Part shown: positions 1-64,000 of the stretch, piece after piece
Position numbering within the stretch: position 1 is the stretch's first letter
Layout: the number at the start of each line of letters is the position of its first letter
DNA from: Cyanobacterium sp. HL-69
Lineage (GTDB): Bacteria > Cyanobacteriota > Cyanobacteriia > Cyanobacteriales > Cyanobacteriaceae
Direction of reading: 5' to 3'
Length of the DNA: 64,000 bases
Assembly (NCBI GenBank): GCA_002813895.1
Contig: CP024912.1
Location: 992,001 to 1,056,000, forward strand
Position numbers and translations under genes: made by a program
The notes under the pieces: generated by a model
Databases searched by the model: none
The model's input: the letters and a program-made list of their open reading frames with translations, nothing else
Told to the model about the DNA's origin: nothing

Positions 1-1
1 A

Positions 2-832
2 CAAATCAGCTTACAGTTAGGTTTTACTTGTCATTTACGCAGTCGCCCTAGTGAGGGTGGTGTGGTAGAACGTCCTTTTAAAACCTTGAACACGGAGGTA
101 TTTTCTACTTTACCAGGATATACAGGTGGTAATGTTCAAGAACGTCCAGAGGATGCGGAAAAGGAAGCCTGTTTAACGTTGAAAGATTTGGAGAAACTAA
201 TTGTCCGCTACATTGTGGATAACTACAATCAACGTCTTGATGCTCGTATGGGAGAACAAACTCGTTTTGTGCGTTGGGAAGCTGGATTACTTTCTGTGCC
301 ACATATTCTTTCTGAACGAGAGTTAGATATTTGCTTAATGAAACAGTCACGGAGAAGAGTGCAAAAGGGTGGTCATCTCCAATTTGAAAATCTGATTTAT
401 AAGGGAGAATATCTCGCAGGTTATGAAGGAGAAACTATCATCATTCGCTATGACCCTAGGGATATTACAAGCATTTTAGTATATCGTCGTGAGAATAATA
501 AAGAGGTTTTCCTGACTCGTGCCTATGCGGTGGATTTAGAGTGTGAGTCTTTATCCTTGATCGATGCGAAAGCTAGTGCTAAAAGAGTAAGAAATGCTGG
601 AAGAAGTTTGAGTAATCGTAGCATTTTGATGGAGGTAGAGGAACGCTCGAACTTTACAGTGAAGAAAACGAAAAAACAACGACAGAAAGAGGAACAAGAA
701 CGAGTCAAGCCTTCCATACCTTCCCCTGTCTTGAAAACAACGGAACTAGAAGATGAGCCTTCTGGTTTTTCTGATGATCATTGGGTGGAGGTTGTTGACT
801 ATGAAGAACTACAAGAAGATTTCGATTTTTAG
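2..832 (+). CDS. tnsB: TnsB transposase, C-terminal part (5' end outside window)
   Basis: This is the DDE transposase that binds the transposon ends and joins them to the target; V-K CASTs lack TnsA and so form cointegrates (known of the family). The frame is open from base 2, giving 276 visible residues. GGVVERPF near the visible start carries the likely third catalytic glutamate of the DDE triad. A basic linker follows, then an acidic/aromatic tail (residues WVEVVDYEEL) of the kind that contacts the TnsC filament. The stop lies 9 bp before tnsC, so the genes are probably co-transcribed. The N-terminal DNA-binding domains and the first two catalytic Asp are outside the window. Confidence 0.93.
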   Translation, partial: QISLQLGFTCHLRSRPSEGGVVERPFKTLNTEVFSTLPGYTGGNVQERPEDAEKEACLTLKDLEKLIVRYIVDNYNQRLDARMGEQTRFVRWEAGLLSVPHILSERELDICLMKQSRRRVQKGGHLQFENLIYKGEYLAGYEGETIIIRYDPRDITSILVYRRENNKEVFLTRAYAVDLECESLSLIDAKASAKRVRNAGRSLSNRSILMEVEERSNFTVKKTKKQRQKEEQERVKPSIPSPVLKTTELEDEPSGFSDDHWVEVVDYEELQEDFDF

Positions 833-841
833 GGGTTAGCC

Positions 842-1669
842 ATGAAAGCGGAAAATGTAGCAGAACAATTGGGTAAGATTGATGTCCCTGAAGCAAATCT
901 ACAGGAGGAGATCAAAAGATTAGAGGGTAAAACGGTGGTAAGTTTAGAGCAAGTTGCGATACTTCATGAATGGTTGGAAAGTAAGCGTCAATCGAAACAG
1001 TCTTGTCGAGTGGTGGGGGAATCTCGTACGGGGAAAACTATTGCGTGTAATTCTTATCGTTTGAGACATAAGCCAATTCAAGAGAAGGGTAAACCTCCTC
1101 AAGTTCCAGTAATTTATTTACAAGTACCCCAAGAATGTGGAGCAAAAGATTTATTTCAAGGAATTATTGAACACCTCAAGTATCAGATGACTAAGGGTAC
1201 GGTAGCTGAAATCAGAAAAAGGGCGATGACAGTATTGCAAGGATGTGGTGTAGAGATGATCATTTTTGATGAGGCAGATCGCTGTAAACCAAAGACTTTT
1301 GCCGAAATTCGGGATATTTTTGATCATCTCAATATTGCGATTGTTCTTGTGGGTACAGATCGTTTGGATGCGGTAGTAAAGAAGGATGAGCAAGTTTATA
1401 ATCGTTTTCGGGCTTGTTATCGGTTTGGTAAGTTAGGGGGAGAAGAATTTAGTCGTACTGTCAACATTTGGGAGAAACAGGTGTTGAAGCTACCTGTGGC
1501 TTCTAATTTAACGAATAAAAGGATGTTGAAATTGATTGGGGAGGCGACTCAGGGTTACATCGGGATTATGGATATGGTTTTGCGTGATGCTGCAATTCGT
1601 TCTCTGAAGAAGGGACTTAACAAGATTGATTATGACACTTTAAAGGAAGTTGTACAGGAGTATAAATAA
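842..1669 (+). CDS. tnsC: TnsC AAA+ ATPase of the CAST
   Basis: This AAA+ regulator polymerises on target DNA and links the Cas12k-TniQ target complex to TnsB. It has 275 residues, close to the family size. Walker A GESRTGKT is at residues 59-66 and Walker B IIFDEAD at 140-146; a sensor-type VLVGTDR follows about 30 residues later. The start follows tnsB by 9 bp, and the TAA stop shares its last base with the tniQ ATG, which implies translational coupling. No damage is seen. Confidence 0.95.
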   Translation: MKAENVAEQLGKIDVPEANLQEEIKRLEGKTVVSLEQVAILHEWLESKRQSKQSCRVVGESRTGKTIACNSYRLRHKPIQEKGKPPQVPVIYLQVPQECGAKDLFQGIIEHLKYQMTKGTVAEIRKRAMTVLQGCGVEMIIFDEADRCKPKTFAEIRDIFDHLNIAIVLVGTDRLDAVVKKDEQVYNRFRACYRFGKLGGEEFSRTVNIWEKQVLKLPVASNLTNKRMLKLIGEATQGYIGIMDMVLRDAAIRSLKKGLNKIDYDTLKEVVQEYK

Positions 1670-2139
1670 TGGAAATTGAGCCTTGGTGGTTTACCGTAAC
1701 ACCTTACGAGGGTGAAAGCATCAGTCATTTTTTAGGTCGTTTTCGACGGGAGAATGTGCTTACTGTTTCTGGTTTGGGCAAGATAACTGGACTCTACGGG
1801 GCGATCGCCCGTTGGGAGAAGTTTCGTTTTAATCCTCCTCCTTCCCTTGAACAATTGGAGAAGTTAAGTGCGATCGTACAAGTGGAGGTAGCAACCTTAC
1901 AAACGATGTTTCCTTCTGCCCCTATGAAAATGACTCCTATTCGTCTTTGTTCGGTTTGTTATGGTGAAAAGCCTTATCATCGCATGAAATGGCAGTATAA
2001 GGAGATTTATAAGTGCGAAAGGCATCAAGTAAAACTGTTATCGGAATGCCCTAATTGTGGGGCAAGATTCAAGTTTCCTGCTTTATGGGTTGATGCTTGG
2101 TGTCATCGGTGTTTTACCCCTTTTGCTGACTACACATAA
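1669..2139 (+). CDS. tniQ: TniQ target-selection adaptor
   Basis: This is a small TniQ of 156 residues, the short form typical of V-K CASTs, which caps the TnsC filament and contacts the Cas12k R-loop. The N-terminal WWFTVTPYEGES motif is the usual TniQ start. The C-terminal half has two zinc-knuckle sets: C94, C97, C116, H119 and C127, C130, C145, C148. It overlaps tnsC by 1 bp. The stop lies only 6 bp from the convergent end of the cargo nuclease gene, so core and cargo transcripts run into each other. Confidence 0.93.
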   Translation: MEIEPWWFTVTPYEGESISHFLGRFRRENVLTVSGLGKITGLYGAIARWEKFRFNPPPSLEQLEKLSAIVQVEVATLQTMFPSAPMKMTPIRLCSVCYGEKPYHRMKWQYKEIYKCERHQVKLLSECPNCGARFKFPALWVDAWCHRCFTPFADYT

Positions 2140-2145
2140 AAATAA

Positions 2146-3498
2146 CTATCCTGAAAAGTTTCTAGCAAATTTTGTTAAAATTCTTTGGCTAGGATGTGCA
2201 GAAAGACTCACTAATTTATTAACTAAAGCTACAGGGAATAAAGCAGAATCATACATATCACAATGTAACTTCTCGACATTATCAAGTATTATTTGTAAAT
2301 TAGGTAAATTATTAATGGTTGGATTTTTCTTAAGTTCTCTAACAGGTACTGCAACAACATACATTTGTCCATTTCTCGTTTTAAAAATAACTTTATGTCC
2401 ATAATTGCTAGTAGAAGCATAAGGACGATTAGGATCACCTGTTCCTGATAAAATACAGCGATAAATATAATCATCGCTCAAAATGAGTGCTTTTCCAAGT
2501 TCTAATTTGTTTTGTATATCTTGAGCGTGATCAACAAAAGCACCACTTTTTTCTAATCCAGCTAATAAAATATTTTGTTTATCAAAAAGCCAGTTTACTA
2601 AATCCTGCATTGCAACATGAAGTTGTGCAGTTTGTCCAAAAAAGCCAGTTGAACCATCTTTAATAAATAAAACTTTTTTAAGCATTTGTGGTTGTTTATT
2701 ATATAATAATCGAATCAAATGAATAATAATTAAATGTTCAATTACATTAAGTAAATAACCTAAAATACCTGCTGCTCCTGTTTCTTCGTCAATAACTTCA
2801 TGAAGACGAAAAATATCAGTTAAATAAATTTTCCCGCCAGTTTCAGGACAATTAAAAGTATAATCTCTATTCATTTTATCTTCTGACAAAAGAATTGGAT
2901 TACCTTCTAAAGTTAATGGATTTGTTGCCAGGTTATAAGATTTGTCGTTTTCTGTTCTTTGTCCTTGCTTATATTTACGAAACACAAACCATGCTAAGGT
3001 ATCTATTAAACTTTTATCTTCATCTAAATTATTGTTAAGGAAAAATTCATAAATTGCTTTTAATACAGTACCTTTTAAGGTCTGACTATCTTTAAAGCAT
3101 AAATTACGAGTAGGTAAAGCTAATTTTAAACGTTGTATATTTTTTAATTTAGCCATATCTTTAGGATCAATAAAAGCTGATGCGTCAATTTCTGCTAAAT
3201 CATCTAATTTAAAAAATAATGCTCCAAACTGCAAAAAATGAATAGTTCGTGAAGGAAAGTCTTTATTTAAAACTACTTCTGTATAACCTCCATCTACAGC
3301 AATAATAGCTTCTACAGGATTATTTTCAGGAGGTTCAAAATCTTTTATCAATTCTTCAATAGAAACTCCATCAACTTGAAGTGGTTTTTCCATTCTTTCC
3401 ATAACTGCTTTAACTTCAGGATCATTGATAATGTGATGATGTGAAGCTTTACTAGCACTTTCAAAAGGACGGCGGTTATTTTTACTTGTATATCCCAT
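2146..3498 (-). CDS. nurA: NurA-family nuclease (CAST cargo)
   Basis: This 450-residue protein carries a NurA domain. IIAVDGG (catalytic Asp about residue 69) and LFIKDGS (280-283) are the metal-binding blocks of this RNase H-like nuclease family. NurA works with the hexameric pump HerA in DNA end resection in archaea; bacterial HerA-nuclease pairs are often antiphage systems. It is the last gene of a minus-strand operon, methyltransferase-herA-nurA, with 22 bp to herA. Codon use is AT-rich, like the rest of the cargo. Assignment to the family is good; a role in defence is inferred from context. Confidence 0.85.
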   Translation of the reverse strand: MGYTSKNNRRPFESASKASHHHIINDPEVKAVMERMEKPLQVDGVSIEELIKDFEPPENNPVEAIIAVDGGYTEVVLNKDFPSRTIHFLQFGALFFKLDDLAEIDASAFIDPKDMAKLKNIQRLKLALPTRNLCFKDSQTLKGTVLKAIYEFFLNNNLDEDKSLIDTLAWFVFRKYKQGQRTENDKSYNLATNPLTLEGNPILLSEDKMNRDYTFNCPETGGKIYLTDIFRLHEVIDEETGAAGILGYLLNVIEHLIIIHLIRLLYNKQPQMLKKVLFIKDGSTGFFGQTAQLHVAMQDLVNWLFDKQNILLAGLEKSGAFVDHAQDIQNKLELGKALILSDDYIYRCILSGTGDPNRPYASTSNYGHKVIFKTRNGQMYVVAVPVRELKKNPTINNLPNLQIILDNVEKLHCDMYDSALFPVALVNKLVSLSAHPSQRILTKFARNFSG

Positions 3499-3520
3499 AA
3501 TATTTGACCTTAATAAAATT

Positions 3521-5557
3521 TTATTTTTCTGGAGGAAAGCGATCTATTTGAACAGGAATAACAAAAGGGTTGCTGTAAGTTTTCATACGTACAAAACCTT
3601 TATCTGTATCTTGACTAAAGCGAATTAAGCTTTCGGTAAAGTCACTAAAATCATAATATTTTCTCAATTCTCTAATTTCATCTTCATTGTTCAAATGAGA
3701 TATAAACCAGTTTTGAGTAGATTTTAAAATGTTGCTACTAATAGAGCTTACTTCTTGAGTTGCATAGATTAAACCGAGATTTAATTTAGCTCCTTCTTTA
3801 GCCAATCTATTGTAAATCTGAGATAAATCTTTATCATCTTTTTTAGGGAAAAGATTATGTGCTTCTTCAAAATAAAATTGAATAAAATTGTTAGGACGAG
3901 TGCTAGTAAAACGACTGATCGCATCGGTAAAAATTCTTTGACATATTCTTTCACTAAACATTGATTGTATTTCTGCATTGCCAAGCGAAAGATCAACAAT
4001 AACAATTTTACCTTGTCTTAAATTGTTTAAAATATCTTGATCAAATGGTTCTTGTTTAGTGCTAGTATGTTGTTCTTTAACTGGATTAAAGATACGAAAT
4101 CCTGCACAAAGAGAACTTTTACCAGAATTTGTTTTACGAGTTAACATAACCAACAAAGCTTTTAAATCTTCATCTGCCCATTCTTTTCCATCATGACTTT
4201 GCCTATACTTAGAAAACGTATTATTGGGATCTTCAGCATAAATGTCCCATAAAATTTCCCACCAGTTAGCCGCTTCTTCTAAAGTTAATCCTGAAGAAGG
4301 ATTAATATTTGGATTTACGTCATTACGAACATCTTGATTGGCTGAAAATTTCACTCTAAAGTTACTGTTGTTATTTGTAACTTTAAAACCAGCTTTATAG
4401 AGACAGCATAAATACACAGCAACTTTTCTATCATAACGAGCTTGTGCTGAATGATTTGTTTGATAATCTTCAGGTTTACTTAAATCTACTGATTTAAAAT
4501 TCATTGCAAATCTTGTTGTATCTTCCGCAATCGTAGGATAGCTTTTAATTAATTCAAAACCATTTTCAATTTCTTCATAGAAATTAACTTTCATTTCCCT
4601 AAAACCTTCTTTGGGAACTGTGGAATACCTAACAGTTTGTTCTTGGTATAAATCAAAAATTGCTGTACCTTGATCTTGAAGATTAGGGTTAGCATACTCT
4701 CCATTAATATCAAAAATAATTTGCCCAATTGGATATTTAGGATTATTATCTTCTGTTAAAGGTTTAAGCACTTCTTCTGGTGTTTCTTCACTTTTATCTA
4801 ACTCAAGAGGTGCATTATTGCTCATCTCCACACAAGCTTGAATTATCTTTTTAACTGTGTTGGATTTACCTGTTCTTGTCATACCAAAAAGAGCCGTTCT
4901 TTTTCCAGCAAAATCAGGTGCTTGGACATAAACAATAACATCTTTTTCTAGTTGCTGAAAACGGCGACTAGAACTATAACGAACTTTCCCAATTTTTATA
5001 TCTCCAGAACCTCCTGGTGTTCCATTTTCTCTGTAATTAACAATACCTTTTAAAATATCCGCTGAAGGTTTGATAACGGAGTAATTATGAGAGCTATAAA
5101 AATTTTCTAAATCAGCACCAAAACGAGTTTTTCCATTCTCATCAATATAAAAAGAACCTAATATTGAACACTCTAACCCACTAAAAGAAAACTCATAACG
5201 AGTAAAAGTATCTAGCTGACTTTTTTTGGTTTCTCCAGTTTGAATATCATCTTTGTAATATTCAACCATACTACTAATAACCTCTTGATCTGTTGGTAAT
5301 CTTGTTGGTTGAATAACTCTGAGTAATATTGCTTCACAATCATTTTTTTGATCAAGTTCATTATCGTAATAAGCTAATAAAAAACACCCTTGAGGAATAC
5401 CTTTAGCTTGTTGTTTCCAAGCATCAGCTACTAAAATTTCTGCTTTGGTATAACTCAGTCGAAAAGGACGACCAACAAATGTACCTGTTTCCCAGTCGCT
5501 AGTAGATTTATTACGTTTAAAAAGATCAATCTTAATTAAATCATTAGTAATTCCCAT
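3521..5557 (-). CDS. herA: HerA-type DNA-translocating ATPase (CAST cargo)
   Basis: This 678-residue member of the FtsK/HerA ATPase superfamily has a beta-barrel-like N-terminal region followed by Walker A GMTRTGKS at 225-232 and the HerA signature FDINGEY at 282-288. Walker B FIQFYFEEAH is at 558-567 and the polar motif YATQEVSSI at 598-606. HerA forms a hexameric ring that feeds DNA to NurA, encoded 22 bp downstream. The gene begins 20 bp after the methyltransferase stop, so the three form one operon. An insert between the ATPase motifs makes it longer than archaeal HerA (about 500 residues). Confidence 0.88.
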   Translation of the reverse strand: MGITNDLIKIDLFKRNKSTSDWETGTFVGRPFRLSYTKAEILVADAWKQQAKGIPQGCFLLAYYDNELDQKNDCEAILLRVIQPTRLPTDQEVISSMVEYYKDDIQTGETKKSQLDTFTRYEFSFSGLECSILGSFYIDENGKTRFGADLENFYSSHNYSVIKPSADILKGIVNYRENGTPGGSGDIKIGKVRYSSSRRFQQLEKDVIVYVQAPDFAGKRTALFGMTRTGKSNTVKKIIQACVEMSNNAPLELDKSEETPEEVLKPLTEDNNPKYPIGQIIFDINGEYANPNLQDQGTAIFDLYQEQTVRYSTVPKEGFREMKVNFYEEIENGFELIKSYPTIAEDTTRFAMNFKSVDLSKPEDYQTNHSAQARYDRKVAVYLCCLYKAGFKVTNNNSNFRVKFSANQDVRNDVNPNINPSSGLTLEEAANWWEILWDIYAEDPNNTFSKYRQSHDGKEWADEDLKALLVMLTRKTNSGKSSLCAGFRIFNPVKEQHTSTKQEPFDQDILNNLRQGKIVIVDLSLGNAEIQSMFSERICQRIFTDAISRFTSTRPNNFIQFYFEEAHNLFPKKDDKDLSQIYNRLAKEGAKLNLGLIYATQEVSSISSNILKSTQNWFISHLNNEDEIRELRKYYDFSDFTESLIRFSQDTDKGFVRMKTYSNPFVIPVQIDRFPPEK

Positions 5558-5577
5558 TTTTGCAAATCTCCAAAATG

Positions 5578-6549
5578 CTATTTAGATGTTTTTGTTGTTT
5601 TTAAGGCAGGATCTTCAAACCTAATTTTTGACTGTTCTACATATTTTTCCTCAGCATCTATAGCTAACCATTTACGATCTAATCTCGCAGCGGCGTATCC
5701 AGTTGTATTGCTTCCTGCAAAAGGATCTAATACCCAGTCCCCTGGCTCTGTTAAAAATTCGATAAAAAAAGCAGGTAATCCCATTGGCATTCGTGCTGGA
5801 TGAGGAATAATATTTCTTTCTTTACAAGTTTTTGCAAAGAAATCTCTGGAATTACTATTTGAAAAAGAAAAAGCATTTGGTAAACGTACTTTGCGATTAG
5901 AATCCATTGCTTCTAATTCTAATAAATTATGGGCAATCGATCCGCCACAATCTTTTAGAAAGCTAGTTTCTCCTATTTTATGTTCAGAAGGTCTTTTCCC
6001 TGAATTATAGTTTCCTGTTTTCAGAAGATATTTCATACGATCACTATAAGGACGTAGAACTCTAGAATTATCAGCTTTCGGATTATCTGTTTTAGAGATC
6101 CACCATAAACGGGTATAGCTATCAACTGTTCTAATACGTTCAACCGTTACCCAATTGGCTGGAGAAGGTAAGCGAGAAGGATTGTAACAGACAAACTCCT
6201 GAATCAGACGCAAATCAGCATCAGGATGAGAAACAAAACCCATAAAAGATTGCAATGGTAATAAAGATTGAACTGGGCGTTGTGATTCCCAACTATTACC
6301 TAATTCAATAACGATAGAACCATTTTCTGTCAACATTTCCGAAAAAAGTGGGGCTAAAGCACTAAACCATTTTAAATATTCATCACCAAGCATATTCCCA
6401 TAGCTTTTTTTACTATTTAATGGAAAAGGAGGAGATGTAAAAATTAATTGTATTTTTCCTTTTAATCTGCGAAAAGACCTACTATTAAGGATGGTTTCCG
6501 CTTTTCCAACATAATAACGTCCAGTTTTTTTCTTTTGAACAATTGTCAC
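5578..6549 (-). CDS. Beta-class DNA methyltransferase (N4-cytosine or N6-adenine), CAST cargo
   Basis: This is a 323-residue site-specific DNA amino-methyltransferase. The catalytic motif IV TSPPF (38-42) precedes the SAM-binding motif DPFAGSNTTG (275-284); this order defines the beta class. The usual DPFxGSGTT has Asn in place of the second Gly here. S/TPP(Y/F) fits N4-cytosine or beta-class N6-adenine enzymes, and the target base cannot be told from sequence. It is first in the methyltransferase-herA-nurA operon, 45 bp after the CvkR-type gene. The context suggests it marks self DNA against the HerA-NurA machine (inference). Confidence 0.87.
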   Translation of the reverse strand: MTIVQKKKTGRYYVGKAETILNSRSFRRLKGKIQLIFTSPPFPLNSKKSYGNMLGDEYLKWFSALAPLFSEMLTENGSIVIELGNSWESQRPVQSLLPLQSFMGFVSHPDADLRLIQEFVCYNPSRLPSPANWVTVERIRTVDSYTRLWWISKTDNPKADNSRVLRPYSDRMKYLLKTGNYNSGKRPSEHKIGETSFLKDCGGSIAHNLLELEAMDSNRKVRLPNAFSFSNSNSRDFFAKTCKERNIIPHPARMPMGLPAFFIEFLTEPGDWVLDPFAGSNTTGYAAARLDRKWLAIDAEEKYVEQSKIRFEDPALKTTKTSK

Positions 6550-6594
6550 AAAGTTTAAATTTAAAAATATTTAACATATCCTATACATTTTATT

Positions 6595-7020
6595 CTAATA
6601 AAGGGAGTATTCTTGAATATTTTGATGAATAGTTTGAATCCATAAGGGAATAATTCCCCTTCCCCGCTCCAGAAGGGCGATCGCCCCTTCCTGTTCATAA
6701 GGCAATAAATCAACAGTACCATCACCAGCTACTACCATAAAACGCTTTTTACAACCACTATCAGTAAAATCAGGCTCTTTTGCCCTCAAATCATTGAGGA
6801 TTTTTTGCACCATCTCCAGATTTAGCCCCACAGAAAGGAGATATACCATTACTGATACCTCCACCAACTCCACAGAAGAATAGTAGATTGTTTTTCCCGT
6901 ACCCGAAGCACCAATAAAAGGTACAACAACTTCCTTATCCCTCCAATACTGTAATTGTCGGAGCGAACACCCTGTAATCTTTGATATATCTTTGCTACTA
7001 AAAAATACTTCCTGTTTCAT
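6595..7020 (-). CDS. cvkR: MerR-type repressor of the V-K CAST (CvkR-like)
   Basis: This 141-residue protein has an N-terminal MerR-like winged helix (SSKDISKITGCSLRQLQYWRD, with DIS/LRQLQYW the typical recognition part) and a short C-terminal dimer/effector region. Genes of this type sit divergently beside cas12k in V-K CASTs; the characterised one, CvkR, represses cas12k and the tracrRNA. Here it reads away from cas12k across a 65-bp gap. The cargo operon follows on the same strand after 45 bp, so readthrough from the cvkR promoter could drive the cargo. Confidence 0.85.
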   Translation of the reverse strand: MKQEVFFSSKDISKITGCSLRQLQYWRDKEVVVPFIGASGTGKTIYYSSVELVEVSVMVYLLSVGLNLEMVQKILNDLRAKEPDFTDSGCKKRFMVVAGDGTVDLLPYEQEGAIALLERGRGIIPLWIQTIHQNIQEYSLY

Positions 7021-7085
7021 AGCAACAATTATAAAATGATTTGTTATTATACAAATATGTTTTATTAAACATTATTGTCGATGCT
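7021..7085. promoter_or_regulatory. cvkR/cas12k divergent promoter region with candidate operator
   Basis: This 65-bp AT-rich gap separates the cvkR and cas12k starts. It contains an imperfect dyad around TATACAAATATGTTTTA (about 7049-7065), near where promoters for both genes must lie. CvkR-type repressors bind a short palindrome in this gap (family knowledge). Half-sites ACA and TGT are visible, but the dyad is not perfect, so the exact operator is unproven. Confidence 0.45.
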
Positions 7086-8969
7086 ATGAGTCTAATCACT
7101 ATTCAATGTCGTTTGGTTGCTTCTGCTGATACCCGTCAATTTCTTTGGATGTTGATGAGTCAGAAAAATACTCCTTTGATCAATGAAATCTTCATGAGAA
7201 TAGCAGAACATCCCGATTTTTCTGTGTGGAAAGAAAAGGGAAAACTGCCCAAAAATTTTCTTGCTCAACAAATTGCTGAACTAAAGGAAGATAAACGTTT
7301 TCAAGGACAACCATCTCGTTTTTACGCTTCTGTCCATAAGATGATTGACTATGTTTATGAGTCTTGGTTTACGATACAAGATAAAAATAAATTCAGACTT
7401 CAAGGACATACTCGCTGGTTAGAAATGTTGAAACCTGATACCGAAATTCTCCAGTGTTTTGATGGTTCTTGGGAAAAGTTACAAAATCAAGCCAAAAAGA
7501 TTCTCGATGAGATTGATAGCACTCTTTCTCACACGCGTATTGTTGATAAGTTATTTAAGGAGTATGAAGCAACTAACGATCCTCGGATTCAAGGGGCGAT
7601 CGTTTATCTAATCAAAAATGGTGCTAGTATCCCAGACAATAAAGTAGAAACTGAAAAAAAATACAAGAAACTCAAACGGAAAGTAGAGATTCAGGTTCAT
7701 AAACTAAAAAAACAAATAGAAATTTCTGCTCCCACTGGCAGAGACTTAAATCAGCAAAAGTGGTTAGATACTCTCATTCTTGCTTCTCTTGCTTCTACTA
7801 CGATGCCCCTCAATCAAGCTCAGTGCGATCGTTGGTTTTCCGCTCTGAAAAAAAATTCCCCTTCTATTCCTTATCCTGTCATTTATGAAACCAATGAAGA
7901 TTTGAAATGGAGTCTAAGTGATCAAAACCGCCTCCATGTTCGATTTAATGGTTTAAGTGACCATACTTTTAAAATTTATTGTGATTCTCGTCAACTTCCT
8001 TATTTTCAGCGCTTCTACGAAGATCAAGAATTGAAAAAGGCGAACAAAAATCAATTTTCTAGTGCTTTATTCACTCTGCGTTCAGCGATGATTATTTGGA
8101 AAGAAGATGACGGAAAAGGGGAGTTATGGGATAAACATAAACTTTATTTACACTGTACTTTAGACACCGACTATTGGACTGTTGAAGGTACACAAGTAGT
8201 TGCTCAAAGAAAGCAAAAGGAAGTTTTAAATATTATTGACGGGATGAAAGAAAAAGATGATTTAAGGGATACTCAAAAAAAATTTATCCAACGCAAAGAA
8301 ACAACTCTTGCCCGACTTAATAATATTTTCCCTCGCCCCGGTAAACCTATTTATCAGGGTAATCCGAATCTTTTTCTTGGAGTCGCTATGGGGTTACAAG
8401 AATCTGTTACCCTTGCTCTTGTTAACGTTGGTGAAGGGAAAGCAATTTTATACCGTAACATTAAACAATTGTTGGGAGATAACTATCATCTACTAAGAAG
8501 AAGAAGAAATGAAAAGCAAAAATTGAATCACCAGAACCATAAAGCAAGGAAAAGAGCTAGTTTTCAACAGAAAGGGGAATCTAATTTGGGGGAATACGTT
8601 GATCGTCTCATTGCTAAATCTATTCTCAAAATAGCTCAAGAATATAAAGTTTCAACAATCATCATTCCTCTATTAAGCCAGATGCGATCAATTACTGAAG
8701 CAGAAGTACAAGCTAGGGCTGAGGAGCGAATACCTGAGTATAAAGAAGGGCAAAAAAAATATGCCAAAGATTACCGTGTACAAGTCCATCAGTGGAGCTA
8801 TGGTCGATTAATTGATAATATTAAGGCTAATTCCGCCAAGGTAGGTATTGTCGTAAGAGAGGGCAAACAGCCTAAACAGGGAACATTTACTGATAAAGCA
8901 CTACAGTTAGCTTTGAGTATCCAACAGAATATTACTGAGGGTAAAATTCCCCGAAACACAAAATTTTGA
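7086..8969 (+). CDS. cas12k: Cas12k, nuclease-inactive CRISPR effector of the CAST
   Basis: This is the RNA-guided DNA-binding protein that selects the CAST insertion site. It is 627 residues from the ATG at 7086, close to the roughly 640 of known Cas12k. An upstream in-frame ATG at 7041 would add 15 residues, but family members begin at MSxITIQ, which matches 7086. Conserved blocks are visible: GQPSRFY, ETNEDLKWS, RFNGLSD, IKQLLGDNYHLL and VHQWSYGRLI. In the RuvC-like block LGVAMGLQE the usual catalytic Asp is absent, as is normal for this dead nuclease. The tracrRNA begins a few bases after the stop. Confidence 0.96.
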   Translation: MSLITIQCRLVASADTRQFLWMLMSQKNTPLINEIFMRIAEHPDFSVWKEKGKLPKNFLAQQIAELKEDKRFQGQPSRFYASVHKMIDYVYESWFTIQDKNKFRLQGHTRWLEMLKPDTEILQCFDGSWEKLQNQAKKILDEIDSTLSHTRIVDKLFKEYEATNDPRIQGAIVYLIKNGASIPDNKVETEKKYKKLKRKVEIQVHKLKKQIEISAPTGRDLNQQKWLDTLILASLASTTMPLNQAQCDRWFSALKKNSPSIPYPVIYETNEDLKWSLSDQNRLHVRFNGLSDHTFKIYCDSRQLPYFQRFYEDQELKKANKNQFSSALFTLRSAMIIWKEDDGKGELWDKHKLYLHCTLDTDYWTVEGTQVVAQRKQKEVLNIIDGMKEKDDLRDTQKKFIQRKETTLARLNNIFPRPGKPIYQGNPNLFLGVAMGLQESVTLALVNVGEGKAILYRNIKQLLGDNYHLLRRRRNEKQKLNHQNHKARKRASFQQKGESNLGEYVDRLIAKSILKIAQEYKVSTIIIPLLSQMRSITEAEVQARAEERIPEYKEGQKKYAKDYRVQVHQWSYGRLIDNIKANSAKVGIVVREGKQPKQGTFTDKALQLALSIQQNITEGKIPRNTKF

Positions 8970-8983
8970 GCTAGAATAAATCA

Positions 8984-9229
8984 AATCGTGCCGTAAATCA
9001 AGTTTTTATCGACCTCTGTTTTGCGAAAATTTGGAGTAGTTTACTTTTAGTTAAAAGTTTGCTTTCTGCTCCTGCTAACTGATTGTCCCGATGCTGTCTA
9101 TCTTCGGATAGAGAAAATAAGAGCACTCTCAGCAACAAGGATGCAGGTATCCTGTTCCAGCGGTTAGCAAATCACTTCCGAGCAAGGATGAGTTCTTTTA
9201 GAGAATTGAAAGCGAGTCTCGCCATCTGC
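8984..9229 (+). ncRNA. tracrRNA fused to a homing crRNA: putative natural single-guide RNA
   Basis: The region after cas12k aligns by eye with the V-K tracrRNA, for example TTGCTTTCTG (9059-9068), GATGCTGTCTATC and AGCGGTTAGCAAATCAC. A -10-like TAGAAT lies at 8972-8977. The anti-repeat AGTTCT (9191-9196), a 5-nt loop and AGAATT (9202-9207) form a 6-bp stem with one G-T pair, followed by GAAAG and a 17-nt guide. The internal CTTTC can also pair with GAAAG, as in known Cas12k guide RNA. There is no room for a separate array, so tracrRNA and crRNA would be one molecule of about 246 nt. The exact 5' end is inferred. Confidence 0.8.
9201..9229 (+). CRISPR. Delocalised half-repeat and 17-nt homing spacer against tRNA-Leu
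   Basis: GAGAATTGAAAG (9201-9212) is the 3' half of a V-K direct repeat; a full-length repeat is not present. The next 17 nt, CGAGTCTCGCCATCTGC (9213-9229), match the 3' part of the tRNA-Leu gene at 9352-9368 (minus strand) at 16 of 17 positions; the mismatch is at spacer position 15. Short delocalised spacers of this kind drive homing of V-K CASTs to tRNA genes (family knowledge). Confidence 0.9.
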
Positions 9230-9317
9230 TTAAGTGACATTAATCTGTTGTCACGTCATTTATTTTGTTAAGACGACACTAATGTGTTACCGATGACAAA
9301 TAATTTGTTAATGTACA
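9230..9317. repeat. CAST terminal region with TnsB-binding repeats (cas12k-side end)
   Basis: Reading inward from 9317 on the minus strand, the end starts TGTACA. It then shows repeated blocks of the form ACAAATTATTTGTCATC, ACACATTAGTGTCGTC and ACAGATTAATGTCAC, the pattern of TnsB sites in V-K ends. The block CAAATTATTTGTCATCGGT is shared with the orphan end at 57.9 kb. Candidate target duplication ACCAG follows at 9318-9322. Confidence 0.88.
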
Positions 9318-9350
9318 ACCAGATTATAAAAACCATTGGTAGTTTATTTA

Positions 9351-9432
9351 TGCGGATGGCGAGACTCGAACTCGCAAGGCCGAAGCCACACGCCCCTCAA
9401 GCGTGCGCGTATACCAATTCCGCCACATCCGC
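9351..9432 (-). tRNA. tRNA-Leu(GAG)
   Basis: This is an 82-nt class II-type tRNA on the minus strand. Acceptor GCGGATG pairs with CATCCGC. The anticodon stem CACGC/GCGTG encloses TTGAGGG, giving anticodon GAG. A variable arm is present, and the T-arm is GCGAG-TTCGAGT-CTCGC. The gene is intact; the CAST inserted 28 bp beyond its 3' end. CCA is not encoded. Confidence 0.95.
9352..9371 (-). other. Protospacer and GTT PAM for the CAST homing guide
   Basis: On the minus strand GTT (9371-9369) precedes CGAGTCTCGCCATCCGC (9368-9352), inside the T-arm and acceptor stem of tRNA-Leu. GTN is the PAM of characterised Cas12k proteins. The transposon begins 51 bp from the PAM, counting the 5-bp duplication, within the spacing known for V-K CASTs. 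Confidence 0.88.
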
Positions 9433-9503
9433 AGGATACAATAACATATTATAGCATATCTGCTTTAAAAAATCCAGACAAATCTCTCATAACAAAAATA
9501 TAT

Positions 9504-9709
9504 CCCTCTTTTGTCAGTCTCCGATAATCTTGGAAATTGCTAAACTCTAAAAGTCTTTCTCTATATGCGATCGCCCGATTATTTGTTACTTTAAAATAAA
9601 AGATGACTCAAAATTAAGAAAAGTAAATTGTAGTATATGTAATCTTTCGATTATAAGAAGTTATGAAATTAATTAATAGTAAGAAAAAATGGAAAGTGAC
9701 AAAAGAGGG
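9504..9709. mobile_element. About 206-bp MITE with IS701-type ends
   Basis: CCCTCTTTTGTCAGTCTCC at 9504 and GGAAAGTGACAAAAGAGGG ending at 9709 are inverted repeats (16 of 19 matching). The same end closes the IS701 transposase remnant at 57,652, and its next bases (TCCGA..ATAAT) also agree with the MITE left end. The interior has no reading frame. It is best read as a non-autonomous derivative of that IS family. It occupies most of the gap between tRNA-Leu and the P-type ATPase gene; the rest (9433-9503, 9710-9795) shows nothing else recognisable. Confidence 0.7.
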
Positions 9710-9795
9710 CTATTCTCCGGCTAAACGAAAAACCATATTTAAAATTAGCAATGCCCTAAAGGGTTTATGTTTTATTCAGCGCACCTTAACCTCCA

Positions 9796-11724
9796 CTAAG
9801 TCTTAAATTTAATAATTCTTCCTGCGTTAAAGATAGCAATTAAGGCCACTCCTACATCAGCAAAAATAGCTTCCCAAAGACTTGCTAATCCTACGGCTCC
9901 CAAAATGATAAATAATCCTTTAATACTTAGGGCGAAGCCAATATTTTGCCAGACGATTTGACGAGTTTTTTTGGCAATGGCGATCGCCTGAGAAACTTTA
10001 GAAGGCATATCTGCCATAATTACCACATCAGCAGTTTCAATGGCGGCATCGGAACCTAATGCACCCATAGCCATACCCACATCTGCCAAAGCGATGACGG
10101 GGGCATCATTAATACCATCCCCGACAAATGCTACTTTGGTTTTTTGTTTACTGGCTTGGTGTAAAATCCCCTCTAAAGCACTGACTTTATCTTCTGGTAA
10201 TAATTGAGCTTGATAGTTAATTATCCCCAACCTTTGAGCGATGGAGTTTGCCACTAATTGATTATCCCCTGTTAGCATCACCACTTCAATGCCTTGGGAT
10301 TGTAAATGTTGCACCGCCATAACGGCATCGTCTTTTAACTGATCTGCTACGGTTATATAACCGACATATTCGTTATCAATGGCTGTATGTACCGTCGTAC
10401 CTTGTAGGGTACAGACTTCTGGAGGATGGAAAATATTTTCTCGGTGGAGAAGGCGATCGCTTCCTACCAATATTGTTTTATTATCTATCTGGGCGATGAC
10501 ACCATGACCCACAATTTCTTGATAGTTGCTAACGGAAATATTATTAACAATCTGATCATATTCTTCTACAATGGACTTAGCCACGGGATGATTAGACTGA
10601 GATTCAGCCATAGCAGTTAGTGCCAGTAATTGGTATTTTGATAACCCATTATGAGTAACTATATCCGTCACTCGAAAATTTCCCTTCGTCAAAGTACCTG
10701 TTTTATCAAAAACAACGGTTTTCACTTGGGTTAAGGCATCTAGGAAAGTCGAGCCTTTTACCAAAATACCGTTTTTTGCCGCACTACCCACACCCCCGAA
10801 ATATCCCAAGGGAATACTAATAACTAAACCACAGGGACAGGAAATAATCAATAAAATTAAAGCTCGATAAATCCATAGTGGCTGGGTTTGACTGCCAAAA
10901 ATCAGGGGGGGAATAATTGCCACTCCAAGGGATAAAAACACCACTACAGGGGTATAGTATCGAGCAAACGTACTAATAAATTTTTCGGTTTCTGCTTTCT
11001 TTCCTTGAGCATTTTCGACTAAATCCAATATCTTAGCAATGGAAGATTCGGCGAAGGGTTTTGTGGCTTTGGCCGTTAATGTGCCTGATTGATTAATGGA
11101 ACCTGCTAGAATAAAGTCTCCTTCTTTAACTATTTGAGGAATGGATTCCCCCGTTAAGGCGGAGGTATCAATTTGAGAGCTACCATTAATGATTTTTCCA
11201 TCAAGGGGTATTTTCTCCCCTGCTTTGATGATGATAATATCTCCTATATTTACATTTTCTGGGGAGACTATTTCAATACCTGTATTTGTTTTTAGGGTAG
11301 CTTGATCGGGGCGAATTTCTAATAAAGATTTGATGGAGTTGCGCGATTTTCCTACGGCGTAGTCTTGAAATGTTTCACCGATTTGATAAAATAACATTAC
11401 TGCCACTGCTTCTGGTATTTTGTGAAGGGCGATCGCACTGAGACTCGCTACCGTCATGAGGAAATTTTCATCAAAGATTCTTCCCTTTAATATATTTTTT
11501 CCTGCACGAGTGATAACACCCCAGCCACTGAGAAGATAAGCTGTAAGTAAAACCACATATTCCCCCACAAAGTAAGGGGTGTCGTGAAGTTCATCATAAA
11601 ATACTAAACCGATAGAAAATAAAACTCCAGAAATGACCATTGGTATGGAGTCTTTTTTCCAATCAAATTCTTTGCCTTGATTTTGATTTTTATTATCCTG
11701 TGAGCAACCGCAATTTGTTCCCAT
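9796..11724 (-). CDS. Heavy-metal P1B-type ATPase (Zn/Cd/Pb efflux type)
   Basis: This 642-residue inner-membrane metal pump has all P-type landmarks: actuator TGES, the ion-site CPC motif in ISCPCGLV, phosphorylation site DKTGT, and the hinge GDGINDAP. The N-terminus lacks a heavy-metal-associated domain; a cysteine pair in MGTNCGCS may stand in for it. CPC with the MLFYQIGE region and no His-rich tail fits the ZntA/CadA group better than copper pumps, but the metal is inferred. It stands alone on its strand, with the peroxiredoxin 160 bp upstream. Confidence 0.88.
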   Translation of the reverse strand: MGTNCGCSQDNKNQNQGKEFDWKKDSIPMVISGVLFSIGLVFYDELHDTPYFVGEYVVLLTAYLLSGWGVITRAGKNILKGRIFDENFLMTVASLSAIALHKIPEAVAVMLFYQIGETFQDYAVGKSRNSIKSLLEIRPDQATLKTNTGIEIVSPENVNIGDIIIIKAGEKIPLDGKIINGSSQIDTSALTGESIPQIVKEGDFILAGSINQSGTLTAKATKPFAESSIAKILDLVENAQGKKAETEKFISTFARYYTPVVVFLSLGVAIIPPLIFGSQTQPLWIYRALILLIISCPCGLVISIPLGYFGGVGSAAKNGILVKGSTFLDALTQVKTVVFDKTGTLTKGNFRVTDIVTHNGLSKYQLLALTAMAESQSNHPVAKSIVEEYDQIVNNISVSNYQEIVGHGVIAQIDNKTILVGSDRLLHRENIFHPPEVCTLQGTTVHTAIDNEYVGYITVADQLKDDAVMAVQHLQSQGIEVVMLTGDNQLVANSIAQRLGIINYQAQLLPEDKVSALEGILHQASKQKTKVAFVGDGINDAPVIALADVGMAMGALGSDAAIETADVVIMADMPSKVSQAIAIAKKTRQIVWQNIGFALSIKGLFIILGAVGLASLWEAIFADVGVALIAIFNAGRIIKFKT

Positions 11725-11821
11725 AATATTTTAATCTGAATACATGAGCATTAATTCAATAATATATAAAAATTGGTGGAAAAAATAAAAGATAAAAGCG
11801 AAGTTACCAAGAAATAGTGAG

Positions 11822-11857
11822 AAAAAAAATAGGGACGTAATATATAATTACATCCCT
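11822..11857 (-). terminator. Rho-independent terminator after the peroxiredoxin gene
   Basis: On the minus strand GGGATGTAAT and ATTACGTCCC form a stem around 11831-11857, followed by a run of eight T (11822-11829). It lies 27 bp after the peroxiredoxin stop. Confidence 0.75.
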
Positions 11858-11883
11858 TCCCTCGTCGTGAAAATACCCAGTAA

Positions 11884-12519
11884 TTATTTGTTAGGCTGGG
11901 GAGTCATGCGTAAATAGGGTTTGATTTCGGTAACACCTTTAGGAAACTTCTGTTTAGCTTCTTCGGTGGGGATAGAGGGTACAACTACACAATCATCACC
12001 ATCTTGCCAGTTGGCAGGGGTTGCCACTTGGTGATAGTCGGTTAATTGTAGAGAGTCGATAACTCTTAAAATTTCGTCAAAGTTACGTCCTGTACTAGCA
12101 GGGTAAGTGATGGTTACTCTTAACTTTTTGTTAGGGTCGATGATAAATACACTTCTAACGGTTAAGTTATTTAAAGATTTAGGGTGAATCATGCCGTATA
12201 AATCGGCTACAGTGCGATCGCCATCAGCCAAGATAGGATAATTAACGGTGGTATTTTGAGTTTCGTTAATATCACCAATCCATCCCTTATGGGATTCCAC
12301 ATCGTCCACACTAAGGGCGATCGTTTTTACGTTGCGTTTTTGGAACTCAGATTGTAAACTAGCCACAGTACCTAGTTCAGTGGTACATACAGGAGTATAA
12401 TCGGCGGGATGAGAAAAAAGAATTATCCAACTATCTCCAGCCCAATCATAAAAATTAATTTCTCCCTCGCTAGAGGCTTGAGTAAAGTTAGGAACGGTAT
12501 CCCCTAATTGTAATGTCAT
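11884..12519 (-). CDS. 1-Cys peroxiredoxin (Prx6 type)
   Basis: This 211-residue thiol peroxidase reduces H2O2 and alkyl hydroperoxides. The active-site block SHPADYTPVCTTE (about residues 36-48) holds the peroxidatic Cys with its Thr and Pro partners. Length and the C-terminal domain (PSIPTEEAKQKFPKGVTE) are those of the Prx6/1-Cys group rather than the shorter typical 2-Cys enzymes. It is monocistronic, with a terminator directly downstream. It is relevant to oxygenic metabolism but not physically linked to a partner gene. Confidence 0.92.
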   Translation of the reverse strand: MTLQLGDTVPNFTQASSEGEINFYDWAGDSWIILFSHPADYTPVCTTELGTVASLQSEFQKRNVKTIALSVDDVESHKGWIGDINETQNTTVNYPILADGDRTVADLYGMIHPKSLNNLTVRSVFIIDPNKKLRVTITYPASTGRNFDEILRVIDSLQLTDYHQVATPANWQDGDDCVVVPSIPTEEAKQKFPKGVTEIKPYLRMTPQPNK

Positions 12520-12910
12520 ATAAAATTTTTCCTACAAACTAAAACAAAGATAAATTAATACATCCCCATACTAGAGGCAATAATCGAAACTGTTTCATAT
12601 TTTACAATTATTCATGAAAGTACCGAAAGATTATTTAATTCATCTTTACAAATCTTTACCAAACCTTTAAGTATGAGGGGTATTTCACTGATAAAATCAA
12701 AATTAACTCATAGCAATCTTACCCAAAATATAGCATTATTATTCAATGCTAGGGATTAGAGATTAAAAATAAAAATGAGCAAAAAAAGCCACCATAAGAT
12801 GGCAGAATTGTTCATTGGTAACTGGTCAAGGTAGTAATCCTAGACGAGGGAAAATCACAAAATCTCAAGTACATATTAAAAAATTATCTTAAATTTGGAG
12901 GTTCATTTTC
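12520..12910. promoter_or_regulatory. Divergent upstream region of prx and psbU
   Basis: This 391-bp AT-rich region sits between two divergent genes and must hold both promoters. A clear ribosome-binding site GGAGG at 12897-12901 lies 9 bp before the psbU ATG. A weak hairpin GCCACCAT/ATGGC is at 12788-12803. No reading frame or RNA gene is recognised. Confidence 0.5.
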
Positions 12911-13339
12911 ATGAAACTATGGCAAAGTATTACCGCATATTTTAGTGTTCTTGTGGTTGGTTGTGCCTTATTATTTGCTCAACCCGCCCAAGCATTGGAT
13001 TTTAATGCGATTAGTCAACTAAGCCCCCGTATCGTAGCTGTAGAAGGCGATCGCCGTAACGCCGCCGATGAATTATTAACCACTGAATTTGGTCAAAAAA
13101 TTGATGTTAATAATAGTGACATCCGAGACTTTCGTGAACTAAGAGGATTTTATCCTAAATTAGCCAGTATGATCATTCAAAATGCCCCTTACGAAGAAGT
13201 AGGAGATGTTTTAGACATTCCAGGCCTAAGTGAGAGACAAAAAGAAAGATTACAAGCTAACATCGATAAATTCAGCGCCACCCCCCCTGCTTCAGTATTC
13301 AACGAAGGTGACGAACGCTATAACGCAGGTGTTTATTAA
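12911..13339 (+). CDS. psbU: PsbU, photosystem II 12-kDa extrinsic protein
   Basis: This lumenal subunit stabilises the oxygen-evolving Mn cluster. It has 142 residues: a signal peptide with hydrophobic core SVLVVGCALLFAQPAQA (cleavage near residue 28), then the mature part with NSDIRDFRELRGFYP and a helix-hairpin-helix-like LDIPGLSERQKERL. Length matches the family. It has a strong GGAGG ribosome-binding site and a strong terminator 25 bp downstream, so it is monocistronic. Confidence 0.96.
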   Translation: MKLWQSITAYFSVLVVGCALLFAQPAQALDFNAISQLSPRIVAVEGDRRNAADELLTTEFGQKIDVNNSDIRDFRELRGFYPKLASMIIQNAPYEEVGDVLDIPGLSERQKERLQANIDKFSATPPASVFNEGDERYNAGVY

Positions 13340-13364
13340 ATAGGCTTTTTATTTCAAATGAATA

Positions 13365-13387
13365 GGTGGGCAATGCCCACCTTTTTT
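13365..13387. terminator. Terminator of psbU (GGTGGGCAATGCCCACC type)
   Basis: The stem GGTGGGC/GCCCACC with loop AAT (13365-13381) is followed by six T. The same hairpin recurs at 54,599 and, in variant form, at 44,337, so it belongs to a dispersed palindrome family used as terminators. Confidence 0.88.
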
Positions 13388-13419
13388 GTGTTTACAACCA
13401 TTGCAAACTGATAACTAAG

Positions 13420-15585
13420 TTATCCATTTTGTGCCATATCCATCAAAATTTGATGGGTACTATGTTCAATTTCTCCTTCTTTGGGGCGACGTTGAATATA
13501 ACTGCCATCGGTTTGTAATTCCCAACTTTGGCGATTATCCGAAAGCATAAGCCCTAATAATTCCTCCAATTGTTTCATCAATTTTGGTTCCTCAACAGGA
13601 GTAATAGCCTCTACTCTCCGAGATAAATTTCTGGTCATCCAATCGGCACTACCGATATAGATTTCCTCCTCACCGTTGTTATGGAAATAAAAGATACGAG
13701 AGTGTTCTAAAAATCGACCGATAATACTAATAACCTTAATATTTTCGCTCACCCCTTCCATACCTGGCCGTAAACAACAAATGCCCCGAATAATCAAATC
13801 TATTTTTACCCCCGCTTGGGAAGCCCGATAAAGCGCCTCGATAACAGCTACATCCACTAAAGAATTCATCTTTGCCACAATTCTACCAGTGCCACCATCA
13901 CGACAATGATTTGCTTCCCTTTCAATCATGGCAATCATGCGATCGCGCATAGTCACAGGAGCAACTAGCAACTTACGGAAAGCCTTTTGCTTAGAATAAC
14001 CTGTCAAATAGTTAAACAAATCAGTCAAATCAGCACCCAAATCTTCTCGACAGGTAAACAAACCAATGTCAGTATAGAGTTTTGCCGTTTTTGGATTATA
14101 ATTGCCCGTGCCAATGTGAACATAACGACGAATTTTATCCTCATCTTTGCGCACCACCAGCACAATCTTAGTATGGGTTTTTAAACCTACTAACCCATAA
14201 ACCACATGGACACCAGCCTTCTCCAACTTCCTTGCCCAGAGAATATTATTTTCCTCATCAAAACGAGCCTTTAACTCCACCAAAGCCACTACCTGTTTAC
14301 CATTTTCCGCCGCCTCAATGAGAGCCTTAATGATAGGAGAATCCCCCGAAGTACGATAAAGAGTCATCTTAATGGCCATCACATCTGGATCATGGGCTGA
14401 CTGGGTAATAAACTCCTGCACTGTGGAAGAAAAAGAATGATAAGGGTGATGTACCATCAAATCGGACTTGCGAATCATGGCAAAAAATTCAGGGCTGATA
14501 TGCTCATCTCTATCATCGTCTTGATCTAAAAGTAACTCTTGGAAATGATCAAACGGAGGGGGTACTACAGCACTCCAGCGATTATCTTTTAATTCTGGTA
14601 AAGGAAACCCCGTGAGGGCAAACAAATCATTTAAACCCAATAAACCTTCAATTTCATACACATCAATGGGCTGTAAATTTAGCCCCTGCATCAGCATTTT
14701 TTTGATGTTACTAGGCATGGAAGCATGAACTTCTAACCTAACGGGAGAACCTGCAAAACGTCTTTTTCTCAACTCCTGTTGAATGGCCAACAATAAATCA
14801 TCGGCTTCATCTTCCTGTACTCCCAAGTCCGCATCACGGGTAAGACGGAAATTATGGTACTCTTGCACATCCATCCCCGGGAAAAGGGATTCTAAATTAT
14901 GGGCAATTACCTGTTCTAGGGGTACACCTACCCAAAGTAAGTCCTGATGATTTTCTTCTCCCACTTGTCTCAGGTGTTCAGGGAAAGCAACAAAACGGGG
15001 TAAGGATTTAGGTACTTTTACCCTAGCAAACAATTGTGCCCCTGTGTCAGGATTTCTAACTAATACGGCCAAGTTTAAACTCAGGTTAGAAATATGGGGA
15101 AAAGGGTGACTAGGATCAACGGCGAGTGGGGTAAGAACGGGAAATATGTTACTTTCGTAGTAGTCGTGTAAGTATTTTCTTTGTTCTTGGTTGAGATCGA
15201 CGAAATTTATTAGGTGAATGCCATGGTGGACTAATTCTTTTTTTAAATTGTATTCAAAATTGGCTACCTGTTCTTGTACTACGGGACGCAAATATTTTTG
15301 GATATTCTCCATTTGTTCGATGGGAGTGGAGCCGTCAAAGGTTTTTTTGGTTACTTCCGCTTCTATTTGTCGTTTGATAGCTGCAACCCTAACCATGAAA
15401 AATTCATCTAAGTTGGAACTGAAAATGGCGGTGAATTTTAGTCTTTCTAGTAATAAAGTTCTTTCGTCTAGGGCTTCGTGTAGCACTCTGCGGTTAAATT
15501 CTAGCCAACTTAGTTCTCTATTGAAATAGTATTTACTATCTCTAAGATCGATTTTTGTCTCTCTCATGGTTTCTGTTTCTGTCAT
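13420..15585 (-). CDS. ppk1: Polyphosphate kinase PPK1
   Basis: This enzyme transfers the ATP gamma-phosphate to long-chain polyphosphate. Its 721 residues match PPK1 length. FNRELSWLEFNRRVL near the N-terminus is the N-domain start, and MKMTLYRTSGDSP lies in the core. The phosphorylated His is in VHIGTGNYNPKTAKLYTD, and a second catalytic His region follows in SADWMTRNLSRRVE. Convergent with psbU, sharing its terminator region. A second in-frame ATG six residues downstream (MRETKID) could also be the start. Confidence 0.96.
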   Translation of the reverse strand: MTETETMRETKIDLRDSKYYFNRELSWLEFNRRVLHEALDERTLLLERLKFTAIFSSNLDEFFMVRVAAIKRQIEAEVTKKTFDGSTPIEQMENIQKYLRPVVQEQVANFEYNLKKELVHHGIHLINFVDLNQEQRKYLHDYYESNIFPVLTPLAVDPSHPFPHISNLSLNLAVLVRNPDTGAQLFARVKVPKSLPRFVAFPEHLRQVGEENHQDLLWVGVPLEQVIAHNLESLFPGMDVQEYHNFRLTRDADLGVQEDEADDLLLAIQQELRKRRFAGSPVRLEVHASMPSNIKKMLMQGLNLQPIDVYEIEGLLGLNDLFALTGFPLPELKDNRWSAVVPPPFDHFQELLLDQDDDRDEHISPEFFAMIRKSDLMVHHPYHSFSSTVQEFITQSAHDPDVMAIKMTLYRTSGDSPIIKALIEAAENGKQVVALVELKARFDEENNILWARKLEKAGVHVVYGLVGLKTHTKIVLVVRKDEDKIRRYVHIGTGNYNPKTAKLYTDIGLFTCREDLGADLTDLFNYLTGYSKQKAFRKLLVAPVTMRDRMIAMIEREANHCRDGGTGRIVAKMNSLVDVAVIEALYRASQAGVKIDLIIRGICCLRPGMEGVSENIKVISIIGRFLEHSRIFYFHNNGEEEIYIGSADWMTRNLSRRVEAITPVEEPKLMKQLEELLGLMLSDNRQSWELQTDGSYIQRRPKEGEIEHSTHQILMDMAQNG

Positions 15586-15861
15586 GGTAGTTTCTATATA
15601 CTTTGTTATTGGTTACTGCGGAGTAACTTTATATACTGATTGTTATAGTCTCTACTCATCATATCTTGATCAATAATTCTTCAGGTTATGATCTGATTAA
15701 GGGAAAATTGATTCCAAAGAAAAACCTCCGGGCGTCTTTCCATGTTTCGACTCCGAAGGCTTCTCATATTTAACTCCTCACCTAATCACTATTAAAATCC
15801 ATTTAGGAACAACGGGAGATAACCTTGTGACACTTTCTTAACTGTCACAGGGTCTGGAGGA

Positions 15862-16806
15862 TTATTGGCTGATTCCTTTGAGTTGGGCGAGGGCTTCAAT
15901 GGTACTGGTGCGATCGCGCCTTAAGGGTTCTTGGGTAGCACCCACGGGCATTTGATCGATCTTGGCCATGGCAATGTCGAAACTTTTGAGGGCTTCTTCG
16001 AGGGCTTCCACGTTATTATCTCGCATACCTTTTTCCCGTAAAATTTGACCACGGAGGTAATGAATTTCGGGATTATTGGGGGTACTTTCCACCGCTTTAT
16101 TAGCGAAAGTAAGAGCTTGATCAAAGTCTTTTAAGTCTCTATAGGCGATGGCAATACCCCTGTCCACTAAATATTGAGGACTGCCAAACTGTTGTAACTG
16201 ACTAATGGCTTGGGAGGGGCTAGAAAAAGGGAGATTTACTGCCAAAATTAAATTAAAATAACCCTTAATCAAATTTAACTCAGGGTCATTACTATCAATT
16301 CTTTCCGCCTGTTCAAAATAGCGAAACACCGACTGTAACTGACCGATAGCCGCCATGGGTCCACTAACCTCGAACTTGTGAGCCCCTTGAAGAAAATTAC
16401 CCACTGCGAGATAAATATTACTTCTGAGAGGATCTCCAAAGGCGATCCCCCGTGCCACTCTTACGGTTTCATCGGCATAGGATTTCATCGTAGCCCAGTC
16501 CTCCTCGGTATAGGCTAAAGAAGCCCGTAAAGCAGGAACTAAAGGATCATTGGTTTCCGATTGTTTCGCCTCATCCAATAATCTTTTGGCACGGGGATAA
16601 TTACCTTCCTCGAAAAGAGCCTTAAAAGCCTGTTCTGTTTTATCTCCTATTTCACGGGGATTAGTTCTTCTAAAAGGATCTGCGGCCAAACTAGCACCCA
16701 CAGAAAATCCCCAAGATAACATCGAAAGGGCGATCGTAGAGAAAATAAAAGCCCCTTGACGACGAACCCCAAAAAGAGAAAAAAACTTATTACTCTTATT
16801 TTGCAT
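15862..16806 (-). CDS. TPR-repeat protein, probably exported
   Basis: From the ATG at 16806 it has 314 residues; the frame is open to 16863, but the added 19 residues lack typical start features. A hydrophobic segment (GAFIFSTIALSMLSWGFSVGAS) ending near SLAADP looks like a signal peptide, placing it in the periplasm or thylakoid lumen. Several tetratricopeptide-like helix pairs follow, for example IAYRDLKDFDQALTFANKAV and NPEIHYLRGQILREKG. It resembles conserved cyanobacterial TPR proteins of unknown role. The ABC ATPase gene is divergent, 93 bp away. Confidence 0.75.
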   Translation of the reverse strand: MQNKSNKFFSLFGVRRQGAFIFSTIALSMLSWGFSVGASLAADPFRRTNPREIGDKTEQAFKALFEEGNYPRAKRLLDEAKQSETNDPLVPALRASLAYTEEDWATMKSYADETVRVARGIAFGDPLRSNIYLAVGNFLQGAHKFEVSGPMAAIGQLQSVFRYFEQAERIDSNDPELNLIKGYFNLILAVNLPFSSPSQAISQLQQFGSPQYLVDRGIAIAYRDLKDFDQALTFANKAVESTPNNPEIHYLRGQILREKGMRDNNVEALEEALKSFDIAMAKIDQMPVGATQEPLRRDRTSTIEALAQLKGISQ

Positions 16807-16899
16807 GATCAAAATACTGCCTCTTGAAGGAAAAATGTTAACAATACCTTTAGCAATTATCATAAAAGGTAAATATTGCTTATGATTGTAGCCTAAACT

Positions 16900-17577
16900 A
16901 TGCTTTCCTTAAAAAATGTCGGTTATCACCCCGCCGCCACCCCTAGTCCTATCATTGAAAATATTAACTTTAACCTCGAACCCCAAAAACTAGGATTAAT
17001 AGTTGGCAAAAGTGGCTCAGGCAAAACCACCCTTCTCGAAATCTTAGCTGGATTAGCCGAAAACACCAGCGGAAAAATTTTTTGGGAAAAAGAAGAAATC
17101 ACCTCCGTCGAACTACAACAACTAAGCGGATTAGTATTTCAATTCCCCGAAAGACATTTTTGTGGCTCTAACGTATTAGAAGAATTACGCCTCGGACATC
17201 CCGAATTAAGCGCCATCAGGGTAAAAGAAGCCCTCACAGAAGTAGGTTTAGGACATCTAAGCTATGAAACCCCACCCCATGCCCTCAGTGGTGGACAACA
17301 AAGACGGTTATCCCTTGCCGTGCAACTGATTCGCCAACCCAGTATCCTATTACTAGATGAACCCACAGCGGGATTAGATTGGTTAATGCGCGATCAATTA
17401 GTAAATCTTTTGAGTAAATTAAAACAACATTGGACACTTTTGATCGTTACCCATGATGCTAGTGATTTACTCTCCATTGCCGACTACTGTTGGCGCATCG
17501 AAGCAGGAAACATTGAAGCGGTTTCGCCCTCTGATTTTACCGTTAAACCACAACTCCAAATGGATTTCCATAGATAA
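16900..17577 (+). CDS. ABC transporter ATP-binding protein (ECF/CbiO-like)
   Basis: This 225-residue ATPase subunit has Walker A VGKSGSGKTT (about 35-44), a Q-loop in FQFPERHF, signature ALSGGQQRR, Walker B ILLLDEPTAGLD and switch His in VTHDASD. The sequence FPERHFCG in the Q-loop and its small size resemble energy-coupling-factor ATPases found in cyanobacteria and plastids. No permease gene is adjacent, so substrate and partners are unknown. Confidence 0.85.
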   Translation: MLSLKNVGYHPAATPSPIIENINFNLEPQKLGLIVGKSGSGKTTLLEILAGLAENTSGKIFWEKEEITSVELQQLSGLVFQFPERHFCGSNVLEELRLGHPELSAIRVKEALTEVGLGHLSYETPPHALSGGQQRRLSLAVQLIRQPSILLLDEPTAGLDWLMRDQLVNLLSKLKQHWTLLIVTHDASDLLSIADYCWRIEAGNIEAVSPSDFTVKPQLQMDFHR

Positions 17578-17637
17578 TCCATACACTATCTCGATGAGCA
17601 TATTCTATGAGTAGTGTCTTTACCTTTGCGATCGCCC

Positions 17638-17829
17638 TTACCTGAATATTACAGTAATCAATTTACCAATACCGTTTCGAATTTGATCAGCATTAACAGC
17701 ATTACGATAAACTTTTAACAAGCAGGTGGTTTGTGCCAACTTACCTAATAATCCTAGTGTATCTGGTGGGGTTGGCACGGGTTTCGTGGGAGTGAATAGT
17801 ACATCAATCTCCCTTTTTTCACTCATCAT
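17638..17829 (-). CDS. Possible small protein, unrecognised
   Basis: A 63-codon frame on the minus strand lies in the 359-bp gap between the ABC gene and ndhF; a stretch rich in Pro and Thr (TPTKPVPTPPDTLG) is its only feature. No homologue is recognised and the ribosome-binding site is weak. The rest of this gap should hold the ndhF promoter, but no clear -35/-10 pair stands out. It may be a chance frame. Confidence 0.22.
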   Translation of the reverse strand: MMSEKREIDVLFTPTKPVPTPPDTLGLLGKLAQTTCLLKVYRNAVNADQIRNGIGKLITVIFR

Positions 17830-17936
17830 GGGGAAATTGAGACATCGTTTAGAACGAAATAAAATCTTAGTTGATCATTGACAGTAATGATATGTCACAA
17901 TGATAGCGTTATGGATAAATCAAATAAATAATCCAC

Positions 17937-19943
17937 ATGGACAGTTTAAAATTATATGAATATGCTTGGTTAGTGCCAACTTTACCCCTACTCTCTGCAA
18001 TGATAGTGGGTATTGGCTTAATCTCTTTTAACCAAGCCACTAATAAATTAAGGCAGGTTAATTCAATCTTTATTATCTCCACATTGGGAGCTTGTCTAAC
18101 CCTTTCTGTGGCTCTGTTCTGGAGTCAGTGGCAAGGAGCAGAACCCTACACAAAAATGATTGAATGGGCATCAGCGGGAGATTTTTCCCTGAGTATGGGT
18201 TACACCATCGATCACCTTAGCTCATTGATGCTGGTTATCGTTACCACCGTGGCACTATTGGTGATGATTTACACCGATGGTTACATGGCTCACGATGAAG
18301 GTTATGTGCGTTTTTATGCCTATCTGAGCATCTTTAGTGCTTCGATGTTGGGTTTAGTAGTTAGCCCTAACCTTGTGCAAGTGTATATCTTTTGGGAATT
18401 GGTGGGGATGTGTTCTTATCTACTCATCGGTTTCTGGTACGATCGCAAAGCGGCCGCTGATGCTTGTCAAAAGGCTTTTGTTACCAATCGTGTGGGTGAC
18501 TTTGGCTTATTACTGGGAATGCTCGGTTTATATTGGGCAACGGGTAGCTTCGACTTTGGCGAAATGGGCATTAGGCTTCATGAATTGGTTGTTTCAGGAG
18601 AACTTGCTGGATGGTTAGCAGCATTATTTGCGGTTTTGGTCTTTTTAGGTCCGGTTGCAAAATCAGCCCAGTTCCCTCTCCATGTATGGCTTCCTGATGC
18701 TATGGAAGGTCCTACCCCTATCTCCGCTCTTATTCATGCTGCTACCATGGTGGCCGCTGGGGTATTTTTGATCGCTAGGATGTACCCTGTATTTGAGCCT
18801 ATTCCTGTGGCTATGGATTTAGTATCTTGGGTGGGTTGTTTTACTGCCCTATTGGGTGCAACTATTGCTTTGACTCAAAATGACATTAAAAAGGGTTTGG
18901 CATATTCCACTATTTCTCAGTTAGGATATATGGTAATGGCTATGGGTATCGGTGCTTATAGTGCTGGTTTATTTCACCTTATGACCCATGCTTATTTTAA
19001 AGCGATGCTTTTCCTCTGTTCTGGTTCTGTAATCCATGGTATGGAAGAAGTGGTCGGACATGAGCCTGTATTGGCACAGGATATGCGTTTGATGGGTAAT
19101 TTACGCAAATATATGCCCATTACTTCTAGTTGTTTTTTGATTGGTACTTTGGCCATTTGTGGTATTCCTCCTTTTGCTGGATTTTGGTCGAAGGATGAAA
19201 TTTTAGGCTTGGCTTTTGAGGCAAATCCTGCTCTATGGTTAATCGGCTGGTTAACTGCTGGTTTGACCGCTTTTTATATGTTCCGTATGTATTTCATGAC
19301 CTTTGAGGGTGACTTTAGAGGTAAGGATCATCAAATTCAAGAGGAGTTGTTGGCAGCGGCGAATATTATTCCCACTGATGAAGGACATCACGGAGAAAAA
19401 CCCCACGAATCTCCTTTAACTATGACTTTTCCCTTGATGATGTTGGCTATTCCTTCTATGTTGGTTGGTTTCTTGGGAATGCCTTGGAATAACCGTTTCG
19501 AGGAATTTATTGCTTCTCCTAATGAGGCGGTGACGGAAGTTGCTCACCATTTTGATTTGACTGAGTTTCTCATCATGGCTGGTAATTCTGTGGGCATTGC
19601 TTTAATTGGTATTACTTTGGCCTCTTTGATGTATAGCAGTAAGAAAATTGACCCCAGTGCGATCGCCTCTAAGTTCCCCACTTTATACCAATTTTCCCTT
19701 AATAAATGGTACTTTGACGAATTTTATGACAGTGTTTTTGTCAAAGGATGTCGCCGTATCGCTCGGGGCATCATGGAGGTTGATTACAAAGTGGTAGATG
19801 GTGCAGTTAACCTAACGGGTTTATTTACCATCGTCAGTGGTGAAGGTTTGAAGTATCTGGAAAATGGACGAGCGCAATTTTATGCCCTCATTGTTTTTGG
19901 TGCTGTATTGAGCTTTGTTATTGCTTTTAGTGTCATTGGTTAA
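17937..19943 (+). CDS. ndhF: NDH-1 subunit NdhF (NAD(P)H dehydrogenase subunit 5)
   Basis: This 668-residue polytopic thylakoid protein is the antiporter-like distal subunit of NDH-1L, used in respiration and cyclic electron flow. Conserved regions include YIFWELVGMCSYLLIGFW, FPLHVWLPDAMEGPTPISA and LIHAATMVAAGVFL, with the proton-channel Glu/Lys/His pattern of the family. The C-terminal helix HL region is present, so this is the NdhF1 (NDH-1L) type and not NdhF3/F4 by overall sequence; that subtype call is from memory of the family. A terminator follows 29 bp downstream. Confidence 0.95.
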   Translation: MDSLKLYEYAWLVPTLPLLSAMIVGIGLISFNQATNKLRQVNSIFIISTLGACLTLSVALFWSQWQGAEPYTKMIEWASAGDFSLSMGYTIDHLSSLMLVIVTTVALLVMIYTDGYMAHDEGYVRFYAYLSIFSASMLGLVVSPNLVQVYIFWELVGMCSYLLIGFWYDRKAAADACQKAFVTNRVGDFGLLLGMLGLYWATGSFDFGEMGIRLHELVVSGELAGWLAALFAVLVFLGPVAKSAQFPLHVWLPDAMEGPTPISALIHAATMVAAGVFLIARMYPVFEPIPVAMDLVSWVGCFTALLGATIALTQNDIKKGLAYSTISQLGYMVMAMGIGAYSAGLFHLMTHAYFKAMLFLCSGSVIHGMEEVVGHEPVLAQDMRLMGNLRKYMPITSSCFLIGTLAICGIPPFAGFWSKDEILGLAFEANPALWLIGWLTAGLTAFYMFRMYFMTFEGDFRGKDHQIQEELLAAANIIPTDEGHHGEKPHESPLTMTFPLMMLAIPSMLVGFLGMPWNNRFEEFIASPNEAVTEVAHHFDLTEFLIMAGNSVGIALIGITLASLMYSSKKIDPSAIASKFPTLYQFSLNKWYFDEFYDSVFVKGCRRIARGIMEVDYKVVDGAVNLTGLFTIVSGEGLKYLENGRAQFYALIVFGAVLSFVIAFSVIG

Positions 19944-19972
19944 ACACTACGACAATTCAAATTAATATTAGG

Positions 19973-19998
19973 GGTGCAACATAGTTGCACCTTTTTTT
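19973..19998 (+). terminator. Terminator of ndhF
   Basis: Perfect 8-bp stem GGTGCAAC/GTTGCACC with loop ATA, followed by seven T (19992-19998). Confidence 0.92.
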
Positions 19999-20113
19999 GT
20001 GGCATTTTGTTCTGTTACATTTAGAGAATTTAATTTGAAGACAAGGATAGATATAGGCAAAACGAGAAAAACATCTAAAATAGTCTCATTAATTACTAAT
20101 ATGTACTTTGATT

Positions 20114-20530
20114 ATGATGAATGCAATCAAGAAAATATTAATTGGTTTTTTTCTAATCATCGGTTTACCCATAACTTCCTTAGCTCTTTTTCAAATAATT
20201 GATAGTAATACCGCTCAAGATGACAGAGAAGGGGCGATCGCAGCTTTATTTATTCTCGGTTTACCTCCCACAGGTATCGCTACTTACTTAATCTTGGATT
20301 TAAAACATAATCAAAGAAACAATGTTGACAAAAATAAAATTGATAAAGAACAAATATTCTTGCAGATATTAGCAGAAAATGAAGGAGAAATAACGGTACT
20401 AAAATTTGCTTTACAAGCTCAATTACCCGTAGAAAAAGCCAAAGAATATTTAGATAATAAAGCTCAAGAGTTGGACGGTAATTTTTCAGTAAATGATCAG
20501 GCAGGAATAGTTTATAAATTCTATATTTAA
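20114..20530 (+). CDS. Small membrane-anchored hypothetical protein
   Basis: It has about 138 residues from an ATG at 20114 (a TTG at 20108 and an ATG at 20117 are alternatives). The N-terminal half has two hydrophobic segments (ILIGFFLIIGLPITSLALF and IAALFILGLPPTGIATYLIL). The C-terminal half looks like a winged-helix or coiled fold (LKFALQAQLPVEKAKEYLDNKA). Similar two-helix plus helix-turn-helix-like proteins occur in cyanobacteria with no assigned function. It stands alone between ndhF and ccaA. Confidence 0.65.
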   Translation: MMNAIKKILIGFFLIIGLPITSLALFQIIDSNTAQDDREGAIAALFILGLPPTGIATYLILDLKHNQRNNVDKNKIDKEQIFLQILAENEGEITVLKFALQAQLPVEKAKEYLDNKAQELDGNFSVNDQAGIVYKFYI

Positions 20531-20611
20531 AACATTTTTTTATTAAATAACCTTATTTATTGACTTCCCCTAAAATAAGTAATATTTATTACTATCCCAA
20601 GGAGATGTAAA

Positions 20612-20640
20612 TTGTTCATGTACCCTTGGTAAGGTATAAT
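20612..20640 (+). promoter_or_regulatory. Sigma70-type promoter of ccaA
   Basis: TTGTTC (20612-20617) and TATAAT (20635-20640) are 17 bp apart, a near-consensus pair 57 bp before the ccaA ATG. A CCCAAGG/CCTTGG inverted repeat overlaps the -35 and spacer (20596-20629) and could be an operator. Confidence 0.65.
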
Positions 20641-20696
20641 CAGACACGGTCATTACAACGAGATAAAAGACACGAGAGCATAGCTAAAGAGAAACC

Positions 20697-21554
20697 ATGA
20701 AAAAGCTGATCGAAGGACTACACCGCTTCCATGCTGGTTATTTTGAAAGCCACAAAGAATTATTTGAAAAACTTTCCCAAGGACAACATCCCCGTATTCT
20801 CTTCATTACTTGTTCTGATTCTCGTATTGACCCCAATCTTATCACCCAAGCCAATGTAGGTGATTTGTTTGTAATTCGTAACGCAGGAAATATAGTGCCG
20901 CCCTACGGTGCTACCAATGGAGGAGAAGGGGCATCCATTGAATATGCCATCACCGCCCTTGGTATTGAGCATATAATCGTCTGTGGTCATTCCCATTGTG
21001 GAGCGATGAAGGGTTTGTTAAAAATGTCTAAGCTAGAAGACCAAATGCCTTTGGTTTATGAATGGTTAAAACAGGCAGAAGCTACCCGTCGTCTTCTAAG
21101 AGATAATTATGGAGATCTTTCCGATGAAGAAGTTTTACCCATTGCGATCGCCGAAAATGTCCTCACTCAACTAGAAAATTTAGCCACTTATCCCGTCATC
21201 AGAAGTAAACTATATCAAGGTAAATTAGCACTTCATGCTTGGGTGTATAACATTGAATCTGGAGATGTCCTCGCTTATGATCCCCTTAGCCATGATTTTG
21301 TTGATTTAGAAACTAGAAACGCTCCCCCTGAATTTATATATGATCTAAAACCCACTAATTATTATCGTAAGGTATCTGGCAATCTTGCGGATAAAACTGA
21401 TAATTCCCATGGCAGTCAAAATACTCCCAAATCCTCACCAATGAGCAAACAATTACAAGAAACCAATAAGATTAACACTGTCGCAGAAAACTATCCTCGC
21501 TCTAATCGTCTTTCTGCCGAACAAGCCGAGCGTATTTATAAAGGCTCTTATTAG
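20697..21554 (+). CDS. ccaA: Beta-carbonic anhydrase CcaA (carboxysomal)
   Basis: This enzyme converts bicarbonate to CO2 next to Rubisco inside the carboxysome. It has 285 residues. Zinc ligands lie in CSDSR (Cys about 39, Asp/Arg pair) and HSHCGAMKG (His about 98, Cys 101). The roughly 70-residue extension after the catalytic fold, ending SAEQAERIYKGSY, is the part that docks carboxysomal CcaA onto CcmM/CcmN. It faces the ccm operon, with stop codons 72 bp apart, so the CO2-concentrating genes form one block. Confidence 0.95.
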   Translation: MKKLIEGLHRFHAGYFESHKELFEKLSQGQHPRILFITCSDSRIDPNLITQANVGDLFVIRNAGNIVPPYGATNGGEGASIEYAITALGIEHIIVCGHSHCGAMKGLLKMSKLEDQMPLVYEWLKQAEATRRLLRDNYGDLSDEEVLPIAIAENVLTQLENLATYPVIRSKLYQGKLALHAWVYNIESGDVLAYDPLSHDFVDLETRNAPPEFIYDLKPTNYYRKVSGNLADKTDNSHGSQNTPKSSPMSKQLQETNKINTVAENYPRSNRLSAEQAERIYKGSY

Positions 21555-21626
21555 TAATTGATAATGGGATATAGGTAAAAATTGGGGCATTTAAGTAAGA
21601 GTGAAAAACGCTCTGGCCCTTTGTTT

Positions 21627-22379
21627 TTAAGTGTGTTGAGGGGGTATATTTTTTTCAGGGAATAGGGTGACGAATAGTCTGTTAATATAAAACTTTCCTG
21701 CGACTTCTTGGGAGTCTGATTTCACTATACCCCAAGGATCTTCATCGGTTCTGGTTGGCTCTTGATTTTCTTCTTTATTTAGAATATCTTCTGGGCTTTC
21801 TTGGTTATCTTGACTATCTGGGGAAGTGTTATTATCTATTTGATTTTGGGGCGTTGGAATAGATGGAATTTTGTTTCTATACTTGTTAAGATGCTCTTGT
21901 TGTTTCTTGGCATCAGTTTTGGCTTTGTCGGATTCTGGGGCGGTGGTAATTTCTTGATTTTCCTCTAATATATCTTCTGAAGGGGTAGAGGATTCGGGAA
22001 TAGTCTCACTTTCTATGGTAACAGTTCTGGAGCGATCGCCCTTTACCGTACCAGAAGGAATCACGTTCAAAGGCTCAATATCTGTATTATAAATCGTTAC
22101 CGCCGAACCGATAGACACTTGATTACCGATGATACATTGCCCAAAAATAAGACAACCAGCCCCCAAAATGGCATTGGCTTTAATTTCTATGGTAGCGTCA
22201 GGAAAAGCAGTAATAATAGAACCCATGCCCAAGCACACACCCCCATGGATGATGATTTTTGACCCCTCGGGAGCATTTATGATCACACCATCAGCAATTA
22301 CCGCACTATCATCAATGGTGACATCGCCTCTGATTTGAATATTTTTAATGGTGCTTGGTTGCAGAATGGGTAATGACAT
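21627..22379 (-). CDS. ccmN: Carboxysome assembly protein CcmN
   Basis: This adaptor ties the CcmM/Rubisco core to the CcmK shell. The N-terminal half has left-handed beta-helix (hexapeptide) repeats, for example GDVTIDDSAVIADGVIINAP and ANAILGAGCLIFGQCIIGNQ. A long acidic, low-complexity linker follows (about residues 125-215). The C-terminal encapsulation peptide has the amphipathic pattern GKFYINRLFVTLFPE. Length 250. It is the last gene of the ccm operon, 225 bp beyond ccmM, with a hairpin in between. Confidence 0.95.
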   Translation of the reverse strand: MSLPILQPSTIKNIQIRGDVTIDDSAVIADGVIINAPEGSKIIIHGGVCLGMGSIITAFPDATIEIKANAILGAGCLIFGQCIIGNQVSIGSAVTIYNTDIEPLNVIPSGTVKGDRSRTVTIESETIPESSTPSEDILEENQEITTAPESDKAKTDAKKQQEHLNKYRNKIPSIPTPQNQIDNNTSPDSQDNQESPEDILNKEENQEPTRTDEDPWGIVKSDSQEVAGKFYINRLFVTLFPEKNIPPQHT

Positions 22380-22552
22380 TCGAGCTAAATTATGTTTTTG
22401 AACTTTAAAAAAATGAAATATAAAAGGTATTAATTAATAATTAATATATATTGAAATAGATTAGAAAACTAATATTTTTGATAGAAACTAAATTTAAATT
22501 TACTTTATTTATTGCCTAGAAATAGCTTTTAAAAATTAAAAATTGATTTTAT

Positions 22553-22595
22553 CCCCCTCATTATTATCAACTAATGAGCAATAATTGAGAGGGGG
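22553..22595 (-). terminator. Hairpin between ccmM and ccmN (partial terminator or attenuator)
   Basis: On the minus strand CCCCCTCTCAATTATT and AATAATGAGGGGG form an imperfect long stem, followed by a T-rich tract. It starts 10 bp after the ccmM stop and before ccmN, so it may lower ccmN expression relative to ccmM. Confidence 0.5.
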
Positions 22596-22604
22596 AAATA
22601 AAAA

Positions 22605-24620
22605 CTACGGGCGCTGGATAATAGCTTCCGCTACACGTTTTCTGGCATCGGTATCAATACCAATCATACGGACATATTCGCCGTCATGGTCTTGAAGACA
22701 ACCTTCTAAGGCTCTGATAACCTCAGATTCGTTGGTGCTATCGATGGGAGAACAACTCTGCCAAGATTTAGCCTTGAAACGGCGCACGGTGGCGTGTTCA
22801 GTACCAATTTTATAACCTTGGGATAAGAGCGATCGCAACTGCTTAAGTACATCATCCCCTAAACGGCTACTAACGGTATGACCATTACGACCATTAGAAG
22901 AAGCCACCGCAGCAGCGGGACGACTAGCACCATTGGCACTAGGAGAAGTTCTTACAGTGTGAGCTTCAGGGGTGTCTCCAGGCCGCTGGATCATCATTTC
23001 CAATACACGACGTTTAGCTTCGGCGTCAATGCCAATCATGCGCACATATTCTCCTGCATGATCTTTCATACAACCCTCTAGGGCCGTTAAAACATCCCGT
23101 TCATTGGTTGCCTTGATAGGAGAACAACTCTTCCAAGACTTGGCTTTAAAGTGGCGTAGATCAGCGTGTTCAGTACCAATGTGATAACCCTGACTCAACA
23201 AAGAACGCACCTGTTGCACCGCATCAGCACTTAAGCTAGTGGCCACCGAGCCACCATTACCATTACTACGAGGGGCATGGCTCGCGCCATTACTACCCCC
23301 AGAAGCGGACTCCCCCGGGCGCTGGATGATGGTTTGGGATACCCGTTTTTTCGCTTGAGGATCTACCCCAATAATACGCACGTATTCCCCATCAAACTCT
23401 TTGAGATAACCCTGTAAGGTTTTGACTGCCTCATTCACAGAATTGGTGGTAATACTAGGAGCAGTGATCCAAGATTTTGCCTTGAAGCGACGTAGATCTG
23501 CGTGTTCTACCCCAATGTTAAAACCGCCCTGTATGAGCGATCGCACTTCTCCACTAATATCAGTACCATTGGCCGCCACCACAGAAGCACCACCGCCATT
23601 ACTACTAGCCTGAGCCACCGCAGGAGCGACGGAAGTAGTATTTAAACGGGAAGGTTGCCCGGGGGTATCATCGGGGCGCTGGATAATAATTTCTGCCACC
23701 CTTGCCTTTGCCTGGGTATCCACCCCAATCAAACGAACATATTCCCCTTGATGTTCATTTAAAAAACTTTCTAAGTGCGCTAAAACTTGGGCTTCTTGGG
23801 TGCTATTGTCGATGGAACCAGTCAACCAAGACTTAGTTTTGAAACGACGTACACTCGCATACTCCACCCCAATTTTATAACCCTGTCTGAGCAGAGAACG
23901 AACTTGATTTACTATATCTGTATTTAAACTCATATTAGTTACTGATTGATAACTATTACTATCTTGATTATTATTATGATTAGACGAAACAGAGACACCC
24001 TCAGTGCGGAAACTTGCCATACAAGCATCATTTTCAGCACAAAGATAACCCTGTGCCAAAGCCTCATTGACATGAACTACATGGGCCGCAAACTCCTTGT
24101 CTTCAGGTTGAATATCAGGAAGACGATCAGCTTGTTGTTGATTAGTAATAATTGACCCCGAAGGAATGTACTTTCCTGGGGGAATCTCCACATCCTGAAT
24201 CAGTACGTGCATCATTACGATACAACCATCACCCACTCTGGCATTAAAAATTGTGGAACGAAACCCGATAAAACAATTATTACCCACATAGGCAGGTCCA
24301 TGAATTAAACATAAATGAGTAATACAAGTTTCCTTACCAATCCAAACTGAATAGTCTTTGCCATCCTCACCCCTGACTCGACCTTTTTCCAAACCATGAA
24401 TTACCACCCCATCTTGAATATTGCTATCATCACCAATATAAAAGGGAGTACCTTCATCCGCACGAATAGAAGTACCGGGGGCTACCATCACATGGGAACC
24501 CACCGTCACATCACCGATTAGATTAGAAAAAGAGTGAACATAGGCAGTTTCATCTACCCTCGGCTCGGTCAAATTCTTTGACCAAGGAGTAGGGGGCGCT
24601 GCCATTCTAGGGACGCGCAT
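22605..24620 (-). CDS. ccmM: Carboxysome scaffold CcmM with four Rubisco small-subunit-like repeats
   Basis: It has 671 residues from the ATG at 24620, which has GGAGG 6 bp upstream; a further ATG at 24632 overlaps that site and is unlikely. The N-terminal part is a gamma-carbonic-anhydrase-like beta helix (residues about 1-200). Four small-subunit-like modules follow, each with the pattern [25 protein letters not shown] and ending near IIQRP, joined by Ser/Gly/Asn linkers. The modules glue Rubisco together. An ATG at 23933 ([10 protein letters not shown]) directly before module 1 could start the short CcmM35-like form, though no strong ribosome-binding site precedes it. Confidence 0.96.
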
Positions 24621-24746
24621 GAAAACCTCCATTTTTTTATACTACGATCTGTTATGAAAGGACAAAAGAGGTTAACAAGTTCCCTGTTATTCTTCGTTAG
24701 TCTCCTTGTCCTCGTGGTGTTGAGAAAGGAAAAAGGCAGTAGATTA

Positions 24747-25055
24747 TTAATACATTCTCTCCTCATCTTTCTTGCTATAGAGCGTTCCTGATGCGACTGT
24801 AACTGTATCAATAATGCCCACCACCATGGCATCTACAGGACGATTTTCTTGCCCTGCTTCCTTTCTTGCCGCACTGCCCCTAGTCAGTAAAACCCACTCA
24901 TGAATCCCCGCACCAACAGTATCCCCGGCCACCTCATAGGTAGGAAGAAGATTACCCTCAGCGTCTATTAACTGAACCAAGAGAAGTTTTACCCCAGTCA
25001 AATTCCTTGACTTAAGATTACTAACGACCGTACCGCATACTTGAGCTATTTGCAC
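24747..25055 (-). CDS. ccmL: Carboxysome vertex protein CcmL
   Basis: This 102-residue pentameric shell protein of the EutN/CcmL family caps the carboxysome vertices. The N-terminal MQIAQVCGTVVSNLKS and central GAGIHEWVLLTRGSAAR blocks are characteristic, and DAMVVGIIDTV lies in the last strand. It lies 15 bp after ccmK1 and 126 bp before ccmM in the same operon. Confidence 0.96.
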   Translation of the reverse strand: MQIAQVCGTVVSNLKSRNLTGVKLLLVQLIDAEGNLLPTYEVAGDTVGAGIHEWVLLTRGSAARKEAGQENRPVDAMVVGIIDTVTVASGTLYSKKDEERMY

Positions 25056-25070
25056 TTGATTAACCTAAAA

Positions 25071-25418
25071 TTATGGTCTTCTGTTGCCGCCTAAAGGACG
25101 GGGATTGATGCTTTCTCTGAACTGCTCAACTTCTTCGGTATAACGAATAGGTAATACATATTCGAGGTTTTCGTGGGGACGAGCAATGATGTGGTGAGAT
25201 AATACCTGACCACCATTTACTCTTTTTACATTGTCAATACCCGCAGAGATTGACGCTTGTACTTCGGAGACATCTCCTCTGACGATAACAGTCACACGAC
25301 CACTACCGATTTTTTCATAACCCACAAGGGTTACACGGGCGGCTTTCACCATGGCATCGGCGGCTTCTACCACTGCTGGAAACCCTAGGGTTTCAATCAT
25401 TCCTACTGCAATTGACAT
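25071..25418 (-). CDS. ccmK1: Carboxysome shell hexamer CcmK1-like
   Basis: This 115-residue single BMC-domain protein starts [21 protein letters not shown], with the pore loop near [10 protein letters not shown]. The C-terminal tail ([14 protein letters not shown]) is longer than in its two upstream paralogues, as in CcmK1 of the ccmK2-ccmK1-ccmL order. The hexamers form shell facets and conduct bicarbonate. It follows its paralogue by 59 bp. Confidence 0.93.
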
Positions 25419-25477
25419 AATCGTTACTTTTTGTTGTTTTGACTGACACTATGATGTTTGTAGGTAGCTATTAAAAA

Positions 25478-25789
25478 TTAATAACTACGGAATTGTTCTA
25501 CTTCTTCGGTGTAACGGATAGGTAAAACGTATTCGAGGTTTTCGTGGGGACGCGCAATGATATGAGTAGAAAGCACTTGACCACCGTTTACTCTGTTAGC
25601 ACCTTCGATACCTGCAGCGATGGAGGCTTGTACTTCTGATACGTCTCCCCTAACGATAACAGTTACACGACCACTACCGATTTTTTCATAACCCACAAGG
25701 GTTACACGGGCGGCTTTCACCATGGAGTCAGCGGCTTCTACTACTGCGGGAAACCCTAGGGTTTCAATCATTCCTACTGCAATTGACAT
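25478..25789 (-). CDS. ccmK2: Carboxysome shell hexamer CcmK2-like
   Basis: This 103-residue BMC-domain protein is nearly identical to the neighbouring paralogues over the N-terminal 55 residues. It differs mainly at [18 protein letters not shown] and has the short C-terminus EQFRSY. The middle of three tandem ccmK genes, with gaps of 59 and 76 bp to its neighbours. DNA identity between copies is high, which points to duplication with ongoing conversion. Confidence 0.93.
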
Positions 25790-25865
25790 AATTAATAGTT
25801 CCTATTTTTGTATTAATTTAAGTTAAAACTACTTATTGTTTTGGTAGTTGAATTAAGGTTTTTCT

Positions 25866-26177
25866 TTAATAGCTACGGAATTGCTCTACTTCTTCGGTAT
25901 AGCGAATGGGTAAAACGTATTCGAGGTTTTCGTGGGGACGAGCGATGATGTGGGTAGAAAGTACTTCTCCACCGTTGACACCATTGGCTCTTTCAATCCC
26001 GGCGGCAATAGATGCCTGTACTTCTGATACGTCTCCTCTGATAATGACGGTTACACGACCACTACCGATTTTTTCATAACCTACAAGGGTTACACGAGCG
26101 GCTTTCACCATGGCATCAGCGGCTTCTACCACTGCTGGAAACCCTAGGGTTTCAATCATTCCTACTGCAATTGACAT
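25866..26177 (-). CDS. ccmK: Third CcmK paralogue, first gene of the ccm operon
   Basis: This 103-residue BMC-domain shell protein is the promoter-proximal copy. It differs from the others at VIIRGDVSE and [15 protein letters not shown]. Many ccm operons have two ccmK genes here (ccmK2, ccmK1); this one has three. Most changes lie on the side facing the loop after the central helix, so it may form mixed hexamers or facets with altered contacts (inference). The upstream 544 bp carries the operon promoter. Confidence 0.92.
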
Positions 26178-26721
26178 TTTTGGTTTTTGTTATCTCCTAA
26201 TTCTGTATGTTGTTAAAATTACCATTAAAATAGGACTTTTGTACTACTTTGTTTGACAGCTTATCCCTTTGTATGGGAAAACACTCTAGTTGAGCAAAAA
26301 AAACTAAGGATGTTTAATTTTTTTTGTTTGATAATTCTACTTTGATGTCAGAATTTTAATTTTTATCTAACATAAGCATAAACAAGGGTGGTACGTTTGA
26401 CAAGATAAAGGATGATGATATTTATTAATCTTTTCCTTAATGATTTTTAATGACTCTTAATTTTTCTGATTAAATCTTAACTTTTTCCTCTGCAGGATAA
26501 TCTAGGGTTACAATTTAACAAAAGTCTCGGAAAAGTTTGACTTTATTTTGCTACATTTAAATAAATTTTTGTAACGATATTGTTATTTTTTAGATAATAT
26601 GTGGTATTTACTTGTCCTGATTTTATGTCAATGTTTATGGGGCAAGAATAAATGTTAATTTATCGGTTTCTCCGCAAGTAATATCTTTTACTATTAGGGA
26701 TCAATTAATGAAAATATTTTA
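26178..26721. promoter_or_regulatory. Long divergent region upstream of ccm operon and DegT gene
   Basis: This 544-bp, very AT-rich stretch has no convincing reading frame. It must carry the ccm operon promoter on the minus strand and that of the aminotransferase on the plus strand. No clear -35/-10 pair, riboswitch or repeat was recognised. Its length suggests upstream regulatory sites for CO2-responsive control, which is inference. Confidence 0.4.
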
Positions 26722-27870
26722 ATGGGCTTCATGAATAATCTAAATATTCCCTTTGTGGATTTGTCTTGGCAAAATGAGCCTTTGATGGGGCAAATTGATG
26801 TAAGTATTCGGGATGTGATGGGACGAGGGGATTTTATTTTGGGTAAGGAGGTAAGGGAGTTTGAGGCTAGTTTTGCGCAGGCTTGTGGTGTGGGTTATGG
26901 CATTGGGGTTGGTAGTGGTACAGATGCGATCGCCCTTGGACTCAGAGCTTGTGGTATTGTGGAGGGGGATGAGATACTTGTTCCAGCTAATACCTTCATC
27001 GCTACGGTTATCGGGGTAATCTTGGCAGGGGCAAAACCTGTATTAGTGGATTGTGATATTAACACCGCCCTCATTGATTTAGAATCGGCACAAAAAGCCG
27101 TTACCAAGAAGACAAAAGCTATATTGCCAGTGCATTTGTATGGGCAGATGGTATCACCCCAAAAATTACAAGACTTTGCCCAGAGTAATAATTTAATCAT
27201 CTTTGAAGATAGCGCCCAAGCCCACCTTGCCCAACGGGAAGGAAAAACAGCAGGAAGTATTGGTTTAGCTAGTGCTTTTAGTTTTTATCCGAGTAAAAAT
27301 TTAGGGGCTTTTGGTAATGGGGGCATGGTGGTTACAAATAACGAAGAAATCGCCCAAAAAGTACGCAGTCTCAGAAATTACGGTGCGCCTAAAAAATATT
27401 ATCACACGGAATTTGGAATCAATAGCCGTTTAAATACTGTGCAGGGGGCGGTATTAAAAATTAAATTACCCCATTTACAAAAATGGAATGATTGGCGCAA
27501 TCAAGCGGGGGCAAAATATGACCAACTTTTACAACCCTTGGCGCAATATGGCATCACTCCCATTAAAAATGTGGTGGGTAAGGGGCATATTTATCATCTG
27601 TATGTTATTAATATAAAACCTTCTGAGGTTTATGATCGCAATGTAATTCAGAATAAGTTAAATAAAATAGGTATTGAAACGGGTATCCATTACCCTATTC
27701 CTTGTCATTTACAACCTGCCTATGGTTATTTGGGTTATCAAGAAGGGGATTTTCCTAATGCCGAAAGTCTTTGTGATAATATTCTTTCTTTGCCTATGTA
27801 TCCTGGTATTAAGGATGAACAGTTGCAGATGGTATCAGATAAAATTAAAGAGATAATTATAAGTGGTTAG
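26722..27870 (+). CDS. DegT/DnrJ/EryC1/StrS-family aminotransferase
   Basis: This 382-residue PLP-dependent sugar aminotransferase acts on nucleotide-sugar ketones for surface polysaccharide. GVGSGTDAIALGL binds the phosphate, DSAQAHLAQREGK holds the PLP Asp, and the Schiff-base Lys is in FSFYPSKNLGAFGNGG. HYPIPCHLQPAY near the C-terminus is typical of the family. The start could be 26722 or the ATG at 26731; no strong ribosome-binding site decides. No other sugar genes are adjacent, so the product sugar is unknown. Confidence 0.9.
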   Translation: MGFMNNLNIPFVDLSWQNEPLMGQIDVSIRDVMGRGDFILGKEVREFEASFAQACGVGYGIGVGSGTDAIALGLRACGIVEGDEILVPANTFIATVIGVILAGAKPVLVDCDINTALIDLESAQKAVTKKTKAILPVHLYGQMVSPQKLQDFAQSNNLIIFEDSAQAHLAQREGKTAGSIGLASAFSFYPSKNLGAFGNGGMVVTNNEEIAQKVRSLRNYGAPKKYYHTEFGINSRLNTVQGAVLKIKLPHLQKWNDWRNQAGAKYDQLLQPLAQYGITPIKNVVGKGHIYHLYVINIKPSEVYDRNVIQNKLNKIGIETGIHYPIPCHLQPAYGYLGYQEGDFPNAESLCDNILSLPMYPGIKDEQLQMVSDKIKEIIISG

Positions 27871-27896
27871 TAGGTAATGGTTTGGGGGCAAGAAGT

Positions 27897-29480
27897 TTAA
27901 CTAAGTTGCGCAACGGCACAGTTATCAAGTAAGGTTTCGTTCGTTAACAAGTCTTCCACGGTGATTTTGAGGGTACATTGTTCATCTACGATAAATAATA
28001 CCTTAATTCGATCGCTCCCAGGGGTACCCACAGGATTTAAAGGGGCGATGTTTCTTCCCCCTTCTTTATCATTAAGGGGTTGCACGGTTGTATTACCATT
28101 GCTTACTTGTTTTGTTACAATGCGATCGCCATCAAAATAAACTTCGGTGCTAGTGGTTTCCTGCCCCAATTCCCCGATAATTAATTCAATACTAGGTTGG
28201 TTTTCCACCGATGCCCCAAGGTATAGGGGGATAGGATTGCCCATGGGGTAGGGTTGCCCACTGGGGATAATGGTATGCCAGTCATGGCGACTTTTACGGC
28301 GATTCCAGTAACGGATACCGTAGCTATGGTAAAGAAAGTCTTTTACTTGTAAGCCTTGTTCGATTTTTAATGCACCCATGGCAATGGCGGAAAAGGGGCG
28401 ATCGCACTTTATCTTTTCTGGGTTAAAATATTGTTGTAACCAAGTTTGTAGGGCTGGAATTTGACTACCACCCCCCACCAATAGCACTTTATCGATATTT
28501 TCTCTAACTACTCCATTTCGTTGGGCTTGTTGTAAAAGGTTATTAATGAGATTATCTAATTGCTCAAAAAATTGATTTTCGTTTAATATTTGCTCAAAAC
28601 TTTTCCTATCTAAAGATAACTCATAGGTTTCTAAAGTGCGATCATTAAAATAAACTTCTTCAGCAGTTTCTTCCTCAGATAATTTAATTTTTATCCTCTC
28701 AGCCAATCGACTAATTAAACTTGATTTAGGTATATCTTTTTCCTTGTGGAAATAATCCATCAACCAGTTATCTAAATCAGCACCCCCTAAATTCATTCCA
28801 GCCTTAGCAATTACTTTGGCAACTTTATTTTTTTGAGCCGAGCTTTTACCTAATACCTTTTCGCCCCATTTCAAAATAAATCCTTGGGCTTGGTTACTTT
28901 TTCCTAACTCTAATTGTACTAAAGAAAAATCAATAGTTCCTCCCCCAAAATCTACCACTAAAATAAAATCATCATCTTGGGTTTCATAGCCCAAAGCTGC
29001 TGCGGTAGGTTCATCAATAATTCTTACCTGCTCAATTTCCCACTTCTGACATACCTCTGTCAACCAATTACGATAACTTTCAAAACTATCTACAGGCACA
29101 GTAATAATTAATGAATCTGGCTTTTCTGACAACTCTTTTAATATCCCCGATAAGAACCATTCTCCTACTTGTTCAAAGGTAATATTCTGTTCGTCTAATT
29201 GGGGTAAAAAACCTTGAATATTGGAACCAATACCCCTTTTGAAATTTTTAAAAAATCGTTGATTATTACCAATATCTAAACCATTATCTCTTACTTTTTG
29301 CCCTATTAATAAATCTTTATTTTGGGCATCTTTAACATATACTAAACTAGGAATTAATTCTGGATTAATAGCAGTTTGTTGAGCAATTTTTGGTAGTTTA
29401 ATTACTTCTGTTGTTTGGGTATCAGGATCAAATTTTGCGATAACCGTATTACTTGTACCAAAATCAATTGCGATCGCCAT
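27897..29480 (-). CDS. Hsp70/DnaK-like ATPase without a typical substrate-lid domain
   Basis: This 527-residue protein has the actin-fold Hsp70 nucleotide-binding domain: phosphate 1 IDFGTSNTVIA, phosphate 2 VVDFGGGTIDFSLV, DEPTAAALGYE and the adenosine motif VLLVGGGSQIPALQ. After about residue 380 a beta-rich part follows, but the helical lid and EEVD-type tail of true DnaK are missing. It resembles cyanobacterial 'Hsp70 family protein' paralogues of unknown client range. Convergent with the DegT gene, 26 bp apart. Confidence 0.85.
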   Translation of the reverse strand: MAIAIDFGTSNTVIAKFDPDTQTTEVIKLPKIAQQTAINPELIPSLVYVKDAQNKDLLIGQKVRDNGLDIGNNQRFFKNFKRGIGSNIQGFLPQLDEQNITFEQVGEWFLSGILKELSEKPDSLIITVPVDSFESYRNWLTEVCQKWEIEQVRIIDEPTAAALGYETQDDDFILVVDFGGGTIDFSLVQLELGKSNQAQGFILKWGEKVLGKSSAQKNKVAKVIAKAGMNLGGADLDNWLMDYFHKEKDIPKSSLISRLAERIKIKLSEEETAEEVYFNDRTLETYELSLDRKSFEQILNENQFFEQLDNLINNLLQQAQRNGVVRENIDKVLLVGGGSQIPALQTWLQQYFNPEKIKCDRPFSAIAMGALKIEQGLQVKDFLYHSYGIRYWNRRKSRHDWHTIIPSGQPYPMGNPIPLYLGASVENQPSIELIIGELGQETTSTEVYFDGDRIVTKQVSNGNTTVQPLNDKEGGRNIAPLNPVGTPGSDRIKVLFIVDEQCTLKITVEDLLTNETLLDNCAVAQLS

Positions 29481-29670
29481 TATGCTATATTCCGACAGGG
29501 TAAATTTTGTTTGTTTTATAAATATTTTAAATCATGATTACTTCAATTTATTAAAAATAACCCCTTAGCCTTATGATTCAAGGCACACTCAGATAAAATT
29601 ACGAATTTATTTATTAAGTGATAAGGGGATAAAACCCCTGAGTGAAGACATAAAAATAAAAATAAATTTT

Positions 29671-31731
29671 TTATATACCCCCTGTAATACTTACTTGCTC
29701 GATAATTTGTTCCTTCGTCACAGCTGGTTCTAAACATGATAAACCACGACATACCAAACCAACACTATTATCAGGAATATCTTTACTAATACAAGGAACA
29801 TAATTAGGTAGATATAATTTATTTAAATCTTCTAAAAGTTGCACATTACTTTTGACACTACTACCATCTAAAAACCATTTTAAACCCATAAATAAACTAG
29901 GACAACTAACGGGAGAATCAGTCATTTTTTCGGAGAATATCTTTAGGGTTTTTTCTGCCTTATCAAAATATTTTAAATTATCAGTCATTAATCCTAATCT
30001 AACGAGATTAGCTACAGCTACACCGTTAGGAGAAGGGGTTGCATTATCGATATAACCCTTTTCTTTGATCAGTAAATCGTTACTATTATCATGGGCATTG
30101 TTATAATATCCACCATCCTCTTGATCATAACAATAATGGTCAAATTCTTCTTGTACTTTGATAGCTTTTTCTAACCAATAATTTCCTGCATTGAGAGAAT
30201 TTTGTTGTAAATCTAGGAGGGCTTTAATCAAAAAAGCATAGTCTTCTGATTGAGCCAATGTACTAACTTTATTACCATAATTTAAACGGTGTAATCTTTG
30301 ATTTTCCCATTGATTTTTGAGGATAAATTTAACAGCAGTTTCCGCTAAATCTAAATACTTACTATCTCCAAAAACTCCATAAGCCCTTGCTAATCCTGAA
30401 ATCATCAAACTATTCCATGCTACAATCATTTTTGTATCGGTGACAGGGGGAATACGCCCCAACCATTCTAGGGATTTGGCTTCGTCATTGTTACGGGCAG
30501 GGGCAAAGGTGGTTAATTTATCTGGTTTTTGCCCATAGCGCATGGTGAAAAGTTTATCGAGGGCGGTTTTAACTAGGGGGGTGATGGGTTTGTCAGGATG
30601 TTTTTGTAAGACGTTTTTCCCTTCAAAGTTGCCCTCATTGCTGATGGTGAATACTTCCTGAAAGGCAATTAATTCTTCATGACTAAGAATTTGTTGCAAA
30701 TCGAGGTAATGCCAAACATAGAAATCTCCTTCTTCGGGCTCTTCATCTTGAATATTGGGGAAGTTATCGGCATCTTGGGCGCTGTAAAAGTAGCCTTCGG
30801 GAGCGCTCATTTCCCTTTCTAGCCAAGCCAGTGTGCCTTCACAGGCAACCCGATATTGGGTTTTTTCTGTGCCACTACTCCAAAGGTTGGCAAGGAATTC
30901 CATGATTAAACCATTATCATAGAGCATTTTTTCAAAGTGGGGAACTGTCCATGTAGAGTCCACGGTATAACGATGAAATCCTCCGCCCACATGGTCATAA
31001 ATTCCGCCATTTACTAAGTCTATACCCCTTTGGATGCACAGTTCATGGGCTTTGTTGGCATTTTCGGGGGAAAGGGTATGGATACCTACTAGGGTGGTGT
31101 TGCTATAGGGCATCATGGGAAAACGAGGGCTACCGTATTCGTTACGGGCTAAAATTTTGCTATTTTTTTCTAGTCCTTGGCTGAGGAGTTTGGGGTTAAG
31201 GTGATTGCCTGGATTGGGTTTGAGGTTACTATTCTTTTCAAGAATGCCGACTATTTCTTGTTTAAGGGCGTTGAGTTTTTCGGTTTGTTGATGATAAAAG
31301 TTGTGGATGGATTCGAGGATTTGGAGGAAGCCGGGGCGCCCGTAACGGGGTTCGAGGGGGAAATATGTGCCACCATAAAAGGGTACTAAGTCATCGGGGG
31401 TAAGGAAGATATTGAGGGGCCATCCTCCTTGCCCTGTCATCATTTGTAGGGCTTGCATATAAATGCTGTCGATGTCGGGGCGCTCTTCTCTATCTACTTT
31501 GATGGCGATAAAATTATTGTTTAGGTAAAGTGCGATCGCACTGTCAGAAAAAGCCTCACCCTCCATCACCGTACACCAATGACAACTAGAATAACCAATG
31601 GAAAGAAAAATAGGTTTTTGCTCCTGTTTTGCCCTACTCAGGGCTTCTTCTCCCCAAGAATACCAGTCAATGGGGTTATGAGCGTGTTTGCGCAAGTAAA
31701 GGCTTTGGGCATGGAGAAGATGATTCGGCAT
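29671..31731 (-). CDS. DUF255 thioredoxin-domain protein (YyaL/SPATA20 family)
   Basis: This 686-residue protein starts at the ATG at 31731; the frame extends to a GTG at 31740. The N-terminal thioredoxin-like domain has the unusual active site SCHWCTVME (about residues 45-53) and then [10 protein letters not shown]. The long C-terminal part is an (alpha/alpha)6 barrel like glycoside hydrolases and N-acyl-glucosamine epimerases ([28 protein letters not shown]-like [10 protein letters not shown]). The family is widely conserved, but its function is not established. Confidence 0.9.
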
Positions 31732-31874
31732 GGGTATCACAGGCGTTATCGTTAATACTCTGATCCTATCAAAAATAAAACTAGGCGTACATGTAGTTAA
31801 CCTGAGTTCGGGATAAGAGAAAGGACAAATAGTAAGCTAAAAGTAACCACAAATTTAAATTACTATATTGTCCT

Positions 31875-31977
31875 ATGTCTAGTTTAGATGAATTATTCTG
31901 CCATGTCGATGATTGGGCTCAAACATTTGAGCCTTTATTTCAAAAACAACTTTTATCGAGTGGAGTTGGGAAACGTA
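31875..31977 (+). pseudogene. IS982-family transposase fragment
   Basis: An ATG at 31875 opens 34 codons (MSSLDELFCHVDDWAQTFEP...) with the N-terminus typical of IS982 transposases. The frame is cut at 31977 by the left end of the IS5 element; no IS982 continuation is seen beyond it. This is a dead remnant. Confidence 0.7.
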
Positions 31978-32891
31978 TAGAACCCATTTGGTATCTAGTA
32001 GAATATTGAGATGAAAACATAGAGAAATAGAAGGATGGCATATTCTAGCAGTCTAAGTGATGAAGAATGGGAAGTAATCAAACCTCTGTTACCAAAAAAG
32101 AAACGAACTTGTCCACCAAAGTGGTCTAAAAGACAAATTTGGGATGGTATTTTTTATCAACTCAAAAATGGCTGTAATTGGTCTGATTTACCCAAGGATT
32201 TACCGCCTTATTCTACAGTTTACTGGCATTATAAAAACTGGAAAAAAGAGGGTATCTTTGAAATGGTGATGTGTGAGCTTCATAAGCAACTAAGGGAAAA
32301 AGTAAAAAAAAATCCACTTGGACTCGATTAATAATCATTGATTCTCAAGCAGTACAAAATACTTGTAGTGCAGGAGTAGAGAGTAAAGGATTTTGTAGGT
32401 ATAAACTCACCAATGGTATTAAAAGACATTTAGCAGTGGATAGTCTGGGATTTCCTTTTTTCACTTGTTGCACAAAGGCAAGTGTTTCCGATGATCGAGG
32501 ATTAATCATGATGTTGAGTGAGAACATAGATTATTTTCGTGCCAAACCCATGAATGTTCATAAAATTACGATCCTCGTGGATTCGGGTTATCATCCTGAT
32601 TTTATCATGAGGGAATTAGAAAAAGTTTATCCACAAATTGGAAAGAAAATTCGTATGGAAAAATCAGGCAAAATCTCTTCTGAACAAAAAAAATCAGAAG
32701 GAAAAAAAGGATTTGTGGTAGTCAAAGCAAGATGGATCATTGAAAGATCTAATGCTTGGATGGAAAGATGTAAAAATTTGGTCAAAAACTTTGAAAGAAC
32801 CTTATTCAACTCCACCCAAAAAGTTAACTTATGTTTTATTCGATTACTTTTAAAAAGACTCACTGCTTCCTGAGATACCAAATGGGTTCTA
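31978..32891 (+). mobile_element. IS5-family insertion sequence (IS427-like group)
   Basis: This 914-bp element has 19-20 bp perfect terminal inverted repeats, TAGAACCCATTTGGTATCT and its complement, ending at 31978 and 32891, flanked by TA on both sides (31976-31977, 32892-32893). It carries one transposase read through a -1 frameshift. It looks intact and recent, and is inserted into an IS982 remnant. Confidence 0.9.
32035..32873 (+). CDS. IS5-family transposase, two frames joined by programmed -1 frameshift
   Basis: The first frame (32035-32331) encodes the N-terminal DUF4096-type domain (SLSDEEWEVIKPLLP). The second (to 32873) encodes the DDE catalytic part: IIIDSQAV (first Asp), ILVDSGYHP (second Asp) and KARWIIERSNAWMERCKN (Glu). 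A run of nine A at 32304-32312 allows a -1 slip from VKKN to VKKKSTWTRLIIIDSQ, joining the frames with no lost residues. Such A-runs are the normal control of IS427-group elements, so this is probably functional and not a mutation. Confidence 0.88.
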
Positions 32892-32907
32892 TACAGAATT
32901 ACAGTTA

Positions 32908-33857
32908 TAGTCACTTTACTTAAGTATGAACCAATCAAGGGTAAAATAATGGATGAAGTAATTATTTTTATATTTAAGTATAATGCCCCATGATATAGAA
33001 TTAAGACAAAAAGTAATTGACTATGTAGAAAATAGAGGTAACGTAACAAAAGCATCGAGAATATTTGGAATATCAAGAGCATCAATATATAGATGGTTGA
33101 ATAGAAAAGATTTAAGACCAACAGTGGTCAAAACTCGTCAAAGAAAATTAGATAAATCAGCACTATATGAAGATGTAGTGAAAAATCCAGATGATAAATT
33201 AATAGATAGAGCGAAAAAATTTGGAGTAACAATGTCAGCAATATCTCATGCATTCAAAAAAATGAACATAACAAGAAAAAAAAACAGTTACGTTATAGAG
33301 AAAGAAATAGAAAACAAAGAATAGAATACTTACAAAAATTAAGAGAATTAGTCAAAAAATACGGAAGTAAGAGTATGGTATTTATTGATGAGTCAGGATT
33401 TGAGGAAATAAGTACTTGCATTTATGGGTGGTCAAAAAAAGGAAAAAAAATTTATGATGAGAAACAAGGAAAACGAGGAAAAAGAGAAAATTTAGTAGCA
33501 GGAAGAAGAAAGAAAGAAAAAGATTTTATTGCTCCAATGATCTTTACAGGAAGTTTAAATGCAGAAAGTGTTGAATCATGGCTAAAAATGTATTTATTAC
33601 CATCACTAAAACAATTTTCAATACTAATAATGGATAATGCACCAATCCACCGAAAAAATATGATAAAAGAATTAGTAGAAGAAGCAGGTCATCTAGTAAT
33701 GTTTTTACCAACTTATTCACCAGATTTAAATGATATTGAACACGATTTTAGTGCTTTAAAAAGAGCAAAAATGTATAGCGATAGTACAATAACTTTAGAT
33801 GAAATAATTTACAGTTATTGTACTAGCTAAATGTCTCAGTCTTATTTTGATTGACTA
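32908..33857 (+). mobile_element. IS630-family insertion sequence
   Basis: This is an approximately 950-bp element. Ends TAGTCAC... (32908) and ...TTGACTA (33857) are short inverted repeats flanked by TA, the target site of the IS630/Tc1 superfamily. It sits 16 bp from the IS5 element and cuts a DUF772-type transposase gene. Its two-frame transposase appears intact. Confidence 0.8.
32983..33830 (+). CDS. IS630-family transposase, two frames joined by programmed -1 frameshift
   Basis: Frame one (32983-33324) is the helix-turn-helix part (MPHDIELRQKVIDYVENRG, SRASIYRWLNRKD). Frame two is the DDE domain: MVFIDESGF (Asp), ILIMDNAPIHRK (Asp), and LPTYSPDLNDIEHDF (Glu, a variant of the usual NPIE). 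Nine A at 33276-33284 permit a -1 shift that links ITRKKK to QLRYRERNRKQRIEY without loss. No internal stop is present in the fused frame. Confidence 0.87.
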
Positions 33858-34061
33858 TAATAATGAACCCAATGCCACTCTAAATGATTTGGCTGGTGCT
33901 CCTATTTTTTCCTCAAAAATACTTGCATATTCTTCTTCGTATTCTAACCATGGAATTATTTCACTCATTATTACCCAACGATTATTTTCATCTAGATGAA
34001 AATCTTCTTGGATTTTAAAATCTGATACTGAACAAAGTATTTGATTTGTTCTAATGTACAT
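33858..34061 (-). pseudogene. N-terminal fragment of a DUF772-type (IS5/IS1182-like) transposase
   Basis: From an ATG at 34061 the product begins MYIRTNQILCSVSDFKI and includes NNRWVIMSEIIPWLEYEEEYA and GAPAKSFRVALGSL, the conserved N-terminal region of these transposases. It is cut off by the IS630 insertion, which supplies the stop. The 224 bp upstream (34068-34291) hold only AT-rich sequence and a hairpin AAAGGGTTT/AAACCCCTT near 34,199. Confidence 0.8.
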
Positions 34062-34291
34062 GGTCAAGCCGAAAAAACTTACTTTTTTCCTGATTTTAGC
34101 TCATTTTTTCACTTTTTTCTTCTCACATAATCCTTCTAACTATTGCTCTATCTTGATTCTGTTATTATTCAGCAGACTCTAATTAAATCGATTTAGGCAA
34201 AGGGTTTAAACCCCTTGTTCATAAGAGTCTTAATAAAATAAGAGCTATAATTAATTTCGCCAACTTACTTAATCCCTAACCCCTCTAATAC

Positions 34292-35399
34292 CTAATTATT
34301 CTCTGGATTTTTTAGATATGCTTCAATAAAACTATCTAAATCACCATCCATAACGTTATCAATGGCAGTGGTTTCTACGTTGGTGCGTAAGTCTTTTACC
34401 ATTTGATAGGGGTGGAATACATAGTTACGAATTTGCATCCCCCAAGCTGCTTCTACAATATCCCCTCGAATTTCGGCAATTTCTTTGATTTTTTGCTCTT
34501 GGGCAATTACCAACAATTTTGCCTTTAGTATAGTAAGGGCTTTCTCTTTATTTTGTAATTGCGATCGCTCCTGTGTACATCTTACCGCAATTCCTGTGGG
34601 TAAATGCACCACCCGCACCGCCGTTTCCACCTTATTTACATTTTGTCCACCCTTACCCCCTGCACGAGAGGTAGTAATTTCTAAATCTTTATCGGGAATA
34701 TCTACATTAATGGCTTCATCTTCCAATAAAGGCATCACATCTACCCCCGCAAAACTGGTTTGTCTCTTACCATTGGCATTAAAAGGAGAAATGCGCACCA
34801 AACGATGGGTACCCTTTTCACCCCTGAGATAACCAAAAGCATAACGCCCCTCAATCTCTAGGGTAACGGACTTAATTCCCGCTTCGTCTCCCTCAGACAT
34901 ATCCGTTAAAGTGACTTTATAATCTTGGTTTTCAGCCCAGCGGGTGTACATCCTCAAGAGCATTTGCGCCCAATCTTGGGCATCTGTACCCCCAGCGCCT
35001 GCATTGATAGTCAACACAACCCCTTTTTGATCATATACCCCACTGAGTAGCTTACGCAACTCCCAACGGTCTAATTCTTGGGCTAGGTGAGTTAAAGTGT
35101 TTTCTGCTTCGGTAAATAATTCTACATCTTCTTCTAATTCTAATAACTCTAAAATGGCTTGGGTATCCTCTAAAGATTTTTGCCACTGGGTTATCTGGGC
35201 GAGGGAAGACTTTACCTCGTTTAAATCTTGGAGAGTTTTTTGCGCTTTGTCCGCATCATCCCAAAAATCAGGCTGACTGGCTACTTGCTCTAAATCATGG
35301 ATATTAGCTTTAAGATTGGGTATGTCAAAGATAGTCCTGAGTTGTACTCAGGCGCTCTGTTATCACACTTATTTCTCTTTTTATATCTGCTAATTCCAT
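34292..35399 (-). CDS. prfB: Peptide chain release factor 2 with programmed +1 frameshift
   Basis: RF2 ends translation at UGA and UAA. The main frame (34292-35324) includes the GGQ loop in [16 protein letters not shown] first short frame starts at the ATG at 35399 ([18 protein letters not shown]) and stops at TGA 35327-35325 in the sequence CTT TGA C, with an AGGAC Shine-Dalgarno-like stretch just upstream. A +1 slip on CTTTGAC joins Leu to Asp-Ile-Pro and gives 368 residues, matching RF2 length. This is the classical RF2 autoregulation: low RF2 lets ribosomes slip and make more. Confidence 0.95.
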
Positions 35400-35486
35400 T
35401 CTTTTTTTTGTGGATATTTTTTTTACTAGCTTAAGCTAAGAAGTTAGTATAACTCAGATTTTAATTAGAGTCTAGCAGTACAAAAA

Positions 35487-35990
35487 TTAATTTCCCCAGC
35501 GTACTAATTGCTTGATTACCTCTTGGGCAGATTCGGGATTAAAGGCTTTATTTCCATTGGTTAAAATTGATCTTCCCACTACATTCATGCCAATGTATGA
35601 TAACTGAGTCCTCATGGCGAGTAGTACATATTGCCCTCCTCCTCCGCTATGGGTGGCAATGGCCGCTGGTTTACCATTAAAGCATCCTCGCCAATCATCT
35701 GAACTAACGCTCAACCATGCGATCGCACTTGTTAAACTAGGAGGAATACCCCCATTATATTCAGGCGCCACAAATATCATTCCTTCAGTATTTGTAATGG
35801 TTTGATTGAGTTGTTTTATTTTCTCTGGAATACCCAATTTTTCTTGATTAGCGGGGGTATAGAGGGGCAAATCTTCCTGTACTAAATCAATAATCTGGGT
35901 TTTATTACCCATATCCACAGCAATTTTTTCGATTTGTTTTGCTAAGGCTAAATTTTTATTATTACTAGCTATAATAATGGAAATTTTCAT
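35487..35990 (-). CDS. NADPH-dependent FMN reductase-like flavoprotein
   Basis: This 167-residue flavodoxin-fold protein has an N-terminal strand and phosphate loop (IIIASNNKNLALAKQI), the flavin motif PEYNGGIPPSLTSAIAWLS, and a THSGGGGQ turn. It matches the NAD(P)H-dependent FMN reductase/azoreductase family and probably reduces quinones or flavin. It stands alone on the minus strand with no informative neighbours. Confidence 0.85.
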   Translation of the reverse strand: MKISIIIASNNKNLALAKQIEKIAVDMGNKTQIIDLVQEDLPLYTPANQEKLGIPEKIKQLNQTITNTEGMIFVAPEYNGGIPPSLTSAIAWLSVSSDDWRGCFNGKPAAIATHSGGGGQYVLLAMRTQLSYIGMNVVGRSILTNGNKAFNPESAQEVIKQLVRWGN

Positions 35991-36159
35991 GATTTAGATA
36001 ATACTATATAACTTTTAATAATTATACCATTTATTACTCTCAATAAACAGATAATACTACTTTTAATCTTAATTCAAAAAAAATATTGTGTCTAACAATA
36101 ATAGATAAAATTTTAGAAAATATTACCTTGAATATGATAAATTATTTATTCAAATAAAA

Positions 36160-36786
36160 CTACTGATAAAAAGGTATTAAAGTTTCCCAAGAAGAAAAAA
36201 CACCATTCAACATCTCCTGCTCATATTCAATATTAGCTAAACTCAAAACATTGTCACTATTTTGTCCTAAATTTTGCTCACCGACCACTAAAGAACAACT
36301 TTTGTTATATTGTTTCTGATAATCTTTCACCATGGTTTCCCATTCAGCATTTTTATATAATTTATCATCTACTACACTGCACAAATTTAAATTATTTTTG
36401 ACCTTATAAATGCCACCAAAAACCTCATCATTATTAGCTCTCATTTGCACTAAAACTATTTCAGACTTTTTAATTTGTGCCTCTTGCCATGCTAAGGATT
36501 TGAGAGTAGAAACTCCATAAACAGGAATATTTAACTGTTGAGCGATAGTTTTTGCTGTAACAACTCCTATTCTGGTACTTGTAAAACTTCCTGGCCCTTT
36601 TGCCACTGCAATAAATTTAAAATCTTGCCATGTTAAAGGAGTGATAAAGTCAGCTAATATTAGATGTAATTGCCTTCCTAAATCTCTGCCTAAATTCCAT
36701 GTTTGAGACTTTTTTTTACCTTGATTATCCACAAGGCTAATACCTAATTCTGGGCTAGTGGTGTGTAGAGCAAGTGTTGCTTTCAT
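36160..36786 (-). CDS. tsaB: TsaB, tRNA threonylcarbamoyladenosine (t6A37) synthesis subunit
   Basis: This 208-residue ASKHA-fold scaffold of the TsaBDE complex modifies A37 of ANN-decoding tRNAs. Conserved blocks are LALHTTSPELGISL at the N-terminus and VAKGPGSFTSTRIGVVTAKTIAQ (about 62-84). Its start overlaps the upstream gene stop by 4 bp (ATGA), so the two are translationally coupled. Confidence 0.92.
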   Translation of the reverse strand: MKATLALHTTSPELGISLVDNQGKKKSQTWNLGRDLGRQLHLILADFITPLTWQDFKFIAVAKGPGSFTSTRIGVVTAKTIAQQLNIPVYGVSTLKSLAWQEAQIKKSEIVLVQMRANNDEVFGGIYKVKNNLNLCSVVDDKLYKNAEWETMVKDYQKQYNKSCSLVVGEQNLGQNSDNVLSLANIEYEQEMLNGVFSSWETLIPFYQ

Positions 36787-37613
36787 TCTGATAATTTTTC
36801 TGAGCTTAGATTTTGTTCTTGTAACTGTTGTTCAATAATTTCTAGTCTTTTATTTAAGTTATCATTATTTTGTAACAATACTTGATTATCGTTTTGTAGT
36901 GTCTGATTTTTTTGTTCTAATTCTCTTATTCGACTATAAAAACCATTGATAGTATTTTCTTTATTTCTCATTTGTTGAGATAATTGTTCTGTACGATTAA
37001 TATTAGTAGAATTTAGTTGTCGAATTTCGTTGCGTAAACTTTGTTCTACATTTTCGATTTGCTCATCGGGGTTATGAAATAAGTTTAGGGAGATATTATT
37101 AAGGGTAAATAGTCCGATAATTGTGCCGATGGATAAGATACCAAATAGCCCTGCACTTAGATGTATTAGTTGTCTATTTTTGACGGACTGAGTTAATTTG
37201 CCGAGTAGTTGTAAACTCTCTTCGTCGTCAGGTTTGATTTCTAAACATTGTCTGATTCTCTTTCTAATTTTTTGCTCGTCTTCGGGATTATGGCTTTCTC
37301 GCCAACGTCCGAGGTATGATGAAATCAGAAAATGGATCATTTGTATGTTATAAGGATCAAAGGCTAATCCTTCTTCTAATTCATTAATGGCATCATCCCA
37401 GTGGCGTAAACCGAAATATCCTTTTGCCCGGGAAAAATTTGCTTGGGATTGGGTTTGGGCGAGGCAAATTTCTTCGGGGCTAATACCAACCTCGGATACT
37501 ATCTTTTGCAATTCTTCGGGGGAAGGGATTTTGCGCCCTGATTGACATAATTCGGTAACTCGTTGGATATAGTCTTCGATGGTGTTATCCGAGGCGTTTT
37601 TTATATCTTCCAT
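36783..37613 (-). CDS. TPR-like protein with one membrane helix and coiled coil
   Basis: This 276-residue protein has an N-terminal soluble part with TPR-like helices (FSRAKGYFGLRHWDDAINELEEGLAFDP). One transmembrane helix follows (HLSAGLFGILSIGTIIGLFTL, about 152-172), then a long coiled coil rich in Gln/Asn/Leu to the C-terminus. Function is unknown. It lies between ftsW (10 bp upstream) and tsaB (4-bp overlap), so it is in an operon with the septal SEDS protein, which suggests but does not prove a cell-envelope role. Confidence 0.75.
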   Translation of the reverse strand: MEDIKNASDNTIEDYIQRVTELCQSGRKIPSPEELQKIVSEVGISPEEICLAQTQSQANFSRAKGYFGLRHWDDAINELEEGLAFDPYNIQMIHFLISSYLGRWRESHNPEDEQKIRKRIRQCLEIKPDDEESLQLLGKLTQSVKNRQLIHLSAGLFGILSIGTIIGLFTLNNISLNLFHNPDEQIENVEQSLRNEIRQLNSTNINRTEQLSQQMRNKENTINGFYSRIRELEQKNQTLQNDNQVLLQNNDNLNKRLEIIEQQLQEQNLSSEKLSE

Positions 37614-37623
37614 GGTGGTTAAG

Positions 37624-38793
37624 CTATTTTTCTGGGCTTAATTCTTGATTGTAGGTAGAAATTATGGCTTCTTCTGGTTCGACTTCTATGGCTACTCGAA
37701 CTAAAAGGGATGCGAGTAAGATACTACTTAATACTGAGCTTCCTCCATAACTTAGCATAGGGAAGGGTACCCCTGTGGTGGGTAATACACCGACGGCTAC
37801 TCCCATGTTTATCAGGGATTGACCAATGAGCATTACTATAGAGCCTAGGGCTATTAGTTTATTAATGGGGTGGCTAGATTTTAGTACCACAATCAAGCCC
37901 ATGGTAGCATAAGTCCCTAAAAAGAGGAGAAGGGCGATCGCACCGATAAAACCAAATTCTTCTCCAAAAACAGCAAAAATAAAATCAGTATCCTGAAAAG
38001 GAAGATAAAATAACTTTTGTTGAGACATTCCAAATCCTAACCCGGAAAGCCTTCCAGAGCCAATGGCAATAATACTTTGCACTAATTGATAACCATCTCC
38101 CCTAGCATCGGCCCAAGGGTCACGAAAAGATGTTATCCTCTTCATTTGATACTCATTATTATTTACACTAATAAAAGCCATCACCAGCCCCAAAATAGCT
38201 ACTCCAAATAATTGAGCTAAAGGCACTCCTGCCGCCAACGCAATTAACCAAAAAGTCATACCACATAGGGCAGTGGTACTTAAATTTGGTTGAACCAAAA
38301 TCGCCACTAAACTAACGCCAAATATTAACAACCAAAACCCTTTAAACCACCATGTTTTGCGATCCCATGTACCAAAAACATAGGCACTTTGTATTACGAT
38401 TAAGGGTTTTAAAAGCTCTGAGGGTTGGATTTGAATAGGGCCTAAACTTAACCATCTTTCCGCACCATTAACATTTACCCCCAAGCCAAAAATGGTTGCC
38501 AATACAAGTATTAAGACAAAACCATAACCATAGGGTGCAAATTTTAAAATTTGTTTGATGGGCATTCTATAAACGATTTTGCCCATTATCAAACCCAGAT
38601 AAATCCATATAGCCTGTCGAGAAAAAATGTACCATCCATTACCATTATTGGTAAGAGAAACAGGATAAGAAGCGGAAAACAAAATCACTAATCCCAAGGA
38701 CAACCAGATAAAAGTTAGCCATCGTATCAGTCTTGCCTCAAAGCACCACTTTTCAACTTCGTTATCATAAAAGGGAATCAAATGATGGAACAT
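37624..38793 (-). CDS. ftsW: FtsW, SEDS-family septal peptidoglycan polymerase
   Basis: This 389-residue, roughly ten-helix membrane glycosyltransferase works with its partner PBP at the division site. Conserved features are NGAERWLSLGPIQIQPSEL, the large-loop Asp in QDTDFIFAVFGEEFGF, and GVPFPMLSYGGSS near the C-terminus. The motifs fit FtsW better than RodA (GAxxW, PSE). First gene of the ftsW-TPR-tsaB run. Confidence 0.92.
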   Translation of the reverse strand: MFHHLIPFYDNEVEKWCFEARLIRWLTFIWLSLGLVILFSASYPVSLTNNGNGWYIFSRQAIWIYLGLIMGKIVYRMPIKQILKFAPYGYGFVLILVLATIFGLGVNVNGAERWLSLGPIQIQPSELLKPLIVIQSAYVFGTWDRKTWWFKGFWLLIFGVSLVAILVQPNLSTTALCGMTFWLIALAAGVPLAQLFGVAILGLVMAFISVNNNEYQMKRITSFRDPWADARGDGYQLVQSIIAIGSGRLSGLGFGMSQQKLFYLPFQDTDFIFAVFGEEFGFIGAIALLLFLGTYATMGLIVVLKSSHPINKLIALGSIVMLIGQSLINMGVAVGVLPTTGVPFPMLSYGGSSVLSSILLASLLVRVAIEVEPEEAIISTYNQELSPEK

Positions 38794-38845
38794 ATACCCA
38801 CAGTTTTGAAAAAATAGTAGTACCAGTATATCTTACTGGAAAATC

Positions 38846-40294
38846 CTAAAGTCTCATAATTTCTTGCCCTTGATACATAACCAATAGATTAACTTGTAAA
38901 GGGCCAGAACTATAGGTAGTATTACTAGCAACCGCCCTAATTTCATCCACTCCTTGATTAGAGCCTTCTAACTCCTGAATAAAGTTTACGAGGGAAATCA
39001 GTTGTCCATCACCGATGACAATGCGCCCCAATACTCCCTGCTGTCTTGCTCTAAATTGAGTTACTGAGAGAAGAAAGTCTAGTTTTTCCTGGACATTATT
39101 ATTAGATATATCATCGGATTCTATGGCGGATAGTGCTATTATTTCATTCTTTTGATAGACTGTTTCATTAGGTGAAACATCGGTAAAAATTCTGACGGCT
39201 TCTTCTCCTTGAACATAGTTACCTGCAGCTAAAATTTGTATTAAATACTCTCCTTTTTTAGTTAGTTGACTTCGCATTTGTTCCACCTGAGCCGTGCTTA
39301 TTTGTACAAATCTTCTACTGGATGATTCTTCTCCATAACCTAAAATTCTCATGGCTCCCCTATTGGCTTCATTGAGGACACCATCGATTAATTCTTCTAG
39401 GTTCGTGTTATCTTCAACCTTAACTAGAGTAATAGTTATTAGCTGTCCTCTCACTAGGGCGATCGGTCTTTCTCTTAGGTCTTGATAGGTGCGATAATAT
39501 TGTTCTAATACTTGTATTTCTCTTTCAAAAAATTTACGATCTCTTTCTAGTTGAGATAATAATTCTTCTTTTTCTGTTAATGTTTGATCTCTCTGGGCGA
39601 TCGCACTGTCTAAACTGCTAATTTGCCTATCTCGAAACTGAATTTCTGCCCGTAAATCTTGCTGTTGTTTTTGTAATTCTTGTAGGGTTGTTGACTGCAA
39701 CGCCAACACTTTTTCCTGCTCACTAATTTCATCCAATCTTAAACTAAGTTCTTGATCTTTCTCTCTAATTTGTGTCTGTAAAGCAACACTTTCTTCTTGA
39801 ATATTATTTTTTTCTTCTAATAGAGTTGCCCTTTCCTGCTCAATGGCTTGTACCTCCGCCGCTAAACTTTGGGTTTGCTCATATATTTCGTCCAATAACT
39901 CCTGAGTATCTGTTAATTCTTGCTCTGTGCTGAGTAAAATATTTCTGGCTTCCTCTTGACGCTGTTGGGCTTCCTCCAAATCCTTTGCTACCCTGCTTTT
40001 TTCTTCCGTCACCTGGGCCAACTCCTCTTCCACTTCCCGACGACGGTTAAGAATTTCATCTAACTGAAATATCCCTTGACGCAAAGAAGCACTAAGGGCG
40101 AATAGTATTCCCAAGGTAGAAGCGGAAATCGATATACCTGTAACAATAGATACTACAATCGCCGTTTGTTTGGGTCGTAGATTAAATAATCTTAACCGAG
40201 CTTTACCTACTTTCGTACCAATGCGATCGCCCAGGGCCGCAATTAACCCTCCCAATATTAACACCGCAAAAATTAGTACATAAGCACTGGTCAT
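38846..40294 (-). CDS. DUF3084 coiled-coil membrane protein
   Basis: This 482-residue protein has two N-terminal membrane helices (AYVLIFAVLILGGLIAAL and AIVVSIVTGISISASTLGIL). A coiled coil of about 190 residues follows (heptads of Glu/Gln/Leu such as VEEELAQVTEEKSRVAKDLE), then a globular DUF3084 C-terminal domain. The family is conserved in cyanobacteria with no known function. It ends 52 bp before ftsW on the same strand, which hints at a role in envelope or division (inference). Confidence 0.85.
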   Translation of the reverse strand: MTSAYVLIFAVLILGGLIAALGDRIGTKVGKARLRLFNLRPKQTAIVVSIVTGISISASTLGILFALSASLRQGIFQLDEILNRRREVEEELAQVTEEKSRVAKDLEEAQQRQEEARNILLSTEQELTDTQELLDEIYEQTQSLAAEVQAIEQERATLLEEKNNIQEESVALQTQIREKDQELSLRLDEISEQEKVLALQSTTLQELQKQQQDLRAEIQFRDRQISSLDSAIAQRDQTLTEKEELLSQLERDRKFFEREIQVLEQYYRTYQDLRERPIALVRGQLITITLVKVEDNTNLEELIDGVLNEANRGAMRILGYGEESSSRRFVQISTAQVEQMRSQLTKKGEYLIQILAAGNYVQGEEAVRIFTDVSPNETVYQKNEIIALSAIESDDISNNNVQEKLDFLLSVTQFRARQQGVLGRIVIGDGQLISLVNFIQELEGSNQGVDEIRAVASNTTYSSGPLQVNLLVMYQGQEIMRL

Positions 40295-40437
40295 TATAAT
40301 CCTCTATGATCAAAATCCGAAAACCGTTGAAACTTCTAAATCTTATAAATATTATACTCTAGGGGATCTCACAGAAAGACATATTTCGCAACAGTATGAT
40401 GTTTGAAAGTAACAGTTAACTAAATGTAGCCCAAAAA

Positions 40438-41403
40438 TTAAGGATGAGTAGAACCATCGGGCATAATAGTTTCCTTCAAATTAGCACCTCCCAAGGTACT
40501 ATTTCTCAAATCCGCCCCCCTCAAATCCGCCCCTTCCAAATCCGCTTCCATAAAATTTGCCCCCTGTAAATTGGCACTTTCAAAAGTAGCCCCCTGTAAA
40601 TAACCATGACTGACATAGGCATTTTCCAGATTAGCCCCCGACAGATTAGCCCCCCTCAAGGTAGCATGAACAAAAATAATTTGCCCCTTGCCTCCCGTCT
40701 TCTTTCTCAGGGGTGATAAAGTAAACCTTTTACCTCCCAAGCCGTGCAACACCGCCCCCGAAAAATTTGCCCCCCTCAAATTTGCCTTAGATAAATTCGC
40801 CTGATGAAGAAATAAACCCTCCAAAATGGAATTTTTCAAGTTAGCCTTTCTCAAATCCCCACGGCTAAAATTAGCCTCACTTAAATTACATCCTTCCAAA
40901 TTAGAAACCGACAAATCTGCCCAATTAAAATCTGCTTCCATCAAATTTAAACCGCTCAAATCAGCTTCCGTTAAGTTTGCCCTAGTAAAATTTCCCCCCG
41001 TTAGAGTCGCCCCCGTCAGATTCGCCCCTGTCAAATTCGCCCCCATAAAATTGGCATTGGAAAGAAAAGTATTCGATAAATTGGCATAACTTAAATCTGC
41101 GTAGCTTAAATCAGCACTGTTGAGATTACTCCAACTCAGGTCACTGTAACTAAAATCCGTATGTTGTAAATTAGCGCCTATAAAACGAGAGCTAATAATT
41201 CTTGCGTTTACCAAGTCAGCATGGCTGAGATTAGCACCACTCAAATCCGTTGAGCTTAAATTACTCCAACTCAAATCACTATGATTTAATTCAATTTGAG
41301 TTAAATTGACCTGAATTATTTCACTGGCCGAAAGACTGAGACGACTAAATTCTCTTTGTCCCTGAGAATATAATCTTAGTAATTCATCAACGTTCATTAT
41401 CAA
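40438..41403 (-). CDS. Pentapeptide-repeat protein
   Basis: This 321-residue protein is built almost wholly from A(D/N)Lxx pentapeptides (for example SNLSSTDLSGANLSHADL), which fold as a right-handed quadrilateral beta helix. A break at GGKRFTLSPLRKKTGGKGQ (about residues 225-243) interrupts the coil. A second ATG at 41397 could be the start. Such proteins are abundant in cyanobacteria, and most lack a known role. A paralogue begins at 63,669. Confidence 0.9.
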   Translation of the reverse strand: MIMNVDELLRLYSQGQREFSRLSLSASEIIQVNLTQIELNHSDLSWSNLSSTDLSGANLSHADLVNARIISSRFIGANLQHTDFSYSDLSWSNLNSADLSYADLSYANLSNTFLSNANFMGANLTGANLTGATLTGGNFTRANLTEADLSGLNLMEADFNWADLSVSNLEGCNLSEANFSRGDLRKANLKNSILEGLFLHQANLSKANLRGANFSGAVLHGLGGKRFTLSPLRKKTGGKGQIIFVHATLRGANLSGANLENAYVSHGYLQGATFESANLQGANFMEADLEGADLRGADLRNSTLGGANLKETIMPDGSTHP

Positions 41404-41713
41404 AAGTAGTTTTACAAAAAAAATTTGTCAGTGCGATCGGCAATAAAAAGCAAAATTAGTTTAACATCAAATTATTATCTTAGCCCATAAACCATAAACC
41501 ATAGATACCATTAATTACTCTTTGGCAATGCCATAAAAAGGAAAATAAAAAGTAATTGTGAAGGAAAGTTTATATTTCACAACAACACCCATGATTCAGA
41601 TCTAAGATCAAAGTAGAGACAAGTAAAAAACACTTATTTAAAAATCTCTAATCAATTTTATTTAGGTGCTACTTGATAAATCTCTTTTTATCTACTTTAT
41701 CAAGGAGTAAATT
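41404..41713. promoter_or_regulatory. Upstream region of adhE
   Basis: This 310-bp AT-rich gap between divergent genes has GGAG at 41703-41706, 7 bp before the adhE ATG, as ribosome-binding site. No reading frame or RNA is recognised, and no clear redox-regulator site is seen. Confidence 0.4.
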
Positions 41714-44305
41714 ATGAATGATAATAAAAACCAATTAGCTCAACTAGAAGAATTAATTGCTAAAGTAAAAAAAGCACAAAAAATTTACGCAACATTTAGC
41801 CAAGAACAAGTAGATCGTATTTTTAAAAGAGCCGCCCTCGCTGCGAATGATGCCCGCATTCCTTTAGCAAAAATAGCTTGTGAAGAAACAGGGATGGGTA
41901 TAGTAGAAGATAAAGTAATAAAAAATCATTTTGCCTCAGAAATTATCTATAACAAATATCGTGACGAAAAAACCTGCGGAGTTATCGAAAAAGATGATTT
42001 TTATGGCATAGAAAAAGTCGCCGAACCCATAGGATTAATTGCAGGAATTATTCCCACCACCAACCCCACTTCCACAGCTGTTTTTAAAACCCTTTTAGCC
42101 CTCAAAACTCGTAATGGAATCATTTTATCTCCCCATCCTCGGGCGAAAAAATGTACCGTAGAAGCCACCAAGGTTATTTTAGAAGCGGCTGTAGCTGCGG
42201 GCGCCCCTGCTGACATTATCGGTTGTATAGAAGAGCCTACCCTAGAAGTGTCTCAGGGGTTGATGCAACACCCCGAAATTAAGTTAATCCTCGCCACGGG
42301 GGGGCCTGGCATGGTGAAAGCGGCTTACTCCTCTGGACATCCTTCCCTTGGGGTGGGGGCTGGTAATACTCCCGCTTTTGTAGCCCGTAGTGCGGATATA
42401 AAAATGGCTGTTTCTTCCATTATGCTCAGTAAAACCTTTGATAATGGCATGATTTGTGCCTCTGAGCAGTCCGTAATTGTGGAAAATGATATTTATGACG
42501 AGTTTAGGAAAGAATTTGAGTTTAGGGGGGCTTATTTTACTACCCCGGAGGAAACGGAAAATTTACGGCAAGTGATCTTAAAGGATGGTCGTCTCAATGC
42601 AGAAATTGTGGGGCAGTCGGTGATTCAAATTGCGGAGTTGGCAAATATTGTTATTCCTCCGGAGAGTAAGGTATTGATTGCCGAGGTGGAGGACATTGGT
42701 ATTAGTGAGCCTTTATCTTATGAAAAGTTATCCCCCATCCTAGCCATGTATCGAGCTAGAGATTTGGAAGATGGTACGGCTAAGGCGGCGAAGTTGGTGG
42801 AATTTGGCGGTAGGGGACATACTTCGGTAATTTATATTGCCCAAGATGATCATGACCATATAGAATATTTTGAAGCGAGGATGGAAACCAGTAGGGTATT
42901 AGTTAATACTCCTGCGTCTATGGGTGCGATCGGGGATTTATATAACTTCCGTCTCGATCCTTCCCTTACCCTTGGTTGTGGTAGTTGGGGGGGTAACTCC
43001 ATCAGTGGTAATGTGGGGGTATCTCACCTTTTAAACGTGAAAACCATTACCGAACGTCGAGAAAATATGCTCTGGTTTAGGGTACCGCCGAAGGTATATT
43101 TTAAATATGGTTGTTTGCCCGTGGCGTTGGGAGATTTGGCAGGAAAACATCGAGCTTTCATTGTAACCGATCGCCCCTTATACGATCTTGGTATTACTAG
43201 CAAAATAGAAAACGTATTGGAACAGTTGGGCATCAGATTTGATGTGTTTTCTGATGTGGAACCAGATCCGAGTTTAAGTACCGTTAACCGTGGTTTGGAG
43301 CGGATGAATAGTTTTAATCCTGATGTGATTATCGCCGTGGGGGGAGGTTCACCCATGGATGCCGCCAAGATAATGTGGTTGTTGTACGAACATCCAGATA
43401 TTGAATTTGAAGGCATTGCCACCCGTTTTATGGACATTCGTAAACGGGTATATGATCTCCCTCCTTTGGGGGAAAAAGCCATCATGGTAGCCATTCCTAC
43501 CACCTCTGGGACAGGTTCTGAAGTTACTCCCTTTGCCGTGGTAACAGACGATCGCACAGGGGCAAAATATCCTTTAGCAGACTATGCCCTAACTCCGAAT
43601 ATCGCCATCGTTGATCCTGAATTGGTACTAAATATGCCTAAGAGTTTAACGGCTTTTGGGGGGATAGATGCCCTCACCCACGCCCTAGAAGCCTATGTCT
43701 CTGCCTATTCTACGGAATTTACCAGTGGTTTGGCACTCAAAGCCATCGGTTTAATTTTTGACTATCTCCCCCGCTCCTATAATGAAGGGGCAAAGGACGT
43801 TAAGGCAAGGGAAAAAGTTCACTATGCCGCCACCATTGCGGGGATGGCTTTCGCTAACGCTTTCCTTGGTATCTGCCATTCTTTGGCTCACAAATTGGGT
43901 TCTCGCTTCCATATTGCCCATGGTTTGGCTAATGCGCTGATGATTTCCCATGTGATTCGTTACAACGCCACCGATGCCCCTTTTAAACAAGCGATTTTTT
44001 CTCAGTACAAATATCCTAACGCTAAATATCGTTATGCTCAAATTGCCGATTACCTTCATTTGGGGGGTGAAACGGACGAAGAAAAAGTTGAGTTACTTAT
44101 TGAGGCGGTGGAAAACCTGAAACGGGCGGTAAATATTCCAGCCTCCATTAAGGAAGTTTATTCAGGCACTGAGGAAGAATTTTTAGGGGCGATCGCCACT
44201 TTAGCAGAAGAAGCCTTCGATGATCAATGTACAGGTAGTAATCCTCGCTATCCCCTAATCAAAGACATGAAGGATTTATATATCACTGCTTACCATGGTC
44301 GTTAG
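41714..44305 (+). CDS. adhE: Bifunctional acetaldehyde-CoA/alcohol dehydrogenase AdhE
   Basis: This 863-residue fermentation enzyme converts acetyl-CoA to ethanol and forms spirosomes. The N-terminal aldehyde dehydrogenase half has GNTPAFV and the catalytic Cys in DNGMICASEQSV (about residue 244). The C-terminal iron alcohol dehydrogenase half (from about 450) has AVGGGSPMDAAK, TTSGTGSEVTPF and the metal-binding His in GICHSLAHKLGSRFHIAHGLANA. Both halves are intact. AdhE is patchy in cyanobacteria and marks dark anaerobic fermentation capacity. Confidence 0.95.
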   Translation: MNDNKNQLAQLEELIAKVKKAQKIYATFSQEQVDRIFKRAALAANDARIPLAKIACEETGMGIVEDKVIKNHFASEIIYNKYRDEKTCGVIEKDDFYGIEKVAEPIGLIAGIIPTTNPTSTAVFKTLLALKTRNGIILSPHPRAKKCTVEATKVILEAAVAAGAPADIIGCIEEPTLEVSQGLMQHPEIKLILATGGPGMVKAAYSSGHPSLGVGAGNTPAFVARSADIKMAVSSIMLSKTFDNGMICASEQSVIVENDIYDEFRKEFEFRGAYFTTPEETENLRQVILKDGRLNAEIVGQSVIQIAELANIVIPPESKVLIAEVEDIGISEPLSYEKLSPILAMYRARDLEDGTAKAAKLVEFGGRGHTSVIYIAQDDHDHIEYFEARMETSRVLVNTPASMGAIGDLYNFRLDPSLTLGCGSWGGNSISGNVGVSHLLNVKTITERRENMLWFRVPPKVYFKYGCLPVALGDLAGKHRAFIVTDRPLYDLGITSKIENVLEQLGIRFDVFSDVEPDPSLSTVNRGLERMNSFNPDVIIAVGGGSPMDAAKIMWLLYEHPDIEFEGIATRFMDIRKRVYDLPPLGEKAIMVAIPTTSGTGSEVTPFAVVTDDRTGAKYPLADYALTPNIAIVDPELVLNMPKSLTAFGGIDALTHALEAYVSAYSTEFTSGLALKAIGLIFDYLPRSYNEGAKDVKAREKVHYAATIAGMAFANAFLGICHSLAHKLGSRFHIAHGLANALMISHVIRYNATDAPFKQAIFSQYKYPNAKYRYAQIADYLHLGGETDEEKVELLIEAVENLKRAVNIPASIKEVYSGTEEEFLGAIATLAEEAFDDQCTGSNPRYPLIKDMKDLYITAYHGR

Positions 44306-44336
44306 TTTATTTCTCCCCAAGGTAAAAATTAAAGTA

Positions 44337-44355
44337 GGGTGGGCATTGCTCACCC
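44337..44355. repeat. Variant GGGTGGGC/GCTCACCC palindrome after adhE
   Basis: An 8-bp stem with one G-T pair and loop ATT, preceded by GTA as in the copy at 54,599. It lacks a T-run, so it is a weak terminator at best. Member of the dispersed palindrome family also seen at 13,365. Confidence 0.6.
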
Positions 44356-44504
44356 ATAGTCAATTATTATGATGAAGAAAAAATCATCAAAACAAAATCA
44401 ATTACAGTTCAATTGTTCATGGTTAACTGTCAATTAATCATCAAAAAAAGCAGACAAGTGTAATTGCAAAAAAAGAATTAAGTATGCTATTATCTTAGTT
44501 ATTC

Positions 44505-44625
44505 GGTTTTAATAATTGTAAAAAAATTATTGAACGTAAGGGGGAAAGACTGGCGAAAATCCAGCACTGTCCCGCAACTGTAATTGGTAAAACTTACCAT
44601 AAGTCAGAATGCCCACCGATTATTA
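44505..44625 (+). promoter_or_regulatory. Cobalamin (B12) riboswitch upstream of metE
   Basis: The core GGGGAAAGACTGGCGAAAAT (44540-44559) then CCAGCACTGTCCCGCAACTG (44561-44580) is the conserved P3-P6 region. AAGTCAGAATGCCCACC (44601-44617) is the B12 box; flanking AT-rich segments can close P1. Cobalamin would lower expression of the B12-independent methionine synthase downstream, since cells with B12 can use MetH. The riboswitch-to-metE distance (about 590 bp) is unusually long. Confidence 0.88.
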
Positions 44626-45218
44626 ACCATGTTATTAAATTTATCTGCGAGGCACAGATGATGGTACTAAAACAGCACGTTTTCTTGTTCTATAATCATA
44701 ATCACTGGTTAAATTATCAGTAGTAAACTGAAAAATATTAAAAATAAGATCATTCTTTGTCCCAAAAATATGACCCTCAGTACTTTTTAGGATATAAGAA
44801 CCTTCATACTAATCATTGCTAATCTTAGTAAAATAGCCACAAACCTTGTCATTAATGCTTAGTTGTGCCAGATATTAAGTTAGTTGAGTAATTGTCCTTA
44901 GCCTTTTTGTCCCTTGGTAGAAAATTATAGGCGACTCAAGGCATATCGCTACCCCAAACCCCGATAGAGGATGACGGTAAATTAACTTTGCACAAAGTTT
45001 TTGACTATACCCCATTTTTAAGATAGCCAATGGATTGCACATTTGCCTATGACCCATAGGAATAAAAAGGTAGTGGAAAAATTACTGTACTTTTCTCCTG
45101 CTGATGAATATTTCCTATCTTGGCGTAACTTCGTGGTGCAAAAAAATCAAACACCGCCGTATATCTTCATACGGTTAAATTCACCTATCCATTATTTCAA
45201 TAATTAATCTTAACATCC
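44626..45218 (+). other. Long leader or gene remnant between riboswitch and metE
   Basis: 593 bp without a recognised gene. A 52-codon frame from an ATG at 45049 to a TAA at 45207 is open but not recognised. A small hairpin CCGTAT/ATACGG lies at about 45159-45174. Either metE has a very long 5' leader, or a B12-related gene that once stood here has decayed. Confidence 0.4.
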
Positions 45219-47474
45219 ATGACAAATACATCACATCAATTGACTACCGTAACCTTAGGATATCCTCGCATCGGCGAAAAAAGAGAAGTAAAAAAAGCCT
45301 TAGAATCCTATTGGGCAAAGAAAAGTAGTTCCGATGAACTTCTTAACACTATCGAAGAGATAGAAAAACTAAACTGGCAAAAACAAATAGATGCAGGGAT
45401 TGATTTAATTGCCGTGGGGGATACGAGTTTATACGATCATATCTTAGACTGGACTGTTTATCTGGGTTTAATTCCCTCTCGTTTTCAGTCTTTTAATGGC
45501 TTACAACAATATTTTGCCATGGCCCGGGGCGCTGATGGTATTCCAGCCTTAGAAATGACAAAATGGTTTGATACCAACTATCATTATCTTGTCCCTGAAA
45601 TTGAAGCTAGTTGTCAACCCCAAGCTAATTTTGACGGCTTTTTGCATCAGGTAAAACGAGGACAAAATATTTTAGGTAAACGTACTAACCCAATTATCCT
45701 TAGCCCTGTAACTTTGGTTGGCCTGAGTCGATATGAGGGAAGTTTACTAGAAAATGTGGAAAAATTATTACCTCTATATCAATCTTTGTTGGAGGAGTTA
45801 AAGGGTTATGGCATAACAGAAGTACAAATTCATGAGCCGATTTTAGTTACCAACGAAACCCTAGAAATAAAAGAAGCCACTATCAAAACCTATGATATTC
45901 TTAGTCAAGGGGGTTTACCTATCAATTTAGTTACCTACTTTGAGGATTTGGGTAATAACTATAATTGGGTTGTCAATTTACCTGTAAAAGCCATTAGTCT
46001 CGATTTTACGAGAGGTAATAACCTAGAGTTACTCAAACAGCATGGATTTCCTACCGATAAACGTTTAGGCGTAGGCATTGTGGATGCGCGTAATGTATGG
46101 CAGGTTAATTATGCACAGGTGCAGGATGTTTTAAAAGCAGTTAAAGCAGTTACCACTAATATTAGTATTCAACCTTCGGCTTCCTTGCAGTTTGTACCTT
46201 TGGATGTGGAAAGAGAGGTTAATTTACCAGCGCCCCTTAGAAATGTCCTTAGTTTTGCTCAACAAAAATTAATTGAGCTAAAAATGCTTTCTGGGGAAGG
46301 AAATGAACAGTTTTGGCAACAAAAGGATGAAAGGTGGACATCGTTTAAGGCTTTTGCCCCCCATCGCCCTTTGGTGCAAGAGAAGGTTGATGGTTTAACC
46401 AATAAAGATTTCGATCGCACTTTATCATATCAAGAAAGAATCAAGGAACAAATACAGTTACCGATTTTCCCCACTACTACCATTGGCTCTTTTCCTCAAA
46501 CTAAGGAAGTGAGAAGGTTACGACTCAATTATAAGAAGGGAGAATTAAGTTTACAAGAATATCAAGAGGCTATTGACAAGGAAATAGCTGAGTGTATCAA
46601 GTTACAAGAGGATATTGGCTTGGATGTGTTGGTACATGGAGAATTTGAACGTACTGACATGGTAGAATTTTTTGGACAAAAGCTGTCTGGTTTTGCTTTC
46701 ACTGAGTCGGGCTGGGTACAAAGTTATGGTAGTCGTTATGTACGTCCCCCCATTATTTTTGGAGATGTGGAAAGAAGTGAAGCCATGACGGTAAGAGAGT
46801 TTAAGGTGGCTCAATCCCTGACAGATAAACCCGTTAAAGGTATGTTAACCGGCCCTGTAACCATGTTAAATTGGTCTTTCCCTCGCTCAGATATTTCCCG
46901 TAAACATCAGGCTTTACAAATCGGTTTGGCACTGCAAAAAGAAGTGGCTGATTTACAAGAAGCTGGGGCGTTAATTATTCAAATGGACGAACCTGCTTTT
47001 CGAGAAGGATTACCCCTCAAAACCGCTCTTTGGGCTGATTATTTGACTTGGGCAGTGGATGCTTTTCGGTTAGCCAGTGCGATCGCCCTTCCTGTAACAC
47101 AAATACATACTCATATGTGTTATTCTGAATTTGGAGACATTATCAAAGACATCGAAAAAATGGATGCCGACGTTATCTCCATCGAAAATAGCCGTAGCAA
47201 TAATCGCACCCTAGAGGAAGTAACCACCGCAGGATATAACCACCAAATCGGCAATGGAGTTTATGATATTCATAGCCCCGTAGTACCTTCCACCGCACAA
47301 ATGGTAAAACAGTTGGAAGAAGGGTTAAAAAATCTACCGTTACAACAAATTTGGGTAAATCCCGATTGTGGACTAAAAACCCGTCACTGGGATGAAGTTA
47401 TTCCCGCCCTGAGTAATATGGTAGAAGCTACTAAAATTATTCGCCAAAAAGCTGAGGAGTTAGCTTCTAAATAA
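45219..47474 (+). CDS. metE: Cobalamin-independent methionine synthase MetE
   Basis: This 751-residue enzyme transfers methyl from methyltetrahydrofolate-polyglutamate to homocysteine. The N-terminal half (TVTLGYPRIGEKREVKKALE) is the duplicated barrel. The C-terminal half holds the zinc site: HTHMCYSEF (His and Cys, about residue 630), a Glu in ISIENSRSN, and the final Cys in NPDCGLKTR. Full length. It lies downstream of a cobalamin riboswitch, which fits its role as the B12-sparing isoenzyme. Confidence 0.97.
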   Translation: MTNTSHQLTTVTLGYPRIGEKREVKKALESYWAKKSSSDELLNTIEEIEKLNWQKQIDAGIDLIAVGDTSLYDHILDWTVYLGLIPSRFQSFNGLQQYFAMARGADGIPALEMTKWFDTNYHYLVPEIEASCQPQANFDGFLHQVKRGQNILGKRTNPIILSPVTLVGLSRYEGSLLENVEKLLPLYQSLLEELKGYGITEVQIHEPILVTNETLEIKEATIKTYDILSQGGLPINLVTYFEDLGNNYNWVVNLPVKAISLDFTRGNNLELLKQHGFPTDKRLGVGIVDARNVWQVNYAQVQDVLKAVKAVTTNISIQPSASLQFVPLDVEREVNLPAPLRNVLSFAQQKLIELKMLSGEGNEQFWQQKDERWTSFKAFAPHRPLVQEKVDGLTNKDFDRTLSYQERIKEQIQLPIFPTTTIGSFPQTKEVRRLRLNYKKGELSLQEYQEAIDKEIAECIKLQEDIGLDVLVHGEFERTDMVEFFGQKLSGFAFTESGWVQSYGSRYVRPPIIFGDVERSEAMTVREFKVAQSLTDKPVKGMLTGPVTMLNWSFPRSDISRKHQALQIGLALQKEVADLQEAGALIIQMDEPAFREGLPLKTALWADYLTWAVDAFRLASAIALPVTQIHTHMCYSEFGDIIKDIEKMDADVISIENSRSNNRTLEEVTTAGYNHQIGNGVYDIHSPVVPSTAQMVKQLEEGLKNLPLQQIWVNPDCGLKTRHWDEVIPALSNMVEATKIIRQKAEELASK

Positions 47475-47491
47475 GAGATTTTAGGTTGTAG

Positions 47492-47513
47492 GGGACGTAG
47501 CATGTTACGTCCC
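47492..47513. terminator. Hairpin after metE
   Basis: Stem GGGACGTA/TACGTCCC with loop GCATGT, 17 bp after the metE stop; no T-run follows. A weak terminator or dispersed palindrome. Confidence 0.45.
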
Positions 47514-47560
47514 TTGGGGTAGGATAAAATGATATTGGAGTAATATTTCCCCCAAATAAT

Positions 47561-48910
47561 ATGACATCGAAAACAACCCCTTCTGTATCATCAGTTATTG
47601 GTTTAGCCCGTGCCAGTTTACAACAGTCCCTTTCTTGGTATGCTAGTAGTCGCCGTCATTGGAATTATCCTCCTGATGCCAAGTTACAGGGTGCTGTCAA
47701 GGATGATTTGCGTAACCTCAAAGGGGCATTGGAAAAATTAGAGCAACAGGTAATTAAGGTATCAGCTTTTGGGTTGGTGAGTCGTGGTAAATCCACCGTA
47801 ATCAATGCTCTTTTGGGGGAAGATGTTTTGGCTACGGGGGCGATAAATGGGGTGACAAAGTGGCCTAAGTCTATCCGTTGGCAACCTCCTACGGGGAAGG
47901 TGGAAATTGAGTTTATTGATACCCCGGGGTTAGATGAGATTGATGGGGAAAGCAGGGCGCAAATGGCGAGGGAAGTTAGTCGTCAGTCAGATTTAATTTT
48001 GTTTGTGGTAGCGGGGGATATTACTAGAACAGAATATTTGGCTTTGTTGGAGTTGCGTCGTTGTCAAAAGCCTTTGTTGTTGGTGTTTAATAAGGTGGAT
48101 TTATACCCTGATACGGATATTAAGAGTATTTATCAGCAGTTACAGCAGTTGAGTAATGAAACTAATCAGCCGTTGCTTACCCCTGATGAGGTGGTGATGG
48201 TGGCGGCACAGCCACAGCCCATTAAGGTAAGGGTGGAATTGCCTGATGGTACTTTAAGGGAGGAGTGGGAGCATTTATCGTCTCAGGTGGATAGTTTGAA
48301 GGAAAAAATTTTGCTAATTCTTAATCGGGAGGGTAAGGCTTTGTTGGCTTTGAGTGCCCTTCATCAAGCTAGGGTTGCGCAGGAAAATATTGCCCATAAA
48401 ACGGTAATGTTGCGAGAGAAGGAGGCGGAAAAGATTATCTGGCAATACGCAAAATATAAGGCTTTGATTGTGGCGGTTAATCCCATTGCCCTTGTGGATT
48501 TGGTGGTAGGGGCGATCGCCGATTTGACCATGATTAGAGCTTTGGCAAGGTTATATGGTTTACCCATTACCAGTTATGAGGCGGGGAAGTTGTGGCAAAC
48601 CATTGTTAAAAGTTTACTTAGTTTGATGGTGGCAGAAGTGGTAACGATGGTAATGTTAGGTTTTGCAAAAACAGGTACGGCGATAAATAGTTTGTGGGAA
48701 AACCCTGCTAATTTTACGGCTTTTGCAGGGGCTGGGTTAGCCCAAGGTAGTATTGCGGGATATGGCTCTTATGTGGTGGGTAAAGCGGCTCAGGTGTATT
48801 TAGAAAATGGTTGCACTTGGGGAAGTTTTGGCACTTCTTCGGTGATTAAAGAAATTATTGCCCAAGTACCTGCGGAATCTATTATTGCTCGTCTAAGAAT
48901 TGAAAATTAA
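47561..48910 (+). CDS. Era-like GTPase with DUF697 membrane domain
   Basis: This 449-residue protein has a G domain with G1 GLVSRGKST (about 71-79), G3 DTPGLDE and G4 NKVD. The C-terminal DUF697 part has hydrophobic segments (ALIVAVNPIALVDLVVGAIADL and VKSLLSLMVAEVVTMVMLGF) and a Gly-rich AFAGAGLAQGSIAGYGSYVVGK. Proteins of this type are conserved in cyanobacteria and chloroplast lineages, probably membrane-associated; function unknown. Confidence 0.85.
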   Translation: MTSKTTPSVSSVIGLARASLQQSLSWYASSRRHWNYPPDAKLQGAVKDDLRNLKGALEKLEQQVIKVSAFGLVSRGKSTVINALLGEDVLATGAINGVTKWPKSIRWQPPTGKVEIEFIDTPGLDEIDGESRAQMAREVSRQSDLILFVVAGDITRTEYLALLELRRCQKPLLLVFNKVDLYPDTDIKSIYQQLQQLSNETNQPLLTPDEVVMVAAQPQPIKVRVELPDGTLREEWEHLSSQVDSLKEKILLILNREGKALLALSALHQARVAQENIAHKTVMLREKEAEKIIWQYAKYKALIVAVNPIALVDLVVGAIADLTMIRALARLYGLPITSYEAGKLWQTIVKSLLSLMVAEVVTMVMLGFAKTGTAINSLWENPANFTAFAGAGLAQGSIAGYGSYVVGKAAQVYLENGCTWGSFGTSSVIKEIIAQVPAESIIARLRIEN

Positions 48911-48944
48911 TCTTTTCCACCGTTACGAATCAACTTTTTTTTAA

Positions 48945-48979
48945 AATAAAAAACATCCCTAAAAACAATTTTAGAGATG
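48945..48979 (-). terminator. Terminator of the psbB-psbT transcript
   Basis: On the minus strand CATCTCTAAAA pairs with TTTTTAGGGATG, followed by a T-rich run (48945-48953). It lies about 40 bp after the psbT stop. Confidence 0.8.
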
Positions 48980-49019
48980 CTTTAATGATGACTATTCAAA
49001 ATTAGTTAAACTTCTGAAC

Positions 49020-49115
49020 CTATTTTTGAATTTTGGGAGGTTCACGAAAAGCAACGGCAAAGAATAAGACTGAAATCATCATTGCTAATACAAGAATATA
49101 TGCAACACTTTCCAT
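49020..49115 (-). CDS. psbT: PsbT, photosystem II small subunit
   Basis: A 31-residue single-helix protein, MESVAYILVLAMMIS then VLFFAVAFREPPKIQK. It matches PsbT in length and in the REPP motif after the helix. PsbT sits at the PSII dimer interface and stabilises the D1 QB region. It lies 89 bp downstream of psbB on the same strand, the standard psbB-psbT arrangement, and ahead of a terminator. Confidence 0.96.
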   Translation of the reverse strand: MESVAYILVLAMMISVLFFAVAFREPPKIQK

Positions 49116-49204
49116 AACTTTTTTTCCTCAGTTGATTAGAAAATTTACTAAAAATGAAATCAGGGAAGTATTGAATAAATAAGACCCTGACTCCATGTTA
49201 ACAA

Positions 49205-50740
49205 TTAAGCAGACTCACTGCGGGTACGAGTAGATTTGTCTCCTAATTTTTGGAATAGACCCCATTCTACCTGTTCTGGATCTAAGTCTGGGTCGATACC
49301 AGCGAATACATCACGGAATAAGGTACGGGCACCGTGCCAAATGTGACCAAAGAAGAATAATAAGGCGAAACAAGCATGACCGAAGGCAAACCAACCACGG
49401 GTGCTAGTACGGAATACACCATCGGAGTTGAGGGTTTCGGTGTCAAACTCGAAAGGTTCACCTAATTGAGCTTTACGGGCATAACGTTTTACATCTAGGG
49501 GATCTGAGAAGGTTTGACCATCTAAGTCACCACCTAAGAAGGAAACGGTAACACCAGTTTGTTCTACACTAAGGGCAGATTCTGCACGACGGAAAGGAAT
49601 ATCCGCACGAACTACGCCATCAGAGTCGCTTAAGACGACGGGGAAGGTTTCAAAGAAGTTGGGAAGACGACGAACGGTTAATTCTCTGCCATCTTTATCT
49701 TTGAATACAGGGTGTCCCAACCAACCTTGGGCGATACCATCACCTTTATCCATAGGACCAGTACGGAATAAACCACCTTTGGCGGGGCTGTTTCCTACAT
49801 AGTCGTAGAAGGCTAATTTTTCAGGCACAGCTTCCCAAGCCTCGGAAGGAGTTGAACCCTGTGCGATCGCACTCTGTACACGACGCTGAATTTCTTGTTG
49901 GTAATAATCTTGGTCCCACTGATAACGGGTAGGTCCAAATAGTTCCACGGGGGTAGTGGCGCTACCATACCACATAGTTCCAGCTACGATGAAAGCAGCG
50001 AAGAATACGGCGGCGATACTGCTAGAAAGTACGGTTTCAATGTTACCCATACGAAGAGCTTTATAAAGTTTTTCGGGGGGACGAACACTGAGGTGGAACA
50101 ATCCGGCAATAATACCTACAATACCTGCGGCGATATGGTGAGCAACTACACCACCAGGGTTAAAGGGGTTAAACCCGGCAGGTCCCCACTCTGGGGCCAC
50201 AGGTTGCACATGACCAGTTAAGCCATAGGCATCGGATACCCACATTCCAGGACCCCATAAACCAGTAAGGTGGAATGCACCAAAACCGAAACATAAGATT
50301 CCTGATAAGAATAGGTGGATACCGAACATTTTAGGTAAATCCAATGCAGGTTCACCAGTACGAGAATCGGTAAATAGTTCTAAATCCCAATATACCCAGT
50401 GCCATACGGCCGCTAGGAATAATAAACCAGAGAGGACGATATGGGCGATCGCAACTCCTTCAAAAGACCAAAATCCGGGGTTAACACCAGTTTCTCCAGT
50501 GACACTCCAGCCACCCCAAGAACCAGTTACACCTAAACGAGCCATGAAAGGTAATACAAACATACCTTGTCTCCACATGGGGTTTAAAACGGCATCGCTA
50601 GGATCAAAAACTGCCAACTCATAAAGAGCCATGGATCCAGCCCAACCTGCCACCAATGCGGTGTGCATTAAGTGAACAGAGATTAGGCGACCTGGATCGT
50701 TAATTACTACTGTATGTACTCTATACCAAGGTAGTCCCAT
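49205..50740 (-). CDS. psbB: CP47, photosystem II core antenna protein PsbB
   Basis: This 511-residue six-helix chlorophyll-binding protein starts [19 protein letters not shown]. The large lumenal loop E lies between helices V and VI (about residues 260-450). Chlorophyll-binding His residues are visible, for example in [20 protein letters not shown] and [20 protein letters not shown]. Full length and well conserved. It heads a psbB-psbT transcript. Confidence 0.98.
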
Positions 50741-51129
50741 TGACTACGCGCCTCCTATTGTGTTAATCGTTTTTTTGCTTGGATATTATTAGTTTACTAT
50801 ATCCGTTATATTGTTTTCGGGTCTTGAATCGTTATTTTTAACAATTTTCTACCCTTATATCTTTGATTTTATTTTTAGTTACTATGGGCTAATAACTACT
50901 ATTAGGAGAAATTATACCATAGGGGGTTATTAATTCTGTGGGCTTTGATGAAAAAGTGTTGGGGTTAATGGATAATGGATAATGATAAGTGTTAGGTATT
51001 TTTTGATACTCATGCTATGGTCAAACCTTTCATCATTAAAACTTTATGAGTCATCTAGCAGAGTCTAATTTACCAAATCCTTCTTAGATCAATCAAATAC
51101 CTATTCGTTAACTTAAATCAACTTATCAA
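50741..51129. promoter_or_regulatory. psbB upstream region
   Basis: This 389-bp gap contains the psbB promoter. A GGAGG-like site (on the minus strand, within AATAGGAGGCGCG) lies about 9 bp before the psbB ATG. The remaining sequence is AT-rich with a short tandem GGATAATGGATAATGATAA near 50,970. No gene is recognised. Confidence 0.45.
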
Positions 51130-52143
51130 TTATAAACTGTTCCCCATTGCCTTCCTGACTTGGGCAAGAATCAAACCAAACCATTGTTTTTCGTCTGTCC
51201 AACATTTGATGGTATTTAAACCATGGGATTTTAAAAACCCTTCCATCTTTTGTAAATCAAATTTACGAGAAATTTCTGTCAAAATAAAGTCATTATCTGC
51301 AAAATCTACGGTTAAATCCAGATTTTTTAAAGATACTTGATGCCTTTGATGACAATGTAAATACATCTCTATTTGATGTAAATGTTGGTTATAAATCGCC
51401 TTATGATGCCAGTTATTTGGGTTAAAATCACCCTCAAAAAGTTGGTTAAGGTGGGATAGCATATTTAGGTTAAATTGGGCTGTGACTCCCTGAGCATCGT
51501 TATAGGCAGCCTCTAGCACTGACACAGGTTTTTGTAAATCAATACCCAAAAGAAAATAGTCTCCTTCTTCTAGTACATCTCTTACTTCGTTGAAAAGGCG
51601 ATCGCACTCTATCGTGGTAAAGTTACCTAGGGTACTACCCAAAAAAACAATCATCCTTGAGGGTAATTCCTTGGGTGGTAAATGAAACAAAGCCTGTTCA
51701 TAAGTACCCACTAAACCAAAAATGGAGAGATGAGAATATTCTTTTTCTAGCTGTAAAGAGCTATTTTTGAGCATATCTCCGCTGACATCGATGGGGATAT
51801 AACGCCAAGGTTTGCGCATGTTTTCATAGGCAGATAATAATAATCTTGTTTTGGTTGAACTACCGCTACCCAATTCTACTAATTCGCTAATACCCGTTAA
51901 ATTCGCTATTTCTGGGGAGGCGGTTTTTAAAATTTGTGTTTCGGTGCGGGTAGGATAATATTCTGGCAAATTGCATATTTTCTCGAATAATAATGACCCA
52001 GTGCGATCGTAAAAATACTTCGGTGGTAATACTTTAGGATTACTACTTAATCCTTTAACAACATCTTCGCCATTTTCTTCGTTTCCAGAGATATTTGGTA
52101 AATATTTTATCTCTACTTTTTTCTCTTGATTAGTAAATAACAT
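51130..52143 (-). CDS. egtD: EgtD, L-histidine N-alpha-methyltransferase (ergothioneine pathway)
   Basis: This 337-residue SAM-dependent enzyme trimethylates histidine to hercynine. Motifs include PKYFYDRTGSLLFEKICNLPEYYPTR split over residues about 40-66, the SAM site LVELGSGSSTKTRLLL, and VFLGSTLGNFT. The partner egtB is not adjacent, so the second step must be encoded elsewhere, if present. No operon neighbours. Confidence 0.93.
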   Translation of the reverse strand: MLFTNQEKKVEIKYLPNISGNEENGEDVVKGLSSNPKVLPPKYFYDRTGSLLFEKICNLPEYYPTRTETQILKTASPEIANLTGISELVELGSGSSTKTRLLLSAYENMRKPWRYIPIDVSGDMLKNSSLQLEKEYSHLSIFGLVGTYEQALFHLPPKELPSRMIVFLGSTLGNFTTIECDRLFNEVRDVLEEGDYFLLGIDLQKPVSVLEAAYNDAQGVTAQFNLNMLSHLNQLFEGDFNPNNWHHKAIYNQHLHQIEMYLHCHQRHQVSLKNLDLTVDFADNDFILTEISRKFDLQKMEGFLKSHGLNTIKCWTDEKQWFGLILAQVRKAMGNSL

Positions 52144-52354
52144 TAATACAATAATTTATAAATAATGGCTATGGCAATTTTAGCCCAAAGTAACCTCAAC
52201 CTATAACTACTATTTCGAGAAAACTAATGAGCATGAAATTGCTGGAGTCTATGGCAATGATAGTACAACCTTCGTCTCTGATTATTGATACTCTGAGATA
52301 ATTTTTGAAGAATGTATTAAAGTGCGATCGGCCTAAGTGTCTGCAAATTAATAG
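52144..52354. other. Intergenic region upstream of egtD
   Basis: About 210 bp of AT-rich sequence with no reading frame of note; it presumably carries the egtD promoter. A partial HIP1-like GTGCGATCGGC lies at 52,322. Confidence 0.35.
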
Positions 52355-52480
52355 TCATAAAAGAATAGGCAAAAAGTTTTTTTTTCTCTCAATGGATTCT
52401 ATTGTTACTATGGCTACCATGTCTGTACCTGAAGATAGATAACCTAAATGTTTCGTGAAAGGGGCATGGAGGTTGAACAT
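52355..52480 (-). CDS. Possible 41-residue small protein
   Basis: An ATG at 52480 is preceded, 8 bp away, by GGGGGTGA, a good ribosome-binding site. The product (MFNLHAPFTKHLGYLSSGTD then MVAIVTIESIERKKNFLPILL) has a hydrophobic middle and a basic tail. No family is recognised. The frame extends upstream to 52564 across the likely promoter of the restriction gene, so the shorter start is preferred. It could be a remnant or a real short peptide. Confidence 0.35.
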   Translation of the reverse strand: MFNLHAPFTKHLGYLSSGTDMVAIVTIESIERKKNFLPILL

Positions 52481-52545
52481 ATGATATTCACCCCCTGCGG
52501 TGTATAATTTAGATTTGATATTAAGCAAGTATAAACGTTGTAGGA

Positions 52546-54591
52546 ATGAAAGCCAACGAAACAAAAATAATTCAATTTTTAGAGCAGTATAAAACTCAAT
52601 TTGTTATCCCCGTTTATCAACGAAATTATGATTGGTCTATTCCTCAATGTGAGCAACTTTTAAATGACATCCTAGACATAGGAAATAATGACAATATTAC
52701 TACCCATTTTATTGGGGGAATTGTTTTTATTCATGATGATTTACATACTGTTGCTACTGTCAGAGAGTTAACTATAATTGATGGGCAACAACGTTTAACG
52801 ACTATTACTTTGGTTTATTTAGCTATTTATCATTTAGCTAAAAAGTTAGGTATTGAAGAAACGGCAAATGAGATTCTTAATACTTACATTGTTAATCAAT
52901 ATGTTAAACAAGATGAGCAAAAAGTAAAGTTAAAATTAACTTCAGATAATGACCGAGCTTTAAAATATTTGATTCGAGGGGATCGCACGGAAGAATTTAA
53001 AAAATATTCGAGAGTAATTGATAACTTTAACTACTTTGAAAAAAATGTTAATGAAGATAATTATAAAGTAATTTTGAAAGGTTTAGAAAAACTAATATTT
53101 GTAGAAATATCTTTGGAAAGGGGAAAAGATGATCCTCAAAGAATCTTTGAAAGCCTCAATTCTACAGGATTAGATTTGTCTCAAGCTGATTTAATTAGAA
53201 ATTATATTCTAATGGATTTAAACCTTGATGAGCAACAAAGAGTTTATCAAGATTATTGGCTAATTATTGAAAACTTAGCTAGGGATGAGGTAAAAAATAT
53301 TAGTAAAGTATCTGATTTTATTCGAGATTATTTAACCTTAATCCATAAAAATATTCCCAATAAGTCAAAAGTTTATGAGGAATTTAAAAATAAATATCCA
53401 GATAAAGTTAATTTAGAAGAAGTTTTAAAAACCATCAAAAGGTTTGCTAAATACTATAATAAATTAATCAACCCTAAAAATGAAAAAGATACAGACATCA
53501 GAAAAGACTTAGAGTATATAAATCGCCTTGAAATAAATGTAGCTTATCCTTTTCTAATGCAGGTTTATTTTGATTTTGAAGAAGCAATAATAGACAAACA
53601 TACTTTTATTCAGATTCTTCTTGTGGTTCAATCTTTTGTGTGGAGAAGATTTATCATCGGCTTAAGTACCAATAGCTTAAATAAAATTTTTATGAATCTG
53701 TATGAAAAAATAGATACAAATAATTATTTATTTTCTCTACAAAAAGCCCTATTACAAAAAAAAGGAAGTCAAAGATTTCCCAACAACAAAGAGGTTTTAG
53801 ACGCTCTCAAATTTAAAGATGTTTATAATATAAAATCTAAAAATAGGACTTATTTATTAGAAAAATTAGAATATTACCAAAACTTTGAACCCGTAATATT
53901 AGATAATAAAATTACTATAGAACATATTTTTCCTCAAAATCCAGATCCACAATGGTTAAAAGATTTAGGTAAAGAGGAATTTGATGATATTAAAAATAAT
54001 TATTTACATACATTAGCAAATTTAACCTTATCTGGGGTAAATGCTCAGTTAAAAAATAAGTCTTTTCTTGAAAAAAGAGATTTAAAAGACTATGGATATA
54101 AATACAGCAATTTAAACCTTAATAAGTATTTAGAGGATCTTGATAAATGGGATAAAAGTGAGATTAAGAAACGTTTTAATGATTTGGCTAAAAACTTTTT
54201 AAAAATCTGGTGTTATCCTGATATTGATATTAACGATAAAGAAACAGAGGAAGTTAATATTTTTGATGCCGATGAGCCAAAGGGTAAAAAACTTGAGTAT
54301 GCAATTTTTTGTGATGAGAAATTACAAATCAAAGAAGTAGCTAAACTATATGCAGAAGTATTTAAAAAATTATTTGAGTAAAATTCAGAAATTTTTTTTA
54401 ATTCCGATTTAGGGCCAAAAATTATTTTAAAAGATGAAAAAAACAAAAATAGTTTAAGACAAAGTGTATCTATTAGTAATAACTTTTATATAGAGGGAAA
54501 TTTAGATAGTAATAGTAAATTTGAAAAAATTAAATATGCCTTAAAACTGTTTGATCTCGAAGAAGAATTAATTATTAAATACACCAAATAA
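52546..54591 (+). pseudogene. GmrSD-type (DUF262/DUF1524) restriction protein, C-terminal domain cut by in-frame TAA
   Basis: The main product (52546-54381, 611 residues) has the DUF262/ParB-like NTPase part with IDGQQRLTTITL (about residues 79-90). It also has the DUF1524 His-Me nuclease motif IEHIFPQN (about 463-470). This family cleaves modified phage DNA. The TAA at 54379-54381 is followed in the same frame by 69 more sense codons ending at TAA 54589. They read as a conserved-looking tail (DLGPKIILKDEKN, NNFYIEGNLDSNSKFEKIKY). A single-base nonsense change is the simplest reading. The NTPase and nuclease remain intact, so the shortened protein may still act. Confidence 0.85.
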
Positions 54592-54598
54592 TGTGTAG

Positions 54599-54622
54599 GG
54601 TGGGCAATGCCCACCTTTTTTT
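54599..54622 (+). terminator. Terminator after the GmrSD gene (same palindrome as psbU)
   Basis: GGTGGGCAATGCCCACC with seven T, 8 bp after the distal stop at 54591. That the terminator follows the distal stop supports the view that the original gene ended there. Confidence 0.88.
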
Positions 54623-54636
54623 ATCTATATATCAGA

Positions 54637-55476
54637 TTAATTAGCTACATCATTGAGATTGAATAAGAAAGGAACACTACCTTTAGAATCCCCTCCCATA
54701 ACCAATACTTTAGGCATCTGAGAACCACCGTTGCGCCACGCTTCGATAGCCTCTTTCTGTAGTACCAACTCGCCCCCTTGTGCCTTGAGGGTTTCCGCTA
54801 ATAGTCTTTGAGCTTCTGCTCTACCTTTAGCTCTATTAATGTCTGCTTGAGCCTCTTGTTCGGCTTCTTTAGCTACGTAAACAGCCCTTTGAGAACGTTG
54901 TTCAGCGATTTGTTTTTCTTCTACCGCCTTAGCAAATTCTGGAGAAAAAGCAAGATCTACTACGCTAGTATCTAGCACAATAATGCCATATTTGTCAAGA
55001 CGAGAAGTCAAAGCATTATCAAAGTCTTCCTTCAACTCACTCCGTTTAGTGATTGCTTCTTCTACAGTGCGTCTAGCGGCTGCAATTTTAAAAGATTCTT
55101 GGGTTTGAGGAGCAATAATTTTAGCTACAATATTTTGTAATGTACCCTGAGTTCTTCTGATGTCAACTACTTTGACTGGATCAAGACGGAAGTTGATAGC
55201 AAAACTAGCCGATAAATCTTGTAAGTCTTTGGTGGAACTTTGGGCAGGTACTTCAAATTTTTGTACTGTCACATCATAAATATCAACGGCGGAAACGATA
55301 GGAGGTTTAAAATGGATACCTTCTAATAATGGTTGATCTTGGGCTTTACCGAGGATGCTTAATACTCCTGTTTGCCCGGGGTTGATGATGATGAAAGAAT
55401 TAAGTCCAATAAATACAATAAAAGCGGTTACAATGGCTGCTATTAATGAGGATATATTGGTTGATTGACGATTCAA
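54637..55476 (-). CDS. SPFH/Band 7 protein, prohibitin-like
   Basis: This 279-residue membrane-anchored scaffold has one N-terminal helix (SLIAAIVTAFIVFIGLNSFI, about 10-29), the SPFH domain (PGQTGVLSILGKAQ to about residue 190) and an Ala/Glu/Gln coiled coil (VAKEAEQEAQADINRAKGRA). It is closest to the cyanobacterial prohibitin Phb1 group. Convergent with the restriction gene. Confidence 0.9.
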   Translation of the reverse strand: MNRQSTNISSLIAAIVTAFIVFIGLNSFIIINPGQTGVLSILGKAQDQPLLEGIHFKPPIVSAVDIYDVTVQKFEVPAQSSTKDLQDLSASFAINFRLDPVKVVDIRRTQGTLQNIVAKIIAPQTQESFKIAAARRTVEEAITKRSELKEDFDNALTSRLDKYGIIVLDTSVVDLAFSPEFAKAVEEKQIAEQRSQRAVYVAKEAEQEAQADINRAKGRAEAQRLLAETLKAQGGELVLQKEAIEAWRNGGSQMPKVLVMGGDSKGSVPFLFNLNDVAN

Positions 55477-55609
55477 AACTCGTTTACTCCTATTGTTTTT
55501 TTCTTATCTATACTTTTCATTGTATAGCACCAATAAGTAAACCATGGTAGTTTGGTAATTATTTATTAATTAGAAAATGAAATAATAATTGATAATGAAT
55601 ATTTAATTG

Positions 55610-56671
55610 CTAAGTACAGGACAAAAAATTTAAACATCTTATAAATTCATTCTGTTTTAGATCGATGTCAAGAAAGATCATTCTTAGATGGTCGAGTCCA
55701 TAACGAAAAATACTTTTTACTCGCCGACCATGTTTTTTGATTTTTAATGGTATCTGTTCATGTAACCATTCTCCTATTAAAATTGCCCAACACAGAGCTA
55801 AACTCATTAATGTGAACAATTTACTTAGTCTTTCTGGCTGATTAAAATGAGTAGATTCTAAATGAAATCCTCTGGTTTTAAACATCCCGAATAGTGTTTC
55901 AATGCCCCATCGATGAGCGTAATCAGCAATTGCACTCTTCCCAGAGTCATTGCTAATTACAATTAGTAACTCCCCATCTTCTAAACGTAAAGCAGACACA
56001 TAAACTTGTCTTCCCCAAACCCAACGTTTACCTGAAAGAGTTTGAGATTCCCCCATTCGAAGATGAGCAAAAAGAATTGATGAGGCCAGACTTTTTTGCC
56101 CATCACCAATCTTATGATCTGCTTTAATCCTCAAACGAAAAGGAATTTGAGGTTCAATCATTAGATAAGTCAACCATTCCTTACCGATAAACTCTCTATC
56201 ACCACAAATATAGGATACTTGAGCTGTGGGAAAAATCTCCCAGAATTGATCCAATAAATCCATTCTTTCACAACTGTTAGAATTACCTTTCTTTTCTAAC
56301 ATTGTCCAAGTGATGGGAAAAGCAACACCCTTATGAACAATACCCAAAACAAAAATATTAAAACAAGTAGAGCCAAAACACCATTGTGTTCGGTCAATAC
56401 TTAAAACCCATGGTTGAGGTATATTCATCAAGGAAACTATGGTTTTAGCAATCAGACTCAAATCAAGGTTAAAATTAGCAAAAAATCGTTGAAGTCTCTT
56501 ATAGCTCGATTCTGGTTTAGCACAGGTACGAAAAGCTAAGGAAAGACTTGTTAAATCAACGGTTCGCACACGAATCAATGCCATCAAAAATAATGCTAGA
56601 AAATTTAGTCTTGCACCGTGCCATGGTAAATGTTTTTTCAAACTATCACGAAGTAAGTTAACCTGATTCAT
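55610..56671 (-). CDS. IS4-family transposase
   Basis: 353 residues with the DDE triad: Asp in LSIDRTQWCFG (about residue 97), Asp in YICGDREFIGKEW, and Glu in the YREK signature YAHRWGIETLFGMFK. The frame is complete; the stop codon lies in the terminal repeat. Probably active or recently active. Confidence 0.9.
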   Translation of the reverse strand: MNQVNLLRDSLKKHLPWHGARLNFLALFLMALIRVRTVDLTSLSLAFRTCAKPESSYKRLQRFFANFNLDLSLIAKTIVSLMNIPQPWVLSIDRTQWCFGSTCFNIFVLGIVHKGVAFPITWTMLEKKGNSNSCERMDLLDQFWEIFPTAQVSYICGDREFIGKEWLTYLMIEPQIPFRLRIKADHKIGDGQKSLASSILFAHLRMGESQTLSGKRWVWGRQVYVSALRLEDGELLIVISNDSGKSAIADYAHRWGIETLFGMFKTRGFHLESTHFNQPERLSKLFTLMSLALCWAILIGEWLHEQIPLKIKKHGRRVKSIFRYGLDHLRMIFLDIDLKQNEFIRCLNFLSCT

Positions 56672-56764
56672 AGGAGGATTTGTTTGATTTTTTGTTAATT
56701 TCTATCAAACCTCCTACCTTCTAATATTGCAACCCCTCTTTTTATTTTTTTGTCCTGTACTGAG
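55610..56764 (-). mobile_element. IS4-family insertion sequence inside an IS701 remnant
   Basis: This is an approximately 1155-bp element. Ends CTAAGTACAGGACAAAAAA (55610) and the complement of CTCAGTACAGGACAAAAAA (ending 56764) are inverted repeats. AATATTTA occurs immediately outside the right end and 4 bp outside the left end, a possible decayed target duplication. It splits the 5' part of an IS701-type transposase gene. Confidence 0.82.
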
Positions 56765-57606
56765 AATATTTACACTTAGGATTAATTTCTGATATTAAAA
56801 GAAAATCTCTTCCTGAAATTTCTCGCATCGTTAATGTTTCTTCTCAAAGTTTACATCATTTTCTCACTTGTGCTGATTGGAATTTATGGGAATTAGAAAA
56901 AACTCGTTTGCACTCAATCTTAAATGTTTTTATTAATATTCCTATTACAATTATTATTGATGAAACAGGAGACCGTAAAAAGCGGTGCGACCCCGCGTCG
57001 GCGAAAGACGCAAGGGAACGCGCACCAAGATAAGGAAATACTACGGATTATATATCTCGACAATATCATGGTCAAAGAAAAGAAATAACTTATTGGGAAC
57101 TGACGACAGACCCAGAAACGATGCCAAAAAATAGTACAAGTTTTGTGATGACAAATATTAAAGGAAGTAGAAATGAACAAAAAAAAACTATAGGAAATTT
57201 ATATGGTGAGCGTACATGGGTGGAGTATGGATTTCGCCAGTGTAAACAAGAACTAGGTTGGACAGATTATCGTTTAACGAAAGGAAAAGACATTTTAAAA
57301 TGGTGGGAAATAATTAATAGTGTTTATTGGATGATTAGCGTAAAAACTAAGCCAGTTAAACAATTAATAAATCAGAAAAACAGAGAGGGGAACAAGGAAG
57401 AAAAAAGAATAAATAATCAAGACTGGCGTAATTTTAATAGTTGGAAAAATACATTAGTAAATTACAGAATCATGGTTCAACCAATATTAATATTTGGAGC
57501 AGTATTGCCATGGTTAAGAATGATGAAAAATGATGTCATTTGGATAGGTTTTAATAATTTGCTCGAGTATAGTAATAATTGTATGAATTATTTTTTGAGC
57601 GGATAA
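56765..57606 (+). pseudogene. IS701-family transposase pseudogene
   Basis: Recognisable parts are LGLISDIKRKSLPEISRIV, TIIIDETGDRKK, EITYWELTTDPETMPKNSTS, and the C-terminal YGERTWVEYGFRQCKQELGW (from the ATG at 57121 to the stop at 57606). The 5' end is missing, and a 43-bp GC-rich palindrome interrupts it after DETGDRKK. More than 100 codons between RQYHGQ and RKEITYW are deleted. Non-functional. Confidence 0.85.
56984..57026. repeat. 43-bp GC-rich palindromic element inserted in the transposase pseudogene
   Basis: Outer arms GGTGCG/CGCACC and inner arms GCGTC/GACGC with loop GGCGAAA form a two-tier hairpin. It is strikingly GC-rich inside AT-rich DNA and exactly interrupts the codons after DETGDRKK. 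It looks like a small REP-type mobile palindrome. No second copy was seen in this window. Confidence 0.6.
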
Positions 57607-57652
57607 ATTTATCCTTTTAAGATTCATTATCTCGGAAAGTGACAAAAGAGGG

Positions 57653-57969
57653 ATAAGTAGAAAAACTTAGGTCCATAAAATTAAAAACAGTGGGGTTTAA
57701 AAGTAAGGAATCTATCTCGTCGTCCTCCTCTTTAAACAAAGAATCAAATACGATATAATCATGTAAGGATAGATTGAAAGGCGCACTTCGTTCGGGATAA
57801 TGTTAAATATTGCAACTAATGATATTAATAGAATGAATATTGATTTCCAGAAGAAAGACGACAATAATTTGTCACTGGCAGTTCAACGACAAGAATTAGT
57901 CATCACTACACCTAATGTGGCATCACGACAAGAATCTGTCACCGATGACAAATAATTTGGCACTGTGCA
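57653..57969. mobile_element. Orphan type V-K CAST end with its own homing guide
   Basis: The end TGTGCA (57964-57969) beside tRNA-Pro is followed inward, on the minus strand, by CAAATTATTTGTCATCGGT. Further TnsB-like blocks follow (ACAGATTCTTGTCGTG, ACTAATTCTTGTCGTT, ACAAATTATTGTCGTC). A half-repeat and 17-nt guide lie at 57768-57797. No transposase, cas12k or tracrRNA remains; an IS701 remnant abuts at 57652. Candidate target duplication is CATCA (57970-57974). Confidence 0.85.
57768..57797 (+). CRISPR. Delocalised half-repeat and 17-nt spacer against tRNA-Pro
   Basis: GATAGATTGAAAG (57768-57780) resembles the repeat 3' half at 9201-9212. The next 17 nt, GCGCACTTCGTTCGGGA, match tRNA-Pro (58029-58013, minus strand) at all positions, spanning the anticodon arm. 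GTA precedes the match, a GTN PAM. The transposon end is 60 bp from the PAM, counting the duplication. Confidence 0.9.
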
Positions 57970-57977
57970 CATCAACA

Positions 57978-58051
57978 TCGGGATGACAGGATTTGAACCT
58001 GCGGCCCCTTCGTCCCGAACGAAGTGCGCTACCAAGCTGCGCCACATCCCG
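57978..58051 (-). tRNA. tRNA-Pro(CGG)
   Basis: A 74-nt tRNA with acceptor CGGGATG/CATCCCG, anticodon stem CTTCG/CGAAG with loop TTCGGGA (anticodon CGG), and T-arm GCAGG-TTCAAAT-CCTGT. It is intact. It is the target of the orphan CAST guide at 57,781. Confidence 0.95.
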
Positions 58052-58080
58052 TTAACCATAAGATATGATAACATTTTTCG

Positions 58081-58482
58081 TTATTCTTGGCTAGAGTCTT
58101 GGTCTTGGGGTAAGGAGGAATAATTTTTCCATGTGTTAAATCCGACTTTTAACCCTGTCCAAAAACTTCGGCTTTTGAGTTGTACATTTTTAGCTTGTTT
58201 TTTTGCTTGGGTAAGATTATTATCTATTTGCTTTGTGACGGATGAAACACTTTTTACCCCTTGTTTTACTTCCCCTGTTAATTCTGTGATTTCGTAGTTG
58301 GTAGCTTTAAGGGATTCGAGGGTATCGGGAAATTCTTTGTTGATGGTATCTAGCAGTTTTTCAGCACTACGGGCGGTATTACTTAATTGTTGAGCGAGGG
58401 GAATAAGGGCAACCAAAACGCCACAGAGGCTAATGGCTACTAGGGCAAAGGATAATCCTAACCAGATGATGGGATTATTCAT
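58081..58482 (-). CDS. DUF948 membrane-anchored protein
   Basis: This 133-residue protein has one N-terminal membrane helix (IIWLGLSFALVAISLCGVLVALIP) and a coiled-coil region (TLESLKATNYEITELTGEVK), as in the DUF948 family (general-stress-related in Firmicutes). It follows the YtxH gene by 6 bp; the pair is a common cyanobacterial and Firmicute operon, which suggests a shared envelope-stress role (inference). Confidence 0.82.
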   Translation of the reverse strand: MNNPIIWLGLSFALVAISLCGVLVALIPLAQQLSNTARSAEKLLDTINKEFPDTLESLKATNYEITELTGEVKQGVKSVSSVTKQIDNNLTQAKKQAKNVQLKSRSFWTGLKVGFNTWKNYSSLPQDQDSSQE

Positions 58483-58488
58483 AGATGT

Positions 58489-58809
58489 TTATTTTTCTTC
58501 TTCTTTTTCTGTTTCGTTGGGATTAGTTTCTTCCTCACTGGCTTCTAGTCCTGCGGCGATCGCAACTTTTAACCGAGTGAGAGTATTTTCCCAACCATCG
58601 AGGGCAGAGGCAGACAGACGACTACTATTAATTTTGAGGGTAGAGGATAAATCTTCGGCCATTTCGGGTAGGGCTTGGGCAGTTTTTTTTAAAATTTGAC
58701 GATTTTCTTTACCACTTCTAGGAGCTAAAAAAATAGATGCGATCGCACCTATACTTCCCCCCAATAACAAACCACCAATAAAAGCCGTCTTATTCTTCTC
58801 TTCACTCAT
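58489..58809 (-). CDS. YtxH-domain small membrane protein
   Basis: 106 residues from the ATG at 58809 (the frame runs upstream to 58866, but MSEEKNKTAFIGGLLLGGS is the usual start). A Gly-rich helix (AFIGGLLLGGSIGAIASIFLAP) is followed by SGKENRQILKKTA, the YtxH signature. The tail is acidic (EEETNPNETEKEEEK). Operon with DUF948, 6 bp apart. Confidence 0.82.
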   Translation of the reverse strand: MSEEKNKTAFIGGLLLGGSIGAIASIFLAPRSGKENRQILKKTAQALPEMAEDLSSTLKINSSRLSASALDGWENTLTRLKVAIAAGLEASEEETNPNETEKEEEK

Positions 58810-58884
58810 TACGTAATTAATAAATAACAATAAACCTCTATCTTTTAGTTTAACTGAGATCGTCAAGTGTCAAACAGTGAAACA

Positions 58885-58913
58885 CAAAAAAAAGGAGCGA
58901 AATGAATCGCTCC
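58885..58913 (-). terminator. Terminator of the class II aldolase gene
   Basis: Minus-strand stem GGAGCGA/TCGCTCC with loop TTCATT and nine T (58885-58893), 27 bp after the aldolase stop. Confidence 0.92.
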
Positions 58914-58939
58914 CCATAGACTATACTACAGAGTTAAAA

Positions 58940-60019
58940 CTATACAGCTACGGTTTTCTTGGTAGTAGCACTTAATTCACCCTTGGCATATTTAGCAGCA
59001 AACTCATCTAAGCCAATTTGCTTGATTTTACTTGCATTACCAGCAGTCCAGAATTGCTCATAACGATCCAAACATACTTGTTTCATGTACTTCATAGAAG
59101 GTTTCAAGAAGTGACGAGGATCGAAGTTAGAAGGATCTTTAGCCGCAGCCTCACGGATAGCAGCAGTAATAGCTAAACGGTTGTCAGTGTCAATATTTAC
59201 CTTACGAACACCACTCTTAATACCTTTTTGGATTTCCTCTACAGGTACACCATAGGTTTCAGGAATTTTACCACCGTATTCGTTAATCATATCTAACCAC
59301 TCTTGGGGTACAGAAGAAGAACCGTGCATTACTAAGTGGGTGTTAGGTAACTTAGCGTGGATTTCTTCAATACGGCTGATAGCTAGGATTTCACCAGTAG
59401 GCTTACGGGTAAATTTGTAAGCACCGTGGCTGGTACCAATGGCAACTGCTAAAGCGTCAACCTGGGTGCGCTCTACGAATTCCACAGCCTCTTCAGGATC
59501 GGTTAGTAATTGAGAATGATCTAATTTTCCTTCAAAACCATGACCATCTTCTGCTTCACCCATACCAGTTTCGAGAGAACCTAAACAACCTAATTCTCCT
59601 TCTACACTAGCACCTACAGAGTGAGCAACTTTTACAACTTCTGCAGTTACATTAACGTTATACTCAAAAGTCGCAGGGCTTTTAGCATCTTCTTGTAAAG
59701 AACCGTCCATCATAACGCTGGTAAACCCATTACGGATAGCAGAATAACAAGTTGCAGGGCTGTTACCATGGTCTTGGTGCATAGCAACAGGAATATGAGG
59801 GTAGGTTTCTACCGCTGCTAAAATTAGGTGACGAAGGAAGTTTTCTCCAGCGTATTTACGAGCGCCACGGGAAGCCTGTAAAATTACAGGACTATCAGCT
59901 TCATGAGCTGCTTCCATGATAGAAAGAATTTGCTCTAGGTTGTTAACGTTGAATGCGGGGATGCCGTAGCCATTTTCTGCTGCATGGTCGAGCAGAAGTC
60001 TCATAGGAACTAAAGCCAT
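58940..60019 (-). CDS. fbaA: Class II fructose-1,6/sedoheptulose-1,7-bisphosphate aldolase
   Basis: This 359-residue zinc aldolase of the Calvin cycle and glycolysis has zinc ligands in HQDHG (about residues 80-84), Glu in GELGCLGS and His in [22 protein letters not shown] and KVNIDTDNR bind substrate phosphates. The tail ATTKKTVAV is typical of the cyanobacterial CbbA type. Monocistronic with a strong terminator; GGAGGC on the minus strand, 4 bp before the ATG, serves as ribosome-binding site. Confidence 0.96.
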
Positions 60020-60264
60020 AAATTGCCTCCGTTAAAATTTTTTTATAGTAATTTAAGATTTTCTATGTTAAGGATCTTAACTCATTATGGTTGGATCTTC
60101 AGATATTTTTCAGATTTTTCTGTGATCTCTGTTATTATTTTGTCTAAGTTATCGATTGCTCTTTCGAGGCTATTTTTTTACAGGAAATCTCAAAATAGAA
60201 AATGTAATGGTCTGATTTGTTTTAAGGGGCGCTGGGGTCAACAAATTTCTGCACAGATTGTCTA

Positions 60265-60597
60265 TTATTCCTCGGTAGTACGGGCGAAACTCCAAATTTT
60301 CCAAGCACCTAAGCAAAGGGTACAGTTGCCGATAACGGTGGTTAAGGCTTGAATAGTAACCAACCATTCTAAACTAGGAAGATTGTCGTAAAAATGCCAA
60401 GTACAAGCACACATGGCGCTAATTAATGCGGGTAACATACCCCATGCCAACCAACGCCAACTATCTTCCCCTGTCACTTCGGCATAACGCCAGATAAACC
60501 AAATAGCGACAATCCATTCAATGACACTGGAAACATGGACTATCCAAGTGGGAATTGATAATGCGTGCATAATTTCTGTTTCAAAATAGTTACTCAT
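60265..60597 (-). CDS. DUF2499 small membrane protein
   Basis: 110 residues, with a possible shorter start at the ATG at 60570 (MHALSIPTWIVHVSS). Three hydrophobic helices are visible: WIVHVSSVIEWIVAIWFIW, WLAWGMLPALISAMCACTWH and LVTIQALTTVIGNCTLCLGA. The family is conserved in cyanobacteria and plastids, often beside DUF3593, which is not present here. Function unknown. Confidence 0.8.
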   Translation of the reverse strand: MSNYFETEIMHALSIPTWIVHVSSVIEWIVAIWFIWRYAEVTGEDSWRWLAWGMLPALISAMCACTWHFYDNLPSLEWLVTIQALTTVIGNCTLCLGAWKIWSFARTTEE

Positions 60598-60609
60598 GGC
60601 TGATTATTT

Positions 60610-61230
60610 TTATACTAACTCTTGTCTTACTCTTTCCCCATCTTTTTTGATAATATAAGCTGGTATTCCTACCACTACACAGTTAGGGGGTACATTTTTA
60701 GTCACTACGGCATTGGCACCGATTACTACGTTATCACCGATGTCGATATTACCGAATACTTTTGCCCCAGCGGTAATTCTGACGTTATTACCAATATTTG
60801 GTCGGCCTGTTTTATCTTTGTAGCCGATGGTTACTTGTTGGTTTATCCAGCAGTTTTCTCCTATGTCTGCCATGATAATGGTACTAAATCCATGTTGAAT
60901 GAATAATCCCCCACCAATATTACAGGATTGGTCTAGGAAAAAATAGCCACAGGGGCGATAAATTATCTTCAAAATATACATAGATATTTTGGCGGATAAG
61001 TTCCCTTTTGATAAACGAAAGTAATATAAGTTACGATATTCTGGAGAGTTTTGAAGTATGTGGATTAGTTGAATATTTGAGCTATTTGCTTCTATGGATA
61101 AGCATTCAATCCACTTTGTTATATCCTTTTTTATTAATTCTTTTTCTGTGGTCAAATAATAAGGAATTAATAGGGGAGAAAAAATGATAAATTTAATATA
61201 AAACCATATTGTTTTGATGATATTTTTCAT
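60610..61230 (-). CDS. Hexapeptide-repeat acyltransferase, serine O-acetyltransferase-like
   Basis: 206 residues. An N-terminal helical part contains a hydrophobic stretch (IWFYIKFIIFSPLLIPYYL), then left-handed beta-helix repeats with the catalytic His in GGGLFIQHGFSTIIMAD and the loop GNNVRITAGAKVFGNIDIGD. Similar to CysE-like and polysaccharide acetyltransferases; the helical region differs from true CysE, so the substrate may be a surface glycan (inference). Confidence 0.78.
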   Translation of the reverse strand: MKNIIKTIWFYIKFIIFSPLLIPYYLTTEKELIKKDITKWIECLSIEANSSNIQLIHILQNSPEYRNLYYFRLSKGNLSAKISMYILKIIYRPCGYFFLDQSCNIGGGLFIQHGFSTIIMADIGENCWINQQVTIGYKDKTGRPNIGNNVRITAGAKVFGNIDIGDNVVIGANAVVTKNVPPNCVVVGIPAYIIKKDGERVRQELV

Positions 61231-61357
61231 CTATTTTTTTACATAAATAATTTATTTCTAGTTTATTTATTTTTCGATATTAGATCCCATTATAAAAAAC
61301 TTGAACAACAAATTTCCCTCGTCAAGTCCCCATAATAGGGAACTTTAATGGTTATAT

Positions 61358-62977
61358 TTACTGATGATAATTTACTGTTAATTGGCTAGGTATAGTGAGT
61401 CCTGCGGAGCCGCTCCCTTTGCGATCGCCCTTAAGAATTATTCCTCTATTATTAGCTTCTAAATGGCGTAAAATTTTATAAATAGCTTCTACTTCTTGAG
61501 GATCAACTTTATTAGCGATATCAGCAATTTTCAAAGAATTATTAGAGCTTTTAACTACTTCTAAAACTCTCCTTTGTAAATCTAAAATAGAAGCAGCCGC
61601 CTTTTTACCAGCCTCAACCCCAGGTTGATGATAGGCATTCACATTAATTAGATAAGCGTAAATACTTACAGCCCTTTCATAGAGTGCAATTAAAGCACCT
61701 ACCATTTTTGGCGTAACTTCATTAATAGTCACAGTAATGGAGTCTCTACCATTGTCATAGAGAGCTTTTCTAGTACCCTGTAACAAGCCCGAAAGATAAT
61801 CACCACTGGTGATGTTAGGCTCTAATTCCAAGGAATTTTCAGCCCTATCTTTTAATACCTCAATAAAAGTAACAAAGAAATTAGCAACCCCTTCCCTCAA
61901 CTGTTGTACGTAAGCGTGTTGATCCGTTGAACCTTTGTTACCATATACAGCAATACCCTGATAAACTTTATTGCCGTCCAAGTCTTCTTCTTTACCCAAA
62001 GACTCCATTACCAACTGTTGTAGATAACGGCTAAACAACAATAAACTATCCTTGTAGGGTAAGATTACCATGTCTTTCTCCCCTTTACCATTCCCTGCAT
62101 AATACCAACCAAGGGCAAGGAGGGCCGCAGGATTCTTTTTCACATCAGGGATGCGGGTAGCCATATCCATTTCCCTCGCCCCGTCTAGCATGGCTTGAAT
62201 ATCTATGCCTTCAAGGGCAGCAGGTAATAATCCTACGGCGGATAATTCTGAGGTACGCCCCCCTACCCAATCAAACATGGCGAAACAATTAAGCCATTTT
62301 TCTTCTTGAACAACTTTATATAGTTTACTGCTATCATCCATCATGGTAATGGCTACGGCATAGTCAGGGAAATTTAAGTCCTTATTTTCATAGGCTTTTT
62401 TGGCTTCCAACATTCCGTTACGGGTTTCGGGAGTGCCTCCTGATTTACTAATTACTAGCACAAGGGTAGTTTTTAGCTTGTCTCCGATTTGGGCTAAGGT
62501 GCGATCGATTCCTGCGGGATCTGTGTTATCAATGAAATGAATCTTTAAAGGAGGATGGGTGTCTGTCAGGGCAGAAGATACAAATTGAGGACCTAAAGCT
62601 GAACCTCCAATACCAATAGATAGTAAATCAGTAAATTTTTCTCCGTTAGGGGTGGTAATCTTGCCTGAGTGAATATCTGTGGTAAATGCTTTTATTTTTG
62701 CTAAACTATCGTTAATTTCTTTTTTGATTTCTTGATTAGGTGCTATGTCTGCATTGCGTAACCAATAATGCCCTACCATTCTTTTTTCGTCGGGATTGGC
62801 GATCGCCCCTTGTTCTAATTTTTCTACCGCATCAAAGGCATCAACAAATTTGGGTTGCAGATTGTTGTAAAAATCATCATCAAAACCCATGCGACTTATA
62901 TCAACATAAAGCTCTAAACCTTCATGATAATAAAGCCAGTCTTGATAACGTTGCCACAATTGTAAATTATCCATCAT
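61358..62977 (-). CDS. pgi: Glucose-6-phosphate isomerase
   Basis: This 539-residue enzyme interconverts glucose-6-P and fructose-6-P. Conserved regions are [30 protein letters not shown] and [18 protein letters not shown]. The C-terminal YQHGVEAGK-like element reads [12 protein letters not shown]. The tail beyond about residue 470 carries a short helix-turn-helix-like segment ([14 protein letters not shown]) common in cyanobacterial Pgi. The second Met (62974) may be the start. Confidence 0.95.
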
Positions 62978-63104
62978 CTTTTATTTAATCTGATTCTGTC
63001 CATATTATGATCGACAATCAATAAAAAACAACCCCGTTGTGGATTTCTATGTATCGAGAATTGATTGTTATTAATTTACGACCATACCAACCCTTAATCA
63101 CAGC

Positions 63105-63260
63105 CTAATTAAACTTAGCTTTTGCCCGTTGATAAACTTCTACCGTAATAGTTGCTTCTCCGTTTTCTTGGGCAAACTTTTCAATTTTTTTCCTCGCTGC
63201 AGGGCGCACAAAAAAAGGTATTTCTTTCAACTTTGCTTCAGCTTCTGAGGTCCATTCCAT
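63105..63260 (-). CDS. Small PCP_red-domain protein (ChlB C-terminal-like)
   Basis: 51 residues: [20 protein letters not shown] then [20 protein letters not shown] and a short basic end. This is the PCP_red fold found at the C-terminus of the ChlB subunit of light-independent protochlorophyllide reductase, here as a stand-alone protein. Such short proteins are common in cyanobacteria; function unknown. AT-rich sequence surrounds it. Confidence 0.85.
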
Positions 63261-63668
63261 AAGATTTCTTTTTATTACTGATTACTTTTGTAAGGCAATT
63301 GTACCTTGAAAAATATACAACATGAAAGTTATGGTTGTTACTTTTTTCTGTTTTACTTGTAAAACTATTATTTAATTGTAGTAATTTTAAATGATTTATC
63401 AAAAAATAATCTTCCACAATGGAAATGTAATAGATTCATTTTATTTATTTAAAAATAGACCTATTTTTTTATTACTGTTTATTTTTTTATGAAACTGATG
63501 CACATACTTTTACAATACATATTACGTAGTATTTGTACTAACCTCGCACTTTTATTGTATTACATCAAAGTTATTTTATAATTTTTTCCTAAAATGTATT
63601 GACTATTACAACAAAACCAATAAATATCTTTTAATATGTAGCTAAATCTTAAGAAAATATTAAAAGTA
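63261..63668. other. AT-rich intergenic region
   Basis: 408 bp of very AT-rich DNA between divergent genes. No gene, RNA or strong repeat is recognised; it probably holds both promoters. Confidence 0.4.
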
Positions 63669-64000
63669 TGAATACTCCAACAAGTCTAATCCTTTCTAAC
63701 AGTATCTTTGAATGGAATCAATGGAGAAAAGAAAATCCCGATGTTATCCCAAATTTAAGCGGAGTTGATCTAACAAAACAAGATTTAAGGAATATTAATT
63801 TGAGTTCGACAATTTTATTACGAGCAAATTTAACTGGTGTTAATTTGAGTAATGCTAATTGTCGTAATGCTAATTTTGAAGGGGCAAATTTAACAGAAGC
63901 AATTGTTGATGATAGTAATTTTAGTAAGGCTAATATGGCTGGTATAAATTTAGCAAAAAGTCATATTAATAATACAGATTTTAGCGGTGTGGATTTAAGC
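63669..64000 (+). CDS. Pentapeptide-repeat protein, 3' end outside window
   Basis: The ATG at 63669 starts a protein with an N-terminal block SIFEWNQWRKENPDVIPNLS, then A(N/D)LxG-type pentapeptides (RANLTGVNLSNANCRNANFE). It is open to the window edge (110 codons seen). Paralogue of the gene at 40,438-41,403, but with a different N-terminal cap. Confidence 0.85.

Follow-up and report, generated by a model that had tools for sequence, protein, structure and literature searches.

The operon and its carrier

The window analysed here is a stretch of 64,000 nucleotides from the genome of Cyanobacterium sp. HL-69, in which three ORFs on the minus strand, all three intact in the ORF list of the window, encode a HerA-type ATPase and a NurA-type nuclease preceded, in the order of transcription, by a DNA methyltransferase (Table 1). 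The tight spacing that an earlier note on this DNA had described is confirmed by the ORF coordinates, with gaps of 22 nt between the NurA and HerA genes and 20 nt between the HerA and methyltransferase genes, and the trio lies 45 nt downstream of a MerR-type regulator beside cas12k, in the same direction. On its other side it borders on tniQ, and the element around these genes is a type V-K CAST, a CRISPR-guided transposon. Carriage by such an element had been claimed before and is borne out by TnsB, TnsC, TniQ, a MerR regulator in the position of CvkR, Cas12k, TGTACA ends and a guide-like sequence directed at a tRNA-Leu gene; this guide-like 21-mer is 90% identical to its match in the tRNA-Leu gene, with a GTT PAM in the minus-strand reading. 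The other TGTACA end of the element is found at about C1:990919, and no target-site duplication was found around the element, the flanks being TGGGG and ACCAG.

Table 1. Features of the CAST and its cargo, in positions of the window
Feature	Position	Strand	Basis or remark
tnsB, 3′ part; gene start upstream of the window	1–832	+	Mu-transpos_C; full ORF in L089
tnsC	842–1669	+	TniB; PADLOC TnsC_0_V-K
tniQ	1669–2139	+	PF06527
Exchangeable CAST cargo slot, only the trio inside	2130–6615	.	Homology of the two CAST copies ends at 2129 and resumes at 6616
NurA/TdpB-type RNase H-fold nuclease	2146–3498	-	450 aa; AF2 model; TdpB 8wfd_G; PF09376 in relatives
HerA/FtsK-type DNA-translocating ATPase, TdpA the closest solved relative	3521–5557	-	678 aa; PF01935; TdpA 8wet
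M.PvuII-like DNA methyltransferase with motifs in beta order (N4-cytosine predicted)	5578–6549	-	323 aa, GTG start; PF01555; PADLOC MTase_II PDLC03323 E 6.5e-77; M.PvuII 1boo E 3.7e-62
MerR-type regulator, CvkR position	6595–7020	-	PF13411
cas12k	7041–8969	+	NF038191 E 4.5e-248
Guide-like sequence matching the tRNA-Leu gene at 9348–9368	9213–9233	+	Inverted repeat I12
Right transposon end, TGTACA	9312–9317	-	Element-end search
tRNA-Leu(gag), attachment target	9350–9433	-	tRNA call

A sister CAST with different cargo

A second CAST copy, with a Cas12k protein identical to that of the window copy, lies elsewhere in this genome (C1:1520229-1531297, L109). When the two copies are aligned, their DNA is 97.7% identical up to window position 2129 and 97.1% identical from 6616 on, and the cargo slots in between share no sequence; the sole non-homologous stretch among the transposition genes, about 2130 to 6615, is the trio, so that the earlier view of the three genes as the whole cargo stands. 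In the sister CAST the slot contains a BpuJI-type restriction endonuclease (PF11564, E 5.5e-90) between two probable C5-cytosine methylases, a label assigned to these flanking proteins by eye from sequence. The place of the trio is, in other words, otherwise filled by ordinary restriction-modification.

The two copies stand in opposite orientation about 0.5 Mb apart. An usher-like gene is split between them, one half forming the left flank of the window CAST and the other the right flank of the second: joined (L089 15880-15925; L109 reverse complement near 13767) and with one TGGGG removed, these halves yield an usher-like reading frame that stays open for at least 841 codons. Because the left end of one copy pairs with the right end of the other in this interrupted gene, the window CAST is a recombinant of the two copies, and therefore the trio and the restriction-modification cargo may have been exchanged between the elements. 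Sister CASTs with swapped cargo offer a natural experiment on the exchange of defence modules by CRISPR-guided transposons. In both copies the 5′ end of tnsB is broken by one and the same short insert, repeat-like and containing a stop (L089 16155-16290), which leaves an ORF of 535 aa, and because of this interruption the function of the TnsB transposase may be altered. Further remnants of CAST ends are scattered over the same genome (C1:2196000-2200000, 2214000-2219000, 2580000-2584500 and 1866000-1870000), among them a partial cas12k that is 82% identical (C1:2198105-2198557).

The ATPase and the nuclease

The second gene had been called HerA from its sequence, an assignment upheld by PF01935 (E 4.5e-13) and a Walker A motif, GMTRTGKSNT. 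Its best PDB match is TdpA (8wet; E 1.5e-20 by phmmer, 4.7e-21 with a profile), whereas the next families follow at 1e-10 or worse and archaeal HerA at about 1e-6; the likeness to TdpA is remote and concerns chiefly the C-terminal ATPase part. TdpA belongs to TdpABC, reportedly a system in which a TdpAB translocase-nuclease is linked to phosphorothioation, and said to have been described by An et al. in Nat Chem Biol in 2025. The fold model of HerA was poor (pLDDT 55, from a 12-row alignment) and was left out of the fold search, so that statements on its assembly rest on homology.

For the third gene the window sequence alone is silent: the protein had no Pfam, PADLOC or PDB sequence match and its NCBIfam matches were not meaningful, while a profile of the NurA proteins gave only chance matches among PDB sequences. 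The earlier label NurA was nonetheless recovered by way of its relatives, 20 of 56 close ones matching PF09376 (NurA), and by an AlphaFold (AF2) model of pLDDT 85, whose strong matches are only to NurA/TdpB nucleases. The model matches TdpB (8wfd_G) with a Z score of 17.9 over 306 residues, followed by the NurA proteins of S. solfataricus, T. maritima, Deinococcus, P. furiosus and T. kodakarensis with Z scores of 10.9-7.8, and by the next unrelated folds at 6.7. All 56 relatives share residues D69, D228, E254, E316, H324 and Y416, and 54 of them also have D281; a double CxxC insert resembling a zinc ribbon occurs in 22/56 and is absent from the closest cyanobacterial ones. Judged by these sequence and model comparisons, the HerA-NurA pair is nearer to TdpAB than to the HerA-NurA of repair.

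The methyltransferase

The first gene, taken earlier for a beta-class methyltransferase, proved to be one, with a PF01555 match (E 1.1e-28) and motif IV (TSPPF) preceding motif I (DPFAGSNTTG), which is the beta order. Homology to M.PvuII extends over residues 9-318 and includes the target-recognition region; within the matching region lies the stretch RPSxHxIG..KDxGGSI, which is conserved among 63 homologues from many phyla, mostly 55-63% identical to the window protein. M.PvuII yields CAG-N4mC-TG, and the enzyme of the trio is predicted to be an M.PvuII-like methyltransferase of the N4-cytosine type. As for avoidance of this predicted site, the hexamer CAGCTG stands at 0.66 near the trio (rank 8 of 64) and at 0.86 elsewhere (rank 34), a mild depletion that is confounded by taxonomy and too weak to speak for the site.

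An orphan methyltransferase of the PvuII type was also considered as a partner acting in trans, as it is present in 9 of 10 checked genomes that have HerA-NurA but no adjacent methyltransferase. Orphan M.PvuII-like genes are common in the Nostoc family as a whole (115/193 genomes, about 60%; L134-L140), and within this family 13/16 HerA-NurA genomes without an adjacent methyltransferase have one vs 102/177 of the other genomes (p 0.053). The frequency is not clearly above the family baseline, and the orphan was dropped as support. In two loci (L016 and L017) HerA-NurA adjoins a close relative of the Nostoc-family orphan.

Recurrence of the three genes

The earlier note had proposed a neighbourhood search for the trio outside CASTs, with a lack of recurrence counting against its reading. 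A first search of genome contigs with NurA as the query gave no match, but a scan with a HerA alignment did find relatives, 351 in number, and the neighbourhoods of the best 80 were read: the tight operon recurs. These 80 loci come from Cyanobacteria, Bacteroidota, Bacillota, Pseudomonadota, Chloroflexota, Patescibacteria, Methanosarcina and others. NurA lies directly downstream of HerA in 78/80 and at most three genes away in 79/80, the one HerA relative without it (L014) ending at a contig edge. A PvuII-type methyltransferase lies upstream on the same strand in 62/80 and a methyltransferase of permuted motif order takes the upstream place in 4/80; in another 4/80 a PvuII-like gene is present but differs in position or strand (that of L084 being a short fragment at a contig edge), and 10/80 have neither type. 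Of these ten, L009, L010 and L012 carry instead a cassette of UvrD-nuclease, N6-N4 methylase and ResIII (identified by Pfam in L009), L070 has a Dam-type gene instead of the PvuII-type methyltransferase, L029 is cut by a contig edge, and in 5/80 no methyltransferase stands beside HerA. Conversely, of 1430 ORFs, the 64 that score above 200 bits as PvuII-type genes all belong to HerA-NurA operons, and the genes of the trio in relatives commonly overlap start to stop by 4 bp.

Distances between proteins correlate strongly for HerA and NurA (Mantel r 0.88) and less for the methyltransferase and HerA (0.50; p 0.001, n=59), a tight link in the former case and a looser one, still beyond chance, in the latter, which fits an effector pair whose modification gene is inherited along with it and yet can be exchanged. 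In the HerA tree the phyla are intermingled, as they should be if a defence unit has been transferred; on this tree the PvuII-type label has to change 10 times, and well-supported branches force five or more of these changes. The looser correlation of the methyltransferase could also be expected if an orphan methyltransferase merely stood beside an autonomous HerA-NurA nuclease, two unrelated functions, and three Nostocales plasmids do carry HTH-HerA-NurA without a methyltransferase. We regard this as the least probable of the explanations considered, given that the order is fixed and the genes are close or overlapping in 62 of the best 80 of 351 loci, across phyla, and that other methyltransferases substitute in the same position.

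The carriers are varied. In Anoxybacillus caldiproteolyticus (L041 1-12388) the genes for TnsB, TnsC, TnsD and TnsE precede those for a methyltransferase of the permuted class, HerA and NurA, and this Tn7-type element is an independent carrier of a variant trio. A Deferribacter megaplasmid has methyltransferase-HerA-NurA with herA split by a TnpB/IS200-type (IS605-type) element (L006 5126-8924), the archaeon Halorarius has the order HerA-NurA-methyltransferase, and a Vibrio phage has HerA-NurA with a Dam-type methyltransferase on the opposite strand. None of the best 80 of 351 HerA relatives is surrounded by a V-K CAST, and the CAST carriage is therefore incidental to what the system is. Restriction-modification systems stabilise their carriers, and the trio might likewise be mainly an addiction or competition module that retains its transposon or plasmid, with phage defence secondary, as its presence on a CAST, a Tn7-like element, plasmids and temperate Vibrio phages would suit. 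This we hold to be rather improbable, since the contigs of most relatives carry no transposon genes of such families; moreover, the molecular mechanism would be the same as that of a defence resembling restriction-modification and differ only in the beneficiary. That the cargo pays for the upkeep of the transposon, as had been proposed, is a guess.

Other genes with a likely part in defence, DndC and NsnB among them, adjoin relatives of the trio. In Virgibacillus (L037) a 471-aa protein, with an N-terminal sequence type as in the BpuJI-type enzyme and classed by PADLOC as a type II restriction enzyme, is encoded together with two methylase-like ORFs (the one tested being MTase_II) directly upstream of the trio. 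A DndC gene lies divergently beside the trio in a Xenococcaceae MAG (L022 1-820). In several Bacteroidota (L056, L058, L066, L069, L074, L083 and L088) the operon extends past NurA with genes of about 700-790 aa and 300 aa, which in L066 encode an SMC/AAA_21-HNH protein and an HNH protein; these extra genes are possibly accessory effectors.

Within cyanobacteria the distribution is patchy, with clear NurA relatives in 2/373 genomes, that of the window and one other. Scans of IMG/VR with HerA, NurA and the NurA of the Vibrio phage returned no relative, which, short patterns having been used, is weak evidence of absence. Such a patchy and mobile distribution speaks against a role in DNA-end processing, in which HerA-NurA would be a repair or resection complex as in archaea and the methyltransferase a bystander or a strand marker for repair. 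It is from resection that HerA-NurA is best known, and the complexes of Sulfolobus and Deinococcus have been studied in this light (PMC9960219, PMC4351679). For the trio, this role seems quite unlikely: the nearest structures are those of TdpA and TdpB and not of repair HerA/NurA, a methyltransferase lies directly upstream in most relatives, and no mre11 or rad50 is among the window ORFs of the first 15.6 kb (1-15.6 kb). Even for T. kodakarensis, a 2026 study argues against direct end resection by HerA-NurA and suggests defence, possibly antiviral (PMC12977600).

A proposed mechanism

The trio is, in our judgement, quite probably a compact three-gene defence resembling restriction-modification, which would mark self DNA and degrade DNA that lacks the mark. 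Of the earlier reading to this effect, the unit itself has gained from the recurrence, the M.PvuII relative, the likeness to TdpAB, the intact catalytic motifs and the restriction-modification cargo in the sister slot, whereas its carriage by a CAST is, with a count of 0/80, incidental. The M.PvuII-like enzyme would methylate cytosine at N4 within one fixed short sequence, CAGCTG or something close to it being the likeliest, and so mark the host DNA. By homology, a hexameric ring of HerA would pump double-stranded DNA into a NurA dimer, which would cut the DNA fed to it. The mark would stop this machine from loading on host DNA or from being activated by it, and unmarked incoming DNA, including that of phages, would be degraded. 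The overall build would be that of TdpABC, with base methylation replacing phosphorothioation. Counting against this reading are the 10/80 loci with neither a PvuII-type nor a permuted methyltransferase beside HerA, the weak avoidance of CAGCTG, and the looser co-variation between methyltransferase and HerA. A promoter scan of the operon stayed at shuffle level.

Which component reads the site is a closer question. We lean slightly to the effector, HerA-NurA, as the reader of one fixed site, because the target-recognition region of the methyltransferase is conserved across phyla, as in type II systems. The methyltransferase is suggested as the reader, on the other hand, because HerA and NurA lack a class-specific segment within cyanobacteria: the two proteins are 68-98% identical there, though the adjacent modification module varies, and no segment stands out among the cyanobacterial relatives as changing with the methyltransferase class. 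These observations, along with the pairing of the HerA-NurA core with several classes of methyltransferase, would agree with an arrangement resembling BREX, in which HerA-NurA is blind to sequence and a complexed methyltransferase marks, senses unmarked sites and switches the nuclease on. We consider such an arrangement possible but doubtful, as the conserved target-recognition region is unlike the diversifying specificity of BREX and type I systems, and as several loci have no adjacent methyltransferase. In a wider reading, the trio may represent a widespread kind of restriction-modification that has as yet no name: methylation would license DNA against a pumping nuclease of the TdpAB type, a single recognition site would be common to bacteria and archaea, and the class of methyltransferase would be swapped on a constant HerA-NurA core; this we put forward tentatively, as slightly short of an even chance.

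Comparison with known systems

None of the curated Pfam, NCBIfam and PADLOC models names the trio, and no published description of it was found in the openly readable literature. If the proposal is true, the 2023 PADLOC models tested lack a compact three-gene defence that is spread over many phyla, and one branch of HerA-NurA, a complex long treated as repair machinery, serves in defence and is coupled to DNA methylation. Two analyses of defence centred on HerA leave NurA unmentioned (PMC10853773, PMC12839542). The systems treated there under "HerA/FtsK capture", like DndFGH and BREX, share with the trio a HerA/FtsK ATPase and a nuclease, in some cases with DNA modification, but differ from it in that the cargo has no DndF/G, PglZ or BrxC. 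In Sir2-HerA and HerA-DUF4297 the HerA ring likewise serves as the platform of an antiphage enzyme, whereas in the trio HerA is partnered by a nuclease of the NurA/TdpB kind, with a methyltransferase in addition. Canonical HerA-NurA of archaea and Deinococcus is a two-gene unit of ATPase and nuclease with the NurA fold, but the pair of the trio is linked to a methyltransferase rather than to Mre11/Rad50, and is structurally nearer to TdpAB. With the PvuII type II restriction-modification system the trio has in common a methyltransferase homologous over its whole length to M.PvuII; in the slot, however, an ATP-driven translocase-nuclease takes the place of a PvuII-type or other cognate endonuclease.

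The closest parallel is TdpABC, which resembles the trio in having the ATPase closest to it (TdpA), the closest nuclease fold (TdpB) and a DNA-modification gene, all in one short operon. The differences are that the trio has no TdpC and that its modification gene is instead a PF01555 base methyltransferase, the slot holding only the three genes, and that its nuclease is about 90 residues longer, with the zinc-ribbon-like insert in some relatives. On these comparisons the trio would work like TdpABC and, because TdpC is absent, would not be TdpABC itself. If so, TdpABC joins a broader class in which the mark, be it phosphorothioate, m4C or another methylation, is swappable and the pumping nuclease constant, and the swappable mark opens a direct way into the question of how nucleases of this kind recognise one.

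Follow-up and report, generated by a model that had tools for sequence, protein, structure and literature searches.

The GmrSD-type restriction gene of Cyanobacterium sp. HL-69, a strain from a hypersaline lake mat (PMC5805888), has probably been cut short by a recent nonsense mutation. The mutation leaves the catalytic body of this solitary enzyme whole and removes most of a C-terminal SeqA-like domain that would serve in recognition, so that target recognition would be lost or changed, or the protein unstable. The stop itself is an ordinary fate for a defence gene. The point of interest is the severed tail, a domain common to a set of GmrSD-type enzymes that bears no family name in the libraries consulted and resembles the part of SeqA that binds methylated DNA. 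The gene starts at C1:1044546 of the chromosome and lies in a window of 64,000 nucleotides, meaning the whole stretch of DNA that was analysed; its features are collected in Table 1.

Table 1. Features of the GmrSD-type gene of HL-69 and its flanks, in window positions
Feature	Positions	Strand	Basis
Upstream DNA common to HL-69 and G004; flank differs past about 52426 (rearrangement breakpoint)	52426..52545	+	
GmrSD-type gene, 611 aa	52546..54381	+	ORF list; ends at TAA 54379-54381
GmrSD_N / DUF262 domain, residues 9-221	52570..53208	+	PF03235, E 2.3e-35
DGQQR NTPase motif, residues 79-83, intact	52780..52794	+	Role as given in parts of PMC11411939 and PMC8565348
GmrSD_C / DUF1524 HNH nuclease domain, residues 412-549	53779..54192	+	PF07510, E 1.2e-23
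EHIFP nuclease motif (D/E/H-H-x-x-P), residues 459-463, intact	53920..53934	+	Motif as given in a part of PMC4437046
Retained part of C-terminal domain (predicted two strands and first helix, L027 model), residues 583-611	54292..54378	+	
Premature TAA, residue 612; Gln, Arg and Lys codons in G004, G003 and G002	54379..54381	+	Alignment
Rest of putative C-terminal SeqA-like domain past the stop, 69 codons	54382..54588	+	Same frame, model, profiles
NLDSNSK stretch, residues 652-658, aligned with SeqA NTNTGRK loop (N150-K156)	54499..54519	+	
Second TAA, where relatives' genes end (TAA in G004, TGA in G003)	54589..54591	+	
Terminator-like hairpin and T-run, copy of a dispersed genomic palindrome	54597..54617	+	

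The membership of the protein in the GmrSD family is clear from its domains and motifs. Both Pfam models match the same chain far above their cut-offs (PF03235 with 122.9 bits against 33.2, PF07510 with 84 bits against 23), and the DGQQR and (D/E/H)HxxP motifs are both present. In GmrSD enzymes, as set out in sections of PMC8565348, PMC11411939 and PMC4437046, nucleotide binding and hydrolysis as well as the sensing of modification fall to DUF262, and cleavage to DUF1524. The best matches in the PADLOC defence library are Orf5 (E 2e-144) and HEC-06 (E 9.4e-62); the two best rows of the former and the three rows of the latter end at residue 555-557, and these models thus describe the body without the tail. 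The GC content of the gene is 25.8%, that of the chromosome 37.8% (PMC5805888).

The first-pass annotation had described the premature TAA, 69 codons that stay open behind it in the same frame, and the second TAA, all of which were confirmed. A frame of this length remained open by chance in 14 of 20,000 simulations (first-order Markov model with the tail's own composition), and the other frames of the 69-codon stretch hold 7 and 14 stops on the plus strand and 7, 1 and 7 on the minus strand. Homology, as read from the alignments, is the stronger argument for a real tail, which aligns with the fused C-terminus of all 15 close relatives compared, although the last residues of one of them (L068) diverge. 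A separate downstream gene was rejected as a reading, as the tail offers no in-frame ATG, GTG or TTG.

Aligning homologues, which had been proposed as a check of whether the tail is normally fused, gave a uniform answer: it is fused in 15 of 15 close relatives, which share at least 46% identity and range from the genus to Proteobacteria and Bacteroidota (G004, G003, G002, L025-L030 and L068-L073; left out of the count were L074, whose contig ends early, and the viral matches L075-L093 with at most 39% identity). Three of the four other genomes of the genus carry the gene, with 98% (G004), 90% (G003) and 68% (G002) identity and single open frames of 681, 680 and 683 aa, respectively; the fourth (G001, 63% complete) gave a weak match only. 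Tails are likewise fused in L025-L030 (46-62% identity to the G004 protein) and in L068-L073 (48-54% identity), both groups with uninterrupted frames. By these alignments HL-69 alone carries the stop among the genes compared, which rules out conserved recoding, and the corresponding codon in the nearest relative differs from the stop by a single base. Homologues ending naturally at this position were looked for among the close relatives and the 69 rows of the class search described below, and none was found. With all tails fused, no relative ending here and the catalytic motifs intact, the original proposal of a recent nonsense mutation that spares DUF262 and DUF1524 is supported.

Comparison with the closest homologue, from G004, informs us on the age of the event. 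Of the changes that separate the two tails, 11 are synonymous and 4 non-synonymous (dS 0.375, dN 0.024), and differences are denser there (15 of 207 bases) than in the body (34 of 1,830 bases). Decay of the tail in HL-69 was ruled out as the cause of this excess, since among the 13 differing codons more are derived in G004 (6) than in HL-69 (3), the remaining 4 being undecided. The three synonymous and at most two non-synonymous changes on the HL-69 side give P 0.04 under neutrality, a weak value obtained with the undecided codons 668 and 680 and the stop omitted. The HL-69 tail is free of indels and of any further stop; since neither another stop nor a frameshift followed, the mutation looks recent, with counts too small for a date.

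The place of the stop within the fold was judged on a structure predicted for the intact relative L027. With 14 relatives supplied, the model reached a mean pLDDT of 80 and a pTM of 0.66 (an earlier prediction without relatives had a pLDDT of 34.5). It contains a predicted compact alpha/beta domain after DUF1524, at model residues 587-683, built from two strands, a helix (602-616), two short helices, two strands, a second long helix (659-672) and a last strand. As HL-69 residue 611 corresponds to model residue 615 and the stop to residue 616, the chain is, on this model, interrupted where the first long helix ends, which would remove about two thirds of the domain. The reading that a C-terminal domain was trimmed off therefore stands in that the domain is cut, and fails in that it is not lost as a unit: the stop falls after its first helix. 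No family name for the domain was found in Pfam, NCBIfam or PHROG.

Two independent but moderate lines, fold and profile, relate the C-terminal domain to the DNA-binding domain of SeqA. For the fold, VIA-align was used to fit 322 solved chains, taken from Foldseek's ranking, to the whole L027 model, a comparison in which other folds for the tail were barely tested. The sole entries within the tail among the 50 matches listed were two SeqA chains in complex with DNA (3fmt_A with Z 7.7, 1iu3_C with Z 7.6). Each aligned over 90 residues at 2.7 A (model residues 590-682), and both fall below the tool's Z 8 mark. The Foldseek searches of the model listed no SeqA chain; the match emerged only on re-alignment with VIA-align. 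For the profiles, 16 tails compared with 6 SeqA proteins gave a probability of 85.8 and a score of 38.9 over 77 columns, above the controls: 400 column shuffles reached at most 20.6, and twelve other pieces of the same proteins at most 15.4, apart from the terminal piece, which shares sequence with the tail (22.2). When the set was split, the near tails alone matched SeqA with a probability of 10.1 (score 23.8), ten distant tails alone with 78.5 (score 36.1; 100 shuffles at most 19.5) and near and distant tails together with 84.3 (score 37.8; 100 shuffles at most 17.2). The two sets match one another at 97.9, and by the split scores the link of the near-clade tails to SeqA runs chiefly through their remoter relatives. 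The SeqA Pfam model had no match at E<=10 in any of the 16 tails.

The distant set consists of ten GmrSD-type proteins picked because their matches extended into the tail (L045, L050, L051, L053, L054, L057, L059, L060, L075 and L076). They carry a related domain in their C-terminal ~73-105 aa, most show a GxFIExNLS-like motif, and they match SeqA better than the clade of HL-69 does. Many other members of the GmrSD family may have this unnamed domain. Three plasmid records matched the L027 tail at E<=0.01. A search for SeqA in phage records gave no match, and the 28.8-kb E. coli plasmid CP043024.1 (L102) has a SeqA-like stretch at 5997-6347 with 44.6% identity to SeqA and 5 stop codons when translated. 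In the open-access literature we found no paper linking SeqA to GmrSD, DUF262 or Type IV restriction; in the part of PMC12707154 that bears on SeqA, the protein serves only as a fluorescent reporter.

According to the relevant portion of PMC6225831, SeqA contacts GATC through R116, T117, R118, N150 and N152. By alignment these positions correspond to HL-69 residues 623-625, 652 and 654, all past the stop at 612. Their retention is mixed. Asn occupies the position of N150 in 15 of 16 tails, and Lys or Arg that of R118 in 13; a further SeqA residue, K156, has a Lys as its counterpart in 15 of 16. At R116 the SeqA residue is lost (Gly in 9 of 16 tails), T117 is replaced by Glu in 11 of 16, and at N152 the tails have Asp (13 of 16) or Ser (3 of 16). 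This pattern fits a related DNA-binding domain with another target and not a copy of the GATC reader.

Outside the close clade, GmrSD-type proteins without the tail occur. The class search covered 388 genomes and returned 69 rows from the 64 with a match. Besides HL-69, alignment of its best rows (38-43% identity) stops at about residue 560-569, and the frame in G365 (43% identity), at 565 codons, has no room for this C-terminal domain. A further view comes from 18 of the 69 rows, which align to about residue 555-560 and whose uninterrupted frames of only 558-600 codons end before the domain completes, most of them before its start at about residue 583. A narrow tail profile built from the close relatives (A5) matched 1 of the 388 genomes, namely HL-69 itself. 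HL-69 also encodes a second, GmrSD-like gene, an intact tailless paralogue of 568 aa. Judged by the sequences compared, one GmrSD branch has the tail as an accessory module, and outside the close clade it is not universal. The tailless homologues, together with the paralogue, mean that the truncated enzyme may still work. In-frame stops occur in 5 of the 69 rows, the HL-69 gene included, so broken GmrSD genes are not rare. The family search also met a copy with 13 in-frame stops in G005 and one with a single stop in G010; in G005 two homologues adjoin each other (G005:C79:32513-35970), one an open frame and the other the copy with 13 stops.

The gene stands alone between an EgtD-like gene upstream and an SPFH/prohibitin-like gene downstream, names that come from reading the translations. 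The downstream neighbour is common to HL-69, G004 and G003, while the upstream one differs in each. Relative to G004 the breakpoint lies ~120 bp upstream of the gene, and the upstream neighbour of G004 is found ~73 kb away in HL-69 (C1:1120047-1120640). Just past the prohibitin-like gene, reading of the translations suggests two transposase-like ORFs (55610-56671 and 57121-57606, the second apparently a fragment). The terminator described earlier, 8 bp behind the second stop, was found again: the gap is 8 when counted to the GTGGGC arm at 54600, and a hairpin scan places the stem 5 bases past that stop. The hairpin palindrome, TAGGGTGGGCAATGCCCACC, has 76 matches in the HL-69 genome at up to 2 mismatches (42 forward, 34 reverse, 9 exact), a count in which palindromic copies can appear on both strands; the reversed control of TAGGGTGGGCAATGCCCACC had 0 matches in the same genome. 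Elsewhere in the window, a cobalamin riboswitch (44487-44634) and a Cyano-1 sRNA (15713-15787) score above the Rfam gathering thresholds.

How the truncated allele is to be understood depends on weighing several explanations. That the truncation is harmless or even adaptive, leaving a 611-aa enzyme that remains active against phage, with a specificity that may be broader or weaker and with the tail as an accessory, is unlikely, although it draws on the short frames in the class search and on the intact paralogue. Part of PMC4619093 describes GmrSD C-termini as variable, and a passage of PMC4437046 reports that over-expressed GmrSD was toxic in recA-deficient E. coli and that a stop was once selected during cloning, so weakening of the enzyme can be favoured. 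Yet the close relatives have kept the tail across phyla, and on the L027 model the leftover half-domain would be likelier to destabilise the protein than a clean removal. An error in the published assembly, with an intact gene in the living strain, is quite improbable. A substitution of one base would be enough for it, and the Illumina metagenome of the enrichment culture used for correction could have imported a strain variant (PMC5805888). That same correction, however, was added to 60,773 PacBio RS II reads with a mean of 5,905 nt (PMC5805888), which we compute as about 109-fold for 3.30 Mb, and the frame is undisturbed on either side of the stop. Furthermore, the residual errors of PacBio RS II are mostly indels, not substitutions. 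Readthrough of the stop, programmed or tuned, would yield some full-length enzyme and limit toxicity; a tuned form that lowers toxicity had been raised in the first-pass annotation. Such readthrough found no support, and we regard it as extremely improbable: the intact frame with its few amino-acid changes would suit it, but recency alone explains that frame and none of the 15 close relatives has the stop. In addition, bacterial TAA stops are not known to be leaky.

The nature of the tail is a separate matter. It is possible, though we doubt it, that the tail is unrelated to SeqA and represents an unnamed domain for dimerisation or stability whose match reflects a common alpha/beta arrangement. 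The tool's own note allows that a Z below 8 can mean just that, and the weak result for the near tails and the missing Pfam match point the same way. Against this, both methods single out one and the same domain, nearly all of it is covered by the structural match, and the scores of shuffles and of other pieces of these proteins are far lower. With a recent nonsense mutation in a SeqA-like domain as the preferred reading, we propose the following mechanism. In the intact relatives the C-terminal domain would help to recognise the DNA target, which is probably a base modification or the methylation state of the DNA, and this recognition would be coupled to the HNH nuclease. The HL-69 protein would consist of the catalytic body and a half-domain that should not fold, and would have no recognition loop. 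The likely outcome would be lost or altered target recognition, or an unstable protein; residual activity is possible because tailless homologues exist.

A bolder proposal goes beyond HL-69 and is offered tentatively, as one that may well prove wrong. A branch of GmrSD-type enzymes, present in several cyanobacterial lineages and beyond, might use a SeqA-like reader of adenine methylation, or of another base modification, to gate the HNH nuclease, with HL-69 holding a natural reader-less allele made by one stop. If this is true, GmrSD-type enzymes could read modified DNA with a part of the chain other than DUF262, the domain usually suspected of sensing the target, and HL-69 and its relatives would form a natural pair with and without that reader. 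The HL-69 genome encodes one Dam-family adenine methylase, as well as dndC (C1:289030-290364) and dndD (C1:1688699-1690672), which makes a DNA modification that such enzymes could sense plausible in this strain. Within the genus, dndC occurs in 5 of 5 genomes, in two pieces in G003.

Among known systems, the HL-69 protein shares its architecture with the GmrSD family of Type IV modification-dependent restriction enzymes. As described in parts of PMC4619093, PMC4437046, PMC8565348 and PMC11411939, Eco94GmrSD, BrxU and TgvB likewise combine an N-terminal DUF262 domain with DGQQR, a helical linker and a C-terminal DUF1524 HNH domain in a single chain. The BrxU structure aligns to the L027 model with Z 10.3. 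In contrast to that family, the clade of HL-69 has an extra predicted SeqA-like domain of ~95 aa after DUF1524, which in HL-69 is cut by the stop. The closest solved structure by sequence is DndI (9jfl), with E 1.3e-12 for the G004 protein and 1.5e-16 for a profile. In fold, DndI reaches Z 17.6 against the L027 model (rmsd 8.0, 484 aligned residues), and SspE is tied with it at Z 16.7, so the likeness is not specific to DndI. Both are phosphorothioate-sensing DUF262-DUF1524 enzymes with about 16-20% identity to the HL-69 type. The solved DndI chain (596 residues; cited ORF 1,971 bp) ends with the nuclease domain, and the two other GmrSD-like proteins of HL-69 match DndI better than this one does. 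A location with the dndBCDE genes, as would be expected of a DndI, is not seen as far as dndC and dndD are concerned, which in HL-69 lie far from each other and from the GmrSD-type gene. The comparison with the C-terminal domain of SeqA, the reader of hemimethylated GATC, concerns the tail itself: likenesses are a predicted fold that matches with Z below 8, a collinear profile match and the N150, K156 and R118-type positions, retained in the majority of tails. Different are the lost R116 and T117, the change of N152 to Asp or Ser, an identity of about 13% in the profile alignment, and the partner of the domain, which is a nuclease in the GmrSD-type enzymes and an N-terminal oligomerisation domain in SeqA.
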